Shown piece after piece: positions 1 to 64,000 of a stretch of DNA of 64,000 nucleotides. The position numbers and the translations under genes were made by a program. Under the pieces are notes generated by a model. It ran no database searches. It was given only the letters and a program-made list of their open reading frames with translations, and was not told the DNA's origin. Source of the stretch: Simplicispira hankyongi (GTDB lineage: Bacteria; Pseudomonadota; Gammaproteobacteria; Burkholderiales; Burkholderiaceae_C); the NCBI RefSeq assembly GCF_003570885.1, contig NZ_QXJC01000001.1, positions 806,001 through 870,000 on the forward strand, read 5' to 3'. Numbering within the stretch: position 1 is the first letter of the stretch; each line of letters opens with the position of its first letter.

Positions 1-85
1 CCCATCGGGGGTCATTGAGGTTGAAAACGCCAAGAAGACGCAAATACCAGGGCGCCGCGCGCCGCGGCGAAGAAGACGAATTCAT
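1..85 (-). CDS. hflK: HflK N-terminus (partial, runs off the window)
   Basis: Only the first 28 codons are present. They read from an ATG at 85 and include the segment LLGVFNLNDPRWG, which I associate with the N-terminus of Burkholderiales HflK. HflK is a membrane SPFH-family protein that pairs with HflC to modulate the FtsH protease. The call rests mainly on position: it lies 66 bases downstream of hflX on the same strand, the usual hfq-hflX-hflK-hflC order. The ribosome binding site is poor, so the exact start is uncertain. Confidence 0.6.
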   Translation of the reverse strand, partial: MNSSSSPRRAAPWYLRLLGVFNLNDPRW

Positions 86-151
86 GCGCAAAATTCTCGG
101 TTTCTGTGAATTTGGTGATAGGTATGAAAACTGGGACTGAAAACGGAAAAA

Positions 152-1309
152 TCAATTGTCTTCTGGAACGGTACTGGAAGAAGCTGTGGCCGCCAATACG
201 ATCTCGCTGATTTTCGCTCGCAACGGTGCAATACCAACCGATTTCAATGCACTGACAAATACGCGAGGCACTACACGCCCGCCAAGATCGTAGCTGTCCA
301 CCAGATCACTAGGTTGCTGCGCTGGGGGAATTTCATCGAGTTTGTTGAACACCAGCAGTTGCGGAATGTCCTGGGCGCCGATTTCAAGCAATACTTTTTG
401 CACCTGCGCAATTTGCTCGGGAAAACCGGCGTGCGAGGCATCCACTACGTGCAGCAACAGATCGGCTTGGACCGCCTCCTGCAATGTGGCTTCAAACGCC
501 TCGATCAGGCCATGCGGCAGGTCGCGGATAAAACCCACGGTGTCAGACAAGGACACCGTAGTTCCGATATCGGCCAGATAAAGTTGCCTTGTGGTGGTAT
601 CCAGCGTGGCGAACAACTGGTCTGCCGCGTAGGCACGCGCCTTGACCAAGGTATTGAACAAGGTGGACTTGCCGGCGTTGGTGTAGCCGACAAGCGAAAT
701 ATTGAAAACGTCGGCCCGCGAGCGGTGGCGCCGCTGGGTGGTGCGGTGGCGCTTGACCTTGACCAACCGCTCCTTGGTCCGCTTGATGGCCTCGCCTATC
801 ATCCGGCGATCGAGTTCTATCTGCTTTTCCCCTGGGCCACCCCGCACGCCGGCACCGCCCGTCTGTCGCTCCAGATGCGACCAGCGCCGCACAAGCCGGG
901 TGCTTAAATACTTGAGCCGAGCCAACTCAACTTGCAGCTTCCCCTCGTGGCTTCGTGCGCGTTGCGCAAAAATTCCGAGAATAAGCAATGTGCGGTCATT
1001 GACCGGCAGCTCCAAGACACGCTCAAGATTGCGCTGCTGCGCTGGACTGAGGGACTGATCGAAAAGCACCTCTTGCGCTCCATGCATCTGGGCCAGAAGA
1101 CGCAACTCTTCTGCCTTGCCGGAGCCAATAAACAATGCGGCATCGGGAGCACTGCGCTTGCACGTGATACGCGCAACAGGGTCGAAGCCAGCCGTCTGCG
1201 CCAAAAGACCCAGCTCCGCGAGATCAGCATCGAAATCGGGCAAACCGAGGTCTACCCCGACCAAGAGCACCGGGGTGGCAGACGAAGACGAAATTGCGGG
1301 AGAACTCAA
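152..1309 (-). CDS. hflX: Ribosome-associated GTPase HflX
   Basis: This 385-residue protein has the HflX layout: an N-terminal domain, a Gly/basic linker with TGGAGVRGGPGEKQIE that mimics the family signature, and a G domain with P-loop GYTNAGKS, switch DTVGF and the NKLD base-recognition motif. HflX binds the large ribosomal subunit and rescues or splits stalled ribosomes under stress. It lies 52 bases downstream of hfq and 66 upstream of hflK, so it is probably co-transcribed with both. Length is normal for the family. Confidence 0.95.
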   Translation of the reverse strand: MSSPAISSSSATPVLLVGVDLGLPDFDADLAELGLLAQTAGFDPVARITCKRSAPDAALFIGSGKAEELRLLAQMHGAQEVLFDQSLSPAQQRNLERVLELPVNDRTLLILGIFAQRARSHEGKLQVELARLKYLSTRLVRRWSHLERQTGGAGVRGGPGEKQIELDRRMIGEAIKRTKERLVKVKRHRTTQRRHRSRADVFNISLVGYTNAGKSTLFNTLVKARAYAADQLFATLDTTTRQLYLADIGTTVSLSDTVGFIRDLPHGLIEAFEATLQEAVQADLLLHVVDASHAGFPEQIAQVQKVLLEIGAQDIPQLLVFNKLDEIPPAQQPSDLVDSYDLGGRVVPRVFVSALKSVGIAPLRAKISEIVLAATASSSTVPEDN

Positions 1310-1361
1310 CGGCGCGCGCTTGCCACATGCGCCAGCGGTCGCGCAAAGGCACCAAGAAAAA

Positions 1362-1625
1362 TCATCGCACGTCGCCTGGCTCGTTCTCGCTCTCTACCGA
1401 TTCCGCAGTAGTAAAGCTCACGGGTCTGCCGGGGACGATCGTCGAAATCGCATGCTTGTAGACCATTTGCGTCACAGTATTGCGAAGCAGCACCACATAC
1501 TGGTCAAACGACTCAATCTGGCCCTGAAGCTTGATTCCGTTGACAAGGTAAATGGACACCGGTACATGCTCGCGCCGCAAGGCGTTGAGGAAGGGGTCCT
1601 GAAGAAGCTGACCTTTGTTGCTCAC
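1362..1625 (-). CDS. hfq: RNA chaperone Hfq
   Basis: The 87-residue product carries the Sm1 region ([29 protein letters not shown], here cited only as its start [12 protein letters not shown]) and the Sm2 motif YKHAIST. Hfq forms a hexamer that pairs small RNAs with mRNAs. I chose the GTG at 1625 because GGAGA sits just upstream and the protein then begins VSNKGQ as in relatives. An in-frame TTG at 1643 would add six residues that absorb the ribosome binding site. The C-terminal tail after residue 70 is short and acidic. The preceding 160-base gap to der probably holds its promoter. Confidence 0.96.
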
Positions 1626-1804
1626 GATATTCTCCGTGTTCAAGTTTGTTGTTGTAGACGATCTACCTTACCACACTAGCGCCCTGTTGCCAGATGACTT
1701 GGCGGTCGTCATGCGAGCCGATGGGGCTTGGTTGCTGCAACGCTGCTCGGAGCCCACAGCAGCGCCACATCACAAGAAATCACGCCAAGGCTTGCCCCCA
1801 CGGT

Positions 1805-3145
1805 TCACGCTTCCCCCTTGTCAGCGTAGGGGTTGTGAGACGTTTTCATCTCTATTCGAAGCGGCGTGCCTACGAGATCGAACTCCTTGCGAAAACGCGC
1901 TTCCAGGAACCGCTTGTAGGCATCCGTGACATGCTCCAGCGAGTTGCCATGCACCACAATCACAGGAGGGTTCATGCCCCCTTGGTGCGCATAGCGCAGC
2001 TTGGGGCGAAACATACCTGCTCGCTTGGGGCTTTGGAACTGTACCGCCTCAAGCAACAAGCGCGTGAGAACCGGCGTACTCATCTTGCAAGTGGCCGACT
2101 TGTGCGCTTGCGTCAATGCAGCCCACAGTGGCCCCAGACCCTGCCGCTTTTTCGCAGAAATGAAATGCAGGGAGGCAAATTTGAGGAAAGCCAGCCGACT
2201 TTCAATAGAGCGCTCAAGCAACTGGCGCTGGTAGTCGTCCACCGCGTCCCACTTGTTGACCGCGAGGACGACGGCACGGCCGCGCTCCAGGATATAGCCC
2301 GCAATGTGAGCATCCTGATCAGTCACACCCTGCGTCGCATCGAGGAGGAGGAGCACAACGTTCGCCGAATCAATGGCCTGCAAGGTCTTGACCACCGAAA
2401 ATTTCTCGATCGCTTCGAACACCTTGCCTTTTTTCCGCAAACCCGCAGTATCAATCAGCTCAAAACGCTGGCCATTGCGCTCAAAAGGCACAGCAATCGC
2501 ATCCCGGGTAGTGCCAGGCAGGTCAAAAGCGACGAGGCGCTCTTCGCCCAGCCAGGTATTAATAAGCGTCGACTTTCCTGCATTGGGGCGTCCGGCCACC
2601 GCGAGACGAATCACCGATTTATTGTCCGCGGACAGGGGCGATTCTTCCGGCTCGGGAAGCATCCCAAGAGCCAAATCAACCAAACTACGAATACCCTGGC
2701 CGTGTGCGGCCGAAACAGCATGTACCTGACCCAGGCCCAACTCATAGAACTCGGACAGTTGAATGCCTTCGAGCATCCCCTCTGCCTTGTTGGCCACCAG
2801 CACGCAGTGCTTGCCCAAGCGGCGCAGGTAATTGGCAATATCATGGTCCTGAGCCGATACGCCCGCGCGCGCATCCACCACAAATATGACCACATCGGCC
2901 TCAGCCACTGCCTGGCGAGTTTGCTTCGCCATTTCGCTGTAGATGCCGGCTGACGCCTCGGGCTCAAACCCCCCGGTATCGATCACGATAAATTCACGCG
3001 AACCTTGCTTGCCATGACCGTAGTGCCGATCACGCGTAAGGCCAGCAAAATCGGCGACGATAGCGTCACGCGACTTGGTCAACCGATTGAAAAGGGTCGA
3101 TTTCCCAACATTGGGCCTACCGACAAGCGCGATAACTGGGTTCAT
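1805..3145 (-). CDS. der: Ribosome biogenesis GTPase Der (EngA)
   Basis: Two tandem G domains are visible: [11 protein letters not shown] near residue 8 and [11 protein letters not shown] near residue 185, followed by a KH-like C-terminal domain. Der is essential for 50S subunit maturation. The ATG at 3145 gives the family start [18 protein letters not shown] nine bases further upstream has a closer GAGG and cannot be excluded. It lies 15 bases after bamB in the order bamB-der-hfq typical of proteobacteria. Confidence 0.96.
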
Positions 3146-3160
3146 GGTGCGCAAACAGCC

Positions 3161-4315
3161 TCAGTTGGGCCTAAAGCCGAACACGCCACCAGCGCGCGTT
3201 ACAACGACAAGGGTGTCATTCGATACGACAGGAGCAATCTCAATAGGCGATCCGTCGGTCGCCATGCGGTTCAGAGGACTTGCATCATCACGCGACAAAA
3301 AGTGCACGGTTCCAGAATCGTCACCCACGACGACCGATCTGCCAAGCAGCAAGGGAGCGGAAAGCCGCCGATAGCGCAGGCGCTCGCTCGCCCAAATGCG
3401 CCTGCCATCTTGACGGCTCCAAGCCACCAGATTTCCGTTGCTTTCAGCGCCGACAACAGTGGTCGCATCACCAGAAATTCCATCTCCTCCGTTGGATTTC
3501 TGCACCCATTCAACACGCCCACCTGCCAGGTCCGCGCAAGCCACGCTTGCTTGAAATGCGCGGGCGCACAAGCTGGCCTTCACCCTGCTTACCGGGCCCA
3601 CCAACTCCACCAAGCGCTCCACATCGTTGGTACCGCGGGCGTTCGCCAACGGAGCATCCCAACGCACACTGCCGGTATCGGGATTAATGCCCACCAGCCT
3701 TCCGGAAATACCGGCTACCAATGTATCCCCCACAGCAAGCAAAACGCCAGCCTGCCGCAGCACCAATGGCGCTCCAGTACCCGGCAGAGTCCAAAGCGGA
3801 GCGCCATTCGCCGCGTCAAAGGCAGCGATGGACCGATCGGCTGCCATCACGAACACGCGCTCCCCTGCCACCAGGGGCGCAGTAAAAACCTGTGAAGCAA
3901 GCCGATGGCGCCAAACCTCTTTCCCAGACTGCAGCACAACCAGGTCGTTCTCGCGCGAGACGATCGCACTCGAGTGCCCGTCACTGCCTACGCCTGCTGC
4001 GATTCCATCAGCCACCTTGGTGCGCCAAATGTCAGCTCCTGTTTGCGTATTGAGACTCGCGACTGTTCCATCTGAAGAGGCAAGGGTGACCGCACCGCCA
4101 TCGGCATGCACCTGCAGAGTAAGCCCTGCCGTGCTTCCAATACGCGCGACCCAAGCCTGCCGCACGCCAAGAACAGGAACATTTGGGCCAAGGTCCGCAG
4201 GCTTAGGATGCTCAGCGCCACCTTTCCACAACGAACAAGCAGAGAGCAACGAAACGCACACGAACGCAGCAGAAAACCTGACACTGCGGCCAAAACCAGG
4301 GAGCAAGGCAGTCAT
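3161..4315 (-). CDS. bamB: Outer membrane assembly lipoprotein BamB
   Basis: A 384-residue protein with a lipoprotein signal peptide (hydrophobic stretch ending LLSAC, cysteine near residue 26) followed by a PQQ-type beta-propeller with repeated motifs such as GADIWRTKV and GSVRWDAPL. BamB is an accessory subunit of the BamA complex that inserts beta-barrel proteins. It overlaps the upstream yfgM by four bases (ATGA), so translation is likely coupled. Despite the propeller family name it does not bind PQQ, so it is unrelated to the pqq genes in this window. Confidence 0.94.
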   Translation of the reverse strand: MTALLPGFGRSVRFSAAFVCVSLLSACSLWKGGAEHPKPADLGPNVPVLGVRQAWVARIGSTAGLTLQVHADGGAVTLASSDGTVASLNTQTGADIWRTKVADGIAAGVGSDGHSSAIVSRENDLVVLQSGKEVWRHRLASQVFTAPLVAGERVFVMAADRSIAAFDAANGAPLWTLPGTGAPLVLRQAGVLLAVGDTLVAGISGRLVGINPDTGSVRWDAPLANARGTNDVERLVELVGPVSRVKASLCARAFQASVACADLAGGRVEWVQKSNGGDGISGDATTVVGAESNGNLVAWSRQDGRRIWASERLRYRRLSAPLLLGRSVVVGDDSGTVHFLSRDDASPLNRMATDGSPIEIAPVVSNDTLVVVTRAGGVFGFRPN

Positions 4316-4992
4316 TTCACCGCATCCTTTGTATCTGCAACCGCAAGCAAATCGGGTCGCACACCTAAAGCATTGAGTTTCACTTCCACTAAGCGCCGAT
4401 AGTCGGTGGCAGGCTCAAGTGTTTGGTAAGCGAGTGTGTATTGCGCAACCGCTTCGTCCCGCTTGCCCAACAGCTTGAGAGCATCCCCTTTTCGATCAGC
4501 CGCCACCGCCGCGAATTCTGGTGCGATGCCCGTCTTGAGCTGGGTAAGCGCCTCTTCGTTGGCTCCTTGCGCGATCAATACACTGGCAAGCCGCAAGCGT
4601 GCAACAGATTTGTACCCCTCATCGCTGCCATTCGAAGCCAGCCAAACCAGCGCCTCCTTTGCCGCATCCAGCTTGCCCGACTCTTCCTCTATTTTTGCCA
4701 CCAAGAGCGCCGCCTGAGAAGCTTGGGTCGTACTGCCGTGTTGGCTGCGCATGTCGCCAAAAGCCTGTTCCAGGCGCTTCACATCTTTTTGCGCTGCAGC
4801 GGCTTCTATGGCATCGGACAATGCACTGGCTTGGCTCGCCTGTCTTGTTTGCCAAAACTGGTACCCATTCCATCCCGCCAAGGCCAGAAGAATTGCGGTA
4901 AGTACACCCGAAATAAGGGTGCCCCAAGATGCCCAGAAATGCTTGAGCTGGTCCAGTTGTTCTTGTTCTTCGAGATCTAGATGATTTGCCAT
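4312..4992 (-). CDS. yfgM: YfgM-like ancillary SecYEG/periplasmic chaperone protein (TPR)
   Basis: A 226-residue membrane-anchored protein: a cytoplasmic acidic N-terminus (LDLEEQEQLDQLKHFWASWG), one transmembrane segment at about residues 24-45, then TPR-like helices with repeated alanine-rich patterns. YfgM-family proteins associate with SecYEG and the PpiD chaperone. It sits between hisS (9-base gap) and bamB (4-base overlap), the standard hisS-yfgM-bamB order, which supports the assignment. Confidence 0.9.
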   Translation of the reverse strand: MANHLDLEEQEQLDQLKHFWASWGTLISGVLTAILLALAGWNGYQFWQTRQASQASALSDAIEAAAAQKDVKRLEQAFGDMRSQHGSTTQASQAALLVAKIEEESGKLDAAKEALVWLASNGSDEGYKSVARLRLASVLIAQGANEEALTQLKTGIAPEFAAVAADRKGDALKLLGKRDEAVAQYTLAYQTLEPATDYRRLVEVKLNALGVRPDLLAVADTKDAVK

Positions 4993-5001
4993 GGGGTGTA
5001 G

Positions 5002-6318
5002 TCAAGATGTTGCAGGAGGAAGCAGGTGTTCCGCCCATAGGGTAGCGTCCGCCAAGCGCTCTTCCCGTTGCGCGCCTTCGCCATCGCGTAGCGATTTAAC
5101 AAGGCACGTGCCACGTGCAAACTCGTCGGCGCCAAAAATAATCGCACTGTGTGCGCCGCTTGCATCGGCCCGGCGCAACTGAGATTTCATGCTCCCCATG
5201 CCTTCCGAGGCGCCGGAGGGGCTGTGCATCTGCACCCGAACGCCGCTCCCTCGCAACTGCTCAAGCACCACCGATGCGGCGGGAATCATATGCGCATCGG
5301 GTACCACGGCATATGCATGCGGTTCGTGCCGACCTAAGCCGAGCACTTGCTGCTCATTAAGGAGTTCGAAGACACGCTCCACCCCCATGGCCCAGCCGAC
5401 TGCAGGTGCGGGTTTGCCACCGATCTCTTCAATGAGGTAGTCGTACCGACCACCACCACAGATGGTCCCTTGGGAGCCCAATTCGCTCGTAACAAACTCA
5501 AAAACAGTGCGATTGTAATAATCCAATCCTCGTACCAAGCGAGGATTGAAAGACCAATCCACGCCATTGGCATCCAGAATTTTTGTCACCAAATCAAAAT
5601 GTTTCAGCGACTCATCATCCACATAATCGCGCAGACGCGGCGCACCATCAATGACGGGTTGCATCAAAGGGTTTTTGCTATCCAAAATTCGCAAAGGATT
5701 GCTGTGAAGACGCCTTTTGGCGTCTTCATCCAAAACATCTGCATGTTTTTCAAAATAGGCGATAAGCGCAGCACGATGAGCTGTGCGCTCCGGAGGTTGC
5801 CCTAGCGTATTGAGCTCCAAACGGATATTTTTTAACCCAAGCTCTTTCCAAAGAGCATTTGCCAGCAAGATAAGCTCGGCATCAATTTCGGCACCAGAAA
5901 ATCCAAGTGCCTCTGCTCCAATTTGATGGAATTGACGGTATCGTCCGCGCTGCGGTCGCTCATGCCTAAACATAGGCCCCATGTAATACAACCGCTTACC
6001 ACCGTCGTGCAGCAGGGAGTTTTCAACAACCGCGCGCACCACGCCAGCGGTATTTTCTGGTCGTAATGTCAAGTGCTCGCCATTTAAACGATCTTCGAAG
6101 GAATACATCTCCTTCTCTACAATGTCTGTTACTTCGCCGAGCCCTCGGACAAAAAGCGCCGTATGCTCTACGATAGGCGTTCGAATATTTCGATACGCAT
6201 AGCGCGCCATCAGATCACGTATTTTTTCCTCAAACCATTCCAAGCCTGCCGAAGTCGGAGGAAGAATGTCATTCATCCCTTTTACCGACGTTATTTTTTC
6301 TTTTTTTGGCTGTAGCAT
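5002..6318 (-). CDS. hisS: Histidyl-tRNA synthetase
   Basis: This 438-residue class II synthetase shows motif 1 around GMNDILPP onward, motif 2 ([16 protein letters not shown]), the histidine A motif ([14 protein letters not shown]) and motif 3 near GWAMGVER. It charges tRNA-His in the cytoplasm. Length and motif order are normal. It lies 42 bases downstream of ispG and 9 upstream of yfgM and is probably in the long ndk-to-hflX operon. Confidence 0.97.
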
Positions 6319-6360
6319 TTTTATATCAAATTTTTCACAATACGAAAGAGCTTGTAGATT

Positions 6361-7638
6361 CTAGAGATTGCTTGCTCTTCCAAAGCGTTCCTCAATATAT
6401 TTCTCAACAAGCACACGAAACTGCGAAACGATATCGTCTCCGCGCAAGGTCATCCGTTTTTCACCATCTATATACACAGGTGCCGCTGGAGCTTCACCCG
6501 TACCCGGTAAACTGATTCCAATGTCGGCGTGCTTGCTTTCCCCGGGTCCGTTGACGATGCAGCCCATGACCGCCACTTTGAGCGACTCGACACCAGGAAA
6601 CGATTTCTTCCACTCCGGCATGCGTGCACGCAAAAAATCGTCGATATCTTTTGCAAGTTCCTGAAAAGTGGTACTTGTGGTCCGACCACAGCCTGGACAA
6701 GCTGTTACGCTGGGAACAAAGCGTCGCAATTCGAGCGCCTGGAGAATTTCCGAAGCCACCACCACCTCCTGATTTCGGCTCTCGCCAGGTTGCGGGGTAA
6801 GTGACACCCGAATTGTGTCTCCAATTCCTTCCTGAAGCAAAATAGAAAGCGCCGAGGCAGAAGCCACCGTCCCTTTGGTGCCCATGCCTGCTTCTGTCAA
6901 ACCAAGATGCAAGGCATAGTTGCATCGTTTGGACAATTCCCGGTAAACAGCAACCAGATCCTGTACTCCGCTGACCTTGCAGGAGAGAATAATTTGCTCG
7001 CCTGCAAGACCAATTTGCTCAGCCCGCTGGGCGGATTCAACAGCGGAGGAAATCAACGCCTCATACATCACCTGCCGCACATCCCACGGAGTGGGGCGGC
7101 GGCTGTTTTCATCCATCAAATCAGCAAGCAACTCTTGGTCCAAACTCCCCCAATTCACACCAATCCGCACAGCCTTGTTCCACCGTGCTGCAGCCTCAAT
7201 CATCATGCCGAACTGACGATCCCGTTTTTCGCCTTTCCCTACATTTCCCGGGTTAATACGGTATTTCGACAATGCTTTGGCACATGCAGGGTAGTCTGTC
7301 AGCAAGGTGTGCCCATTAAAATGGAAATCTCCAATTAATGGCACATGAACACCCATGCGGTCGAGCTGCTCCCGGATATAAGGAACAGCCAAGGCAGCCT
7401 CGGGCGTATTCACCGTAATACGCACAAGCTCAGACCCTGCCAAGGCCAGTTCCTTAACCTGAATTGCAGTCTCCACTGCATCGACAGTATCGGTATTGGT
7501 CATCGACTGAATACGCACCGGCGCATTCCCGCCTACCGTCACCACGTGGCCATTGCACTCAATACGTGCCTGGCGCGTAAGTTTTCTCACTGGCTCAGAA
7601 AATGAAATGGGTTGTTTGTCGGACATCTTCTGAATCAC
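6361..7638 (-). CDS. ispG: 4-hydroxy-3-methylbut-2-enyl diphosphate synthase IspG (GcpE)
   Basis: This 425-residue enzyme has the TIM-barrel N-terminal half ([10 protein letters not shown]) and the C-terminal iron-sulfur cluster part with CPGCGRTTS and [10 protein letters not shown] cysteines. It performs the penultimate step of the MEP isoprenoid pathway. A GTG at 7638 overlaps the rodZ stop (GTGA) and has a GAG-type ribosome binding site. An ATG at 7626 (MSDKQPI) is an alternative start. The overlap indicates co-translation with rodZ. Confidence 0.96.
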
Positions 7639-8546
7639 GGTTGGATCTCAAACCTTGCCACATTTTCCCGTGCCAAGGATGCAATATCGAACTTCTCTCC
7701 CATCACACTTACCTCTGTCGCATCAGCACGCCCTACGACCACGCTCAATCGGCCTGGCTGATTGACGGAGGCAGTTTCTCCCGCGCGCAATGTGCGCTCA
7801 AGAAGAATTGCCCCCTGCGCGTCTTTCACCTGAACCCAGGTCTCACCACGTGCAGTCATCATCAGCCGCGGTGTGTTCACGGCGACTGGTTGGTCCGGCT
7901 CGGATGCGAGTGTGGTGGGAATCGGTTTCATTGCTGGAGTCACTGGCTCCACGGGCGCCACTGGTGCGGTGGCCTGCGGCGTAGCCGCTGCGGCTTCTAT
8001 CAGTTTGCCAGCTGCAACAGTGCCAGCAGATGACGGCAATGTGTTGACCACCGCAGATGGCTGTGAGTTGGGGGCATTTGCAAAATCCAGTCGGAGCCAT
8101 GCGCTCGGCATCCACGCAAGAACGCCAGCCCCTAACAAAAGGACGATGACCAACAACCCAAGTGGCCGGGAAACCCGCGCCAATACGCTCCTCGACCCCG
8201 AGCGCTCCGAGCCATCTCGAAAAACTGCATTGACGCCAGCATGATTGGCAGGCAAGAACTGAGCAGCAGCCTGTGGCAGCAACGCAAGCACAGGAGCAGG
8301 GTCCATTTTCAACGTCCGGCAAACACTGCTCGTCAACGCACGGGCAAAAACAGCATCTGGCAAAGCCTCTAAATCGTCTCGCTCAAGTGCTTCAATCTTG
8401 CTGACCGGGACTTTGAGAGAAAACGCAATTGTCTCGATATGAATACCCGCGGACAACCTGGCCTGGCGCAGCAATTGCCCTGCGGAAGAAGCCGAAGTAT
8501 TGTCACAAACACCCTCCACCGACTCGTCCCACTCGCCCTTACTCAT
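7635..8546 (-). CDS. rodZ: RodZ-like helix-turn-helix membrane protein
   Basis: The 303-residue product has an N-terminal HTH_25 domain ([20 protein letters not shown] begins near residue 25), a basic juxtamembrane stretch, one transmembrane segment at about residues 150-170, a Pro/Ala/Thr-rich periplasmic linker, and a C-terminal DUF4115 beta domain ([12 protein letters not shown]). RodZ links MreB filaments to the cell wall machinery. The ATG at 8546 overlaps the pilF stop by eight bases and has GGGG at good spacing; the longer upstream reading adds residues unlike the family. Neighbours pilF and ispG fit the standard order. Confidence 0.9.
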
Positions 8547-9372
8547 CAAAAGCACCCCGTTGGAAGTCAGCGAGCTGGCGTGAATCAGGAAAACGGCGAC
8601 GCAGTTGATCGCCAAGTTGGCGCACAGCTACCGAATCGCCGAGGGCTTTTTCAATTTTGATACCCAGCCAAAGCGATTCTGCATTTGCGAGATTGGTATT
8701 GTTAATTCGCCGAATATAGAATTGCGCACTCTTATAATCTCCCCGCTGGAATTTCAGCGCGCCAATGTTGTAGCCAATGAATGGATTTCCTGTATCAAGT
8801 TCATAAGCCGCCAGGAGCGTTTTTTCAGCAACCGCCGGATTACCCGCGCGTGCCTGACACAACCCCTGCGTCATAAGGGTTTTACTTCTATCGCTGTATT
8901 TTGGATTTGCCAATACAGTCGTAAAAATCTGATCTGCTTCAGTATATTTCTTTAACTGGCACAAAAGCCAGCCACGGTTGTGTAGAATATCTGGATCACC
9001 TGGACGCAATGCCAGTGCGCGCTGAAAGCTATCATCGGCCTGCACGAGATCATTGAGCTGCATGAAGACAAGCCCCCGCACGTTGTATGCGTCGGGGTAG
9101 CTGGGATCAATTGCAAGCGACTGCTTCACTTCATCCAAGGCCACCTTAGTCTGTCCTAGACCCAAATAGCTGACGGCCAGTTCCAGGCGAATACGTGCGC
9201 GGCGTCGCACCTCGGGCTCATCTGACGATGTCAGATACTGCCCTTCCTGCGCTCCAGCCGTCGTTTTTCCGAGCCCGGCGCATCCAGTGAGCCCCGCTCC
9301 CATACCCAAGAGCAAGCACAGCGTCAAAAGGGTTTCGATCCAAAATCCCCAACGCACGGAAGACTCAGTCAA
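8539..9372 (-). CDS. pilF: Type IV pilus biogenesis lipoprotein PilF/PilW (TPR)
   Basis: A 277-residue outer-membrane lipoprotein with signal peptide ending LTGCAG and at least four TPR units (for example [20 protein letters not shown] and [20 protein letters not shown]). PilF/PilW is the pilotin that assembles the PilQ secretin. I place the start at the TTG at 9372: a strong AAGGAGG lies six bases upstream, and the TTG overlaps the rlmN stop by eight bases. A longer upstream reading to 9504 lies entirely inside rlmN and is rejected. Confidence 0.9.
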
Positions 9373-10522
9373 TGTCGGCCTCCTTAAAAGCGGATGCCGC
9401 CTTCTCCGCAAAATGAATGGGCGCAGTGCGACGCACTGCCATACGCTGTATGACGCGCGTGCGATCCTTGACTTCCCCTGCAAGCTGCCCGCACGCCGCA
9501 TCAATGTCGTCTCCCCTCGTTTTCCTGACGGTGGTCACAATGCCTGCATCATTGAGCATCTGTGCAAATTCAGCGATCACACTTTGCTCTGAGCGAACCA
9601 ATCCTGATGCAGGAAACGGGTTGAACGGAATCAAATTGAATTTGCACCACTGCCCGACAGGCCCAGCATCGCGCACCAGCGCAATTAATTGCCGTGCGTG
9701 CTCAGGACTATCGTTAACTCCATGGAGCATGCAGTATTCAAAAGTAATGAAATCTCGCGGAGCATGCTCGAGATAGCGCACACAGGCGCTCATCAATTCT
9801 TGCAGCGGGTATTTGCGGTTCAGCGGCACCAAGCTGTCACGCAGCACATCGCCGGGAGCATGCAAGGAAACCGCAAGCGCAACAGGACAATCGACCGAAA
9901 GCCTATCCATGAACGGCACGACGCCTGAGGTGGATACGGTGACCCGGCGACGCGAAAGCCCGTAGGCATGGTCATCGAGCATTGTGCGCAAAGCGGGCAC
10001 CAATGCTGCGTAATTTTGCAAGGGCTCGCCCATGCCCATCATCACCACGTTGGAGATGACCCGATCAGCGCAACCCAGCGTACGGCGCAGGGTGTGTTCG
10101 GCAAACCAGAGTTGCCCGATGATTTCACCTGCCGTCAGATTTCGGCTGAAGCCCTGGTGTCCGGTGGAGCAAAACCTGCAACCCACGGCGCAGCCGGCTT
10201 GCGAGGAGACACACAAGGTGCCCCGCCCGTCTTCCGGAATAAATACCGCCTCAATTGCGTTACCGCCTCCCACGTTGAAAAGCCATTTCACCGTACCATC
10301 GGTCGAGCGATGTTCACTGGCAATGGGAGGGGCCTGAACATAGGCATGCAACGCAAGTTTTTCGCGAAACCCCTTGGCAATATCGGTCATCTTGCCGAAA
10401 TCGGTTTCTCCCTGCTGATGAATCCAGCGAAACAACTGAGTGGCGCGAAAGCGCTTCTCCCCAAGGTCTTGGCAAAAATCTGCCAGCCCTGCCAGGTCGT
10501 ATTCGAGAAGATTCTTTTTCAT
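9365..10522 (-). CDS. rlmN: 23S rRNA (A2503-C2)/tRNA (A37-C2) methyltransferase RlmN
   Basis: This 385-residue radical SAM enzyme carries the CX3CX2C cluster motif CAVGCRFC and the C-terminal methyl-carrying cysteine region ([11 protein letters not shown]). It methylates A2503 of 23S rRNA and some tRNAs. It lies 58 bases downstream of ndk and overlaps pilF by eight bases, as in many beta- and gammaproteobacteria. Confidence 0.97.
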
Positions 10523-10580
10523 GCCTATGTGCCCCAGTTCTCAACGTACAAATGCCGCAAACCCAGGGCTTACCAAGCTC

Positions 10581-11006
10581 TCAACGAGAATACACGGCCA
10601 TGCCGGGAAAGAAGAAGCCAATCTCCACCTGAGCAGTCTCTAGCGCATCAGAGCCATGGACGGCGTTGGCATCGATGCTGTCAGCAAAATCAGCCCGAAT
10701 CGTGCCCGCATCAGCCTTCTTGGGATCCGTTGCACCCATCAATTCACGATTTTTCAAAATCGCATTTTCGCCTTCCAGCACTTGAATCATGACGGGACCC
10801 GAAACCATGAAATCCACCAGATCCTTGAAGAAAGGACGCTCTTTGTGCACGGCGTAGAACTGCTCGGCCTCACGGCGCGAGAGATGCGCCATACGAGCAG
10901 CCACAATGCGCAAACCAGCTGCCTCAAAACGTGCGTAGATTTGACCAATGACGTTCTTGGCAACTGCGTCGGGCTTGATGATGGAGAGGGTGCGTTCAGC
11001 AGACAT
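10581..11006 (-). CDS. ndk: Nucleoside diphosphate kinase
   Basis: The 141-residue protein starts [12 protein letters not shown] and contains the catalytic histidine motif NAVHGSDA near residue 115, both diagnostic of Ndk. It transfers the gamma phosphate between nucleoside triphosphates and diphosphates. It is the first gene of the ndk-rlmN-pilF-rodZ-ispG-hisS run; the 115 bases upstream to rluB probably contain the promoter. Confidence 0.98.
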
Positions 11007-11121
11007 TCTTGAAATTCCTGTAGTAGAAAGAAATCATCTTTTGCCAGTGCGACAAAACTCTTGATTCTAGCTGGCGCTGCGGCAGACGCCGCAAGCGAGG
11101 CCAGGTACACCTGGCTCTGCC

Positions 11122-12402
11122 TTAACGCCCACGCCGACGAGCACCTGAAGCGGAACGGGTGTCGCGGCGCTGCTCTTGGCGCTGACGTTTCAGGCTATCC
11201 AAGCCAATGTAGCCAACGGAGGTCTTCAACGGATCGGGTTGCGCTCCCGTAGCTGCGCTCTTGGCATTGGCTGGCTTGCGTCCAGAATTGGGCAGCGCCG
11301 CAGCGCCGTCGCGAGATCGGGTGCGTGTGTCGCGCCCTCCTGAACTGCCGAATCGCTGCCCAGGCCCGGCCGGCTGTCTGGGCGCAGTTGCCCCCGCTGC
11401 CTGCACCAACGCGCGAATGTCTCCTTCTCCGAGTTCAACAAAAGTGCCTCGGCGCAGGCCTTTGGGCAGCACCATGGCGCCGTAGCGAATGCGGATCAAG
11501 CGGCTGACCGCGTGTCCCACGCTCTCCAGCATGCGCCGAACTTCGCGATTGCGCCCTTCCGAGATGGTGACGCGGTACCAGCAGTTGGATCCCTCACCGC
11601 CACCTTCTTCGATAGTGCCAAATGCAGCCAAACCGTCGTCGAGCTGGACCCCGGCGAGCAGGCGCTCTTTTTCTTCCGCGCTCAACGCCCCCAGAACGCG
11701 CACCGCATACTCACGCTCCAGGCCAAAGCGGGGATGCATGAGCTGGTTGGCAAGCTCACCAGAACTGGTGAACAGTAGCAAGCCTTCTGTATTGAGGTCC
11801 AGCCTTCCTACGGATTGCCACTTCCCATGTTGCAGGCGCGGAAGTTTGCGAAAGACGGTTGGACGATTTTGTGGATCGTCGTGCGTTACCACCTCGCCAA
11901 CGGGCTTGTGGTATGCGATGACACGTGCAGGAGGAGGGTCAATGCGGTAGCGTATCGGCTTGCCGTTCACCTTGACCTGATCGCCATATTGAATGCGCTG
12001 GCCAATGTGGGCAGGCTCGTTGTTGACCGAGATTCGCCCCTCTAGGATAAGCTGCTCCATTTCCAGGCGCGAGCCCAAACCCGCTTGCGCCAAAACCTTG
12101 TGCAGCTTGGGCGTTTCCGTCTGAGGTGGCAAGACACGCTTGAAAACGGTATCTACCGCTTCGGTCGTGTCGGCGTCAAACTGCCCGGACACCACATCGG
12201 CAAAGACATAGCCCTCTGAATCAGGCTGTTGCGCATGCCGAGCACGTTGAACGCCACGCGCTACAGCGTTTCCACCCGCCCTTTTTTGCACGCTCTGCTC
12301 CTGTCCGGGCTCGGAATTCCCTAGTGCCGAAGCATCGGAAGAGGAAGGAGCGACAAAAGAGTCTGCCGGAAGTGCGCCCCTGGGGGCCTCGGGATGGTTC
12401 AT
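11122..12402 (-). CDS. rluB: 23S rRNA pseudouridine(2605) synthase RluB
   Basis: A 426-residue protein with an S4 RNA-binding domain (KLHKVLAQAGLGSRLEMEQL begins near residue 100) and an RsuA/RluB catalytic domain with GRLDLNTEGLLL, whose aspartate is the nucleophile, and a later RNREVRRM motif. It is extended by about 95 low-complexity residues at the N-terminus and by a basic Arg/Ala/Gly-rich tail ending ARRRGR, both common in Burkholderiales. It lies 27 bases after scpB, a frequent pairing. Confidence 0.92.
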   Translation of the reverse strand: MNHPEAPRGALPADSFVAPSSSDASALGNSEPGQEQSVQKRAGGNAVARGVQRARHAQQPDSEGYVFADVVSGQFDADTTEAVDTVFKRVLPPQTETPKLHKVLAQAGLGSRLEMEQLILEGRISVNNEPAHIGQRIQYGDQVKVNGKPIRYRIDPPPARVIAYHKPVGEVVTHDDPQNRPTVFRKLPRLQHGKWQSVGRLDLNTEGLLLFTSSGELANQLMHPRFGLEREYAVRVLGALSAEEKERLLAGVQLDDGLAAFGTIEEGGGEGSNCWYRVTISEGRNREVRRMLESVGHAVSRLIRIRYGAMVLPKGLRRGTFVELGEGDIRALVQAAGATAPRQPAGPGQRFGSSGGRDTRTRSRDGAAALPNSGRKPANAKSAATGAQPDPLKTSVGYIGLDSLKRQRQEQRRDTRSASGARRRGR

Positions 12403-12429
12403 ATAGGTACGACGTAGATAACGTGCTGC

Positions 12430-13044
12430 TTACTGACTGATAGCATCAGCTTGCCTAAACTCAGAAAATTCAGGTTGTTCCAAAGACACTCCCACGTGCG
12501 ACTGCACCGATGCATCCATGGCACTGAATGCATGTGGAAGATCAAGCTCAGGCAATTGGCTGAGCGACTGTAAGCCGAGATCGTCCAAAAACTGCCGTGT
12601 GGTGGCAAGCAATGCCGGCCGCCCCACCGTTTCGCGATGGCCAATCGCTTCAATCCATCCCCGATCCTCAAGCTGCTTGAGAATCAGACTGTTGACCGTG
12701 ACCCCACGCACCTCTTCGATGTCACCACGCGTCACAGGCTGGCGGTAGGCAATGATGGCCAGTATTTCCAATGCTGCCCGAGAATAGCGGGGCGGCTTTT
12801 CTGGATGGAGCCGATCAAGAAATTCGCGCATCGCAGGCCGCGACTGGAAGCGCCACCCAGAAGCGATTTGCACCAGTTCCAGACCACGCTGTGCCCATTC
12901 AAGTTGCAGGTCCTCAAGCAATTGCTTGATGGTGTCCGCTCCGATCGCATCGTCGAACAAAATACGCAGTTCGCGCACGCTAAGGGGCTGCTGCGCGCAA
13001 ATCAGGGCGGTTTCGAGAACCCGTTGGGCGTCCACCGTCATCAT
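12430..13044 (-). CDS. scpB: Segregation and condensation protein B
   Basis: The 204-residue product has paired winged-helix domains with the ScpB signature [16 protein letters not shown] and a second region [18 protein letters not shown]. ScpB works with ScpA and SMC in chromosome condensation. The ATG at 13044 begins [14 protein letters not shown] as in homologues; a longer reading to 13155 covers a promoter-like region and is not supported. The partner scpA is not adjacent in this window. Confidence 0.93.
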
Positions 13045-13135
13045 GGTCGTCGGCGTCTCCGGGAAATGGCTGCGCAGCGGCAGGTCAAAAAACAAATAGG
13101 GAATTTTTTTGGGAGGGGTGAGCGTGGTGCGCACG

Positions 13136-13151
13136 CACAGTGTGCACTGTG
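13136..13151. promoter_or_regulatory. Inverted repeat upstream of scpB
   Basis: A perfect 7-base inverted repeat, CACAGTG-TG-CACTGTG, lies about 90 bases upstream of the scpB start in a 190-base gap between rluD and scpB. It could be an operator or a short hairpin. No regulator is identified, and chance occurrence is possible. Confidence 0.3.
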
Positions 13152-13237
13152 TCAAACCCTGACCTCAAACAAAAAAACCGCTGACATGCAGGCTTGAGGC
13201 GCTTAATTGTAGTGCAATGCACCCAGGAACCGACGTG

Positions 13238-14248
13238 TCACATCCCTTGAAGACCCGCTGCACGCAAGGCACTCTGCATATCTGGGGGAAGGCAGGCGTC
13301 AAAAGAAAGCGGGCGCCCTTCCACTGGATGGTCGAACCTCAAATGAAAAGCGTGCAGCGCTTGGCGTGAAAGACCAAGGTCTGGTGTACCGCCATAGAGG
13401 ACGTCGCCCACGAGCGGTAAGCCGATATGCGCCATGTGCACCCGTATCTGGTGGGTTCGGCCTGTATGCAGGGTGCAGCGCACCAGGCAATGCGCCGGGC
13501 CTTGCTCCACCAGGCAAAGGTCGGTTCGCGCCGTCTTGCCCGCCTGCCGCGTCAGATCGACCACCGCCATACGCAGGCGGTTGCGCGGATCGCGGCCAAT
13601 GGCGGCGTTCTCCTCACGCTCCGCCGGCCCTTGCCAGCGTCCCTGTGCGATCGCAAGGTAGTTCCGATGCACTTGGCGCATGCCAATCATGCGCACCAAC
13701 ACGTCCATAGCAGCGCGTGTGCGCGCCACCACCATCAAACCACTGGTGTCCTTGTCAAGGCGATGCACGATACCAGCGCGCGGCACTTGCGCGGCACTGG
13801 CATCACGCCCCAACAAGGCATTTAATAGCGTTCCACTCCAATTGCCGGGGGCGGGATGCACCACCAAGCCTGCCGGCTTGTTGACCACCATCAGATGTGG
13901 ATCCTCGTAGATCACATCAAGCGCGATGTTTTCTGCACGAAACGCTTGGCTTTCCTGCGTGGGCCGCATTTCCAGTTCAATGCAATCACCCACTTTCACA
14001 CGCAGTGAAGGTTTGCGCAAAATTTGGTGGTTGACGCACACGGCGCCAGCAGCCACCAATTGCTGCAAGTACGAGCGCGAAAACTCGGGCACCTGCTGCG
14101 CCAAAGCCCGGTCAAGGCGCTCGCCATGGTGTGCACTGACTATTGCCAACCTGCGGACCTCAATGGAAGCCGGCGTGTCATCTGCTTCGTCGAGGTCTTC
14201 TTGCAAAACACTCGACACGAAAGCGCGCTCGTGCGCCGAAGGGGCCAT
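13238..14248 (-). CDS. rluD: 23S rRNA pseudouridine synthase RluD
   Basis: A 336-residue protein with an S4 domain (GERLDRALAQQVPEFSRSYL begins near residue 42) and an RluA-family catalytic domain containing HRLDKDTSGLMV with the nucleophilic aspartate. RluD modifies helix 69 of 23S rRNA. It starts four bases after nlpD and is likely co-transcribed with surE-pcm-nlpD. That slot is often occupied by rpoS in other proteobacteria. Confidence 0.94.
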   Translation of the reverse strand: MAPSAHERAFVSSVLQEDLDEADDTPASIEVRRLAIVSAHHGERLDRALAQQVPEFSRSYLQQLVAAGAVCVNHQILRKPSLRVKVGDCIELEMRPTQESQAFRAENIALDVIYEDPHLMVVNKPAGLVVHPAPGNWSGTLLNALLGRDASAAQVPRAGIVHRLDKDTSGLMVVARTRAAMDVLVRMIGMRQVHRNYLAIAQGRWQGPAEREENAAIGRDPRNRLRMAVVDLTRQAGKTARTDLCLVEQGPAHCLVRCTLHTGRTHQIRVHMAHIGLPLVGDVLYGGTPDLGLSRQALHAFHLRFDHPVEGRPLSFDACLPPDMQSALRAAGLQGM

Positions 14249-14252
14249 TCGA

Positions 14253-15164
14253 TCAACGGGCCGGCAGGTAGCGCGCGGGATCGACAGGTTTTCCTTGGCG
14301 GCGGATTTCGAAATGGAGTTTCACCCGATCAGAATCTGTGCTGCCCATTTCGGCAATTTTCTGGCCCCGGCGCACTGTCTGGTCTTCCTTGACCAGCAGC
14401 GTTCGATTGTGGGCATAGGCCGTAAGAAAAGTATTGCTGTGCTTGAGGATGATGAGGTTTCCATAGCCTCGCAAGCCCGCTCCCGCGTACACCACGCGCC
14501 CGTCGGCCGCAGCCAGAATGGCGTCGCCACTCTTACCCCCAATATCCAAGCCTTTGTTGTGTGCTTCGTCAAAACCCGCAATCAAGCTACCGCTCGAAGG
14601 CCAGATGAAGCTGGTACCGTCTTCAGCGGCGGCTGCGCCCGCCACCGCAGGCGCTGCAGAAGCAGTAGCTACAGCAGGTGCTGCCGATGCCGATGCCGAT
14701 GCCGATGCCGATGCCGATGCCGAAGGCGGCTGCGACTGCGCGGGCGCTCCTGCGGCCACCGGGGCGACTGAAGGTGGAGCGACAGGGCGCGTGACCACCC
14801 CCGGATTGGCTTGCGCAGCATTTGCGACACCTGGGGGCGTTACCCGAAGCACCTGGCCTACTTCGATCAGATTGGTATTTTCTATCTGATTCCAGCGCGC
14901 AATATCTTTCCAGCTTTGGCCCGTGTCGAGGCCAATCCGAATGAGGGTATCCCCCGGTTTGACAATATAGGTGCCAGGACGCGCGACGTTGTCTTGTTGA
15001 GTGGTGGTCGTAGGCGAAACCACTACTGCAGCCACGGGAGCAGACGCCGCAGCCGTCCCCCTGTCTTCCACCGGGGCACGCGTCATTCGAGTGCTGCATC
15101 CTGCGAGCGTCAAACCGGCAATCAACAGGGAAATCCCTAGAACACGAACACGCGAAACCAGCAT
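14253..15164 (-). CDS. nlpD: NlpD-like LysM/M23 lipoprotein
   Basis: The 303-residue protein has a lipoprotein signal (LTLAGC, cysteine near residue 22), a LysM domain (GTYIVKPGDTLIRIG) at about residues 65-110, a Pro/Ala/Ser linker containing a run of alternating Ala-Ser, and a C-terminal M23 peptidase fold (HNKGLDIGGKSGDAILAA). The final canonical metal-ligand histidine is replaced in a way typical of NlpD/EnvC activators (LHFEIRR remains). It probably activates amidases during cell division. It lies 12 bases after pcm and 4 before rluD. Confidence 0.9.
   Translation of the reverse strand: MLVSRVRVLGISLLIAGLTLAGCSTRMTRAPVEDRGTAAASAPVAAVVVSPTTTTQQDNVARPGTYIVKPGDTLIRIGLDTGQSWKDIARWNQIENTNLIEVGQVLRVTPPGVANAAQANPGVVTRPVAPPSVAPVAAGAPAQSQPPSASASASASASASAAPAVATASAAPAVAGAAAAEDGTSFIWPSSGSLIAGFDEAHNKGLDIGGKSGDAILAAADGRVVYAGAGLRGYGNLIILKHSNTFLTAYAHNRTLLVKEDQTVRRGQKIAEMGSTDSDRVKLHFEIRRQGKPVDPARYLPAR
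14683..14722. repeat. Hexanucleotide tandem repeat inside nlpD
   Basis: Six exact copies of GCCGAT in tandem plus an imperfect seventh (GCCGAA). On the coding (minus) strand they encode Ala-Ser repeats in the linker between the LysM and M23 domains. Because the unit is six bases, gain or loss of copies keeps the frame and only changes linker length. Confidence 0.9.
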
Positions 15165-15176
15165 AAGTATTTTCCT

Positions 15177-15965
15177 TCAACCAAGACCCGATTTTAGGGG
15201 TACGAAATGCACGGGCTCGAGCAAGGTTTGCGTAAAGCCTTGCGCTGAGCGATCAATGACCAGCAGAGACTGAGTTCCAGAAGCGTCGGCAATCGGCGCC
15301 ACCAATCGCCCACCCACCGCCAGCTGCTCGCACCAGGCAGGCGGCAAGGCCGCTCCACCAGCAGCCACCAAAATGCCGGCATAGGGAGCGCCAGTGGGGA
15401 AACCCAAGGTTCCATCCCCCAAGAGCAGATGCACATTGGCAAGGCGCAACGGCCGCAAGTTGGCACGGGCACGCTCATGCAATCCGCGAAGACGCTCGAT
15501 GCTGTAGACCTCCCGTGCAAGCCTGCTGAGCACCGCAGCTTGATAGCCACAGCCCGTGCCGATTTCAAGTATGCGGCCTAAGCCATTGGTGCGCGCACCA
15601 GGCGCCCCAAGAAGAAGCTCCACCATTCTGGCGACTACGCTGGGCTTGGATATGGTTTGTCCAAGGCCAATCGGCAAACTGGTGTCCTCATAGGCCTGGT
15701 TGGCCAATGCAGAATCAACAAAGCGGTGTCGTTCCACCGCGCGCATGGCCTTGAGCACTTCAAGGTTGGCCACGCCCCCTGCCGCAAGGCGCTCAATCAT
15801 GCGCTCACGTACGGCGGACGAATCGAGGCCGACGCCCGCAGGGGCTACCGTTGACGCCCATGAGGCAATGCGGCGCGGAGCCGCAGTCGAACTGTGTGCT
15901 GGCACTGAAGCGCCTTTTGGAGACGCCGCGATGCGTGCAGGGAATCCCGGTCGGCGCTGGTTCAT
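15177..15965 (-). CDS. pcm: Protein-L-isoaspartate O-methyltransferase
   Basis: A 262-residue protein with the Pcm signature: [22 protein letters not shown] and the SAM-binding motif [15 protein letters not shown]. It repairs isoaspartyl residues in aged proteins. The ATG at 15965 overlaps the surE stop (ATGA) and begins [14 protein letters not shown]; about 50 N-terminal residues precede the conserved domain, as in relatives of this family. Order surE-pcm-nlpD is the standard stress-survival cluster. Confidence 0.94.
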
Positions 15966-16765
15966 GCCGCTTCCGAAGCACCTGCACCATGCGCGCTGGT
16001 ACCCCACTGCGCGGCACTCTGGGCCCAATACCGAAGATTGTCATGATCGGTAAGGTCAACCTTCAGAGGCGTCAGCGCCACATGGCCGTGCGCAGTGGCA
16101 TGGAAGTCGGTCCCTTCGGTATCGTCCTTGGCAGCACCGGCACTGCCGATCCAGTACATCGTGTCGCCGCGAGGGCTCTCTTGCACAATCACGCGCTCAG
16201 CGGAATGGCGACGCCCCAGCCGACAAATTTTGAGCGAACGCATGGCATCGAGCGGCAAATTGGGCATGTTCACATTGAGCAGCCAGGGCGGCTGACCCGA
16301 CAGGCTGCCTGCCGTCAGCTGCTGCACGATCTCAGTTGCCTTGGCAGCCGCTGCCTCAATTTCGCCCCAACCTTTATCGACCTGTGAAAACGCAATCGCC
16401 GGGATACCAAACAAGTAGCCTTCCATGGCCGCGCCCACCGTGCCTGAATAAATCGTGTCGTCACCCATGTTGGCGCCGTTGTTGATCCCCGAAACGATGA
16501 GGTCGGGCCGATAGTCAAGCAGACCTGTCAGCGCGATATGCACGCAATCAGCGGGCGTGCCATTGACGTAGCGAAAACCGTTCGAAGCGGTCTGCACATA
16601 CAGAGGCGCGTGCAAAGTCAATGCGTTCGATTTGGCGCTGTTGTTGTGCTCGGGCGCCACCACCTCGACTTGCGCTACGCGCGCCAGCGCCGCATGCAGC
16701 GCCACGATGCCGGGCGCCTGAAAGCCGTCATCGTTGGAAATCAGTATCTTTAGGGTGCTGGGCAT
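15962..16765 (-). CDS. surE: 5'-nucleotidase SurE
   Basis: The 267-residue protein begins at an internal ATG at 16765 with [14 protein letters not shown], the metal-binding SurE N-terminus, and continues with [20 protein letters not shown]. SurE dephosphorylates nucleoside monophosphates. The ribosome binding site is weak. A longer reading to 16894 would run into the divergent oxidoreductase and adds residues unlike SurE, so I reject it. Confidence 0.94.
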
Positions 16766-16888
16766 CGGCTGTGGATTGTAGGCTGCGCACCGCGACCAAA
16801 GCCCCACCCCAAACGCCGTCGCTACCGAGACATTCACACCCTCAATGCCCACCCTATCATCGCGATTTGTCGAATCAGGAGACATCCC

Positions 16889-17863
16889 ATGCACGCTTGG
16901 CTATGCACCCAACCCACCGGCGTCGAAGCCCTCCAATGGACACAATTGCCTACACCGGTGCCAGGTCCCGGTCAGGTGCTCATCGAAATCAAGGCAGCGA
17001 GCCTGAACTTCCCTGATCTGCTGATCGTGCAGAACAAGTACCAGATGAAGCCAGCCTTGCCATTTGTACCTGGCTCGGAATACGCAGGTGTGGTGCAGGC
17101 CGTGGGGCCGGATGTCACCCATCTCAAACCAGGACAAAGTGTTGCCTGCCTGTCGGGCACCGGTGGCTTCGGGACCCACACGCTGGCGCCCGCGGCGCTG
17201 TGCATGCCCCTGCCCGACGGGTTTCCCCACGTGGACGCGGCGGCCTTCATCATGATCTATGCCACCTCCTGGCACGCACTGGTGGACCGCGCAGCGCTCA
17301 AAGCGGGCGAGACGGTGCTGGTACTCGGGGCAGCGGGCGGCGTGGGAACCGCCGCCATCCAGATCGCCAAGGCCATGGGCGCGCGGGTGATCGCAGCAGC
17401 CTCCACCGATGAAAAATGCGCCTTGTGCCGGTCACTCGGGGCCGACACCACCATCAACTACAGCACCGAGGACTTGCGGGACGCCATCAAAAAAGCGACC
17501 GACGGCAAAGGGCCGGACGTGATTTACGACCCGGTGGGCGGCGACTTCGCCGAACCGGCGTTTCGCTCGATTGCCTGGCGCGGCCGTTACCTTGTGGTGG
17601 GCTTTGCCTCGGGTCCGATTCCCTCCCTGCCCCTCAACCTCCCCTTGCTCAAGGGCGCATCGCTGGTGGGCGTGTTCTGGGGCGAATTTGCCAAACGCGA
17701 GCCCAAGGCCAATGCGGCGATGATGGGGGAGTTGGCACAGTGGTATGCGCAAGGCCGCATCAAGCCCGTGATCGACCGCACCATGCCGATGGCAGAGCTG
17801 CCGGCAGCCTTTGCCCGCATGGGTTCGCGCGCGGTTCAGGGGAAGCTGGTACTGGTGAACTGA
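16889..17863 (+). CDS. NADPH:quinone oxidoreductase-like zinc-independent alcohol dehydrogenase family protein
   Basis: A 324-residue medium-chain dehydrogenase/reductase: GroES-like N-terminus (VLIEIKAASLNFPDLLI), then a Rossmann domain with AGETVLVLGAAGGVGTAAIQ. Zinc-binding cysteines of classical alcohol dehydrogenases are absent, which fits the quinone oxidoreductase branch (QorA/NQO-like). It probably reduces quinones or activated alkenes with NADPH; the substrate is unknown. It is divergent from surE with a 123-base shared upstream region. Confidence 0.85.
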   Translation: MHAWLCTQPTGVEALQWTQLPTPVPGPGQVLIEIKAASLNFPDLLIVQNKYQMKPALPFVPGSEYAGVVQAVGPDVTHLKPGQSVACLSGTGGFGTHTLAPAALCMPLPDGFPHVDAAAFIMIYATSWHALVDRAALKAGETVLVLGAAGGVGTAAIQIAKAMGARVIAAASTDEKCALCRSLGADTTINYSTEDLRDAIKKATDGKGPDVIYDPVGGDFAEPAFRSIAWRGRYLVVGFASGPIPSLPLNLPLLKGASLVGVFWGEFAKREPKANAAMMGELAQWYAQGRIKPVIDRTMPMAELPAAFARMGSRAVQGKLVLVN

Positions 17864-17906
17864 CGCTTTCCTGCTCCAGAAAGCACGTTGCCCCTTGCGG
17901 GCATGT

Positions 17907-17926
17907 CACACTCGCGTGTCTTTTTT
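17907..17926 (+). terminator. Weak terminator-like hairpin after the quinone oxidoreductase gene
   Basis: A short ACAC-TCGC-GTGT stem is followed by C and six T residues, 40 bases after the stop codon and just before the next gene. The stem is only four to five pairs, so termination would be partial at best. Confidence 0.35.
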
Positions 17927-17939
17927 CAGGTGATGGTTC

Positions 17940-19466
17940 ATGGCTGAGCGGAATCCTTCGGACCTTGCGCGCGAAACGTTGAAACAACTCGCTGTTCGAC
18001 GCATGGCGCCTACGCCAGATAATTTTCGCAATATCTACGACGAAATCGCGGGCGTTCGCAGTCCGGCGCCTTTCCCTGAAGGGCCGCTGCGCCAAATTTT
18101 GCGTGTGGTCCCTGGGCAAACCCCAGTGCAGCGACGATTGCTGGACCAGTTTGAAAAGGCGGTCGGCGCAAACGACTGGACGGCGCTCCAGGCCGTCATG
18201 GTCGGGTACGCCAAACTCGGTTTGGGCGGAGCTTCGATCGCTGAATCGGCACAGGCAGCCCAGCCAGCAATTGTGCTGCCAGACGATCTTGCCGAGCAGA
18301 TTGCCCGGATGGTGGACAACACGCTTGCCGGGCTGAGCACGGACGACACGCGGGTCCACCTGCTCGGCGATCAGCTGGTGCAGTTCCTGCGCTCCCCCTC
18401 TCCTCCCGCCAGTACCCTGCAGTTGATGCTGGCCAACTTCAGCTTCCGGCTCTCCTTTGCCACGGAAGACCAGGCTGCGGTGCGCAATTTGCTGCTCGAA
18501 CTGCTGCACATGGTGTTCGAAAACATGGCGGCATTGAGCGTGGACGATCGCTGGCTGGCTGGCCAGACCGAGGCCCTGGTACAAGCCACGGCGCAGCCGC
18601 TGACGCTGCGCCGGTTGGACGACGTGCAACGCCGCCTCAAAGACGTCATCTTCAAGCAGACCGAGGCCAAGGGCCGGATGGTGGAAGCGCAGGAGCAGAT
18701 GAAGGAGATGCTGAGCGCCTTCATCGAGCGCCTGGGCACGATGACCGAAGCCAGCAGCATCTACCATGAAACCATGGAGGGTTGCGCAGAGAAAATTGCC
18801 CGTGCCAGCACACTCGAAGAGATTGCACCCGTGCTCAAGTTGGTCATGGGCACCACACGCTCGATGGCGCTCGACAGCCGCGCAGCGCACGACGAACTGC
18901 ACGAGTTGCGCCAGCGCGCCCAGGACAAGCACGACGAATTGGTGCGCCTGCAGCAAACACTCGACCAGGTGAGCCTGCAGGCACGCCACGACCCCCTTAC
19001 CGGCTCGCTCAACCGCAAGGGGCTGGACGAAGTGCTCGAGCGTGAAATCTCGCGTGGCCGCCGCGCGGAGACGCCGCTGTGCATAGCGCTGCTCGATGTG
19101 GACAATTTCAAGCAGATCAACGACCGCCTTGGCCATGCGACGGGCGATGCAGCACTGGTGCACCTGGCCGATGTGGTGCGCTCGGTCATGCGACCGCAAG
19201 ACATGCTGGCGCGCTACGGCGGAGAGGAATTCGTCCTTGTGCTGCCTGACACGGCGCTGGCGTCCGGGATTGAGGCCATGCAGCGCCTGCAGCGCGAGCT
19301 GACCAAGAATTTCTTCCTCAAGGACAACGAAAAGCTCCTCATCACCTTCAGTGCCGGGGTGGCCGAACTGGCGGCCAGCGAAGACAGCGACGGGGCGATC
19401 AAGCGGGCCGACCAGGCGATGTACCTGGCCAAGCGCCAGGGCAAGAACCGTGTCGTTGCCGCTTGA
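17940..19466 (+). CDS. Soluble diguanylate cyclase (GGDEF)
   Basis: A 508-residue protein with no obvious membrane segment. Residues 1-335 are a helical domain of unknown function with coiled-coil-like stretches (QTEAKGRMVEAQEQMKEMLS). The C-terminal GGDEF domain has DPLTGSLNRKGLDE, the active-site GGEEF near residue 428, and the inhibitory I-site RPQD five residues before it, so it should make cyclic di-GMP with product feedback. Its stop overlaps the start of the phosphatase gene by four bases, which implies co-translation. Confidence 0.88.
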   Translation: MAERNPSDLARETLKQLAVRRMAPTPDNFRNIYDEIAGVRSPAPFPEGPLRQILRVVPGQTPVQRRLLDQFEKAVGANDWTALQAVMVGYAKLGLGGASIAESAQAAQPAIVLPDDLAEQIARMVDNTLAGLSTDDTRVHLLGDQLVQFLRSPSPPASTLQLMLANFSFRLSFATEDQAAVRNLLLELLHMVFENMAALSVDDRWLAGQTEALVQATAQPLTLRRLDDVQRRLKDVIFKQTEAKGRMVEAQEQMKEMLSAFIERLGTMTEASSIYHETMEGCAEKIARASTLEEIAPVLKLVMGTTRSMALDSRAAHDELHELRQRAQDKHDELVRLQQTLDQVSLQARHDPLTGSLNRKGLDEVLEREISRGRRAETPLCIALLDVDNFKQINDRLGHATGDAALVHLADVVRSVMRPQDMLARYGGEEFVLVLPDTALASGIEAMQRLQRELTKNFFLKDNEKLLITFSAGVAELAASEDSDGAIKRADQAMYLAKRQGKNRVVAA

Positions 19467-21034
19467 CCGCCGTGGTGCATACACCCCTTGATCGGCGGTA
19501 CTTTCTCGCGCTGGCGGCGCAGACGGCCGTGGCAGGAACCCTGCCACGCTCCGCCTGGGGCGCGCGCGCCTTGCACCACGACCCGTTTGGCCTCGGCGTA
19601 GCCAGCGGCGACCCAAGCCCTGACGGATTCATTCTCTGGACGCGGCTGCTTGGCGACGGCGCACCGTTGGCGGACACCGCCCTTCCCGTGCGCTGGGAGG
19701 TGGCCGAAGACGCCGCCTTTCGCCGCATCGTGCAGCGCGGTTCCGCCATGGCCATGCCCGAGCTTGGGCACAGCGTGCATGTGGAAATCAAGGGCCTGCC
19801 TTCTGGTCGCTGGTACCACTACCGCTTCCACCACGGCGCCGCCACCAGTCGCGTGGGGCAGGCGCGCACCGCACCGGCCCTGCAAGACCTGCCAGCGCGC
19901 TTGCGGCTGGTATTCGCCTCGTGCCAGCGCTGGGAGCATGGCTACTACGCCGCCTGGGCGAACGTGGCCCGCGAGGCTCCCGATCTCGTGCTTTTCCTGG
20001 GCGACTACATCTACGAATACGCCACACCCACAGACCCCATGGGCCTGGCGCGCGTCCACGCCCTGCGCCACGCCAGCACCCTGGCCGATTTTCGCGACCG
20101 GTACGCGCTGCACAAGAGCGACCCGCAATTGCAAACCGCGCACGCAGCGTGCCCATGGGTCGTCACCTGGGACGACCATGAGGTTCAAAACGACTGGGCG
20201 GGAACCACCGGCCGTTGGGACCGCGCTGGCTTTGCAGATTTGCGCAACGCGGGCTTTCAAGCGTTTTATGAACACATGCCGCTGGGCGCCGCCAGGCTCG
20301 CGGGGCCGGGCTTTGCCGCACTGCAGCTCTACAGACGCCTGGCCTGGGGCCAACTCGCCCAGTTGCATGTCCTCGATGGGCGCCAATACCGCGACCGGCA
20401 GGCCTGCCGCCGTGCCAACGCATCCGGCGCTGGCGCCGTGCCAGCGGGGCAATGCGCAGAACTTGAACAGGCCACACGCAGTTTTCTTGGTGGCACGCAG
20501 GAACGCTGGCTGGATGCGGGCTTGGCACAGGATGCTGCGCGCGGCGCGCGCTGGAGCGTGCTCGCTCAGCAGACGCTGTTCTCACCGCGCCACTACCCTT
20601 CTGGCATACAGTCCACCGACACCTGGGACGGCTACCCCGCAGCGCGCGAGCGCCTGACGGCCAGCATCGCGCGGCACACGCCGGCACGCACGGTGGTGCT
20701 GGGGGGCGACATTCACCAGAACTACGTCTGCCGGGTGCCCAAGAAGGCGCAAGCGTTGGAGGGGCCGGCGGTAGCGAGCGAGTTTTGCGGCACCTCGATC
20801 TCCTCGCGCTCCGGTGCCACGCAGGTAAAGCTCGATGCCATCGTGCGGCGCAATCCGCATATCTTGCTGGCGCGCTGCGGTGAGCGCGGTTACGGCCTGG
20901 CCGAGATCACGCCCACGCTCTGGACCACCCACCTGCAGGTGGTGCAGGACCCGATGCGGATGGACAGCACCGTCCACACACTGGCGAGCTTTGTCGTCGA
21001 ACCCGGCCAGCCTGGGCCGGTTCGAGAGGCGTAG
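19463..21034 (+). CDS. PhoD-like alkaline phosphatase/phosphodiesterase, probable Tat substrate
   Basis: A 523-residue protein of the PhoD family: N-terminal domain with FGLGVASGDPSPDGFILWTR, metallophosphatase motifs FLGDYIYEYA, TWDDHEVQNDW and the late LGGDIHQNYV. Enzymes of this family hydrolyse phosphate mono- or diesters outside the cytoplasm using calcium and iron. The N-terminus DRRYFLALAAQTAVAG resembles a twin-arginine signal ending near ARA. The start appears to be a TTG at 19463 overlapping the cyclase stop (TTGA); GTG codons a few residues on are alternatives. Confidence 0.87.
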   Translation: MTAVVHTPLDRRYFLALAAQTAVAGTLPRSAWGARALHHDPFGLGVASGDPSPDGFILWTRLLGDGAPLADTALPVRWEVAEDAAFRRIVQRGSAMAMPELGHSVHVEIKGLPSGRWYHYRFHHGAATSRVGQARTAPALQDLPARLRLVFASCQRWEHGYYAAWANVAREAPDLVLFLGDYIYEYATPTDPMGLARVHALRHASTLADFRDRYALHKSDPQLQTAHAACPWVVTWDDHEVQNDWAGTTGRWDRAGFADLRNAGFQAFYEHMPLGAARLAGPGFAALQLYRRLAWGQLAQLHVLDGRQYRDRQACRRANASGAGAVPAGQCAELEQATRSFLGGTQERWLDAGLAQDAARGARWSVLAQQTLFSPRHYPSGIQSTDTWDGYPAARERLTASIARHTPARTVVLGGDIHQNYVCRVPKKAQALEGPAVASEFCGTSISSRSGATQVKLDAIVRRNPHILLARCGERGYGLAEITPTLWTTHLQVVQDPMRMDSTVHTLASFVVEPGQPGPVREA

Positions 21035-21056
21035 GCTGGGCCGAAAAACTATCGAA

Positions 21057-21101
21057 ATAGTAGCTGCTGGCGCATACTGGATAAGCGCTAGAGGCCAAAA
21101 A
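21057..21101. repeat. Dispersed intergenic palindrome, copy A
   Basis: This copy reads TAGCT followed by a GGCGC arm, a short loop, then ATAAGCGCTAGAGGCC and an A-rich end. It sits between the convergent phosphatase and acyl-CoA synthetase genes, in the remaining 117-base gap. The left arm has decayed (GGCGCAT) but the right arm matches copies D and F exactly. Confidence 0.75.
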
Positions 21102-21151
21102 CACCAATATTTTTAGCCTCTTGATTTGGGACTGACAAACAGATCGAGACG

Positions 21152-22798
21152 TCAGACGTCGATGGCCGCCGCCGACCCAGCTTGCTTGCGCAACTCGAAC
21201 TTCTGGATTTTTCCGGTACTGGTCTTGGGCAACTCGCCAAACACCACGGCACGTGGCACCTTGAAGCCGGCCAGGTGCCGCTTGCAGTGGGCGACGATGT
21301 CCTCCTGCGTGGTCTGGGCGCCCACCTTGAGCTCCACGAAGGCGCACGGCGTTTCACCCCACTTCGGGTCTGGCCGGGCGACCACGGCAGCGGCAAGCAC
21401 GTCCGGGTGGCGGTAGAGCACGTCTTCGACCTCGATGGACGAGATGTTCTCGCCGCCCGAGATGATGATGTCCTTGCTGCGGTCCTTGATCTTGATGTAG
21501 CCGTCGGGGTACTGCACGGCCAGGTCGCCGCTGTGGAACCAGCCACCGGCAAAGGCTTCTTCGGTGGCCTGTGGGTTCTTCAGGTAGCCCTTCATGGCGA
21601 TGTTGCCCTTGAACATGATCTCGCCCATGGTTTCACCGTCCTGTGGCACGGGCTGCATGGTTTCGGGGTTGAGCACACGCACATCGCGCTCAAGGTGGTA
21701 GCGCACGCCCTGGCGGGCGTTGAGGCGGGCGCGCTCGCCGATGTCGAGCCCGTCCCAAGCGGCGTGCTTGGCGCATACCGTCGCGGGGCCGTACACCTCC
21801 GTCAGGCCATAGACGTGGGTCAGGTCAAAGCCCATCTTTTCCATGCCCTCGATCATGGAAGCCGGCGGCGCCGCGCCCGCCACCATCGCCTTGATGCCGG
21901 AGGGCACGCCAGCCTTCATGGCGTCGGGCGCGTTGACCAGCAGGCTGTGCACGATAGGCGCGCTGCAGTAGTGCGTGACGCCGTGCTCGCGCATGGCATC
22001 GAAAATGGACTGCGCATCCACGCGGCGCAGGCACACGTTGACACCCGCGCGCGCCGCCACCGTCCACGGAAAGCACCAGCCGTTGCAATGGAACATCGGC
22101 AGCGTCCACAGGTAGACCGCGTGCTTGGGCATGTCCCACTCCAGCACGTTGCTGATGGCGTTGGCCGCCGCACCGCGGTGGTGGTAGACGACGCCCTTGG
22201 GGTTGCCCGTGGTGCCGCTGGTGTAGTTCAGCGCAATGGCATCCCATTCGTCGCCCGGCAGTTCCCAGGCGAAATGCGGGTCGCCAGCGGCCAGGAAAGT
22301 CTCGTAATCGGTGCCACCCAGCGGGTGCGCAGCCGGTCCGTACAGCGCGTCCTGCACCTCGATCAGGATAAGCGGCTGCTTTGAGCTGCGCAGCGCCAGC
22401 GCCTTGGCAAGCACGCCCGTAAATTCCGGGTCCACGATCACCGCCTTGGCTTCGCCGTGGTCCAGCATGAAGGCGATGGTCTCCGGATCGAGCCGGGTGT
22501 TGAGCGCGTTGAGCACGGCCCCGGCCATGGGCACACCGAAATGCGCTTCCACCATAGGCGGCGTATTGGGCAGCAGCACCGCCACCGTGTCGTTCTTGCC
22601 AATGCCCAGCCGTTGCAGGCTGCTGGCGAACTGGCGGCAACGCGTGTAGGTCTGTGCCCAGGTCTGGCGCAGGTTCCCGTGCACGATGGCAAGCCGGTCT
22701 GGGTAGACCTCGGCACTTCGCTCCAAAAACCCAAGTGGCGAGAGCGGGGCGAAATTGGCTGGGGTGCGCGGCAAATGCTGGTCGAATACGGATGTCAT
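21152..22798 (-). CDS. AMP-binding acyl-CoA synthetase (medium/long-chain type)
   Basis: A 548-residue adenylate-forming enzyme: P-loop YTSGTTGNPKGVVYHH, the A5 motif GLTEVYGP, the hinge region GDLAVQYPDGYIKIKDRSKD, and a C-terminal lysine motif TGKIQKFELRK. It activates a carboxylic acid to its CoA thioester; closest in style to the FadD/DmdB-like branch, substrate unknown. The ATG at 22798 has GGGGG upstream and gives the expected N-terminus; a longer reading overlaps the next gene. Confidence 0.9.
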   Translation of the reverse strand: MTSVFDQHLPRTPANFAPLSPLGFLERSAEVYPDRLAIVHGNLRQTWAQTYTRCRQFASSLQRLGIGKNDTVAVLLPNTPPMVEAHFGVPMAGAVLNALNTRLDPETIAFMLDHGEAKAVIVDPEFTGVLAKALALRSSKQPLILIEVQDALYGPAAHPLGGTDYETFLAAGDPHFAWELPGDEWDAIALNYTSGTTGNPKGVVYHHRGAAANAISNVLEWDMPKHAVYLWTLPMFHCNGWCFPWTVAARAGVNVCLRRVDAQSIFDAMREHGVTHYCSAPIVHSLLVNAPDAMKAGVPSGIKAMVAGAAPPASMIEGMEKMGFDLTHVYGLTEVYGPATVCAKHAAWDGLDIGERARLNARQGVRYHLERDVRVLNPETMQPVPQDGETMGEIMFKGNIAMKGYLKNPQATEEAFAGGWFHSGDLAVQYPDGYIKIKDRSKDIIISGGENISSIEVEDVLYRHPDVLAAAVVARPDPKWGETPCAFVELKVGAQTTQEDIVAHCKRHLAGFKVPRAVVFGELPKTSTGKIQKFELRKQAGSAAAIDV

Positions 22799-22877
22799 GG
22801 AACCCCCGGAAAAGTAGGTAAAAAAAGCGCCAAGCGCACACAATTCAATCACAGCATGCCCAGCTTGCGCCGTGCTG

Positions 22878-24563
22878 TCACGCGCCGCGGGTCCGCTGCT
22901 TGGCGCGGTACATGGCGGCATCGGCGGCAGCCATCAGGCCGCCAGCATCCTTGGCATCGCGCGGAAAGAGCGCAAACCCCACACTCGCGCGTATGGGCTG
23001 CACCCGCCCATTCAATTCAAGCGGCTGCGCCAGGGCCTGTTCAAGTTTCGCTGCCACCTGGGCAGCCTGCTCTGGTGTGTCGAGGTTCTCGCAGAGCACG
23101 GTAAATTCATCTCCCGCAAGCCGTGCCACGGTATCGCTCTGGCGAACAGTCTGCGTTGTCGTCCACGCCACGGCCTTGAGCACGGTGTCGCCAGCAGCAT
23201 GCCCCAAAGCATCGTTGATCGCCTTGAAGTCATCCAGATCCACGAACAGCAACGCACACAGGTGCCCGGTTCGTTTCGCCATGGCGAGCGCCTGGGCAAG
23301 ACGCTGCTCGAACATGCGGCGATTGGGTAGGCCCGTGAGCGGATCGTGGTACGCCAGATGCGCCATGTCGTGGTGGCGGGCGCTCAGTTCGTCGAGTTGC
23401 CGTCCGATCTGCTGCTCCATATGATTCAGGCTGCGCGCCAACTCACCCAGTTCATCACCCCGATCCACCGGCAACGTCCCGTGGCTGCGGCCTGCCGCAA
23501 AAGCCTGGGTCGCACGCACCATGGTCTTGATGGGGCCAGTGGCCACGCGCGAGACCAGCGCCGCCAGCAGCGCGGCTGCCGCACTGAGCACCACCAGCAG
23601 CCACAAGATGCGCCGGCCGAAATTCAAAACCTCGTTCTGCACCACGTTCAGCCGCTGCGAGAGGCCCACGACCATGAAGCGCCCATCTTCCTGCCCACCG
23701 TAGGGCAAGCGGGCAAAGGCATAGGCCTGGCGCACGGTGCCGCCGTCGTCCTGGCTGAATACCTGCTCACTCTGCTTGCCCTCCAACAGCGCTCGCACCG
23801 AGGGAAAGCGCTCCTGAATCAGAATGCGCTCGCCCTGGTTCTCGGCACCCAACACCTGCGCGGCGTCGGGGTGGTCAAGAAAATCACCCCATTGGTTGCT
23901 GAGATAGAAATCCAGCCCTTTGGGCAGAGTGGCACGGAAAATAGCAAGAAATGTGGGGGCACTCACATCCACCACCAAAACGCCGAGCAAATGCCCGCCG
24001 CTGGTGACAGGCATCGACAAATGGAAAACTGCTTCGGACGAGGTAGCTGCCTCGTCGAATGGCGTCGCCAGATTGATCTCCGATATGTAACTGGCGTCTA
24101 CCGGCAAGCGCAATGCCTCAAAAAAGAAAGGCCGGTAGGCCTGCTCATGGAGTTCGGCCTGCTTGGCCTGCACGATGGATTCGCCCTGACGGCGCACCCG
24201 CACCAGTTCAAGTCCATGGTCGGCAACGCCGATGAGCCGGATCTGGCGATAGGCCGGCCTGGCCCCCAAGGTGGCCTTGAACGCATCGGCTATTGCAACA
24301 CGCTGCTGCGCGTTCAACGGCTTTGCGCCGTGCGCCAGTGAAGACGCCACCGTTGTCAGCATTTGGGCATCGCGCGTAACGGACCCAAGCCCCGTCTGAA
24401 GGTAGCGCACCAACAAGCGTGTGGTGCCAAGCAATGCACTTTCTGCACGTGCCTGCAGCAGACTGCGTCCGGCATCAAAGGTGTAATAGGCAGCAAACGA
24501 CGCCGCAAGTACGCTGAAGCTGGCAAGCAATAGCCCGAGGCGAAAGGCAATGCTGGTGCGCAT
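22878..24563 (-). CDS. Membrane-bound diguanylate cyclase with periplasmic sensor domain
   Basis: This 561-residue protein has an N-terminal transmembrane helix (residues 7-30), a large periplasmic Cache-type sensor (about 35-310), a second transmembrane helix (LWLLVVLSAAAALLAALVS), a HAMP domain with VDRGDELGELARSLNHME, and a GGDEF domain. The active site reads AGDEF rather than GGDEF, a variant compatible with activity, and an I-site RQSD precedes it by five residues. Its ATG lies two bases after the stop of the binding-protein gene, so the two form an operon. Confidence 0.9.
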   Translation of the reverse strand: MRTSIAFRLGLLLASFSVLAASFAAYYTFDAGRSLLQARAESALLGTTRLLVRYLQTGLGSVTRDAQMLTTVASSLAHGAKPLNAQQRVAIADAFKATLGARPAYRQIRLIGVADHGLELVRVRRQGESIVQAKQAELHEQAYRPFFFEALRLPVDASYISEINLATPFDEAATSSEAVFHLSMPVTSGGHLLGVLVVDVSAPTFLAIFRATLPKGLDFYLSNQWGDFLDHPDAAQVLGAENQGERILIQERFPSVRALLEGKQSEQVFSQDDGGTVRQAYAFARLPYGGQEDGRFMVVGLSQRLNVVQNEVLNFGRRILWLLVVLSAAAALLAALVSRVATGPIKTMVRATQAFAAGRSHGTLPVDRGDELGELARSLNHMEQQIGRQLDELSARHHDMAHLAYHDPLTGLPNRRMFEQRLAQALAMAKRTGHLCALLFVDLDDFKAINDALGHAAGDTVLKAVAWTTTQTVRQSDTVARLAGDEFTVLCENLDTPEQAAQVAAKLEQALAQPLELNGRVQPIRASVGFALFPRDAKDAGGLMAAADAAMYRAKQRTRGA

Positions 24564-24565
24564 GG

Positions 24566-25621
24566 TCAGAAACGCTCCGGCCGCTCGCCCGAAACGATGC
24601 GGCGCCACAGCCGTGAGCGCAGGGCTTCGTCTTCCAGCGGCTCCAGCCACAGAATTTTGGGGCTGGCTGCGCCTGCCTCAAGGCCTGGCGCTGGCTCCAA
24701 GGTGTTGGCCAACCCCTGGCGCAGCGTCAACGTATGGCTGACCGAGGGCTCGAGCATGTAGTTGATCCATTGGTGGGCCAGCAGTGGTTCTCGTGCCCCT
24801 GCCGGCACCGCCCAGCAATCGAGCCAGGCCAGAGCACCTTCACGGGGAATCACGTAGCCGACATCAATTCCCGCATCGCGCAGGAGCTTCAATTGCTGCT
24901 GCCCATAATTGGCAAACAGCAGCGCGGCCTTGTGGTCCCGAAACAATCGTACGGCTTCTTCAGGCAAGTTGTAGAACGCCAGCAGATTGCGGCGCAGTTC
25001 CACCAGATCGAGCGCCAGGCCTCGCATCTTCTCTGGAGGGATATGAAACGGCGGCAGGCCACGGTGCAGCGCGGCAAGGGAGAACCCATGGTCTGCGCTG
25101 TCAAACTCCAGCACCCGGCCGTGCCATTTCGGGTCCCACAGCGCTGCCCATGAATCCGGCGGAGCAGCCCATTGCGTGCGGTCATAGATCAAGCCCATTT
25201 CTGACCAGGTATAGGGCACTGCATAGACCCGCTGGGCATCCGAAATTCCGGCAATGGCCGAGAGCGGGTGAAACCTCGGCAACTGGTGGGCAAGATTGGG
25301 AATGGCCTGCACATTCAACGGCTGCAACTTCTTCGCATCCACAAGCCGTGCGATCTCTACCGTATTGGCGGCCACCACGTCAAACGCCGGCCGTGCACTC
25401 GCCATCTGGCTGCGCAAGGCTTCATCCGAGCTGACGATGGTCACTTCGACGCGCACACCATGGCGCTTTTCGAATTGCGCCACGACATCCGCGTCGGCAT
25501 ACCCCGGCCAAGCCAGAACACGCAGCAGCGGTGCGGCCTGCGCCGACACCGCAAACGCGCATGTTCCCAGCCAGCAGATCCATACCCATCGGAACTTGGC
25601 AAGCAGGTTCCATAGAGCCAT
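24566..25621 (-). CDS. Periplasmic polyamine-type (PotD/PotF-like) solute-binding protein
   Basis: A 351-residue protein with a signal peptide (hydrophobic stretch WVWICWLGTCAFAVSAQAA) and a PotD/F-like fold: LRVLAWPGYADADVVAQFEK, VPYTWSEMGLIYD, and WINYMLEPSVSHTL. In this family the ligand is spermidine or putrescine, but no permease or ATPase genes are adjacent. Instead it is co-transcribed with a Cache-domain diguanylate cyclase, which suggests a sensing rather than a transport role, comparable with NspS and MbaA of Vibrio cholerae. The ATG at 25621 is chosen over one seven codons upstream. Confidence 0.85.
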   Translation of the reverse strand: MALWNLLAKFRWVWICWLGTCAFAVSAQAAPLLRVLAWPGYADADVVAQFEKRHGVRVEVTIVSSDEALRSQMASARPAFDVVAANTVEIARLVDAKKLQPLNVQAIPNLAHQLPRFHPLSAIAGISDAQRVYAVPYTWSEMGLIYDRTQWAAPPDSWAALWDPKWHGRVLEFDSADHGFSLAALHRGLPPFHIPPEKMRGLALDLVELRRNLLAFYNLPEEAVRLFRDHKAALLFANYGQQQLKLLRDAGIDVGYVIPREGALAWLDCWAVPAGAREPLLAHQWINYMLEPSVSHTLTLRQGLANTLEPAPGLEAGAASPKILWLEPLEDEALRSRLWRRIVSGERPERF

Positions 25622-25695
25622 TCGACCACCCATTGCCACCACGCATTGCCCTTTCCCTAAAACGTAACAAACAGTTTACGCGGGACAATGGCGTC

Positions 25696-27558
25696 GTGAG
25701 CATCCCCCAAACTTTTATCCAGGAGCTCCTCTCGCGTATCGACGTGGTTGAGGTGGTAGGCCGCTACGTTCCGCTGCGCAAAGCGGGCGCCAATTTCATG
25801 GGTCTTTGCCCGTTTCACGGGGAAAAGTCGCCTTCCTTCAGCGTAAGCCCGTCGAAGCAGTTCTTTCACTGCTTTGGCTGCGGCAAAAGCGGCAACGCCA
25901 TCGGTTTCCTGATGGAGCACGCCGGTATGGGCTTTGTGGATGCTGTGGAAGACCTTGCGCGCCAGGTCGGTCTCACCGTGCCGGACGACCATGCCACTGC
26001 GGCAGACAAAGAGCGCGCGGCAGCGGCACGCCAGCACCAGGCTACGCTGAGCGAAGTGCTGGAAAAGGCGGCACAGGACTACCGAAAGCAGCTGCGCCAG
26101 TCGTCCAAAGCGATCGATTACCTCAAGGGCCGGGGCGTTTCGGGAGAAGTGGCTCAGCGCTACGGCCTGGGCTATGCACCGGAAGGTTGGCGGCACCTGG
26201 CCAGCGTTTTTCCACAGTACGACGAGCCCTTGCTTGCCGAAAGCGGCCTGGTGATCGTGGGCGAAGAAGATGGCAAACGCTACGACCGGTTTCGCGACCG
26301 CGTGATGTTCCCGATTCGCAGCGTCAAGGGCGAATGCATCGGCTTCGGCGGCCGGGTGCTCGGCGACGACAAGCCCAAATACCTCAATTCGCCCGAAACC
26401 CCAATATTCCACAAAGGCAACGAGCTCTACGGCCTGTTTGAGGCGCGCACCGCCATTCGCGAATCCGGTTTCGCACTCGTCACCGAAGGCTACATGGACG
26501 TGGTGGCGCTGGCCCAGCTAGGTTTTGAAAATGCGGTGGCCACGCTGGGCACGGCCTGCACCGCCGAGCACATTGCCAAGCTGCTGCGCTTTACCGACGG
26601 CGTGGTGTTCAGCTTCGACGGCGATGCCGCCGGCCGCCGCGCAGCGCGCAAAGCCCTGGACGCAGCCATCGCGCACGCAAGCGACACCCGCAGCATCAAG
26701 TTTCTGTTCCTGCCGAGTGAACACGACCCCGATAGTTTTGTGCGTGCGCATGGTGCCAGTGCGTTTTCACGCCACATTGCCGACGCCTTGCCCCTGAGCC
26801 GCTTCTTGATCGAAGCCGCCAGCGATCAGTGCGATCTGGGCACGTCAGAAGGCCGTGCCCGCATGTCCAGCAATGCGCGCGCCCTATGGGAGCCCTTGCC
26901 GGACGGTGCGCTCAAGCGCCAGTTGCTGGGCGAACTGGCAAGCCTCGCCCAACTCGACCCGCTGGATTTGCAGGAAGTGTGGCAGCAGGCTGCCGCTCGC
27001 ACACGACCCCCTGCACCAGCGGCGCAGCGCGCGGGCGCTAGCGCTTCGCGCAGCAAAGGGCGCGAGGCCCCTGACATGGCCTTTGCCCCCTCCCCCGGCA
27101 CACGGCGCGGGCGCGGAGCGCCCGCCAGTCGCAGCGACCATGCGGCGCGCCTGCTGCTCTCGCATATGGATTTCATCGATTCGCTCTCGCATGAAGACAA
27201 TGCCTTGCTGTGTGCCCAGGCCGCGCCCCACGGCCCCCTGTTTGCCTGGATCGAAATGCAGTTTCACGAGCACGGCGCCTTGCCCTGGGCAGTGCTGCGC
27301 GAATCCTTGCGCGGCCATGCCTGCGAGCCCCTCGCAGCGCGCGTAATGACGGGAGCCCATGCGCAGACCGAGGGAGACACCCATGAACTGCAGCAGGAAC
27401 TGCGCGGCCTGCTCAACCGCATGCTGGTAGACCAGATCAAGCTGCAGGAAAGTGCCGCCATCGCCGATTCAGCAAGCGACCCACAAGCCCTGCAACGCTA
27501 CCGCGCACTGCAGGCCAGACGTCTCGCACTGGAGCGTCTGGCTCCGTCATCGTCTTGA
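25696..27558 (+). CDS. dnaG: DNA primase
   Basis: The 620-residue primase has an N-terminal zinc finger (CPFHGEKSPSF to FHCFGCGKSGN, Cys/His ligands intact), the RNA polymerase domain, a TOPRIM core (VTEGYMDVVAL and FSFDGDAAGRRAA), and a C-terminal helicase-binding domain. It lays down primers at the fork. The start is a GTG at 25696, giving SIPQTFIQELLSRIDVVEVV, with a weak ribosome binding site. It precedes rpoD as in the macromolecular synthesis operon, but rpsU and yqeY are not upstream here. Confidence 0.95.
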   Translation: MSIPQTFIQELLSRIDVVEVVGRYVPLRKAGANFMGLCPFHGEKSPSFSVSPSKQFFHCFGCGKSGNAIGFLMEHAGMGFVDAVEDLARQVGLTVPDDHATAADKERAAAARQHQATLSEVLEKAAQDYRKQLRQSSKAIDYLKGRGVSGEVAQRYGLGYAPEGWRHLASVFPQYDEPLLAESGLVIVGEEDGKRYDRFRDRVMFPIRSVKGECIGFGGRVLGDDKPKYLNSPETPIFHKGNELYGLFEARTAIRESGFALVTEGYMDVVALAQLGFENAVATLGTACTAEHIAKLLRFTDGVVFSFDGDAAGRRAARKALDAAIAHASDTRSIKFLFLPSEHDPDSFVRAHGASAFSRHIADALPLSRFLIEAASDQCDLGTSEGRARMSSNARALWEPLPDGALKRQLLGELASLAQLDPLDLQEVWQQAAARTRPPAPAAQRAGASASRSKGREAPDMAFAPSPGTRRGRGAPASRSDHAARLLLSHMDFIDSLSHEDNALLCAQAAPHGPLFAWIEMQFHEHGALPWAVLRESLRGHACEPLAARVMTGAHAQTEGDTHELQQELRGLLNRMLVDQIKLQESAAIADSASDPQALQRYRALQARRLALERLAPSSS

Positions 27559-27580
27559 AAAACGCAATATCGGTATAATG
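27555..27580 (+). promoter_or_regulatory. Probable promoter -10 box for rpoD at the end of dnaG
   Basis: A perfect TATAAT lies at 27574-27579, directly after the dnaG stop. The upstream TTGAAA at 27555 is only 13 bases away, too close for a normal -35, so any -35 is weak. Transcription from here would give rpoD its own message with a leader of about 220 bases. Confidence 0.45.
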
Positions 27581-27696
27581 TAAGGTTCACTGGCAAGAGC
27601 GACAGCAACACCTCCGGGCCGGGCAACCGTGACAAACGCGCACGACCGCCCCCTTACCGCAAGGATTGCACACCAAATGATCGCCCAGACATCTTG

Positions 27697-27719
27697 CCTC
27701 GGAGCCCCATGGCTCCAAG
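27697..27719 (+). other. Small hairpin in the rpoD leader
   Basis: GGAGCC-CCAT-GGCTCC forms a perfect six-pair stem with a four-base loop, extended by CCT/AGG beyond one mismatch, about 85 bases upstream of the rpoD start. There is no T-run, so it is not a terminator. A role in leader folding is speculation. Confidence 0.3.
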
Positions 27720-27804
27720 GGTAAAGCTCAGCTTTTCCCTGTCACCCGCGCCGGGATTTCAGGCGCTTGTGTTGTCTTTGTTTCTTCTTGACCCGAGGTT
27801 GTCC

Positions 27805-30156
<2,352 letters not shown>

Positions 30157-30173
30157 GTCGCCTCTCCTCTCGC

Positions 30174-30209
30174 AAAGCCCCGGTCCGCATCAGCAGGCCG
30201 GGGCTTTTT
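30174..30209 (+). terminator. Rho-independent terminator of rpoD
   Basis: A perfect ten-pair stem, AAAGCCCCGG with CCGGGGCTTT and a 14-base loop, runs into a run of five T residues 18 bases after the rpoD stop. Confidence 0.9.
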
Positions 30210-30317
30210 GCTGGGCGCGCTGCATGGGGGTCGGAAACATCTCGGGACGGCAACAGACAAGCCAGGCGGGAGATTGCCGGCACCCGGACACAATCCGGCC
30301 ACCTGGAGGCTAAGCGC

Positions 30318-31589
30318 TCAGGTGGCTTCGCCTTTTCTTGCACTTTCCACGGCTGTAGCGACCGCGCCCTCACCCTCCAGCGCCTTAATCTCTGCCATGG
30401 CGTACCCCAAACCTCCCAGCACTTGCACAGTATCTGCGGCAAAGCGCGGCGCATCGGCCCGCACCCCCAGACGCTCGCCACCCATGCGCAGCGGCAGCAG
30501 CGCGACCAGGGCATCTTCGCCTGCGCGCTCGCCATCGGGCAGCTTCATGCTCTGCAGGCCGCCCGAGGCCAGGAGGTGCGGATCGTGCAGCAGGTTCTCC
30601 GGTTTTTCGATGCGGGCAAACGGCAAACCTTCTGCCTCGAAGCGCGCAGCGAGCGCAGCCGCGTCCAGTTGTCCAAAACGCTCGCGCAACAGCGGAATCA
30701 TCCGCTCCCGGGCGCGCACGCGGTCGTTGTTGCTGCGCAGGCCTTCGTCCTGCAGCAAATCATCGAATCCGAAGACGGTGCACAGCCGCACCCATTGCGG
30801 ATCGCTCACGGCCGCAAGAAACACCTGTTCACCATCGCCAGAGGTGAAGATGTCGTACACGCCCCAGGAATGGATGCGCTCCGGCATGGGCGCGGCGGGC
30901 TGGCCGGTGACGGCAAATTGCATCATGTGCTGCGCGACCAGGAACACGTTGTTCTCAAACAGCGCCGAATCAATTTCCTGGCCCTGCCCCGTCTGGTTGC
31001 GCTGCATCAGCGCCGCAAGCGCCCCAATGGCGCCAAACATGCCGCCCATGATGTCGTTCACGCTCGCACCCGCCCGCAGCGGATCGCCCGAGCGGCCCGT
31101 CATGTAGGCCAGGCCGCCCATCATCTGCACCACTTCGTCGAGCGCACTGCGGTGCTCATACGGCCCGGGCAAGAAGCCGGTGTGGTTCACATAAATCAGG
31201 CCGGGGTTGGTCTGGCGCAGCGTGGCGTAGTCCAGCCCGAGCTTGGCCAACGAGCCGGGTTTGAAGTTTTGTACCACCACGTCGGCCGAGCCGGCCAACC
31301 GCAGGGCCGCTTCCAGCCCGCGCGGGTGGCGCAAATCGAGTGCCACGCTCTTTTTGTTGCGGTTGAACAGCGGGAAGAAACCAGCGCCGGCGCCTAGCAA
31401 ATGGCGGGTTCTGTCGCCATCCACCGGTTCCACCTTGATCACCTCGGCCCCCAGATCCGCCAGCACCAGGCCGCATGTCGGGCCCATGACCATGTGGGAA
31501 AACTCGACCACCCGCAGGCCCGCCAGCGGCAGCTTCGGGCCTTCGGCAGCAGGCGAAACGATGGATTCTGGGGTGGTTTTGGCGGGCAT
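30318..31589 (-). CDS. CaiB/BaiF-family (class III) CoA-transferase
   Basis: A 423-residue enzyme with the family N-terminus LRVVEFSHMVMGPTCGLVLA, the binding region FFPLFNRNKKSVALDL, and the catalytic aspartate D151 in SALDEVVQMMGG. Members transfer CoA between organic acids by a covalent Asp intermediate. The donor and acceptor cannot be told from sequence. It stands alone, divergent from the HxlR regulator with a 233-base gap that may hold a shared control region. Confidence 0.88.
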   Translation of the reverse strand: MPAKTTPESIVSPAAEGPKLPLAGLRVVEFSHMVMGPTCGLVLADLGAEVIKVEPVDGDRTRHLLGAGAGFFPLFNRNKKSVALDLRHPRGLEAALRLAGSADVVVQNFKPGSLAKLGLDYATLRQTNPGLIYVNHTGFLPGPYEHRSALDEVVQMMGGLAYMTGRSGDPLRAGASVNDIMGGMFGAIGALAALMQRNQTGQGQEIDSALFENNVFLVAQHMMQFAVTGQPAAPMPERIHSWGVYDIFTSGDGEQVFLAAVSDPQWVRLCTVFGFDDLLQDEGLRSNNDRVRARERMIPLLRERFGQLDAAALAARFEAEGLPFARIEKPENLLHDPHLLASGGLQSMKLPDGERAGEDALVALLPLRMGGERLGVRADAPRFAADTVQVLGGLGYAMAEIKALEGEGAVATAVESARKGEAT

Positions 31590-31822
31590 CGGTCAGATTG
31601 GGAAGGCGAGGTGGGGCGCGCAGCATGATGCCAGAGCATTTCGTGGTGCACTTGCAACAAATCGGCGCAAAACGCGTTTCTTGCCATCCTCGCATGAAGG
31701 GTCTGGTTTTGGAGCTATTAAACTTGTAGCAAATTCGGTTCAGCGCTATATTGGCCTATCCGCCCGGCAGGCGCTGACCCGGCACCGAACCAAGGCCCTA
31801 ACCACCGCGAGGAGAAAGCCGC

Positions 31823-32128
31823 ATGAGCTCAAAGGAAAACGTCGCCATCAACCAGTTGTTCGAACGGCTTGAATGCCGTTACGCCCTGCGCGTACTCTGG
31901 GCACTGCGCGACGGCCACCCGCAAACCTTCCGCCTGCTGCAAGACAGCGTAGGCGGCATCACGCCCAATACCCTGAACACCCGCATCAAGGAAATGCGCG
32001 AAGCGGGTTTTCTGGACCACGGCAGCGACGGCTATATTGTCACGCCGTCGGGCGCCGACTTGCTCAAGCGCCTCTCCGACGTGCAGGCCTTCGCCAACCG
32101 CTGGGTGGCTGGGCGCAACAAGAAGTGA
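31823..32128 (+). CDS. HxlR-type winged-helix transcriptional regulator
   Basis: A 101-residue protein consisting of one HxlR winged helix: FERLECRYALRVLWALRDG, a recognition region GGITPNTLNTRIKEMREAGF, and a wing DGYIVTPSGADLLKRL. GAGGAG lies nine bases upstream of the ATG. It may control the divergent CoA-transferase gene, but no operator was identified. HxlR proteins usually respond to aldehydes, redox state or aromatic compounds. Confidence 0.85.
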   Translation: MSSKENVAINQLFERLECRYALRVLWALRDGHPQTFRLLQDSVGGITPNTLNTRIKEMREAGFLDHGSDGYIVTPSGADLLKRLSDVQAFANRWVAGRNKK

Positions 32129-32169
32129 CGCGCCATGGCGTGACGCCTGGCTTTACAAGATATTAGATG

Positions 32170-32214
32170 AAAATAGCGGTTAACGCTTGATACATAAGCG
32201 TTGTAAGCTATTAC
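32170..32214. repeat. Dispersed intergenic palindrome, copy B
   Basis: The core is AACGCTT with AAGCGTT, flanked by the outer inverted pair AATAGC and GCTATT, in the gap between the HxlR regulator and the FKBP gene. Both inner arms carry matching changes relative to the AGCGCTT/AAGCGCT arms of other copies, so base pairing is kept. Confidence 0.8.
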
Positions 32215-32239
32215 TTTAGAAGTATTTTCGAGAAATTTT

Positions 32240-32599
32240 ATGGCACTCACCACCACCAGCTCCGGCTTGCAGTACGAAGACACCACCCTGGGCGAAGGCG
32301 CCGAAGCTACGAGCGGAACGCCGGTATCGGTCCACTACACGGGTTGGCTCTACAACGATGGCGTCCAGGGCGCAAAGTTTGATTCCAGCCGTGACCGCAA
32401 CGCCCCCTTCGCCTTCAATCTGGGCGGCGGCATGGTCATCAAGGGCTGGGACGAAGGCGTGCAGGGCATGAAGGTGGGCGGCCAGCGCACACTCATTATT
32501 CCGGCCAGCCTGGGCTATGGCGCGCGCGGCGCCGGTGGCGTAATTCCGCCCAACGCCACGCTCAAGTTCGACGTCGAGCTGCTCAAGGTCGGCCACTGA
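32240..32599 (+). CDS. FKBP-type peptidyl-prolyl cis-trans isomerase
   Basis: A compact 119-residue FKBP domain: VSVHYTGWLYNDG, GGGMVIKGWDEGVQGMKVGG, IPASLGYGARGAGGVIPPNA and a terminal FDVELLKV strand. There is no signal peptide or dimerisation arm, so it is a cytoplasmic isomerase that assists protein folding. A GAGA ribosome binding site is six to ten bases upstream. A large stem-loop follows the gene. Confidence 0.93.
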   Translation: MALTTTSSGLQYEDTTLGEGAEATSGTPVSVHYTGWLYNDGVQGAKFDSSRDRNAPFAFNLGGGMVIKGWDEGVQGMKVGGQRTLIIPASLGYGARGAGGVIPPNATLKFDVELLKVGH

Positions 32600-32603
32600 T
32601 TCC

Positions 32604-32696
32604 ATTTCTCAATCAAACGATTACTTTGTCGGCTTCGCTTCGCCAGTACGCCTGTACTGTCTGCGCTTCGCCTTCGCGTACTCGATTGATTGAGAA
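32604..32696. repeat. Large stem-loop between convergent genes
   Basis: Twelve-base perfect inverted arms TTTCTCAATCAA (32604-32615) and TTGATTGAGAAA (32685-32696) enclose a 69-base loop. The loop contains a second perfect hairpin, CAGTAC-GCCT-GTACTG (32643-32658), and several GCTTCGC motifs. It fills the gap between the FKBP gene and the convergent symporter gene and may act as a two-way terminator or be a small repeat element. Confidence 0.7.
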
Positions 32697-32710
32697 ACCG
32701 AATCAACAGT

Positions 32711-34825
32711 TCACATTTCTGTTTTGGGCTGCGGGCGCAACGGCGCCGGCCGGGTCATCCAGCTCACGACGATGGCCGCTATCAACCCGGCCGGCACCCC
32801 GAATACGCCAGCCGATACCGGCTGAATGCCCCACCATAGACCATCGGCCAGCAGCCAGGCGGGCAAGTTCACCTGAAGGACCGGCACGTGGGACAGCAGG
32901 TAGTACGCGGCAATGCCCAAGCCGCTGAGCATGCCGGCAACGGCACCCTGGCGTGTGGTGCCGCGCCAAAAAATACCCAGCACCATCACGGGCACAAAGG
33001 CCGAGGCTGCCAGGGAAAACGAGGCCGAGACCAGCGGCAGAATGTCTGCCGGCTTGAGCGCAGCGATGAAGGCCGCCGTCAGCGCCACGGCCAGCAACGC
33101 GAACTTGCTGAGAATCACGCGCTGCTCGGGCGAGGACTTGTTCGGCCGCTCGCGGAAGTACAGGTCGCGCACCAAAGCATTGCTGATGGTCAGCAGCAAA
33201 CCGTCTGCCGTGGAGAGCGCCGCCGCGAGCCCGCCTGCGGCCACCAGGCCCGACACCACATACGGCAGACCGCCGAGTTCGGGCGTTGCCAACATGATCA
33301 GATCGGCACCCAGCCGAATTTCACCAAACTGCACAATACCGTCGCCGTTCATGTCCTCGACCGACAGCAGCGAAGCGTCCACCCGCGTCCATTGCGCCAT
33401 CCAGTTGGGCAGCGCATCGAAATGGCTGCCCACCAAATTGTTCATGACCTCGAATTTCACCAGCACGGCCAGTGCGGGCGCGCTGAGGTACAGGAGTGAC
33501 ACGAAAAACAGCGTCCAGGCGACAGAGCTGCGTGCTCCGGCCACCGTGGGCGAGGTGTAGTAGCGCGTGAGCAGATGCGGCAGGCCGGCCGTTCCGACCA
33601 TCAGGCAGAACATCAGCGCCAGAAAATTGCGCCGCGAATTGGTGAAGGCCGCCTGCATTTGCGGCGAACCGTTCGGGTCGCCGGCATAGGGCTGGGCATG
33701 TGGCGGCAGACCGCCCAGCGGCAGTGCGCGGGCATAGTTTTCCCGCATCTGCCGCTCCCACAGCAGACGGGCCGCTGCGGCATCGCGCGGCAGGGCGGCC
33801 AGTTCCCGGCTGGCCGCAACGATGAGGCCGACGTCGGCATTTTGCGCACGCAGGCGGTGTATCCGCTCCTGCAGGTCTGTGCGTTCATCCTCCAACGCCT
33901 TGTCCACATTGCCCAGGCGCGCTTCGTATTCCTGGGCGCGGTGCAGATACGCTTGCACCACTTGCTGCTCCAGGGGCGAAGCGAGCAGCCCGGCCTCCAG
34001 ATCGGCGATCTTGCCAATCTGCTTGCCGTACACCACCAGCGCAACCGGATTGCCAAGCTGCTTGTACGCCAGCCAGGACACCGGGATCAGGAACGCCAGC
34101 AGCAGCATCACGTACTGCGCCACTTGCGTCCAGGTGATGGCGCGCATGCCGCCCAGGAATGAGCACAGCAGCACGCCTCCCAGGCCGAGCATGATGCCGA
34201 TTTCGAACTGAACGCCGGTCAGGCGCGAGGCAATCAGGCCGATGCCATAGATCTGCGCCACCACATAGGTGGACGAACACACCACGGCCGACAATGCCGC
34301 GATCACGCGCGGCCAGCGCCCACCAAAGCGTACATGGAAGAAATCGGGCACCGTGTACAGGCCCATGGCGCGCAAATGGGGTGCCACCAGGATGGCCACC
34401 AGGCAAAACCCCCCTGTCCAGCCCAGCAGGTAGGCCAAGCCTCCCGCCTGGCCTGGCGTGCCCGAGTAGCCTTGCAAATACAGCGCGCCTGAAAGACTGA
34501 TGAACGACGCAGCGCTCATCCAGTCGGCCGCAGCCGCCATGCCGTTGTACATGGGCGGAATGCGCCGCCCCGCCACGTAGTACTCAAGAGGATCGGTGGT
34601 GCGGCTGTACACCCCAATTGCGGCATACACCATGACCGAGAGAAACAAAAAAATCGGTCCGATCCAGTAGCGCGAGAGGCCATGCTGCTCCGCCCAGGTC
34701 ATCAGGGCGAGAAAAGCGAGCACGCCGGCCACGTAGAGCGCAAGAATTCGGTGCAAGCGCCGCGCATAGCCGCGCTCGTCGGCCGCCTGCGGGGTCAGTG
34801 GCTCAGCCAAGCTCTCGCTCCCCAT
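32711..34825 (-). CDS. Sodium:solute symporter (VC_2705-like), large subunit
   Basis: A roughly 704-residue SSS-family transporter with an N-terminal motif PLEYYVAGRRIPPMYNGMAA, GLYTVPDFFHVRFGGRWPR and SWVALSTADGLLLTISN-type helices. Two soluble inserts are notable: a charged helical stretch near residues 285-405 and a segment with a perfect EF-hand-like loop DMNGDGIVQFGE near residue 491. It probably imports a monocarboxylate with sodium. It overlaps the DUF4212 gene. The start is uncertain: ATG at 34825, or TTG at 34810 with a better GGGGAG. Confidence 0.85.
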   Translation of the reverse strand: MGSESLAEPLTPQAADERGYARRLHRILALYVAGVLAFLALMTWAEQHGLSRYWIGPIFLFLSVMVYAAIGVYSRTTDPLEYYVAGRRIPPMYNGMAAAADWMSAASFISLSGALYLQGYSGTPGQAGGLAYLLGWTGGFCLVAILVAPHLRAMGLYTVPDFFHVRFGGRWPRVIAALSAVVCSSTYVVAQIYGIGLIASRLTGVQFEIGIMLGLGGVLLCSFLGGMRAITWTQVAQYVMLLLAFLIPVSWLAYKQLGNPVALVVYGKQIGKIADLEAGLLASPLEQQVVQAYLHRAQEYEARLGNVDKALEDERTDLQERIHRLRAQNADVGLIVAASRELAALPRDAAAARLLWERQMRENYARALPLGGLPPHAQPYAGDPNGSPQMQAAFTNSRRNFLALMFCLMVGTAGLPHLLTRYYTSPTVAGARSSVAWTLFFVSLLYLSAPALAVLVKFEVMNNLVGSHFDALPNWMAQWTRVDASLLSVEDMNGDGIVQFGEIRLGADLIMLATPELGGLPYVVSGLVAAGGLAAALSTADGLLLTISNALVRDLYFRERPNKSSPEQRVILSKFALLAVALTAAFIAALKPADILPLVSASFSLAASAFVPVMVLGIFWRGTTRQGAVAGMLSGLGIAAYYLLSHVPVLQVNLPAWLLADGLWWGIQPVSAGVFGVPAGLIAAIVVSWMTRPAPLRPQPKTEM

Positions 34826-35126
34826 CCAGCGCCTGGGCCGCGCGCGCATCTTCGCGTTCAAACCGGCTCATGGCCCAGGCATAGACCACGACGATGGCAA
34901 TGAACACGAACACCGCCCCTTGCGACGCCATCCAGAAACCGACCGGCCAGTCGCCCACGGAAAACAGCAGGTCGCGCGCAAAAAAACAGACGCCAAACGA
35001 GGTAAGCGCCCACACAACGAGGAGCGCCGCCTTCAGCCGAAGGTGCCGCACATCGTGAAGATCGGGCGGAAAGGCATGCGGGGCGCCCTCTTCTCCTGGG
35101 TCGGGTGCCCCGCGTGGCGGCAGCAT
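34803..35126 (-). CDS. DUF4212 small subunit of a sodium/solute symporter
   Basis: A 107-residue membrane protein with two transmembrane segments (AALLVVWALTSFGVCFFA and the region GAVFVFIAIVVVYAWAM). DUF4212 proteins are nearly always encoded next to a VC_2705-type symporter, as here, and are thought to form its small subunit. It starts four bases after ppsA stops and overlaps the symporter gene, so all three are in one operon. Confidence 0.85.
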   Translation of the reverse strand: MLPPRGAPDPGEEGAPHAFPPDLHDVRHLRLKAALLVVWALTSFGVCFFARDLLFSVGDWPVGFWMASQGAVFVFIAIVVVYAWAMSRFEREDARAAQALDGERELG

Positions 35127-35130
35127 GGCC

Positions 35131-37536
35131 TCAGTGCGCTGCGGCCAGTTGCTGCCAGGTGGCGACCACGCTGTCTGGGTTCAGCGAGATCGACGAAATG
35201 CCCTCGTCGGCCAGCCACTGCGCGAAATCTGGGTGGTCGCTGGGCCCCTGGCCACAAATACCGATGTACTTGCCCTGCGCCCGGCAGGCCTTGATGGCCA
35301 TGTGGATCAGCGCCTCGACGGCCTTGTCGCGCTCGTCGAAATCCTTGGCCAGCAGTTCCAGGCCCGAATCGCGGTCCAGACCCAGGGTGAGCTGCGTCAG
35401 GTCGTTGGAGCCAATCGAGAAGCCATCGAAGAAGGCGAGGAACTGCTCGGCAAGCAAGGCGTTGCTGGGTATCTCACACATCATGATGAGCTTGAGCCCA
35501 TCCTTGCCACGCTGCAGTCCGTGCTGCGCCAGCAACTGCGTGACACGCTCGGCCTGGCCCAGCGTGCGCACAAAGGGCACCATCACCTGCACGTTGGTCA
35601 GGCCCATGTCGTTGCGCACGCGCTTGATCGCCTCGCATTCCATGGCGAAGGCTTCACCAAACTCGTCGCTCACATAGCGCGCGGCGCCACGGAAACCCAG
35701 CATCGGGTTTTCTTCCTCGGGCTCGTAACGGCTGCCGCCGATCAGCTTGCGGTACTCGTTGCTCTTGAAGTCGGACAGCCGCACGATGACCGGCTTGGGC
35801 CAGAAGGCAGCGGCAATCGTGGCCACTCCCTCGGCCACCTTGTCAACATAAAAGGCCCGTGGACTGGCATGGCCACGCGCCACAGATTCGACGGCTTTTT
35901 TCAGATCGGAATCGATGTTCGGGTAGTCGAGGATGGCCTTGGGGTGCACGCCGATGTTGTTGTTGATGATGAATTCGAGCCGCGCCAGGCCCACACCCTG
36001 GTTGGGCAGTTGGCAGAAGTCAAAGGCGAGCTGCGGGTTGCCCACGTTCATCATGATCTTGGTGGCAATCTCGGGCATCTCGCCACGCTGCACCTCGGTG
36101 ACTTCAGTTTCCAGCAGGCCGTCGTAGATGTGGCCGGTATCGCCCTCGGCGCAACTCACGGTCACCAGGGTGCCGTCCTTGAGCCGCTCGGTGGCATCCC
36201 CGCAGCCCACCACGGCCGGAATGCCCAGCTCGCGCGCAATGATGGCGGCGTGGCAGGTACGCCCACCACGGTTGGTGACGATGGCCGAGGCACGCTTCAT
36301 CACCGGCTCCCAGTTCGGGTCGGTCATGTCGGTGACCAGTATGTCGCCGGGCTGTACCTTGTCCATCTCGCTGATGCTGTGCACCAGGCGCACCGGGCCG
36401 GTGCCGATCTTTTGCCCAATGGCACGGCCTTCGGCCAGCACGGCCCCCCTGCCCTTGAGCTTGTAGCGCATCTCGGCCTGATTGCCCGCCTGGCTCTTCA
36501 CCGTCTCAGGCCGGGCCTGCAGGATGTAGAGCAGGCCGTCCTGGCCATCCTTGCCCCACTCGATGTCCATGGGGCGGCCGTAGTGCTGCTCGATCACCAA
36601 GGCGTACTGCGCGAGCTGCTCGACGTCGGCATCGGTCAGCGAATAGCGGTTGCGCTGCTCGGCCGGCACGTCGATCGTCTTGATGAGTTTGCCCTTGAGC
36701 GCGCCTTCGGCCTTTTCTTCCGCTGTGGTGAACACCATCTGAACCAGCTTGGAGCCCAGGTTGCGGCGAATCACGGCCTTGTTGCCGGCGCGCAGCATGG
36801 GCTTGTGCACATAGAACTCGTCGGGGTTCACTGCGCCCTGCACCACCGTTTCGCCCAGACCGTAGCTGCTGGTGATGAACACCACCTGGTCGAAGCCCGA
36901 TTCGGTGTCGATGGTGAACATGACCCCTGCCGCGCCCAGGTCCGAACGCACCATGCGCTGTACCCCGGCCGACAGCGCCACCACGTCGTGCGCAAAACCC
37001 TTGTGCACGCGGTAGGAAATCGCCCGGTCGTTGTAGAGGCTGGCAAACACCTCTTTCATCTTGTGCAGCACCTCGTCAATGCCATGCACATTCAAGAAAG
37101 TCTCTTGCTGGCCAGCAAAAGAGGCGTCGGGCAGGTCTTCCGCCGTCGCCGACGAGCGCACCGCAAAGGTGGCATCGGCGTTGCCAGCGGAGAGCGTGGC
37201 AAACGCGTCGGTAATGGCCTTTTGCAGATCGGCCGGGAAGGGCTGGGCCTCCACCATGGCGCGAATCTCGGCGCCCGCAACCGCCAGGGCGCGCACGTCT
37301 TCGGTGTCCAGCGCCGCCAGGCGCTTGCTGATCTTGTCGGACAGGCCATCGTGCGCCAGAAACTGGCGGAAGGCGTGCGCCGTCGTGGCAAAGCCGGTGG
37401 GCACGCGCACCCCGTGCGGCAATTGCGAAATCATCTCGCCGAGGCTGGCGTTCTTGCCGCCAACGACCTCGACGTCGCTCATCCTCAGGTTTTCAAACGG
37501 TACGACCAAGGCGGTCGCGTCAAAGCGTGCAGACAT
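35131..37536 (-). CDS. ppsA: Phosphoenolpyruvate synthase
   Basis: An 801-residue PEP synthase: N-terminal ATP-grasp domain ([15 protein letters not shown]), the swivelling phospho-histidine motif [15 protein letters not shown], and the C-terminal PEP/pyruvate barrel with [12 protein letters not shown] and [12 protein letters not shown]. It converts pyruvate and ATP to PEP, AMP and phosphate in gluconeogenesis. GGAG lies seven bases upstream of the ATG. It heads an operon with a symporter pair and is divergent from its regulator ppsR. Confidence 0.97.
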
Positions 37537-37719
37537 GGGAGGGCTCCAGAAGTTAAAAGCGGCTCAGTGCACGCGTCGACCTGCGCGGTCGGACGGGCGA
37601 CCATGCGATGCTGCGTGCGCTGTATTTGTGCTTGTGGGCGGCAGGAAGGCATGGGATGAATTCGGATAATCGGCGACATTGTAGGTCCGCCCTCCTGTCA
37701 CCCTCCTGTCTAGCTTCCC

Positions 37720-38541
37720 ATGCACACACGCACCGTCTACTTCGTCTCCGACGGAACCGGCATCACCGCCGAAACCTTTGGCAACGCGATCCTCGCGCAA
37801 TTCGAGCTGACGCCCCGGCGCCTGCGCGCGCCTTTTACCGATACCGTGGACAAAGCGCACCAGGTGGTGCGGCAAATCAACCACACCGCAGACCTGGAGG
37901 GCAGCAAGCCCATCGTCTTCACCACGCTGGTCAACATGGAGGTGTTGAAAGTGCTGCAAGAAGGCTGCAAAGGCATGCTGCTGGATATGTTTGGCACCTT
38001 TGTGCATCCGCTGGAGCAGGAGCTGGCCCTGAAGTCGCACCACCGTGTCGGGCGCTTCTCGGACATCAGCCGCAGCAAGGAATACACCGACCGCATCGAG
38101 GCCATCAACTTCAGCCTGGCGCACGACGACGGCCAGAGCCACCGCGACCTGGCCGGCGCCGACGTCATCCTGGTGGGCGTGAGCCGCAGCGGCAAAACCC
38201 CCACCACGCTCTACCTGGCCATGCAGCACGGCCTCAAAGCCGCCAACTACCCGTTGATTCCCGAAGATTTCGAGCGCCACCAACTGCCGCCCGCGCTGAT
38301 GCCTTACCGCAAGAAAATCTTTGGCCTGACCATCAGCCCCGAGCGCCTGTCGGAAATCCGCAGCGAGCGCCGCCCTGACTCGCGCTACGCCAGCCTGGAA
38401 AACTGCCGCATGGAAGTGCACGAGGCCGAGTCCATGATGCGCCGCTCGGGCATCCGCTGGCTTTCGACCACCACCAAGTCGATCGAGGAAATCGCCACCA
38501 CCATCCTGCAGGAGCTGCAGCCGGAGCGGCTGGTGTATTGA
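37720..38541 (+). CDS. ppsR: PEP synthase regulatory kinase/phosphorylase PpsR
   Basis: A 273-residue DUF299 protein: N-terminal YFVSDGTGITAETFGNAIL, a P-loop GVSRSGKTPTTLYLA, and a C-terminal STTTKSIEEIATTIL. This family adds or removes phosphate on the threonine next to the catalytic histidine of PEP synthase, in an ADP-dependent manner. The divergent placement beside ppsA, with a 183-base shared gap, is the usual arrangement and supports the call. Confidence 0.95.
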   Translation: MHTRTVYFVSDGTGITAETFGNAILAQFELTPRRLRAPFTDTVDKAHQVVRQINHTADLEGSKPIVFTTLVNMEVLKVLQEGCKGMLLDMFGTFVHPLEQELALKSHHRVGRFSDISRSKEYTDRIEAINFSLAHDDGQSHRDLAGADVILVGVSRSGKTPTTLYLAMQHGLKAANYPLIPEDFERHQLPPALMPYRKKIFGLTISPERLSEIRSERRPDSRYASLENCRMEVHEAESMMRRSGIRWLSTTTKSIEEIATTILQELQPERLVY

Positions 38542-38861
38542 AACGGCAGCGCGGGAGGGGCGCAGACGGTGACGAGGGGCAACGGGTGCGAGACGCGCGC
38601 TGCGGGTGTGCAGCGGCCCCAGGTAGTTTCCTGGAAAATTTTAGATAAAAATAGCCTCTGGCGCTTATCCATTAAGCGCTAAAAGCTATCGATATAAGAG
38701 CAATTTGGAGATTCCAAGGTGGCATCCTGAAACGGTGTCATCCAGAAGTCTGGCGATGAACGAGGCCTGTCCGTCAATCGGCTGTGGGGCTGGATTCGAC
38801 CCGCTGGAGCTATTCTGCGTCGGTAAGGCGGTGACTCATTGCAGCGGTTGCGGTCTGTCAG
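38542..38861. other. 320-base gap between ppsR and hsdM
   Basis: Two genes converge on this gap. It holds dispersed palindrome copy C in its first half. The second half (about 38,700-38,860) contains no reading frame I can recognise and no terminator with a T-run. It marks the downstream edge of the restriction island. Confidence 0.6.
38648..38690. repeat. Dispersed intergenic palindrome, copy C (inverted orientation)
   Basis: Inner arms GCGCTT and AAGCGC, outer arms ATAGC and GCTAT, with a short loop. Read on the minus strand it matches the TAGCT...ATAAGCGC...GAGGC order of copies A, D and F. Confidence 0.8.
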
Positions 38862-40469
38862 CTATGGTAACGGCTTCAAATCCAGTTCTCTCAGGAAAGC
38901 GTTGTGCTTGTCCTTCGCAGCTGCAATCGCTTTTTCGATCTCCAGCAACTCACGGTGGGTGGCAGCAAGGTCAATCTCGGCCTCGCCCACTGCCGTGCTG
39001 ATGTAGCGCGAGATATTCAGGTTGAAGTCGTTCTTCTCGATCTCGGCCATTTCCACCCGGCGTGAGTAGCGTGCTTCTTCCTCGCGGTACTGGTAGGTCT
39101 TGATGATCTTGGCAATGTGCTCATCCGTCAGCTGGTTCTGGCGCTTGCCCTTGGCAAAATGCTCGGCCGCGTTGATGAACAGGACATCGTCCGGCTTCTT
39201 GCACTTTTTCAGCACCAGGATGCAGACCGGAATGCCCGTGGAATAGAACAAGTTGGACGGCAAACCAATCACCGTGTCGATGTGGCCGTCCAACAATAGC
39301 TTCTTGCGAATGCGCTCTTCCGCCCCACCCCGGAACAACACCCCATGCGGCAGGATGATGGCCATCACGCCTTCGTCCTTCAGGAAGTGAAAGCCATGCA
39401 GCAAAAAGGCGAAGTCTGCCGCCGACTTGGGCGCGAGGCCGTGGCTTTTGAAGCGCACATCGTCCGCCATGGCCTCGTTGGGCTCCCAGCGGTAGCTGAA
39501 CGGCGGGTTGGCCACGATGGCATCAAACGCAGGCTTCTTGGCCGGGTTCAGCTCGCGCAGCATGTCCCAGTCGTTGGTCAGCGTGTCGCCGTGGAAGATT
39601 TCAAACTCCGTGTCCTTCACCCCGTGCAGCAGCATGTTCATGCGCGCCAGGTTGTAGGTGGTGATGTTTTTCTCTTGCCCGTAAATCTTGCCAATGCCAT
39701 GCGGCCCCATGCGCTTGCGCACGTTCAGCAGCAGCGAACCCGAGCCACAGGCAAAGTCCATCACGCTGTCCAGCCGTTGCCGCGCGCCCGTGCGCGGCTC
39801 CTGGCTGTCCAGCGTCACGATGGTAGAGAGGATGTCCGAGATTTGCTGCGGCGTGTAAAACTCGCCCGCCTTCTTGCCCGAGCCCGCCGCAAACTGGCCA
39901 ATCAGGTACTCATACGCATCGCCCAGCGCATCCATCTCCTTGGAGAACTCCGCCAGCCCATCGGCGATCTTCTGGATGATGGAGCACAGTTTGGCATTGC
40001 GCTCCGTGTAGTTTTTGCCCAGCTTGGGCGAGGCCAAGTCAATCTCGGAGAACAAGCCCTGAAACGTGCTCTGAAACGATTCGGTTTCGATGTATTTGAA
40101 ACCCGTTTGCAAGGTGTGCAGCAACTCGGCATCTTGCGTTCGGGCCATGTTGGCAATGCTGCTCCACAGGTGCTGCGGCTCAATCACGTAATGCACCTTG
40201 CGGCGCATCTGCTTTTCAAATTCGGGCACATCGTCCAGGTTGCCCTCGTACCAAAGCTGCAAGGGTGTCGATACGGAGCTGTCAATCTGGGTCGGGTAGT
40301 CGCTGCCCAACTCCTTCTTTGCTGCAGCCTCGTAGTTGTCCGACAGGTAGCGCAAAAACAGGAACGACAGCATGTAGTCGCGGAAATCGTCCGCGTCCAT
40401 CGCCCCGCGCAGTTGGTCGGCAATCGCCCACAGGGTATTGCCCAGTTTCTTTTGGCTTTGTTCAGTCAT
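38862..40469 (-). CDS. hsdM: Type I restriction-modification system, DNA methyltransferase subunit
   Basis: A 535-residue HsdM: an N-terminal helical domain (LGNTLWAIADQLRGAMDADD), SAM-binding motif I DFACGSGSLLLNVRKR, and catalytic NPPF (IVANPPFSYRW) for N6-adenine methylation. Length fits the type IC branch. It is the last gene of the island operon, 23 bases after the SEC-C gene. This is unusual because hsdM is normally near the front, next to hsdS. Confidence 0.95.
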   Translation of the reverse strand: MTEQSQKKLGNTLWAIADQLRGAMDADDFRDYMLSFLFLRYLSDNYEAAAKKELGSDYPTQIDSSVSTPLQLWYEGNLDDVPEFEKQMRRKVHYVIEPQHLWSSIANMARTQDAELLHTLQTGFKYIETESFQSTFQGLFSEIDLASPKLGKNYTERNAKLCSIIQKIADGLAEFSKEMDALGDAYEYLIGQFAAGSGKKAGEFYTPQQISDILSTIVTLDSQEPRTGARQRLDSVMDFACGSGSLLLNVRKRMGPHGIGKIYGQEKNITTYNLARMNMLLHGVKDTEFEIFHGDTLTNDWDMLRELNPAKKPAFDAIVANPPFSYRWEPNEAMADDVRFKSHGLAPKSAADFAFLLHGFHFLKDEGVMAIILPHGVLFRGGAEERIRKKLLLDGHIDTVIGLPSNLFYSTGIPVCILVLKKCKKPDDVLFINAAEHFAKGKRQNQLTDEHIAKIIKTYQYREEEARYSRRVEMAEIEKNDFNLNISRYISTAVGEAEIDLAATHRELLEIEKAIAAAKDKHNAFLRELDLKPLP

Positions 40470-40492
40470 GTTGTTGTTTGTGTGCAGAAGGC

Positions 40493-41512
40493 TCAGTGCA
40501 GCTCAGACGGCGCACCACAGCATTTTTTGAACTTCTTGCCACTGCCGCAGGGGCAGGGCTCGTTGCGGCCCAATTTGATGCTCATGCGTTGTGCCTGCTG
40601 GCGCCCTGCCACGGCGTGCCGCAGTGGAAGCCAAAACGCATGAATTTGCTGCACGCTGTGCGCAATCTCCCCCGCAAGGGCTTGGCGTTGCTCAGGGGTA
40701 CGCGTCAGCGCGTCTTTATCGGGTGAAAAGTCATCTTCGCCCAGCAAACCGATAGGGCGATACCACTGCTTGCCTTGTGGGTCATTCAACAGCGCTTGCC
40801 ACGCCGTGCGGTTGAGGTTGACGCCCTCAGAAAAACCATAGGCCCACATCTCTGGGTCCTCAAACTCCCCCAACTCCCCATATTGCGTCGTTCCCCACAG
40901 CGGCTCCACAAACGGCGGGCGCTGCCCAAAGCCGAAGACGATGCTGTTGAAGTGGCGCATCACCAGACTCAGCACGCGCTCCATTTGGTCGGCGTCCACA
41001 CCGGGAAGCACCATGCCGCCGTCAGCCTGCCCCCAGACCTTGGGCAACCAACGGCTCGGCATTACCGTTTCCGGCCCAATGGCAATGGCATGCAGAAAGC
41101 CGTCGAGCGTATCCAAGGTCATGCTCTCTTCTTCATCCAGGTAGAGCAAAAACTGGTCTAGCTCATCCAGCTCTGCTTCAGACAGAGGCCCAATCATCAT
41201 GTTGTACTTACCGCCAAGCACCGACTGCTCCAGCTTGCGCAGCAACTCTGGCGCCGCAGCCTTGGCCGCTTGCTGAGCCTGGGTCACGAAGCTCGCGATT
41301 CCTTCTTCTTCAATCGCCAAAAAGGCCGCCTCCAGCGCCGCCTTGTCGGTTTCAAACGGGTCGTCCCAAACCGTGGACGTACCGTGCCCGTCCACCACCT
41401 CCAGAATCCAGGCGCTGTCAGGGCTGCGGTAAATCTGGATGCTCAGCGTATGCCCGTCGGCGCGGTAGGTTTGCTGCAGCGGGGAGTAAATGATTTCAAT
41501 GTCTTCCGCCAT
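40493..41512 (-). CDS. UPF0149/YecA-like protein with C-terminal SEC-C zinc motif
   Basis: A 339-residue protein in three parts: residues 1-75 with no family I recognise (starts [18 protein letters not shown]), a UPF0149-like helical region at about 110-260 ([20 protein letters not shown]), and a C-terminal SEC-C zinc-binding motif [23 protein letters not shown] motifs bind zinc and contact ribosomes or SecB in SecA; here the target is unknown. It starts three bases after fic, so it belongs to the island operon. Similar proteins occur as accessory genes in defence loci, which is my inference only. Confidence 0.8.
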
Positions 41513-41515
41513 GGT

Positions 41516-42121
41516 TCACAAATCCTCGACCCGGTACTCGCTATAGCCTTCGTAGTAGTAGCTCACGTCGATGCCTTTCATGTACAGCTCGCGGTCGTTT
41601 ATCTTGTCGGTCAATGCATTTTTGAGCAGGTGTTTGATTTCCAAATCCTTGACCACGCTACGCTCCATGGCCGACAAATACTCCGCCTTGTCCACTGCGT
41701 TCCAATCAATGACCTGCTGGAGTTCCTTCTTCAGTATCAAGTCCAGCCAGATGCGCGTTGCGCGTCCGTTGCCCTCTCTGAAGGGATGGGCCACATTCAT
41801 TTCCACGTATTTTTCAATGATCTGATCAAAATTCAGCTGCGGCATGGCGCTGATATGCGCCAGCGCCTGCTGCAAATACATGACCGGGGCAAACCGAAAA
41901 TTGCCCTTTGCCAAATTGACGTCACGCACTTGCCCCGCAAACGCATACACCTCACCAAACAGATACGCATGGATATACGCCAGCCCGGCAAAGGTGCCCA
42001 CTTCCACGTGGTCGATATCACCGCTTTCAAACAACTGCTTGGCCTTTTGCTTGCTCAGTTTTTCTTCTGCCCGGTTGAGTTCAACCTGGCTTGTCAGCTG
42101 CAGTTTGTTGCCTAAGACCAT
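41516..42121 (-). CDS. Fic-domain AMP-transferase, self-inhibited class III type
   Basis: A 201-residue protein with the Fic active site [12 protein letters not shown] at residues 112-123, whose H112 is the catalytic base. Near the C-terminus SYYYEG (187-192) matches the [S/T]xxxE[G/N] inhibitory motif of single-domain class III Fic proteins such as that of Neisseria meningitidis. Such enzymes modify target proteins with AMP when inhibition is relieved. No separate antitoxin gene is needed or seen. AAGG lies eight bases before the ATG. It is downstream of rhuM by 40 bases. Confidence 0.88.
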
Positions 42122-42161
42122 GGTGTGACCTTTGCGTTAGAAGTTGATCGGGTGTGAAGCG

Positions 42162-43172
42162 TCATGGTTTAGAGCGATTCTTGAGGGTGTTTTCCAGTGC
42201 CTTCAAATCGGCTTCATCCTGCGCGTCCGCTGCGCGGGCTTCCTCAGCCTTGCGGCGTTGGTCAAAGTCCAGATACAGCGGCTCCAGCTTTTGCTCCATG
42301 CGGGCGTGGCTTACCATGCCTGCCCCGCTTAGCAGTGGAAAGCCGTTGGCGACGATGATCTGCCCCACGTTCTCGCGCCAAAAGCCCATGCTGGTGATGG
42401 TTTGCCGCTTGGCGCGCAGCTCTGCGGTTTCCAAGAAGATCACCACCAGCCGGTTCAGGGTGTCCACTTCGTCTTCGGTCAGGTAGTTTTTGGCCACCAG
42501 AATGTCCTGCTTACGCACCTGGGTGCCCTTCCAGGTCAGCAGGCCGAAATGCGGGTCGGCAGGGTTGGCGCGGCTCACGATGAGTTCTGCCGCCGTCTTT
42601 TGCGTTACCGCATACAACAGCAGGTTTTGCACCGTGGCAAAAAAGGTCTGCGTGGCCTCATCCGTCTTGTCGTAGTCTGCAGCCAGGGCAAACAGGTCGC
42701 GCACCTTTTGATAGAAGCGCTTTTCCGAGGCCCGAATGTCCCGGATGCGCGCCAGCATCTCGTCAAAGTAGTCCGGGCGGCCATCCGGATTCTTCAGCCG
42801 CTCGTCGTCCATCACAAAGCCCTTGACCAGGTACTCCTTGAGCACCGTGGACGCCCAGCGGCGGAACTGCACGCCACGCGGCGAGCGCACGCGGTAGCCC
42901 ACGGCCAGGATGGCGTCGAGGTTATAAAGCGTGACGGGCCGCTGCACCTGGCGCGTGCCCTCGGTTTGAACTACCGAGGATTCCTCGGCAGTTGCCTCCC
43001 GACTCAGTTCGCCATCTTCATAAATGTTCTTGAGGTGCAGCCCGACGTTGTCCGCACTGACATCGAACAGCTCGGCCATTTCCCGCTGGGATAGCCAGAC
43101 GGTTTGATCTTTGGCGCGCAGTTGAATCTGGCTCTTGCCATCATCTGTGGTGTAAAGAATCAAATTATTCAT
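42162..43172 (-). CDS. rhuM: RhuM-family protein
   Basis: A 336-residue protein with a winged-helix-like N-terminus (TVWLSQREMAELFDVSADNV), the conserved RhuM region LYNLDAILAVGYRVRSPRGV and a C-terminal part (VAKNYLTEDEVDTLNRLVV). RhuM was named in Salmonella pathogenicity island 3, and its biochemical role is not established; relatives are often found inside type I restriction loci. Its start overlaps the prrC stop by four bases, so it is co-translated. Confidence 0.85.
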   Translation of the reverse strand: MNNLILYTTDDGKSQIQLRAKDQTVWLSQREMAELFDVSADNVGLHLKNIYEDGELSREATAEESSVVQTEGTRQVQRPVTLYNLDAILAVGYRVRSPRGVQFRRWASTVLKEYLVKGFVMDDERLKNPDGRPDYFDEMLARIRDIRASEKRFYQKVRDLFALAADYDKTDEATQTFFATVQNLLLYAVTQKTAAELIVSRANPADPHFGLLTWKGTQVRKQDILVAKNYLTEDEVDTLNRLVVIFLETAELRAKRQTITSMGFWRENVGQIIVANGFPLLSGAGMVSHARMEQKLEPLYLDFDQRRKAEEARAADAQDEADLKALENTLKNRSKP

Positions 43173-44359
43173 GGCATCTGGGGCACGGCAGCTCTGTGGG
43201 CGGGCTGTCCAAACATCTCTGGCAGCGCAAACTCATAGCGCCCCAGAAATGCTTGGAGAATTTCTTTGAACAGCTTCTTGTTGTCGTCCACCATCTCCGA
43301 AGGCTGGTAAATGTCGTACTTTCCATGGCTCAGCAAATTGAGCGCGCGGGAGAACAAATCCGCATCGTCCAGCCCGTGGATGCAGGTCGAGAAATCATCC
43401 CGCCCAAAAAAGGTGGCCGTCTTCTCCAAAATGCTACGCAGCATATTGAAGTGGTAGGTATAGAGCTTGCCGCTTTGGGCGGCCTTTTGCAGTTCGGCCA
43501 ACATGGACACATGGTGGAAAAACGGTGTGTCGTCCGTCGCACGCAGCGTGTACACCGTGCCGCGTTCAGGCCGCTGCAACAGGTATTTTTTGTGCGCGTC
43601 CTTCTTCAGCTCATTGCACACCACGTTAAAGAAGAGCGAATGGTGGGAAGACACTACGGCTTTGATGGGCGCGGGCACCGAGCGTGGTGCGTTCTCCGCA
43701 CCCGCAGGGCCATCAACCGCCACGGCATCTTGTCGGGTTCTGCTTTTGGCCTTGCGCAGCAGCTTGGCCAAATCGCTGGCGACTGCAATCGCGTTGTTGT
43801 CGTCCAGCGAGGTGATCGGGTCGTCAATGTAGAGGTACTTCACCCACGCATAGGCTTCCAGCCCGTCAATCACCCGCTCGCAAATGGCGATGAACAGGCA
43901 CCAGATGAAGATATTCTCCTCACCACGAGATACCTTGATATGGCGCTCATCGTCACTTTTGCGGAAGCTGATGGACCACTGGTCGTAATCAATATCGAAA
44001 AGAAAATCGGCGTAGCGGCCCAGGTAGTAGCCAATCCGCTCGTCCAACGCCAAATCCTTCAGTCCCTTGAAGAATTTTGAATCTGCATTGATATGTAGCC
44101 GCCGCTCTTTGTCTTCCTCCAAGTCGTTGTCCCAAGAGAACAAGTCTTCGGTAAAAGCGTTGAAATACAACGTGTCTGGCTGGCCCTTGTTTTTGCGCTT
44201 ACCCGCATCCTTGAACTCCATGGACAGCCGAGTTTTACCCGTGCCGTTGTAGGCGTAGAGCAGCACAAACTCTTGATTGCCGCTGTTGAGGTCATCGCGC
44301 AATCTAGTTGCAAGCCCCCTCAGGCTGGTGAAGCGATGAATCTTCGGTTTCTCGCTCAT
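43169..44359 (-). CDS. prrC: PrrC-type anticodon nuclease
   Basis: The 396-residue protein has the PrrC plan. Its NTPase part carries Walker A AYNGTGKTRLS (from residue 36), NAFTEDLFSWDNDLEED, an ABC-like signature SRGEENIFIW (144-153) and Walker B YLYIDDPITSLDDNN (175-189). The C-terminal ribonuclease part carries R308 and E312 in LRSILEKT and H345 in LLSHGK, matching the Arg/Glu/His triad known for Escherichia coli PrrC. PrrC cuts tRNA-Lys in its anticodon loop when phage proteins disable the partner restriction enzyme. A 28-residue basic/Ala/Pro insert (about 204-231) looks specific to this protein. Start and stop overlap hsdS and rhuM (ATGA). Confidence 0.92.
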   Translation of the reverse strand: MSEKPKIHRFTSLRGLATRLRDDLNSGNQEFVLLYAYNGTGKTRLSMEFKDAGKRKNKGQPDTLYFNAFTEDLFSWDNDLEEDKERRLHINADSKFFKGLKDLALDERIGYYLGRYADFLFDIDYDQWSISFRKSDDERHIKVSRGEENIFIWCLFIAICERVIDGLEAYAWVKYLYIDDPITSLDDNNAIAVASDLAKLLRKAKSRTRQDAVAVDGPAGAENAPRSVPAPIKAVVSSHHSLFFNVVCNELKKDAHKKYLLQRPERGTVYTLRATDDTPFFHHVSMLAELQKAAQSGKLYTYHFNMLRSILEKTATFFGRDDFSTCIHGLDDADLFSRALNLLSHGKYDIYQPSEMVDDNKKLFKEILQAFLGRYEFALPEMFGQPAHRAAVPQMP

Positions 44360-45636
44360 GCCTCAACCACCTCTGGCGGAGGGAAAAGCTTCTGCATCAG
44401 CCCTTTTTTGTGAGTCTTGAGGATTTCGAGTTCTTGAGAGGCGGTGGTGATGAGGGTGTTGAGGGCGGTGAGGCAGTCGGCTATGCGTTGTTGCTCAGCC
44501 AAACTTGGAACATGTATAGGCAGAGTCTTTAGTTCACTCGCCAGAATGTGTTTAATAGTGTTTCCGGTCGTAATCTGGAATATGGCTAATTTTCCGATTG
44601 GCGCATAAAAATACTGCCCAAAAAATTCAGAACTTAGCTTCTTCCTCGGAGTAAGAATGACTAATGCGTGGCAATTGGCGCCATCGAAATCAGGACCAAC
44701 GACTGCACACTCTCCGACATGTCCTGATTGAACCATCAAGATATCACCTGTCTTGAGATGTGACTTGCGTTGCCGGTTGTGGAAGTCATTGGTAATAAAA
44801 ATGAGGTTGTCGGCATCAATCATCCCCTGCTTAATATTCCGGCCTTGCAAGTATCGGACACCTTCGCTCGTCGTGTAATACGGGGTCGCTGTGCCGACAA
44901 AACCATTTCGGATAGGGTCGAAATATGCTCCAAGAGTTGTCTCCTCCCACTCCCCCGCATCCCGAAACTCAGCAAACCTCAAACGCGGTTGGGTTTCGCC
45001 TTCACGGGGGAAAAGCTGCTGCATCAGCCCTTTTTTATGGGTCTTGAGCGCATCAAATTTGCGCGCTTGCGCGGCGATCAGCTCGTCCAAGGAACTCAGG
45101 CAGTCGGCGATTTTTTGTTGTTCGGCAGGTGACGACACGGGCAAAGGCATTGCCATGAAGTCGTCACTTGAAATGGCCATTCGATCATGCCGTGCGCCTG
45201 TGCTGGATGCCTGCCGAATATAGGTGTGCCAGCCTGTCGTCTTAAAGTAATGCTCATAAAACTCGTTGCTATCGTTTTCGAACTTGAATACGGTATACAA
45301 CGGCGACATGACGCCCGTTTCGATTTTATTTTTCGAAATCGGACCGACGGGTGCCGTTGTAGAAATGCGTGGGTTATAAACATAACTCCCGATCTCAACG
45401 ATGAAATAGCTTTCGAGGTTTCCTTGTATAGCAATGTCTTTATCAAAGAAGTCCCGTTGATCTACCACTCCAAACTCGGCAGAGTTAGTTAATACGCGGG
45501 TAATTTTTTGATCGCGGTTTTTCTTCTTGGTGCGCCTTGCCAATTGACTCAGAGGCACTACCCGCCACCCCTCAGCCGCTAAAAAATCAGGAAATCGCAG
45601 CTTAGGCATCAGCGGTTTTGTTTGCTTATTGCTCAT
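44356..45636 (-). CDS. hsdS: Type I restriction-modification system, specificity subunit
   Basis: A 426-residue HsdS with two target recognition domains (about residues 15-145 and 215-360) separated and followed by conserved helical spacers: AEQQKIADCLSSLDELI and LAEQQRIADCLTALNTLI, each ending THKKGLMQ.LFP. HsdS sets the bipartite DNA target for HsdM and HsdR. The ATG at 45636 overlaps the end of hsdR; an in-frame ATG two codons upstream is an alternative. Confidence 0.94.
   Translation of the reverse strand: MSNKQTKPLMPKLRFPDFLAAEGWRVVPLSQLARRTKKKNRDQKITRVLTNSAEFGVVDQRDFFDKDIAIQGNLESYFIVEIGSYVYNPRISTTAPVGPISKNKIETGVMSPLYTVFKFENDSNEFYEHYFKTTGWHTYIRQASSTGARHDRMAISSDDFMAMPLPVSSPAEQQKIADCLSSLDELIAAQARKFDALKTHKKGLMQQLFPREGETQPRLRFAEFRDAGEWEETTLGAYFDPIRNGFVGTATPYYTTSEGVRYLQGRNIKQGMIDADNLIFITNDFHNRQRKSHLKTGDILMVQSGHVGECAVVGPDFDGANCHALVILTPRKKLSSEFFGQYFYAPIGKLAIFQITTGNTIKHILASELKTLPIHVPSLAEQQRIADCLTALNTLITTASQELEILKTHKKGLMQKLFPPPEVVEA
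44381..44500. repeat. Direct repeat in hsdS (3' spacer copy)
   Basis: This 120-base segment encodes the second conserved spacer of HsdS and aligns without gaps to 45008-45127, which encodes the first. The repeat allows recombination that could swap recognition domains. Confidence 0.75.
45008..45127. repeat. Direct repeat in hsdS (central spacer copy)
   Basis: Partner of 44381-44500; both read GGGAAAAGC at one end and share the CATCAGCCCTTTTTT stretch. The two copies lie in the same orientation 627 bases apart. Confidence 0.75.
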
Positions 45637-48600
45637 ACGCACTCAGCCCCGAAATCTCCCGCCCCTGCGCACGCTTTTGCAGCAAGGGCACCAACTCTTT
45701 CATCAACGCCGTTTCTGCCTGCGCCCGCGCCTTCCAGCCCAAGTCCAGCGGGGCCATCAAATCACTGAGCGCCTCACCATCAAAAATCATGCGCTGCAAG
45801 ATACCGTCCACAAAGGCTTGCAGCGCAGCGGGGGCCAGTTGGTGGCGGGCGGCGATGTCGGCAAGCTCGGCGCTGTCTTTTTCCTTCTTGAACTTCGTGT
45901 AGCCCTCGCGGATGGCGGCCTCGCTCAGGCCCTCGCCTACCTTCAGGGTGTGGATGTAGGCGGCGATGTCTTCGCGCTCGTTCATGAATTTGGCGTCGGA
46001 CAAGATCAAGCCCAGCAGCTCCTCCTTGGTCATCTTTTGCTTGCCGCCGCCTTGCAGCCCCTGCTGTGAATAGCGGGACATGAGGCCCATGATGTAGTCG
46101 TAGTCGATCACGCTGCTGGCAAACAGCACGAATTCAAAGTCGAGCTGGTCCACCTCATCGGATGCACCGCCCTGCTCCGTGCCGCTTTGGTCGTGCTGGG
46201 CTTGTTGCGCTTTGAGGCGCTGGGCGGTTTCCAGGTAGGCACCGCGAAAGGCTTGCAGTCGCTCGGCGGGCAGGATGTGTTCGATGGCTACTGTGTTGTC
46301 TGCAGTGAGGTCGGTGTATTGGTCGAGCTGGGTTTTCAGGCGCTGCACTTCTTTGAAGTTTTGGATAAAGGCGGCGCGTGCATCGTCGCCCTTCAGGCTG
46401 TGCACGGCCTCGGGCGTGCAGGCCAGGCCCTGGCTTTGCATGAAGTCGGCCAGTTTTTGCACAGCGGCGTCCAGCTTTTGGATGACCACCGGCGCTTTGT
46501 CTACCAGCCAAATCTCCCGTGCTTGTTCGCCCGTTTTTTCGCCGGAGAACAGGGCAATGGCGGCGTCCACATTGGCTTGCTGTTGTCGAAAGTCCAGGAT
46601 ATTGCCGTAGGGCTTGGTGCCGTTGAGCACGCGGTTTGTGCGAGAGAACGCCTGTATCAAGCCGTGGTGCTTGAGGTTCTTGTCCACGTACAGGGTGTTG
46701 AGGTATTTGCTGTCAAACCCGGTGAGCAGCATGTCCACCACGATGGTGATGTCGATTTTTTTGGCCGCCGGGTAATCCGCATTGGGCCACTGGTGGTCTT
46801 TGATGCGCTTTTGTACGTCTTGGTAGTACAGGTCGAACTCGCCGATGCTGTGGTTTGTGTCGTAGCGGGTGTTGTAGCGGGCCAAAATGGCTTTGAGGGC
46901 GGCTTTTTTGCCTTCGGGGTCCACCTGGTTGTCTGCTTTTTCTTGGGGCAGGTCTTCTTGAATTTGCCGCACATCGGCATCACCCTCTGCCGGGGGCGAG
47001 AACACGCAGGCGATGTTGAGCGGCACAAAGGCGGGGTCTGCCGCTTGTTTGGCTTGTTGAATCTCGTCAAACAGGCGGTGGTATTCAATGGCGTCGTTGA
47101 TGCTGGCGGTGGCCAGCACGGCGTTGAAGCGGCGGTGGGCAGTGGCGGTGTCGTGCTTGGCCAGTATGGCTTCGATGACGGCCTTTTTGGCCAGGGCCTC
47201 GCCGGGCTTGGGTGGATTTTTACCCTCAGGCTTGTAGTAGTCCACATGGAAGCGCAGCACGTTGGCGTCTTCAATGGCGTGGGTGATGGTGTAGGCGTGC
47301 AGTTGTTTTTGGAACAGGTCTTCCGTGGTCTTCATGGAAGCCTGCTCGTCCTCAATCTGCGTGCGGCTGGAGTTGGCTTCAAAAATGGGCGTGCCGGTAA
47401 AGCCGAACAGTTGCGCCTTGGGGAAGAACTCTTTGATGGCCTGGTGGTTGTCACCAAACTGCGAGCGGTGGCATTCGTCAAAGATAAAGACGATGCGCTT
47501 ATTGGCCAGCGGTGCCAGTTGCTCTTTGTAGGTGGCCTTGCCGTCTTTCTTTTGCTGCTTGTTGCGCTTGCTGTTCTCATCCAGCGCCAGGCCCAGCTTT
47601 TGGATGGTGGTGACGATGACCTTGTCGGCGTAGTCATCCGACAGCAGGCGGCGCACCAGGGTGGCGGTATTGGTGTTTTCTTCGACGCAGCCTTCTTGAA
47701 AGCGGTTGAATTCCTCGCGGGTCTGGCGGTCCAGGTCTTTGCGGTCCACCACAAAGAGGCATTTCTCAATATCAGGGTTGTCTTTAAGCAGGGTGGACGC
47801 CTTGAAGGACGTGAGCGTTTTGCCGCTGCCCGTGGTGTGCCAGATGTAGCCGTTGCCGCTGTTTTGGTGAATGCACTCGACGATGTGCTTGACGGCATAG
47901 ACCTGGTAGGGCCGCATCATCAGCAGCTTTTGCTCTGATGCCACCAGCACCATGTAGCGGCTGATGGTCTGGCCCAGGGTGCACTTGCCCAAGAAGTTGT
48001 CGGCAAACTCGTCGAGCTGGGTGATCTTGTGGTTGGCCTCGTCGGCAAACTGGTAGATGGGCAAAAACCGCTCGTCTGCATTGAACGCAAAGTGCCGGGC
48101 GTTGTTGTTGGCGAAGTAGTAGGTGCTGGTGCGGTTGCTGACGATGAAGAGCTGCAAAAAGCTCAGCAGCGTTTTGGTGTAGCCGTTGCCGGGGTCGTTT
48201 TTGTAGTCAACGATCTGCTCCATGGCCCGGCGGGGGTTGATGCCCAGGGTTTTGAGCTCCACCTGCACGCACGGCACGCCGTTGATGAGGATGAGCACGT
48301 CGTACCGGTGGTGGCTGTAGTCGGTGTTGATGCGCAGCTGGTTGACGACCTCAAAGGTGTTCTTGCACCAGTCTTTGATGTTGACCAGGGTGTAGTTCAG
48401 CGGCGTGCCGTCTTCGCGCGTGAAGGCATTGATGCTGCGCAGGGTTTTGGCGGCGGTGAAGACGTCGGGGGTGACGATTTCGTCCAGCAGGCGGGCAAAT
48501 TCGCCATCGGTCAGGTGCACGCGGTTCAGGGCCTCGAACTTCTCGCGAAAGTTGCGCTCCAGCGCGGCGCGGTCGCGGATATCGGGGCGGTATTCGTACT

Positions 48601-48730
48601 TGAGGTTTTGGAGCTTGCCGATGAAGCCGTATTCGATCTGCTCTTCTTTGACGGCGGGGCTCGGGGCTCCTGATGGCAGATCGTAGATTGACTTGGATGA
48701 AGGCATGGGGGAGGAACGTGCGTTGGCCAT
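45626..48730 (-). CDS. hsdR: Type I restriction-modification system, restriction/translocase subunit
   Basis: A protein of about 1034 residues, close to EcoR124I HsdR and so type IC-like. The N-terminal nuclease shows VLILINGVPCVQVELKTLG (Asp and ExK of the PD-ExK fold). Motor motifs follow: Walker A TTGSGKTLTSFKAS, the DEAD-box-like FIFDECHRSQFGD, and motif VI QAFSRTNRVL. It cleaves unmodified DNA after translocation. The start is unsure: ATG at 48730 or 48706, neither with a clear ribosome binding site. It is the first gene of the operon. Confidence 0.94.
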   Translation of the reverse strand: MANARSSPMPSSKSIYDLPSGAPSPAVKEEQIEYGFIGKLQNLKYEYRPDIRDRAALERNFREKFEALNRVHLTDGEFARLLDEIVTPDVFTAAKTLRSINAFTREDGTPLNYTLVNIKDWCKNTFEVVNQLRINTDYSHHRYDVLILINGVPCVQVELKTLGINPRRAMEQIVDYKNDPGNGYTKTLLSFLQLFIVSNRTSTYYFANNNARHFAFNADERFLPIYQFADEANHKITQLDEFADNFLGKCTLGQTISRYMVLVASEQKLLMMRPYQVYAVKHIVECIHQNSGNGYIWHTTGSGKTLTSFKASTLLKDNPDIEKCLFVVDRKDLDRQTREEFNRFQEGCVEENTNTATLVRRLLSDDYADKVIVTTIQKLGLALDENSKRNKQQKKDGKATYKEQLAPLANKRIVFIFDECHRSQFGDNHQAIKEFFPKAQLFGFTGTPIFEANSSRTQIEDEQASMKTTEDLFQKQLHAYTITHAIEDANVLRFHVDYYKPEGKNPPKPGEALAKKAVIEAILAKHDTATAHRRFNAVLATASINDAIEYHRLFDEIQQAKQAADPAFVPLNIACVFSPPAEGDADVRQIQEDLPQEKADNQVDPEGKKAALKAILARYNTRYDTNHSIGEFDLYYQDVQKRIKDHQWPNADYPAAKKIDITIVVDMLLTGFDSKYLNTLYVDKNLKHHGLIQAFSRTNRVLNGTKPYGNILDFRQQQANVDAAIALFSGEKTGEQAREIWLVDKAPVVIQKLDAAVQKLADFMQSQGLACTPEAVHSLKGDDARAAFIQNFKEVQRLKTQLDQYTDLTADNTVAIEHILPAERLQAFRGAYLETAQRLKAQQAQHDQSGTEQGGASDEVDQLDFEFVLFASSVIDYDYIMGLMSRYSQQGLQGGGKQKMTKEELLGLILSDAKFMNEREDIAAYIHTLKVGEGLSEAAIREGYTKFKKEKDSAELADIAARHQLAPAALQAFVDGILQRMIFDGEALSDLMAPLDLGWKARAQAETALMKELVPLLQKRAQGREISGLSAYEQ

Positions 48731-48806
48731 AGACCGGAAGGCAATGCGGGGGCGGGTTGGTATAGATTGTGACCGTTGCCCTATGCAGTACGCCGTCCTG
48801 AATGCA

Positions 48807-48935
48807 TCAATTGTGGGGCGAGTGGGCCCGATCAAAGAGCTTGCCGATCTCATGCAGCGTCCAGCCTTGTTTCCAGCGCTCCCACATCAGCGCCTTCTGA
48901 GTATCTGAATCGTAGATTCTTGGTCGCTGCTTCAT
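48807..48935 (-). pseudogene. IS30-like transposase N-terminal remnant
   Basis: From an ATG at 48935 with AGGAG upstream, 42 codons read MKQRPRIYDSDTQKALMWER and WTLHEIGKLFDRAH, the helix-turn-helix start I associate with IS30-family transposases of Burkholderiales. It then stops at a TGA where the family continues. The rest of the element is missing. It lies directly upstream of hsdR and marks an old insertion at the island edge. Confidence 0.7.
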
Positions 48936-49073
48936 CCGCAACACTCCTTCCGCCTAGCCGGTGGTTAGTGTGTTGCATCGACCGGTTGAATCCGCCGCCG
49001 AAACCCGTCTTCCCCTCTGCACAAGACAAAAGCCCAAAACGGCGGCGCCATTCCCCACAGCCCCGTCACTTCC
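48936..49073. other. Gap between the transposase remnant and palindrome copy D
   Basis: This stretch includes a GTGTTGCATCGACCGGTTGAA-like segment that may be the old insertion sequence end. I see no gene in it. Together with the remnant it forms the junction between the restriction island and the PQQ block. Confidence 0.4.
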
Positions 49074-49131
49074 AATTCAATAGCTACCAGCGCTTGCTGC
49101 ATAAGCGCTAGAGCCCTATTTCACTTGAAAT
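49074..49131. repeat. Dispersed intergenic palindrome, copy D
   Basis: AATAGCT, arms AGCGCTT and AAGCGCT, then AGAGCCCTATTT. It directly follows the stop of the broken ahpF fragment, exactly as copy F follows intact ahpF at 60,994. Confidence 0.85.
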
Positions 49132-49227
49132 TCAAGCTGGCGCCGCCACCTGAATCAAGTGGCCAAAGGCCGAGAGCGTAGCCTTCGGCCCATCGCCGGC
49201 AGCCATCACGGTCTGTGGGTACGGCCC
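49132..49227 (-). pseudogene. C-terminal fragment of an AhpF-like flavoprotein
   Basis: The last 31 codons before a TGA encode a peptide starting GPYPQTVMAAGDGPKATLSA, which matches the AhpF C-terminus in this window ([20 protein letters not shown]) at 17 of 31 positions by eye. Upstream the similarity stops at three CCCTG tandem units (49231-49245) and there is no FAD or NAD domain, so it is a remnant. It lies 89 bases downstream of pqqD. Confidence 0.75.
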
Positions 49228-49316
49228 TTGCCCTGCCCTGCCCTGCCCTTCATTGCGCCGCAAGAAATCAGGCTTGTGCCACGTTGATCGTGTGCGCCGA
49301 AATGGCAGCCACCGTG

Positions 49317-49601
49317 TCAGGCCCGCAGCCAGCCCTTGGTCCTGGCGACATTGACGAAGGCTTGAACACCGGCGGCGATGTCGGCGTTGGCATCGGGAAA
49401 GACTTTCTCCAAGTCCTGGATGATGCCCTGGACGCTGGCTTGGCCATCGCAGCGCTTCATGATCTCGCCGGCCGTATCGTTGAGTTTGATCAGCCCCTCC
49501 GGGTACAGCAGGATGTAGGCGTTCTGGCTCTCTTCCCAGCGGAAGAAGTAGTGCGGCGCGAGGCGCGGCTGAAGCCCAAGGTTGTCGGTGGTGTCCATCA
49601 T
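49317..49601 (-). CDS. pqqD: PQQ biosynthesis peptide chaperone PqqD
   Basis: A 94-residue winged-helix RRE protein: LAPHYFFRWEESQNAYILLY, EGLIKLNDTAGEIMKRCDG and IIQDLEKVFP, all typical of PqqD. It binds the PqqA precursor and presents it to the radical SAM enzyme PqqE. It is the last gene of the minus-strand pqqB-C-A-D set, 59 bases after pqqA. An ATG one codon later is an alternative start. Confidence 0.93.
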   Translation of the reverse strand: MMDTTDNLGLQPRLAPHYFFRWEESQNAYILLYPEGLIKLNDTAGEIMKRCDGQASVQGIIQDLEKVFPDANADIAAGVQAFVNVARTKGWLRA

Positions 49602-49660
49602 CAGGGCCCGGTAAATGCGGCGCCGGGCGGAGGCGGTTGCTGCCTTCGCCCGGACACCGC

Positions 49661-49735
49661 TTAGCGCACGTAGACGTAAGCAGTGACTTCAAAGCCGAGG
49701 CGGATTTCGCAGTAAGCAGGGGTTTCCCAGGTCAT
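49661..49735 (-). CDS. pqqA: PQQ precursor peptide PqqA
   Basis: A 24-residue peptide starting MTWETPAYCEIRLGFEVTAY. The glutamate E16 and tyrosine Y20 (EVTAY, spacing of four) are the residues joined to make the PQQ skeleton. GGAGA lies seven bases before the ATG at 49735. It is too short for ordinary gene finding. It sits between pqqC (73-base gap, possibly its own promoter) and pqqD, an unusual position since pqqA usually comes first. Confidence 0.93.
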   Translation of the reverse strand: MTWETPAYCEIRLGFEVTAYVYVR

Positions 49736-49808
49736 GACAAGTCTCCTTGGTAGCGGAACGGCAACATGCTGTTCCTTAATGGATTGTGGGTTTCGTGCCT
49801 TGCGCCCA

Positions 49809-50594
49809 CTAGCCGCATTTCGCGAAAAGCGGCTCATGAAAATCATGAACTGCCCCGTCTTTTTCCATCGGTGTGTAGCGGCCCCAGCCGCTGACCTGCA
49901 CGTCGCAGTACGCCAGCATCATGGTGTCCAGCATGGCCCACAGGATGTCGAGCTTGAACTGCAGAATCTCCAGTGCGCGTTGCTGCAATTCGCGCGTATT
50001 GAAATGCCCGAGCGTGATGCGCAGGCCATTGCAGACATCGCGCGGGGCCTCGCTCAGGCGGCGCCGAAAGTACGCATAGCCATCCGGCTCGATCCACGGG
50101 TAGTGCTGTGGCCAGAACTCCAGCCTCGACTGGTGGATGCCGGGGGCGAACAGCTCGGTCAGTGACGCCGCTGCCGCCTCCTGCCATGGCCGCTGGCGCG
50201 CGAAATTGACGTAGGCGTCGACGGCAAAGCGCACGCCGGGCAGCACCAGCCGCTGCGATACGGTGTCCGCGCGTGCCAAACCCACCGCTTCGCCAAGCCG
50301 TATCCAGGCTTCGATACCGCCCTCATCGCCCTGGCAGCCATCGTGATCGAGGATGCGCTGCACCCAGTGGCGCCGTACTTCGCGCTCTGGGCAGTTGGCC
50401 AGAATTGCCGCATCCTTGATCGGAATGTTGATCTGGTAGTAGTAGCGGTTGGCCACCCAGCCCTGAATCTGCTGCGGCTGCAGTTGCCCCCGGTGCATCA
50501 TGACCTGAAACGGATGGTGGATGTGGTAGCGCCCGCCCATCGCGCGCAGGCGCTCTTCGAATTCCTGGTCGCTCCAGGCTTGCAGTGTGTTCAT
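49809..50594 (-). CDS. pqqC: Pyrroloquinoline-quinone synthase PqqC
   Basis: A 261-residue enzyme with [16 protein letters not shown] near the N-terminus and [20 protein letters not shown], the PqqC active-site regions. It performs the final ring closure and oxidation to PQQ, without metal or cofactor. Its start overlaps the pqqB stop (ATGA). Confidence 0.96.
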
Positions 50595-51517
50595 GGTTGG
50601 TCTCCGGTATCGATCCGCATGCCGTCCCAGGCCAGTTCGACGCCAGCACGCTTCAACGCGGCGTGTTCCAGCGAGTCTTCGTCCAGGATCGGGTTGGTGT
50701 TGTTGATGTGAATCAGCACCTTGCGCGGCTTGTCAAAGCGCGCCAGCAGCGCCAGCATGCCGCCCGGCCCCGATTGCGGCAGGTGCCCGATGGCGCGCGC
50801 CGTATGGGTCGACAGGCCGAGGCGGATCATTTCGTCATCGGTCCAGAACGTGCCGTCGAGCAGCACCCAATCGGCATCGGCAAGGTAGGGTTCCAGGTGC
50901 GGCTCCATGGCGCCGAAGCCGGGGGCGTAAAAAATTCTTTTCCCGCTCGCCGTGTCTTCGATCAGCACGCCGATGTTGTCGCCGGGGCGCGATTGCTGGC
51001 GGTAGAGCGAATACGGCGGCGCCTTGCTGACCAGCGGCACGGGTGTGAAGCGCAGGCCGCTGACGGCGGGCACGGTGAATGGCGTCGGTGGCTCCACCTG
51101 CAAGGCTTGCCAGCGGACCGTGCAAAAGTGCGACAGCACGTTGAAGACGGGGTTGCCGGTGGAGAGGTCTTCGTGCACCTGCGCGGTGCACCACACGTCG
51201 AGGGGCTTTCCTTCTCGCAACATGAAGAGGCCGGTGGTGTGGTCCACCTGGGCATCGATCAGCACCACCCCGGCGATGCCGGTATCGCGCTGGGCACGCC
51301 CCGGTTGCAGACAAGGGTTGGCGCGGATCTGGCTCAAAAGGTCGGGTGAGGCGTTGAACAGCACCCAGTCGCTGCCGTTGCTGCTGACCGCAATCGAGGA
51401 CTGCGTGCGTGGCTGGGCGCGCACGCTGCCGCGCCGCACGCCGTCGCAGTTGCGGCAGTTGCAGTTCCATTGCGGGAAGCCGCCGCCGGCGGCCGATCCG
51501 AGTACCAGAAGTTTCAT
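50591..51517 (-). CDS. pqqB: PQQ biosynthesis protein PqqB
   Basis: A 308-residue metallo-beta-lactamase-fold protein: [18 protein letters not shown] with the CNCRNC zinc-binding cysteines, [11 protein letters not shown] and [11 protein letters not shown]. PqqB is a hydroxylase acting on the Glu-Tyr dipeptide intermediate. It heads the minus-strand pqq set, divergent from pqqE. Confidence 0.96.
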
Positions 51518-51905
51518 GGCGCCAGTGTGTGGCGGCGCTGCGGCCGCCGCATGCAGGGATTCGTGAAACCACCGTCAAGGTTTTCTGGAGCCAGGGGCAT
51601 CGCCCTTGCCTCCGACTTGGGTGCAGGCGCACTGGGGCGCACCTGGGAGCCTCGTGCCCGGTTGGCCGGACTCTCTCTTCACGGCGGCACTTTGGTCGCC
51701 AACCTCGCGTCGATCCGGGAAAGCGCCAGGCTGCAAGCACTGGCTCTGGCCGCGACCTGCGCTCAAGAAAATCACTAGCCAGCTTTGCGTACAAACCTGA
51801 GGCAGTTCTCCACGCGATCGCGTCGCGCCGCTTTCCGCCTGGGCCAACAATGCCGCCAAGGGGTCTTTCGTTTCGACCGGCCTCATGCAAATACAGGAGA
51901 CGGGT
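51518..51905. other. 388-base divergent region between pqqB and pqqE
   Basis: It should carry promoters for both pqq arms. A plus-strand reading of about 75 codons from 51,553 (includes LAGLSLHGGTLVANLASI) exists but has no recognised family or ribosome binding site, so I do not call a gene. AGGAG just before 51,906 belongs to pqqE. No riboswitch was recognised. Confidence 0.5.
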
Positions 51906-53051
51906 ATGCCAAAAGAATCGCAAGGACTCACGCTGGACGGCCAGGGAAAGCCGCTTTGGCTGTCGCTGGAGCTGACCTACCGCTGCCCACTGAAATGCTC
52001 ATGGTGCAGCAACCCGCTCAATTTCGAGGATTACACCGAGCGCGAACTCTCGACCGAAGAATGGAAAGCCACGCTGCGCGAAGCGCGTGCCTTGGGTACG
52101 CTGCAACTGGGCTTCACCGGTGGCGAACCCTTGCTGCGCGATGACCTGGAAGAGCTGGTGGCCTATGCCGACGGCCTGGGCCTGTACACCAACCTGATCA
52201 CGTCCGGCATCGGGCTCACCGAAGCCCGCTTGATTGCCTTGAAAGAGGCAGGCCTGAAACAGGTGCAACTGTCGCTGCAGGCGCTGCGCTCGTCGCTGAC
52301 GGACGAACTGGTCGGCGCCAAGGCGCACACCCGCAAATTGGCGGCGGCGCGCCTGATCAAGGCCCACGGCTTTCCCATGGTGATGAACATGCCGGTGTTC
52401 AAGCAGAACATCGACCAGATCGATGCCATGTGCGCATTCGCCGCCGAAATCGGTGTCGAGTACATCGAGTTTGCCAATATCCAGTACTACAACTGGGCCA
52501 TGGTCAACCGCGATGAGCTGATGCCGACCCTGGAGCAGGTGCGCGAAGCCGAAGCCACGATCCAGCGCTGGCGCGACAAGCTGGGCGACAGCATGACGCT
52601 CTATTTCGTCATTCCGGACTACTACGAAGGCCGCCCCAAAGCGTGCATGAACGGCTGGGGCGCCATCAGCCTGACCATCGCGCCGGATGGCGTCGCGATG
52701 CCCTGCCTCGAAGCGCGCGTGATCCCGGGCCTGGAATTCGTGTCGGTGCGCGACAAGCCGCTCTCGTGGATCTGGCACGAATCGCCGCTGTTTCGCAAAT
52801 ACCGGGGGGTCGACTGGCTGCCCGAGCCGTGCCGTTCGTGCTCCGAGAAGGAAAAGGATTTTGGCGGTTGCCGCTGCCAGGCCTTCCTGCTGACCGGCGA
52901 CGCCGGCAATACCGACCCGGCCTGCAGCCTGTCGCCGCACCACCATGTGGTGCAACAGGCGGTGGCCAGCACCGTGCAAGCGCTGCGCTTTCGCAAACCC
53001 CTGATCCGGCGCACCAAGAGCGCGGTGTCCACCGCCTACATGGAGGAATGA
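51906..53051 (+). CDS. pqqE: PqqA peptide cyclase PqqE (radical SAM)
   Basis: A 381-residue radical SAM enzyme with CX3CX2C at C27, C31 and C34 (CPLKCSWC) and a C-terminal SPASM region with extra cluster cysteines (CRSCSEKEKDFGGCRCQ). It forms the Glu-Tyr carbon-carbon bond in PqqA. The ATG at 51906 has AGGAG at seven bases and is preferred to one seven codons upstream. It is divergent from pqqBCAD and is followed after three bases by a micropeptide gene. Confidence 0.96.
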   Translation: MPKESQGLTLDGQGKPLWLSLELTYRCPLKCSWCSNPLNFEDYTERELSTEEWKATLREARALGTLQLGFTGGEPLLRDDLEELVAYADGLGLYTNLITSGIGLTEARLIALKEAGLKQVQLSLQALRSSLTDELVGAKAHTRKLAAARLIKAHGFPMVMNMPVFKQNIDQIDAMCAFAAEIGVEYIEFANIQYYNWAMVNRDELMPTLEQVREAEATIQRWRDKLGDSMTLYFVIPDYYEGRPKACMNGWGAISLTIAPDGVAMPCLEARVIPGLEFVSVRDKPLSWIWHESPLFRKYRGVDWLPEPCRSCSEKEKDFGGCRCQAFLLTGDAGNTDPACSLSPHHHVVQQAVASTVQALRFRKPLIRRTKSAVSTAYMEE

Positions 53052-53054
53052 ACC

Positions 53055-53150
53055 ATGCGCCATCCTTACGACACGGCCGCCGGCACGATCGTGCTCGGCC
53101 TGCTGCTGACTGGGGCCTTGGCCGCCCTGGCGCGCTTGCTGATCGCCTGA
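53055..53150 (+). CDS. 31-residue single-pass membrane peptide
   Basis: The peptide starts MRHPYDTAAG and continues with a hydrophobic helix (IVLGLLLTGALAALARLL) to the end, so it is mostly one transmembrane segment. GGAGG lies eight bases before the ATG. It fits exactly between pqqE (three-base gap) and the next gene (eight-base gap), in step with translational coupling. I do not recognise the family. It could be a small subunit for the membrane protein encoded next. Confidence 0.7.
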   Translation: MRHPYDTAAGTIVLGLLLTGALAALARLLIA

Positions 53151-53158
53151 GGCACAGC

Positions 53159-53665
53159 ATGGACAGTCTCTCTATCGATCTGCTGCTGCGCTGGGGCCAT
53201 TTCATCGCCGGCGTGATCTGGGTTGGCCACAACTATTCCAGCGTCATCCAGCGGCCCAACTGGCGTGCGCTGAGCGCCGCCGATCTGATTGACGACCAGA
53301 GCCCGCGCTTCCAGGCGCTGCTGCACCGCGAGCACGGCACGTTTCGCTGGGCCTCGGTCGTCGCCTGGTCCGCCGGCATGCTGATGCTCTGGCGCTACGG
53401 CTGGCTGATGGGCGCCATTACCCTGCAAGGGACCTTGGCGCCGATCGGGATCGGCATGTACATCGGCACGCTGATGATGGCCAACGTCTGGCTGGTGCTG
53501 TGGCCGCACCAGCAAAAAGTCCTCGGCCTCAAGCCGGCCTCCATCGCCGAGCGCGTGCGCTGCTCGCGCATCACGCATTTGTCCTCGCGCACCAACACCA
53601 TGCTGTCGATTCCCTTGCTGTTCTTCATGGCAGCGGGCGCCCATGGCGGCCTCCTGGCGGGCTGA
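53159..53665 (+). CDS. Stand-alone urate-oxidase N-terminal-type membrane protein
   Basis: A 168-residue protein with about four transmembrane helices: LLLRWGHFIAGVIWVGHNY, SAGMLMLWRYGWL, IGMYIGTLMMANVWLVLWP and TMLSIPLLFFM. The pattern LMMANVWLVLWPHQQKV matches the N-terminal domain of PuuD-type urate hydroxylases, but the C-terminal cytochrome c domain of PuuD is absent. No purine genes are nearby. Possibly haem-binding through conserved histidines; function unknown. GAGG precedes the ATG. Confidence 0.8.
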   Translation: MDSLSIDLLLRWGHFIAGVIWVGHNYSSVIQRPNWRALSAADLIDDQSPRFQALLHREHGTFRWASVVAWSAGMLMLWRYGWLMGAITLQGTLAPIGIGMYIGTLMMANVWLVLWPHQQKVLGLKPASIAERVRCSRITHLSSRTNTMLSIPLLFFMAAGAHGGLLAG

Positions 53666-53672
53666 CGCGGCA

Positions 53673-54788
53673 ATGGCGCAGCACGACGCCCCGGCGAAGG
53701 CAGCCTGGAATTTCGCCGCCGGTCCGGCGCGGCTGCCGGATGCCGTGTTGGCACGGGCCGGCGCCGCCCTGTTCGAGCGCGGCGCCGATGGCGCAGCAGC
53801 CATCGAACGCCCCTTCACCGGGGCCGGCTTTCGCGAGGTGCTGGCCGACGCCCGGCAGCGCCTGGCGGCCTTGCTCGGCGTCCCCGACCACTACCGCGTG
53901 CTGTTTCTCGCCGGCGGCGCCATGCACCAGTTCTCCATGCTGCCGATGAACCTGCTCGACCCGGCATCGGGCCTGCGCCGCGTCGCCTATGCCGACTCGG
54001 GCTATTGGTCGCGCCGGGCGATGCAGGAGGCAGCGCGCTACGCCGAAGTGGCGGTGGTTGCCAGACATGCCGGCGCGCTGCCGCTCACCGCACCGCCGCT
54101 GGACGACTGGCAGGTGCCGCCAGATTGCGCCTACTGCCACATCACGGCCAACGAAACCGTGGACGGCATCGCTTACCCGGCATGGCCCAATACCGGCGCC
54201 GTGCCGCTGGTGGCCGATGCGACCTCGTGCTTTCTCAGCGCGCCGCTCGACGTGTCGAAGTTCGGCCTGATCTATGCCAGCGCGCAAAAAAACATCGGTC
54301 CGTCCGGCCTGACAGTGGTCATCGTGCGCGAAGACCTGCTGCGGCGCCCTGCCTTGGCCGCCCCCTCGGCCTTGTGCTATCGCCTGCAGGCGGCGCAGGA
54401 CAGTTGCCTGAATACGCCGCCGACCCTGGCGATTCACCTTGCGGCGCTGGTCTTCGACTGGATTTCTGAATCGGGCGGTCTGGTGGCCATGGCAAGTGCC
54501 AACCGACGCAAAGCTGATTTGCTGTACAGCGCCATCGACAGCAGCCAGGGTTTCTACACGGCGCCGGTCGCCCATGGGCACCGCTCGACCACCAATGTCC
54601 GCTTCCATCTGGCGGATGAGCGCCTGACCGAAGTTTTTTTGACCGACGCCGCAGCCGCCGGCTTGCACCACCTGCGCGGCCACCGCCAGGTCGGCGGCCT
54701 GCGTGCCAGCCTCTACAACGCAATGCCGGACGCAGGGGTCGCTGCGCTGGTCGACTTCATGGCGGAATTTGCCCGAGGCCACGGGTGA
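53673..54788 (+). CDS. SerC-like class V aminotransferase
   Basis: A 371-residue protein of the phosphoserine aminotransferase family: NFAAGPARLPDAVL, GGAMHQFSMLPMNL, VADATSCFLS and the PLP lysine K206 in ASAQKNIGPSGLTVVIVRED. SerC acts in serine and pyridoxal phosphate synthesis. Its place in a pqq cassette suggests a specialised paralogue or the only copy, which cannot be told here. The ATG at 53673 aligns with the family; one ten codons upstream is possible. It overlaps the next gene by four bases. Confidence 0.88.
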   Translation: MAQHDAPAKAAWNFAAGPARLPDAVLARAGAALFERGADGAAAIERPFTGAGFREVLADARQRLAALLGVPDHYRVLFLAGGAMHQFSMLPMNLLDPASGLRRVAYADSGYWSRRAMQEAARYAEVAVVARHAGALPLTAPPLDDWQVPPDCAYCHITANETVDGIAYPAWPNTGAVPLVADATSCFLSAPLDVSKFGLIYASAQKNIGPSGLTVVIVREDLLRRPALAAPSALCYRLQAAQDSCLNTPPTLAIHLAALVFDWISESGGLVAMASANRRKADLLYSAIDSSQGFYTAPVAHGHRSTTNVRFHLADERLTEVFLTDAAAAGLHHLRGHRQVGGLRASLYNAMPDAGVAALVDFMAEFARGHG

Positions 54789-55552
54789 ACACCGCCTGGC
54801 TCCCCACCCGGCCTGGGCTGGCCGGCGGAATCGACAACGACGGCAGCCGGGCAGCGGAACTGCTGGCCGCCGGGTTCGGCAGTGTGGAGTTCGGCACGGT
54901 AACGCCCCGCCCTGAGCCTGGCGCCAACCCCGGCGCCAACCCCGGCGTGGTTGCGCTGGCTGCCCGTCTGCGGGCGCTGCCGCCGCGCGCGCAAGGTGCT
55001 GCCCGTGTCGGCATCGGCATCGGCATGGGGGGCGACGCCGCGCCGGAAACCCTGGCCGCCGAATGGTGCTGCGGGTACCAAACCGCCTGCGAAGTGGCCG
55101 ATTACCTGAGCTTCAATTTGAGCGCGCGCCGCTACCAAGCCTTGTTGACGCCTGCGCATTGGCCGCTGCTGCTGCAGGCATTCGACGCTGTTACCCACGA
55201 ACGCCAACAGCACACTGCCGTTGGCGGCCAGTACCTTCCCCTGGCGCTCAAACTGCCGCTGGGGCCGGCGGGCGGGTTCCCACTGGCACTGGCTCAAGCA
55301 GCGGCCGCAGCCGGCTTCGATGCCGTGACGGCGGTGCTGCCCGCCAGCAGCGAACGTCTCGACCGGCTTCGCCTGCTGCGCGCACAACTGCAAGGCCAGG
55401 CAGCCATCGTGGCCGTCGGCGGCATACGGTCGGCGGGCGATGTGCGCGCCGCACTGGCAGCCGGCGCCAACGCGGTGCAAGTCCATTCTGTGTTCGCGCA
55501 ACAAGGCGCTGCCTGCCTGCCGGATCTGCTCCATCTGGATCTTCAGGCCTAG
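54785..55552 (+). CDS. Dihydroorotate-dehydrogenase-like flavoprotein, shortened
   Basis: A 255-residue TIM-barrel protein like DHOD class 2: GFGSVEFGTVTPRPEPGANP, GVGIG-type strand RVGIGIGMGG, and the phosphate-binding end VGGIRSAGDVRAALAAGANA then VQVHSVFA. It is much shorter than PyrD (about 336 residues), lacks the N-terminal membrane helix, and the usual NxSSPN segment reads FNLSARRY, so the catalytic serine is not in its normal setting. It may be an FMN enzyme with another substrate. It overlaps the SerC-like gene by four bases and ends the cassette. Confidence 0.75.
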   Translation: MNTAWLPTRPGLAGGIDNDGSRAAELLAAGFGSVEFGTVTPRPEPGANPGANPGVVALAARLRALPPRAQGAARVGIGIGMGGDAAPETLAAEWCCGYQTACEVADYLSFNLSARRYQALLTPAHWPLLLQAFDAVTHERQQHTAVGGQYLPLALKLPLGPAGGFPLALAQAAAAAGFDAVTAVLPASSERLDRLRLLRAQLQGQAAIVAVGGIRSAGDVRAALAAGANAVQVHSVFAQQGAACLPDLLHLDLQA

Positions 55553-55886
55553 GGTGCCAGCGTCAGATCGACCGTGGTCTGGCTTGGCAGAACACAGGCG
55601 CTTTCGCTGGATGTCATCGGCCCGGTCATGTGCCTGCAAGGGGAGCAACGCCGCATGGCGCGCCGAGTGCGGTGCCCCCATCCTGTGAGCCCTGGTGTCA
55701 TACCGCTTGGCGCGCACAACAATGCCGCCAACGGCCAGCTCGACCTCGTCGCCACCCTTTGAGAACAAAGCGGTGGCGCCTGTCCCGCAATCTCTAAGCT
55801 TTCAATTTGATAGCTAAAAGCGACCGTGGATATTGCCGTAGAAGCCAATTTTTATTGAAATTTCCGGCAAGAACCGACCCCACGGA
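55553..55886. other. 334-base gap after the pqqE cassette
   Basis: Two genes converge here. The first 245 bases have an open minus-strand reading without a known family, probably chance or a decayed gene. Then comes divergent palindrome copy E. No clear terminator is seen. Confidence 0.5.
55808..55861. repeat. Dispersed intergenic palindrome, copy E (degenerate)
   Basis: It begins TTGATAGCTAAAAGCG and ends GAAGCCAATTTTTATTG like other copies, but the inner arms have diverged and pair poorly. Confidence 0.5.
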
Positions 55887-57026
55887 TCATCCGCCCATCT
55901 GCGCAATCGCCTGGCGGAAACGGCGCAGCGACAGTGCAAACATCACCACGCCAATCAGCAGCAGCGCCACGAAGGATGGCCATACCACCGCCAGGCCCGC
56001 CCCGCGAAACAAAATGGCCTGGCCCAGTTCGGTGAAATGCGTGGTGGGTGCGAGGGACATCACCGCTTGCACCCACTCGGGCATGCTCTCGCGCGGCGTC
56101 ATGCCGCCCGAGAGCATTTGCAGCGGCAGCATCACCAACATGACCAGCAGGCCGAACTGCGGCATGTTGCGTGCCAGCGTCGCCATGAAGATGCCCAGCG
56201 ACGTGGTGGCAAACAGGTGCAGCACCACGCCAGCAAAGAACAGCCACAGCGAGCCCTCCACCGGCACCCGCAGCAGCCCCAGCACAACGCCGTGCAGGGA
56301 CAGCAGCGTTGCCACCACCACCACCAACCCCATGGCCCACACCTTGGCCAGCATGATTTCGGTGGGCGTCACCGGCATGACCAAGAGGTGCTCGATGGTG
56401 CCATGCTCGCGCTCGCGAATCAGCGCCGCGCCGGTCAGAATGATCGAAAGCATGGTGACCTGCGAGACCAGCTCCATCAGGGAACCAAACCACACATTCG
56501 AGAGCGTGGGGTTGAAGCGCATGCGCGTCACCAGCTCTACCGGGGGAGCCTGCGTGCCCCGGTTGCGCTGCACGAACTCACCCACCTCGCCCGCCACGAT
56601 CTGCTGGGCCAGGCCACTGCCTGCAAACGCCTGGCTCATGCGCGTGGCATCCACATTGAGCTGCACAGTGGGCGAGCGCCCGGCCAGCACATCGCGCTGC
56701 AGGTTCGGCGGAATGACCAGCACCAGCGTGTAATGGCCTGCGTCCAGCGCCGGATCGACCTGGGCATTGGTGATGCGCACCGGCGCATTGAACGCGGGCG
56801 GGTAAAACGCACTGAAAATACGCGCCGACAGGGCCGAATCGTCCTCGTCCACGATGGCCATCGGCGTGTGGTGCAGCGTTTCGGGCATGGCCGTTCCCGC
56901 AGTGTAGATCGCCACGGTAAAGGTGTACACAATCAGGACCAACATCATCGGGTCGCGCCACAGGCTCCACAGCTCCTTGACGCCCAGCAGGCGGATGTTG
57001 GTCAGGTGGTGCAGCAGGCGGCGCAT
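55887..57026 (-). CDS. yhhJ: ABC-2 type permease (YhhJ-like)
   Basis: A 379-residue membrane protein with one N-terminal helix (MMLVLIVYTFTVAIYTAG), a periplasmic loop of about 130 residues, and five C-terminal helices including GALIREREHGTIEHLLV-type coupling sequence. It is the second permease of the HlyD-RbbA export system and starts two bases after rbbA. The substrate is unknown; relatives export drugs or other hydrophobic compounds. Confidence 0.87.
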   Translation of the reverse strand: MRRLLHHLTNIRLLGVKELWSLWRDPMMLVLIVYTFTVAIYTAGTAMPETLHHTPMAIVDEDDSALSARIFSAFYPPAFNAPVRITNAQVDPALDAGHYTLVLVIPPNLQRDVLAGRSPTVQLNVDATRMSQAFAGSGLAQQIVAGEVGEFVQRNRGTQAPPVELVTRMRFNPTLSNVWFGSLMELVSQVTMLSIILTGAALIREREHGTIEHLLVMPVTPTEIMLAKVWAMGLVVVVATLLSLHGVVLGLLRVPVEGSLWLFFAGVVLHLFATTSLGIFMATLARNMPQFGLLVMLVMLPLQMLSGGMTPRESMPEWVQAVMSLAPTTHFTELGQAILFRGAGLAVVWPSFVALLLIGVVMFALSLRRFRQAIAQMGG

Positions 57027-57028
57027 GC

Positions 57029-59770
57029 TCACTTTTCCTGCTTGCGCAGCAGCAGCACCGCCACGCCCAAAATCACCACCGGCGCCACGGTCAACGGCCA
57101 GAACGAGGCGGCCAGGTCGTGAAACCCCAGCGCCTTGTTGAACACCCCCCGGCTGATGGTGAACATGTGGCTGGCCGGATAAATCTCGCCGATCCAGCGC
57201 CCCGCACCCTCCAGCGACGACACCGGGTTGATCAGGCCGCCAAACTGGATGGCAGGCAGCATGGTGCCGATCATGGTGAAGAACATGGCCGCAAGCTGGC
57301 TGCGCACCAGGGCAGATGCCAGCAGGCCCAGCCCGGTGGCGCTGATGGCAAACAGCAGCGTCGCCAGTGTGAGCGTGGCCAGGCTGCCGGTGACAGGCAC
57401 GCCAAACACGGTCACGGCCAGCAGCAGCATCATGGCGAAATTGAGCATGGACAGCGCGAGATAGGGCAACTGCTTGCCCAGCAGAAACTCGGTGCGCGTG
57501 GTCGGTGTGACGTAGAGATTGATGATCGAACCCAACTCCTTCTCGCGCACCACGGCCAGCGCGGTCAACATGGCCGGCAGCATGAGCAGCAGGATGGGGA
57601 TGACCGCTGGCACCATGGACGGCAGGCTCTTGACGTCGGGGTTGTAACGAAACCGCGTTTCCACGTTCACGTTGCCTGCGGGCGCTGCGCCGGTGCGCGC
57701 TGCAATCGTCTGCACCAGCCAGTACTGGTGCATGCCCTGCACATAGCCGGCCACGGTTTCCGCGCGCTGCGGCATGGCACCATCGATCCAGGCGCCGATC
57801 TCGGCCTGCTCGCCGCGCTCCGCATGGCGGGCAAAGCCGCTGGGGATTTCCAGCGCCAGCGAAATTTTGCCGCTGCGCAGGCGCTGGTCCATGTCGGCAT
57901 CGTCCCGCAAAGGCGGCTGCTCGCTGAAGTAGCGCGAGCCCGCAAGCTGCAGCGCATAGTCGCGGCTCAGCGCGGTCTGGTCGCGGTCGAGCACCGCAAA
58001 GCGCAGGTCTTCGACATCCATGCTGATGCCGTAGCCCATCACAAACATTAGCAGCAACGAGCCCAGCAGCGCCAGCGCGCCGCGCACCGGGTCGCGCTGC
58101 AACTCCAGCGACTCGCGCCAGGCATAGCTGTAGAGGCGCCGCAGGCTGCGCCGCCAGGCGGGCTCGCGGGGCGGCGCAGCGGTGGTGGCGCGCGGGTCCT
58201 GCGCGGCTTCGGGCGTATCCGCCGCGCCGCCGCCGGCCTGCACCAGGCAATCGATAAAGGCCTGCTCCAGCGTCTGCGCTGCGTGCGCCGCCACAATGGC
58301 CTGCGGCGTATCGCTGGCAAGCACCCGGCCCGCGTGCATGAGCGAAATACGGTCGCAGCGCGCCGCCTCGTTCATGAAATGGGTCGAGATGAAGATGGTC
58401 ACCCCGTCGCGGCGCGAGAGCTCGATCATCAGGCGCCAGAAGTTGTCGCGCGCGATCGGGTCGACGCCCGAGGTCGGTTCGTCGAGGATCAGTAGCTCGG
58501 GCTTGTGCACCATGGCGACGGCGAGCGAGAGGCGCTGGCGGTGGCCGAGCGGCAGTTTCTCGGGCAACAGATTCAGAGAGTCCTGCAGGCCAAAGCGCTG
58601 CGCCATCTCGGCGGCGCGGCCCGCGACTTGCGCTTCGGGCACATGGAACAGGCGCGCGTGCAGCAGCAGGTTCTGCTCCACCGTCAGTTCGCCATAGAGA
58701 GAGAAGCCCTGCGACATGTAGCCCACGCGCTGGCGCGTGGCGATGTCCTTGGGGTCCACCGCATGGCCGAACAGCAGCGCACTGCCCTCGCTGGCGGGCA
58801 GCAGGCCCGTGAGCATCTTCATGGTGGTGGTCTTGCCGCAGCCGTTCGACCCCAAGAAACCAAAAATCTCGCCCCGGCGGATGCGCAGGCTGACCGCATC
58901 GACTGCGGTGAAATCGCCAAACCGCATGGTCAGGCCCTGCGCCTCGATGGCCACCTCCTGCGCCTGGGCGTCCGACAGGGGCGGAATTTCAATCACGCGG
59001 TGCCCGCGCCGCCGCTCCTCGGGCAGCAGGCCGATGAAGGCGGCTTCCAGATCGGCTGCGCCCGTGCGCTCCAGCAGGCCGCCGGGCGTGCCTTGCGCCA
59101 GAATGCGGCCCTCGTCCATGGCGACGAGCCAGTCAAAGCGCTGCGCCTCGTCCATGTAGGCGGTGGCCACCACCACGCTCATGCCGGGGCGCTGCTGGCG
59201 GATGCCCTCAATCAGGTCCCAGAACTGCGCGCGGGCCAGCGGATCGACGCCGGTGGTGGGCTCATCGAGAATCAGCAGGTCGGGGTCGTGGATCAGCGCG
59301 CAGCACAGCCCGAGCTTTTGCTTCATGCCGCCCGAGAGCTTGCCGACAGGGCGCGCCAGAAATGGCTGCAAGCCGGTGGCGCGGGTGAGCTGGTCGATGC
59401 GCCGGCGACGCTCCTGCGCGCCATGGCCGAACAGGCGCGCAAAGAACTGCAGGTTCTCTTCGACCGAGAGCGTGGGGTAGAGGTTTTTGCCCAGGCCCTG
59501 GGGCATGTAGGCAATGCGCGGGCAAACGCGGCGCCGGTGGCCGGCGCGTGCCATGTCGCCGCCCAGCACCTGCACCCGCCCCTGCTGCACCACGCGGGCC
59601 CCTGCCATCAGCGCCAACAGGCTGGACTTGCCCACCCCGTCGGGGCCGATCACGCCCACCATGCAGCCTGCCGGCACGTCCAGGTCGATATCGGCCAGGG
59701 CCTGTACCTGCCGATAACGCAGCCCAACACCCGCCAGCCGCGCCACGGGCGCCAAGCCCGTATCGCTCAC
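57029..59770 (-). CDS. rbbA: RbbA-like ABC transporter: two ATPase domains fused to a permease
   Basis: A 913-residue fusion. The first ATPase domain has [22 protein letters not shown] and [13 protein letters not shown]. The second has [11 protein letters not shown] and [13 protein letters not shown], but its signature reads [11 protein letters not shown] instead of LSGGQ. A C-terminal ABC-2 permease follows from about residue 540 ([15 protein letters not shown]). I place the start at the GTG at 59770, which overlaps the hlyD-family stop (GTGA). Escherichia coli RbbA has been linked to ribosomes, but the yhiI-rbbA-yhhJ order argues for export. Confidence 0.9.
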
Positions 59771-60837
59771 GGCTGCCCTTTGATGGCCAGGTGCTCGGGC
59801 CACGCGGCCTGCGGGTCGGTGCGGATCCAGGCCATGCCGGGCAGCCCGGTCTTGACCTGCTCGATGTGGCGCAGCAGCAGATCGCGGTCGATCTGCGCAC
59901 GCACGCGGAACATGAGTTTTTGCCGCTCACTCGCGGTTTCCACGGTCTTGGGTGTGAACTGGGCCGTGCTGGCCACAAAGGACACACGCGCCGGAATCAC
60001 GAACTGCGGCGCGGCATCGAGCACGATGCGCACCTCGCTGCCCAATGCCACCCGGCCTGCGACCGCCTCCGGCAGGAAGAAGGTCATGTACACATCCGAC
60101 AGGTCGACAAGGCTCAGCACCCTGGCGCCCCCCGCCACGATTTCACCAGGGTGTGCAATGAGAAACTGCACGCGGCCGTCGCGCGGGGCCTTGAGCTCGC
60201 TCTCCGCCAGATCCACATCAATGCGCTGCAGCGTGGCTTCCATGGCCTGGACGCTGGCCTCGGCGGCGGGCACCTGGGCGCGTGCTGCATCCACCCCGGC
60301 CTCGGCCGCACGCGCCTGGGCCTTGGCCGCATTCAGCGCCGCCTGGAGGTTGCGCACCCGGGCGCGGTCGTCGTCCAGCACCTGGTCGGACAGGAAACCG
60401 TCGCGCGCCAACTGCTCGGTGCGCGGCAGGCGGCGCTGGGCCATCTGCAAATCGGTTTCGCGCTGCACCACCTGGGCCAGCGCGGCCTGGTGGTTGCCCA
60501 CGGCCTGTGCCACCTGCATCTGGCTGGTGGGCACCGCCTGGCGCGCCTGCTTCAGCCGTGCCAGGGCTTCGTCGCGCTGCGCCTGCAAGCCGTCGAGCTG
60601 CAAGCGGGCCAGCACCTGTCCGGCCTTGACGAACTCACCTTCGGACACCAGCAGCTCGCTCAAGCGGCCCGGCTGCTTGCTGGCAACGGCGATTTCCGTC
60701 GCCTCGATGCGGCCGTTGCCGCCGACCAGGCCAGCCTGCGGGTCGGCCGTGCGCCAGGGCGCCCAGGCCAGCAGCAGCGCCGCGCCGACCAGCAACAGTG
60801 CGCCGGCCGTCAGAACCGATTTCCAAGCGATCTTCAT
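59767..60837 (-). CDS. yhiI: HlyD-family periplasmic adaptor (YhiI-like)
   Basis: A 356-residue membrane-fusion protein: N-terminal anchor helix ([18 protein letters not shown]), a biotinyl-lipoyl-like half ([20 protein letters not shown]), a long alpha-helical hairpin rich in Ala/Gln/Arg, and a C-terminal beta barrel ([12 protein letters not shown]). It would bridge the RbbA/YhhJ transporter to an outer-membrane channel; no TolC-like gene is in view. It is the first gene of the export operon. Confidence 0.9.
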
Positions 60838-60902
60838 GCCGCCATTGTCCCCTCGCCGCCGGGCCGCACGGACGCCACCCGGCACCTGTTTGCCCGCGAT
60901 CA

Positions 60903-60932
60903 AGAAAAACCACCCGGACAGCGCCGGGTGGT
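60903..60932 (-). terminator. Rho-independent terminator downstream of ahpF
   Basis: On the minus strand a perfect nine-pair stem, ACCACCCGG with CCGGGTGGT and a six-base loop, is followed by five T residues. It ends the ahpF message before the hlyD-family gene. Confidence 0.85.
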
Positions 60933-60938
60933 CTTATT

Positions 60939-60991
60939 TTGATAGCTGTAAGCGCTTACTGGATAAGCGCTAGAGGCCATTTTTACTACAA
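60939..60991. repeat. Dispersed intergenic palindrome, copy F
   Basis: GATAGCT, arms AGCGCTT and AAGCGCT, then AGAGGCCATTTTT. It lies between the ahpF stop and its terminator, so it would be part of the ahpF transcript. Confidence 0.85.
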
Positions 60992-60993
60992 AT

Positions 60994-62562
60994 TCAGGCC
61001 GGCACCGGGGTACGGATCAGGTAATCGAACGCGGCCAGCGCCGCCTTCGCCCCATCGCCCGCCGCGGTGATGATCTGCTTGTACGGCGCGGTCGTGCAGT
61101 CGCCGGCGGCGAACACGCCGGGCACGTCGGTGCGGCCGTGGGCGTCCACCTGGACCTCGCCGAAGCGCGAGAGCTCCACGGTGCCCTTGAGCCACTCGGT
61201 GCTGGGCAGCAGGCCGATCTGCACGAACACGCCGTCGAGCGCAATGTCCTGCGCCTCACCCATGGTGCGGTCGGTGTAGGCCAGGCCCGTCACCTTGCTG
61301 CCGTCGCCCAGCACCGCCGTGGTCTGCGCGTTGGTAATAACGGTGACGTTGGGCATGCTGAGCAGCTTTTTCTGCAGCACCGCGTCGGCCTTGAGTTCCG
61401 GGGCGAATTCCAGCACTGTCACGCGCGCCACGACGCCGGCCAGGTCGATGGCCGCCTCGATGCCGGAGTTGCCGCCGCCAATCACGGCCACGTGCTTGCC
61501 CTTGAACAGCGGGCCGTCGCAGTGCGGGCAGTTGGTCACGCCCTTGGTGCGGTACTGCTCCTCGCCGGGCACGTTCATGTTGCGCCAGCGCGCACCGGTG
61601 GAGACGATGACGGTGCGGCTCTTGAGGCGGGCGCCGTTCTCCAACTCCACCTCGATCAGGCCGCCGGGCGTGCTGGCGGGCACCAGTGCCTTGGCGCGCT
61701 GCAGGTTCATGATGTCCACCTCGTAGTCGCGCACGTGGCGCTCCATCGCGGCGGCGAACTGCGGGCCCTCGGTGTGCTGCACCGAGAGGAAGTTCTCGAT
61801 GCCCACGGTGTCGAGCACCTGGCCGCCGAAGCGCTCGGCCGCGACGCCGGTGCGTATGCCCTTGCGCGCCGCGTACACCGCAGCGGCCGCGCCGGCCGGA
61901 CCGCCGCCGACGATGAGCACGTCGAACGGCGCCTTCTCACCGAGCTTGGCGGCGTCGCGCGCGGCGCTGCCGGTGTCGATCTTGGCGACGATTTCGGCGA
62001 GCTCCATGCGGCCCTGGCCGAAGCGCTCGCCATTCAGGAACACGGTGGGCACGCCCATGATGCCGCGCGCCTCGATCTCGTTCTGGAACACGCCGCCGTC
62101 AATCGCGGTGTGCGTGATGCGCGGGTTCAGCACGCTCATGAGGTTGAGCGCCTGCACCACGTCCGGGCAGTTGTGGCAGGAGAGCGAGTAGTAGGTCTCG
62201 AAATGGAAGTCGCCGTCCAGGCCCTTGACCTGCTCCAGCAGCTCGGCCGCTTCCTTCGACGGGTGCCCGCCGACCTGCAGCAGCGCCAGCACCAGCGAGG
62301 TGAACTCGTGACCCAGCGGCACGCCAGCGAAGCGCACGCCGCTGTTTTGCCCAGGGTTGGTGATGAGGAACGAGGGCTTGCGCACATCCAGGTCGTTCTT
62401 CTCGACCACGGTGATCTTGTCCGACTGGGCGCGGATGTCTTGCAGCAGTTCGCGCAGCTCGTTCGACGCCGTGCTGTCGTCCAGCGTGGCGACCAGTTCC
62501 ACCGGGCGCTGCAGGCGCTCCAGGTAGGCTTTCAACTGGGTTTTGAGGGTGTCGTCGAGCAT
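60994..62562 (-). CDS. ahpF: Alkyl hydroperoxide reductase subunit F
   Basis: A 522-residue flavoprotein disulfide reductase. The N-terminal double thioredoxin fold has the redox pair CHNC ([12 protein letters not shown]), followed by FAD motif [12 protein letters not shown], the active disulfide [10 protein letters not shown], and the C-terminal FAD motif [14 protein letters not shown]. It passes electrons from NADH to AhpC. It follows ahpC with a terminator-like hairpin between them. Confidence 0.97.
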
Positions 62563-62595
62563 TGCGGAACTCCTGAAATTTGAATTTTTGGGCGT

Positions 62596-62624
62596 AAAAA
62601 AACCCGGGCGCCAGGCACCCGGGC
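62596..62624 (-). terminator. Terminator or attenuator between ahpC and ahpF
   Basis: On the minus strand a strong CCCGGGTGCC/GGCGCCCGGG stem leads into seven T residues. It probably ends most ahpC transcripts, so that more AhpC than AhpF is made. Confidence 0.85.
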
Positions 62625-62649
62625 GTCTTGGAGCGCTTAAGGAGGGCGC

Positions 62650-63213
62650 TTAGATCTTGCCGACGAGGTCCAGCGAAGGGGCAATGGTCTTCTCGCCTTC
62701 CTTCCACTTGGCCGGGCAGACTTCACCAGGATGCGCCGCGGTGTACTGGGCGGCCTTGAGCTTGCGCAGGGTTTCCTTCACGTCGCGGGCGATTTCGTTG
62801 GAATGCACTTCCATGGTCTTGATAAAACCATCGGGGTTGATGATGAAGGTGCCGCGCAGCGCCAGGCCTTCTTCGTCGATGTGCACGTCAAAGGCGCGGG
62901 TCAGGTGGTGCGTCGGGTCGCCGACCAGGAAGAACTTGGCCTTGCCGACGGCGGGCGAGGTTTCGTGCCAGACCTTGTGCGAGAAATGCGTGTCGGTGGT
63001 GACAACGTAGACCTCGGCACCGGCCTTCTGGAATTCTGCGTAGTTGTCGGCCGCATCTTCAACTTCGGTCGGGCAGTTGAAGGTGAAGGCGGCGGGCATG
63101 AAGATCACCACGGACCACTTGCCTTTGATGGTTTGGTCCGTCACTTCAACGAACTTGCCGTTGTGGAAGGCTTGGTTCTTGAACGGCTGGACTTGCGTAT
63201 TGATGAGGGACAT
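62650..63213 (-). CDS. ahpC: Alkyl hydroperoxide reductase subunit C (peroxiredoxin)
   Basis: A 187-residue typical 2-Cys peroxiredoxin: FMPAAFTFNCPTEVEDAADN holds the peroxidatic cysteine, and the resolving cysteine is in HPGEVCPAKWKEG. It reduces hydrogen and alkyl peroxides. The ATG at 63213 has AGGA eight bases upstream; a longer reading is not supported. It is divergent from the bacterioferritin gene with a 189-base AT-rich shared region. Confidence 0.97.
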   Translation of the reverse strand: MSLINTQVQPFKNQAFHNGKFVEVTDQTIKGKWSVVIFMPAAFTFNCPTEVEDAADNYAEFQKAGAEVYVVTTDTHFSHKVWHETSPAVGKAKFFLVGDPTHHLTRAFDVHIDEEGLALRGTFIINPDGFIKTMEVHSNEIARDVKETLRKLKAAQYTAAHPGEVCPAKWKEGEKTIAPSLDLVGKI

Positions 63214-63402
63214 TGCTGCTTTCCTTTCGGGTGATGAACTGAACACGAAGGCAAGTCTAGACACAATCAATCAATAAAACCAATCAATTCATTTCATAGT
63301 ATCGATGCCTTTTAACTATTTCAATACCCCGATCAGCGCACAGTGGCCGGCGCTGGACGCACAATGGCGCCTTCATTGCCGCACACGATAAGGAGTCCCG
63401 CT

Positions 63403-63879
63403 ATGCAAGGCGACGCACAGGTCATTGGCTACCTCCAGGCCCAGCTCAAGAACGAGCTGACCGCCATCAACCAGTACTTTTTGCACTACCGCATGCTCAA
63501 GCACTGGGGCTTTGGCAAGCTGGCCAAGAAGGAGTACGAGGAGTCCATGGGCGAGATGAAGCATGCGGATATGCTGATGGACCGCATTTTCATGCTCGAC
63601 GGCCTGCCGAACCTGCAAGACCTGGGCAAGCTGATGATTGGCGAGGACGTGCCCGAAATTCTGGCCTGCGATCTGGGCCTGGAGCGCGGCGCGCAAGCGA
63701 CGGTCAAGGAAGGCATGGCGCACTGCGAATCGGTGCGCGACTACGTTTCGCGCGATTTGCTGCAAACCATCCTCGACGACACCGAAGAGCACATCGATTT
63801 TCTGGAAACGCAGATTGAGCTGGTCGCCAAGGTCGGCGTGCAAAACTACCTGCAGTCGCACATGAGCGAACTTGAATAG
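63403..63879 (+). CDS. bfr: Bacterioferritin
   Basis: A 158-residue four-helix ferritin: VIGYLQAQLKNELTAINQYF with E18, MLKHWGFGKLAKKEYEESMG with the E51/H54 ferroxidase region, and DDTEEHIDFLETQ. The haem-ligand methionine is probably in HADMLMDRI. It stores iron and limits Fenton chemistry, which fits the ahpC neighbour. AAGGAG lies seven bases before the ATG. Confidence 0.95.
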   Translation: MQGDAQVIGYLQAQLKNELTAINQYFLHYRMLKHWGFGKLAKKEYEESMGEMKHADMLMDRIFMLDGLPNLQDLGKLMIGEDVPEILACDLGLERGAQATVKEGMAHCESVRDYVSRDLLQTILDDTEEHIDFLETQIELVAKVGVQNYLQSHMSELE

Positions 63880-63901
63880 GCCGCAGGCGGCTGCGCAACC
63901 G

Positions 63902-63926
63902 AAGCGGGCCAGGCGCCCGCTTTTTT
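63902..63926 (+). terminator. Rho-independent terminator of bfr
   Basis: An eight-pair AAGCGGGC/GCCCGCTT stem leads into six T residues 22 bases after the bfr stop. The remaining 74 bases of the window hold no recognisable gene. Confidence 0.88.
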
Positions 63927-64000
63927 ATTGCGCATGCGAGCTTGCGCCCATCCTCGCACCGGTTTGCGACAATGCCCGTACCCCTCGCCTGCCCTATCGC

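Follow-up and report, generated by a model that had tools for sequence, protein, structure and literature searches.

A type IC restriction-modification operon with a PrrC guard probably serves, to judge from sequence comparisons across genomes, as a chassis for interchangeable defense cargo, and the Simplicispira hankyongi operon analyzed here is an unusually loaded member of this modular family, a known kind of layered phage defense. The operon lies in a 64,000-nucleotide stretch of DNA (the window; contig NZ_QXJC01000001.1, positions 806,001 to 870,000), in which all coordinates below are given.

Operon architecture and restriction core

All seven open reading frames of the operon lie on the minus strand, running from 48730 to 38862 in the order hsdR-hsdS-prrC-rhuM-fic-secC-hsdM, and rhuM, fic, and secC fill the slot between prrC and hsdM. 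An earlier note on this DNA had claimed both the single direction of the seven genes and the inclusion of these three extra genes in the operon, and both claims stand. The gene for the restriction/translocase subunit, hsdR (45626..48730; 1,034 aa from an ATG at 48730, in a frame open to 48853), overlaps hsdS (44356..45642) by 17 bases as counted from the GTG start of hsdS, a figure that would change with another hsdS start. Overlaps of 4 bases join hsdS to prrC (43169..44359) and prrC to rhuM (42162..43172), and short gaps follow between rhuM and fic (41516..42121; 40 bases), fic and secC (40493..41512; 3 bases), and secC and hsdM (38862..40469; 23 bases). All seven genes are unbroken, and every motif sought is present. 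No promoter-like or terminator-like sites were found in the intergenic gaps on the coding strand, where such sites were no more frequent than in shuffled sequence, which hints at a single transcript. Directly upstream of hsdR, also on the minus strand, lies a 42-codon remnant (48807..48935) whose translation resembles the start of a transposase, which we take to be of the IS30 family.

The GC3 values of hsdS, prrC, rhuM, fic, and secC range from 0.53 to 0.75, compared to 0.80 for hsdM, 0.791 for hsdR, and 0.79-0.86 for six flanking genes, so the inner five genes look foreign and hsdR and hsdM hardly do. Since hsdR and hsdM resemble the flanking genes, composition does not show that the operon was acquired as a whole.

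The restriction core is type IC, of the EcoR124I kind, by the signatures of HsdR and HsdM. HsdR matches Pfam HSDR_N and EcoR124_C as well as PADLOC REase_I (1109 bits), carries the motifs VELK, TTGSGKT, and DECH, and matched five PDB sequences, all of them EcoR124-type HsdR (at most 377 bits). HsdM scores 386 bits against TIGR00497 (cut-off 243), has DFACGSG and NPPF motifs, and found EcoR124II HsdM as its second PDB match (307 bits), while the specificity subunit HsdS matches PADLOC Specificity_I (359 bits) and Pfam Methylase_S.

The product of prrC, a predicted latent anticodon nuclease, scores 447 bits against PADLOC PrrC and combines an ABC ATPase (Walker A at 39, the signature SRGEEN at 144, Walker B at 175) with a C-terminal ACNase/HEPN region bearing R308, E312, and H345, which, partly from general knowledge, we take to be the nuclease triad. 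These three residues are kept in 12 of 12 aligned sequences (S. hankyongi included), even in a relative that is only 30% identical, and the arginine and histidine are described as necessary for the PrrC-type nuclease (PMC3710099). A search of the protein against PDB sequences gave no match at E≤0.001. RloC, a long ABC nuclease with a zinc hook, was considered as an identity and rejected, as the protein has 396 aa and no CxxC and sits in an hsd operon. RloC is described as having no link to an R-M system (PMC3710099). With its ABC ATPase and R...E...H motifs and its place inside a type IC hsd operon, the protein is PrrC as far as sequence can identify it.

With HsdR, HsdM, and HsdS intact and the PrrC motifs in place, the pairing of type I enzyme and PrrC is the known arrangement that the earlier note took for an established guard. 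PrrC is described as kept latent by the R-M complex and freed by anti-restriction (PMC3710099, PMC12707154, PMC3506569). The EcoprrI-PrrC system of Escherichia coli likewise has type IC hsd genes with prrC inside, encoding an ABC ATPase with R...E...H (PMC12707154, PMC3506569); compared with that locus, which is known to us by description, S. hankyongi has the order hsdR-hsdS-prrC-...-hsdM with three more genes before hsdM.

Conservation of the gene set among PrrC loci

The earlier note had suggested that the three extra genes are locked into a seven-gene unit, and this did not hold. The exact seven-gene order was found in none of the 80 PrrC loci of a species-genome sample (the best 80 of 265 PrrC relatives), none of nine class loci (from 321 genomes), none of eight family loci (from 8 of 10 family genomes with PrrC, S. 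hankyongi aside), with one locus belonging to two of these sets, and none of nine plasmid PrrC loci (six assessed by annotation only). One locus of the same family as S. hankyongi (L365, in G526) is identical to L005 of Hydrogenophaga taeniospiralis. Contig ends truncate many of the mapped PrrC loci. There is no support for a fixed seven-gene unit: the order recurs in no other mapped PrrC locus.

What does recur among the best 80 of 265 PrrC relatives is the core hsdR-hsdS-prrC-hsdM, with cargo that varies. When cargo genes were counted as those of at least 105 aa or with a match to rhuM, fic, or secC, the 68 PrrC loci with both hsdR and hsdM in view carried none in 45 cases, one in 16, two in 5, three in 1, and five in 1. 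Cargo counts in control loci are upper bounds, as unlabelled ORFs there may include unrecognised hsdS.

As a control for co-occurrence, we used type I loci of the same genomes that lack PrrC, taking 60 HsdM matches from the top of the list and retaining 50; the 10 left out comprised nine partial loci (L195 among them with rhuM) and one with a prrC fragment. Seven of the 80 species-genome loci were likewise left out as partial, giving 73; three of the seven (L009, L032, L061) carry rhuM, which is therefore present in 13 of 80 when partial loci are included, a count that omits a rhuM lying 4 kb away in L058. Genes were scored in a margin of 1.5 kb around the hsd genes, and again in one of 3 kb, and compared with the control by Fisher tests. 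At 1.5 kb, rhuM was present in 10/73 species-genome loci (p=0.61) and 7/9 class loci (p=0.0009) compared to 9/50 controls; at 3 kb, the figures were 10/73 (p=0.33), 7/9 (p=0.002), and 11/50. A FIC motif was encoded within 1.5 kb in 2/73 (p=0.06, in the direction of fewer), 2/9 (p=0.59), and 6/50 loci, and within 3 kb fic was present in 3/73, 2/9, and 6/50; control locus L254, which has a Fic profile match but no FIC motif, is outside the six. The SEC-C motif was encoded within 1.5 kb in 0/73 (p=0.41), 0/9 (p=1), and 1/50. Within the family sample, rhuM accompanied prrC in 2/8 loci, and fic and secC in 0/8 each. Since five of the nine class loci share one gene order, hsdM-hsdS-prrC-rhuM-hsdR, the class p value for rhuM is inflated by relatedness. 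The enrichment of the extra genes beside prrC, relative to type I loci at large, for which the earlier note proposed a test, was thus seen for rhuM in one sample (7/9) and not in another (10/73), and was absent for fic and secC, which these counts rule out as markers of PrrC loci.

Relatives of the operon and apparent exchange of its parts

A relative does keep extra genes beside prrC, contrary to the outcome that the earlier note had named as refuting its proposal. A genome of another genus of the same family, G646, holds the order hsdR-BroN-hsdS-prrC-rhuM-secC-hsdM (L355), with prrC-rhuM-secC in the same order as in S. hankyongi; it is the one six-gene match among the loci mapped and lacks fic. 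Identity to the S. hankyongi proteins is 86% for HsdR, 35% for HsdS, 30% for PrrC, 74% for RhuM, 64% for SecC, and 88% for HsdM, the first 112 residues of which lie in another frame and are 78% identical. At the DNA level (hsdR 84%, rhuM 78%, secC-hsdM 77%), the match spans hsdM and secC, breaks at the start of fic, and picks up again at rhuM. G646 stands outside the family PrrC list, its 30% identical PrrC having been found beside SecC.

Full-length SecC relatives, defined as matches from residue 3 or earlier through the end, number four in 349 family genomes besides that of S. hankyongi itself, and three of these touch hsdM sequence. In addition to G646, they include G660, where an hsdR piece, the end of a DUF1016/YhcG nuclease gene, secC, and an hsdM piece follow one another, and G333, where an hsdM end is followed by a secC split over two frames; the fourth, in G500, has no hsd neighbor. 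A further relative in G491 matches from residue 53. Among 80 of 195 viral-contig loci with SecC matches, most match the short SEC-C tail only; four extend into UPF0149 and were mapped, and one of these, on an IMG/VR contig (L256), has the order hsdM-hsdS-secC-hsdR with a more distant UPF0149 protein. These neighborhoods beside hsdM, together with the IMG/VR order, make secC a genuine type I cargo gene, and the G646 order together with the three SecC relatives places both rhuM and secC in this operon family.

Could the extra genes form a dedicated unit of several sensors, with PrrC, RhuM, Fic, and SecC each signaling to the Hsd complex so that one graded abortive response results? The overlapping or short junctions, the retention of prrC-rhuM-secC-hsdM in G646, and the SecC relatives touching hsdM all speak for it, as does the position of rhuM, the immediate 3' neighbor of prrC in 18 of the 23 loci that have both (S. 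hankyongi not counted): 8/13 species-genome, 7/7 class, and 3/3 family loci, including two class loci in which a 64-aa ORF was called between the two genes. We nevertheless consider such a unit unlikely. Neither fic nor secC is enriched with prrC; there are type I loci lacking prrC that have rhuM, others that have fic, and at least one that encodes a SEC-C protein; and the divergence of PrrC in G646 compared to RhuM and SecC indicates that the partners were not co-inherited. The G646 sequences show that rhuM-secC can be kept together with this hsdR/hsdM even where hsdS and prrC diverge.

Other loaded operons fit the preferred reading of a chassis with interchangeable cargo. A Burkholderiales MAG whose PrrC is 88% identical (L003) has the order hsdR-two AlbA/HATPase-type genes-hsdS-SoFic-prrC-rhuM-DUF1016-hsdM, its DUF1016 gene being of the nuclease type. 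The two AlbA/HATPase-type genes of L003 are 68% and 36% identical (aligned) to that of L002. G169 has hsdR-NmFic-hsdS-DUF559-prrC-rhuM-hsdM (L145), and G212 has a SoFic-like gene between hsdS and prrC (L155). PrrC, RhuM, and Fic thus occur together in three arrangements with two Fic classes (S. hankyongi, L003, L145), which we infer to have arisen separately. Across the relatives, HsdR identity to S. hankyongi tracks that of HsdM (Spearman 0.92, n=75) far better than that of PrrC (0.53, n=79); different rates could partly account for the low prrC/hsdR correlation. The clearest cases of a differing PrrC in a similar operon are G646 and G038, the latter with 68% identity in HsdR, 75% in RhuM, and 31% in PrrC.

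Predicted roles of the cargo genes

RhuM belongs to its family by a PF13310 match of 357 bits (cut-off 33.7) and scores 487 bits against the PADLOC candidate PDC-S05. Its structure model (mean pLDDT 74) has a predicted N-terminal domain that resembles several DNA-binding domains, and DdrC, a DNA-break binder, was the top match in both fold comparisons at a score below the level of trust. A single-sequence search of RhuM against PDB sequences gave nothing at E≤1, and one PDB profile match, at E 0.33, was regarded as chance. As its model points to DNA binding, we read RhuM as most likely a PrrC-linked accessory that binds DNA; its gene is the next one 3' of prrC under two different arrangements of the hsd genes. 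Only tentatively do we see in RhuM a sensor or tether that binds DNA, perhaps at breaks, and contributes to setting the activity of PrrC, rather than a toxin.

Fic is assigned to class III (NmFic/EfFIC-like) and is a predicted AMPylator: it has a single domain with the FIC motif HPFREGNGR at 112 and a C-terminal [S/T]xxxE[G/N] inhibitory motif, SYYYEG, at 187, scores 310 bits against NF046029, the NCBIfam equivalog model for NmFic (cut-off 230), matches the Fic family protein of PDB entry 5nv5 end to end (329 bits), and matches NmFic (PDB 2g03) at 239 bits. It shares with the NmFic/EfFIC proteins the single domain, FIC motif, and C-terminal SxxxE motif and differs from them in being encoded within a type I operon. 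Because Fic carries its own inhibitory helix, no antitoxin gene is needed; a FicTA toxin-antitoxin pair was rejected, as the inhibitory motif lies within Fic and the adjoining gaps of 40 and 3 bases are too small for an antitoxin gene. Host GyrB has a tyrosine in NSYKVSGGLHGVG, which we presume to correspond to Tyr109 of the E. coli target site. In published work, both the C-terminal helix and assembly into tetramers inhibit NmFic, which AMPylates GyrB when dilute (PMC12894286, PMC6408439). Of 321 genomes, 6 have an NmFic equivalog over the cut-off; in 4 of these (that of S. hankyongi included) it lies among hsd genes, and in 2 of those four prrC is present as well; among the genes without hsd neighbors, that of G250 lies ~0.6 kb from a contig end, where an operon is possible. 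Five viral-contig loci with NmFic had no hsd genes in view.

SecC combines a UPF0149 (YecA-like) region (PF03695, 110.9 bits) with a SEC-C metal-binding tail (PF02810, 40.9 bits), both over cut-off, and scores 143 bits against PDC-S12. Its N-terminal part of ~100 aa, scanned alone, matched no Pfam family. Stand-alone relatives of this part occur in L163 and L164, and no family was found for the part in L163. A single-sequence structure model of SecC had a mean pLDDT of 38 and was set aside. For YecA, whose metal-binding tail resembles that of SecA, a chaperone role has been suggested (PMC8076867).

Several of these relatives raise the question of whether the extra genes are mere passengers, selfish or there by chance, that recombination within a defense island brought in and that are useless to the operon. 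Cargo turnover is high, fic has relatives 73.5-74% identical among Enterococcus plasmid copies, relatives of the C-terminal part of SecC adjoin IS66 or metal-efflux genes on plasmids, a full-span SecC relative (31% identical) adjoins a helicase gene, and the full-length SecC of G500 stands apart from hsd genes. However, the ORFs and motifs of rhuM, fic, and secC are all intact, members of the same families turn up within other type I operons, and SecC relatives repeatedly adjoin hsdM, so we judge it improbable that they are mere passengers.

Discussion

The layered-guard idea of the earlier note is sound, yet it had already been published and does not extend to a fixed seven-gene unit. Multi-level defense by R-M, a PrrC-like protein, and RhuM was proposed in 2013, as was a three-level defense by R-M, a RloC-like ABC-HEPN protein, and Doc (Anantharaman et al. 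2013, PMC3710099), and the PrrC/RloC group is tabulated there as frequent in R-M operons, with genes for RhuM-like or Fic/Doc-like toxins. Those neighborhoods share with S. hankyongi the multi-level idea and the joining of PrrC, R-M, and RhuM, with Fic/Doc as a further toxin; compared with them as described there, S. hankyongi has RhuM and Fic in one PrrC operon, plus a SEC-C gene (PMC3710099). PADLOC lists candidates matching RhuM (PDC-S05), Fic (PDC-S04), and the SEC-C protein (PDC-S12) as single genes, whereas in S. hankyongi the three are stacked behind PrrC. These candidates were reportedly derived by "guilt-by-embedding" in a 2024 preprint by Payne et al., and the embedding approach is cited in PMC12988326 and PMC12255303. 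In the type I R-M island of EPEC, DarTG2 similarly forms a toxin module between hsd genes; it differs in toxin, slot, and regulator, and PrrC and RhuM are absent from the main text of that paper (PMC12255303). For Fic-type effectors, SoFic has been reported as an abortive-infection AMPylase (PMC12249575). Against the reading proposed here, one native host showed no sign of defense from a PDC-S04 gene, which may belong to another subfamily (PMC12409345). The earlier note's view that the unit had not been described therefore falls for the multi-level combination of R-M, PrrC-like protein, and RhuM and for the single candidates, and stands for the four-gene combination: the literature searched, which did not extend to bioRxiv or most subscription papers, yielded no account of a single operon with prrC, rhuM, fic, and a SEC-C gene.

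If the operon works as we propose, the restriction enzyme would cut incoming unmethylated DNA first. By analogy with known systems, PrrC would be latent on the Hsd complex until phage anti-restriction disturbs that complex, upon which it would cut tRNA-Lys and stop translation. The self-inhibited Fic, if like NmFic, would wake as its own concentration falls and tetramer gives way to monomer, and its AMPylation of GyrB would stop replication; because it would wake in this way, it would signal, with no antitoxin involved, that the operon has been lost or shut down. The layers would then be ordered as restriction, PrrC if restriction is blocked, and Fic if operon expression falls, with RhuM as a DNA-binding accessory tied to PrrC, SecC probably as an accessory of the chaperone or adaptor kind, and cargo genes adding layers that would be gained and lost singly. 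A more elaborate scheme, which we regard as a long shot, makes RhuM a DdrC-like DNA-binding sensor that recognizes breaks or processed ends and alerts PrrC to DNA cut by restriction or by phage nucleases, and Fic a dose sensor that fires upon collapse of operon expression; three independent alarms (enzyme integrity, DNA ends, and operon dose) would then feed two outputs (tRNA-Lys cleavage and GyrB AMPylation).

As a chassis for interchangeable cargo, the type I operon with its PrrC guard can hold several further effectors at once, and a Fic-type effector has been recruited from different Fic classes at different slots. PrrC itself appears to have been swapped between operons that are otherwise alike. 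If Fic does sense dose, an operon without an antitoxin could punish a shut-down driven by phages or mobile elements, a prediction that is testable.

Relatives of the operon genes at other loci

Among the type I control loci picked by HsdM match, L203 and L223 lack PrrC and have rhuM together with a FIC motif. In L197, which is a second locus of genome G185, hsdM and hsdS are followed by rhuM, and neither prrC nor hsdR was found in this stretch; its HsdM score equals that of the HsdM in the PrrC operon of the same genome. Relatives of the window Fic are common on Enterococcus plasmids, at 73.5-74% identity (e.g., L343), and Enterococcus accounts for 797 of the 1480 matching records in the plasmid collection.

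Both portions of SecC have relatives elsewhere. Residues ~2-79 recur as a separate small ORF at 43-50% identity in L163 (1646-1939), where a Pfam scan of the ORF matched no family, and in L164 (5392-5622). The UPF0149/SEC-C portion shares 54-57% identity with UPF0149/SEC-C genes on Comamonadaceae plasmids (L340, 6983-7696; L341, 6914-7702), where IS66 transposase and TnpB genes adjoin them; these are perhaps passenger genes.

A further loaded PrrC operon is carried on a conjugative plasmid, the E. coli IncC plasmid of L375, in the order hsdR, TrlF, a gene with an RNA-binding domain, hsdS, prrC, and hsdM. In the window, a remnant resembling the start of a transposase, which we take to be of the IS30 family, lies directly upstream of hsdR (48807-48935, minus strand) and translates to 42 codons before a stop. 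This IS30-like remnant may bear on the route by which the operon arrived.
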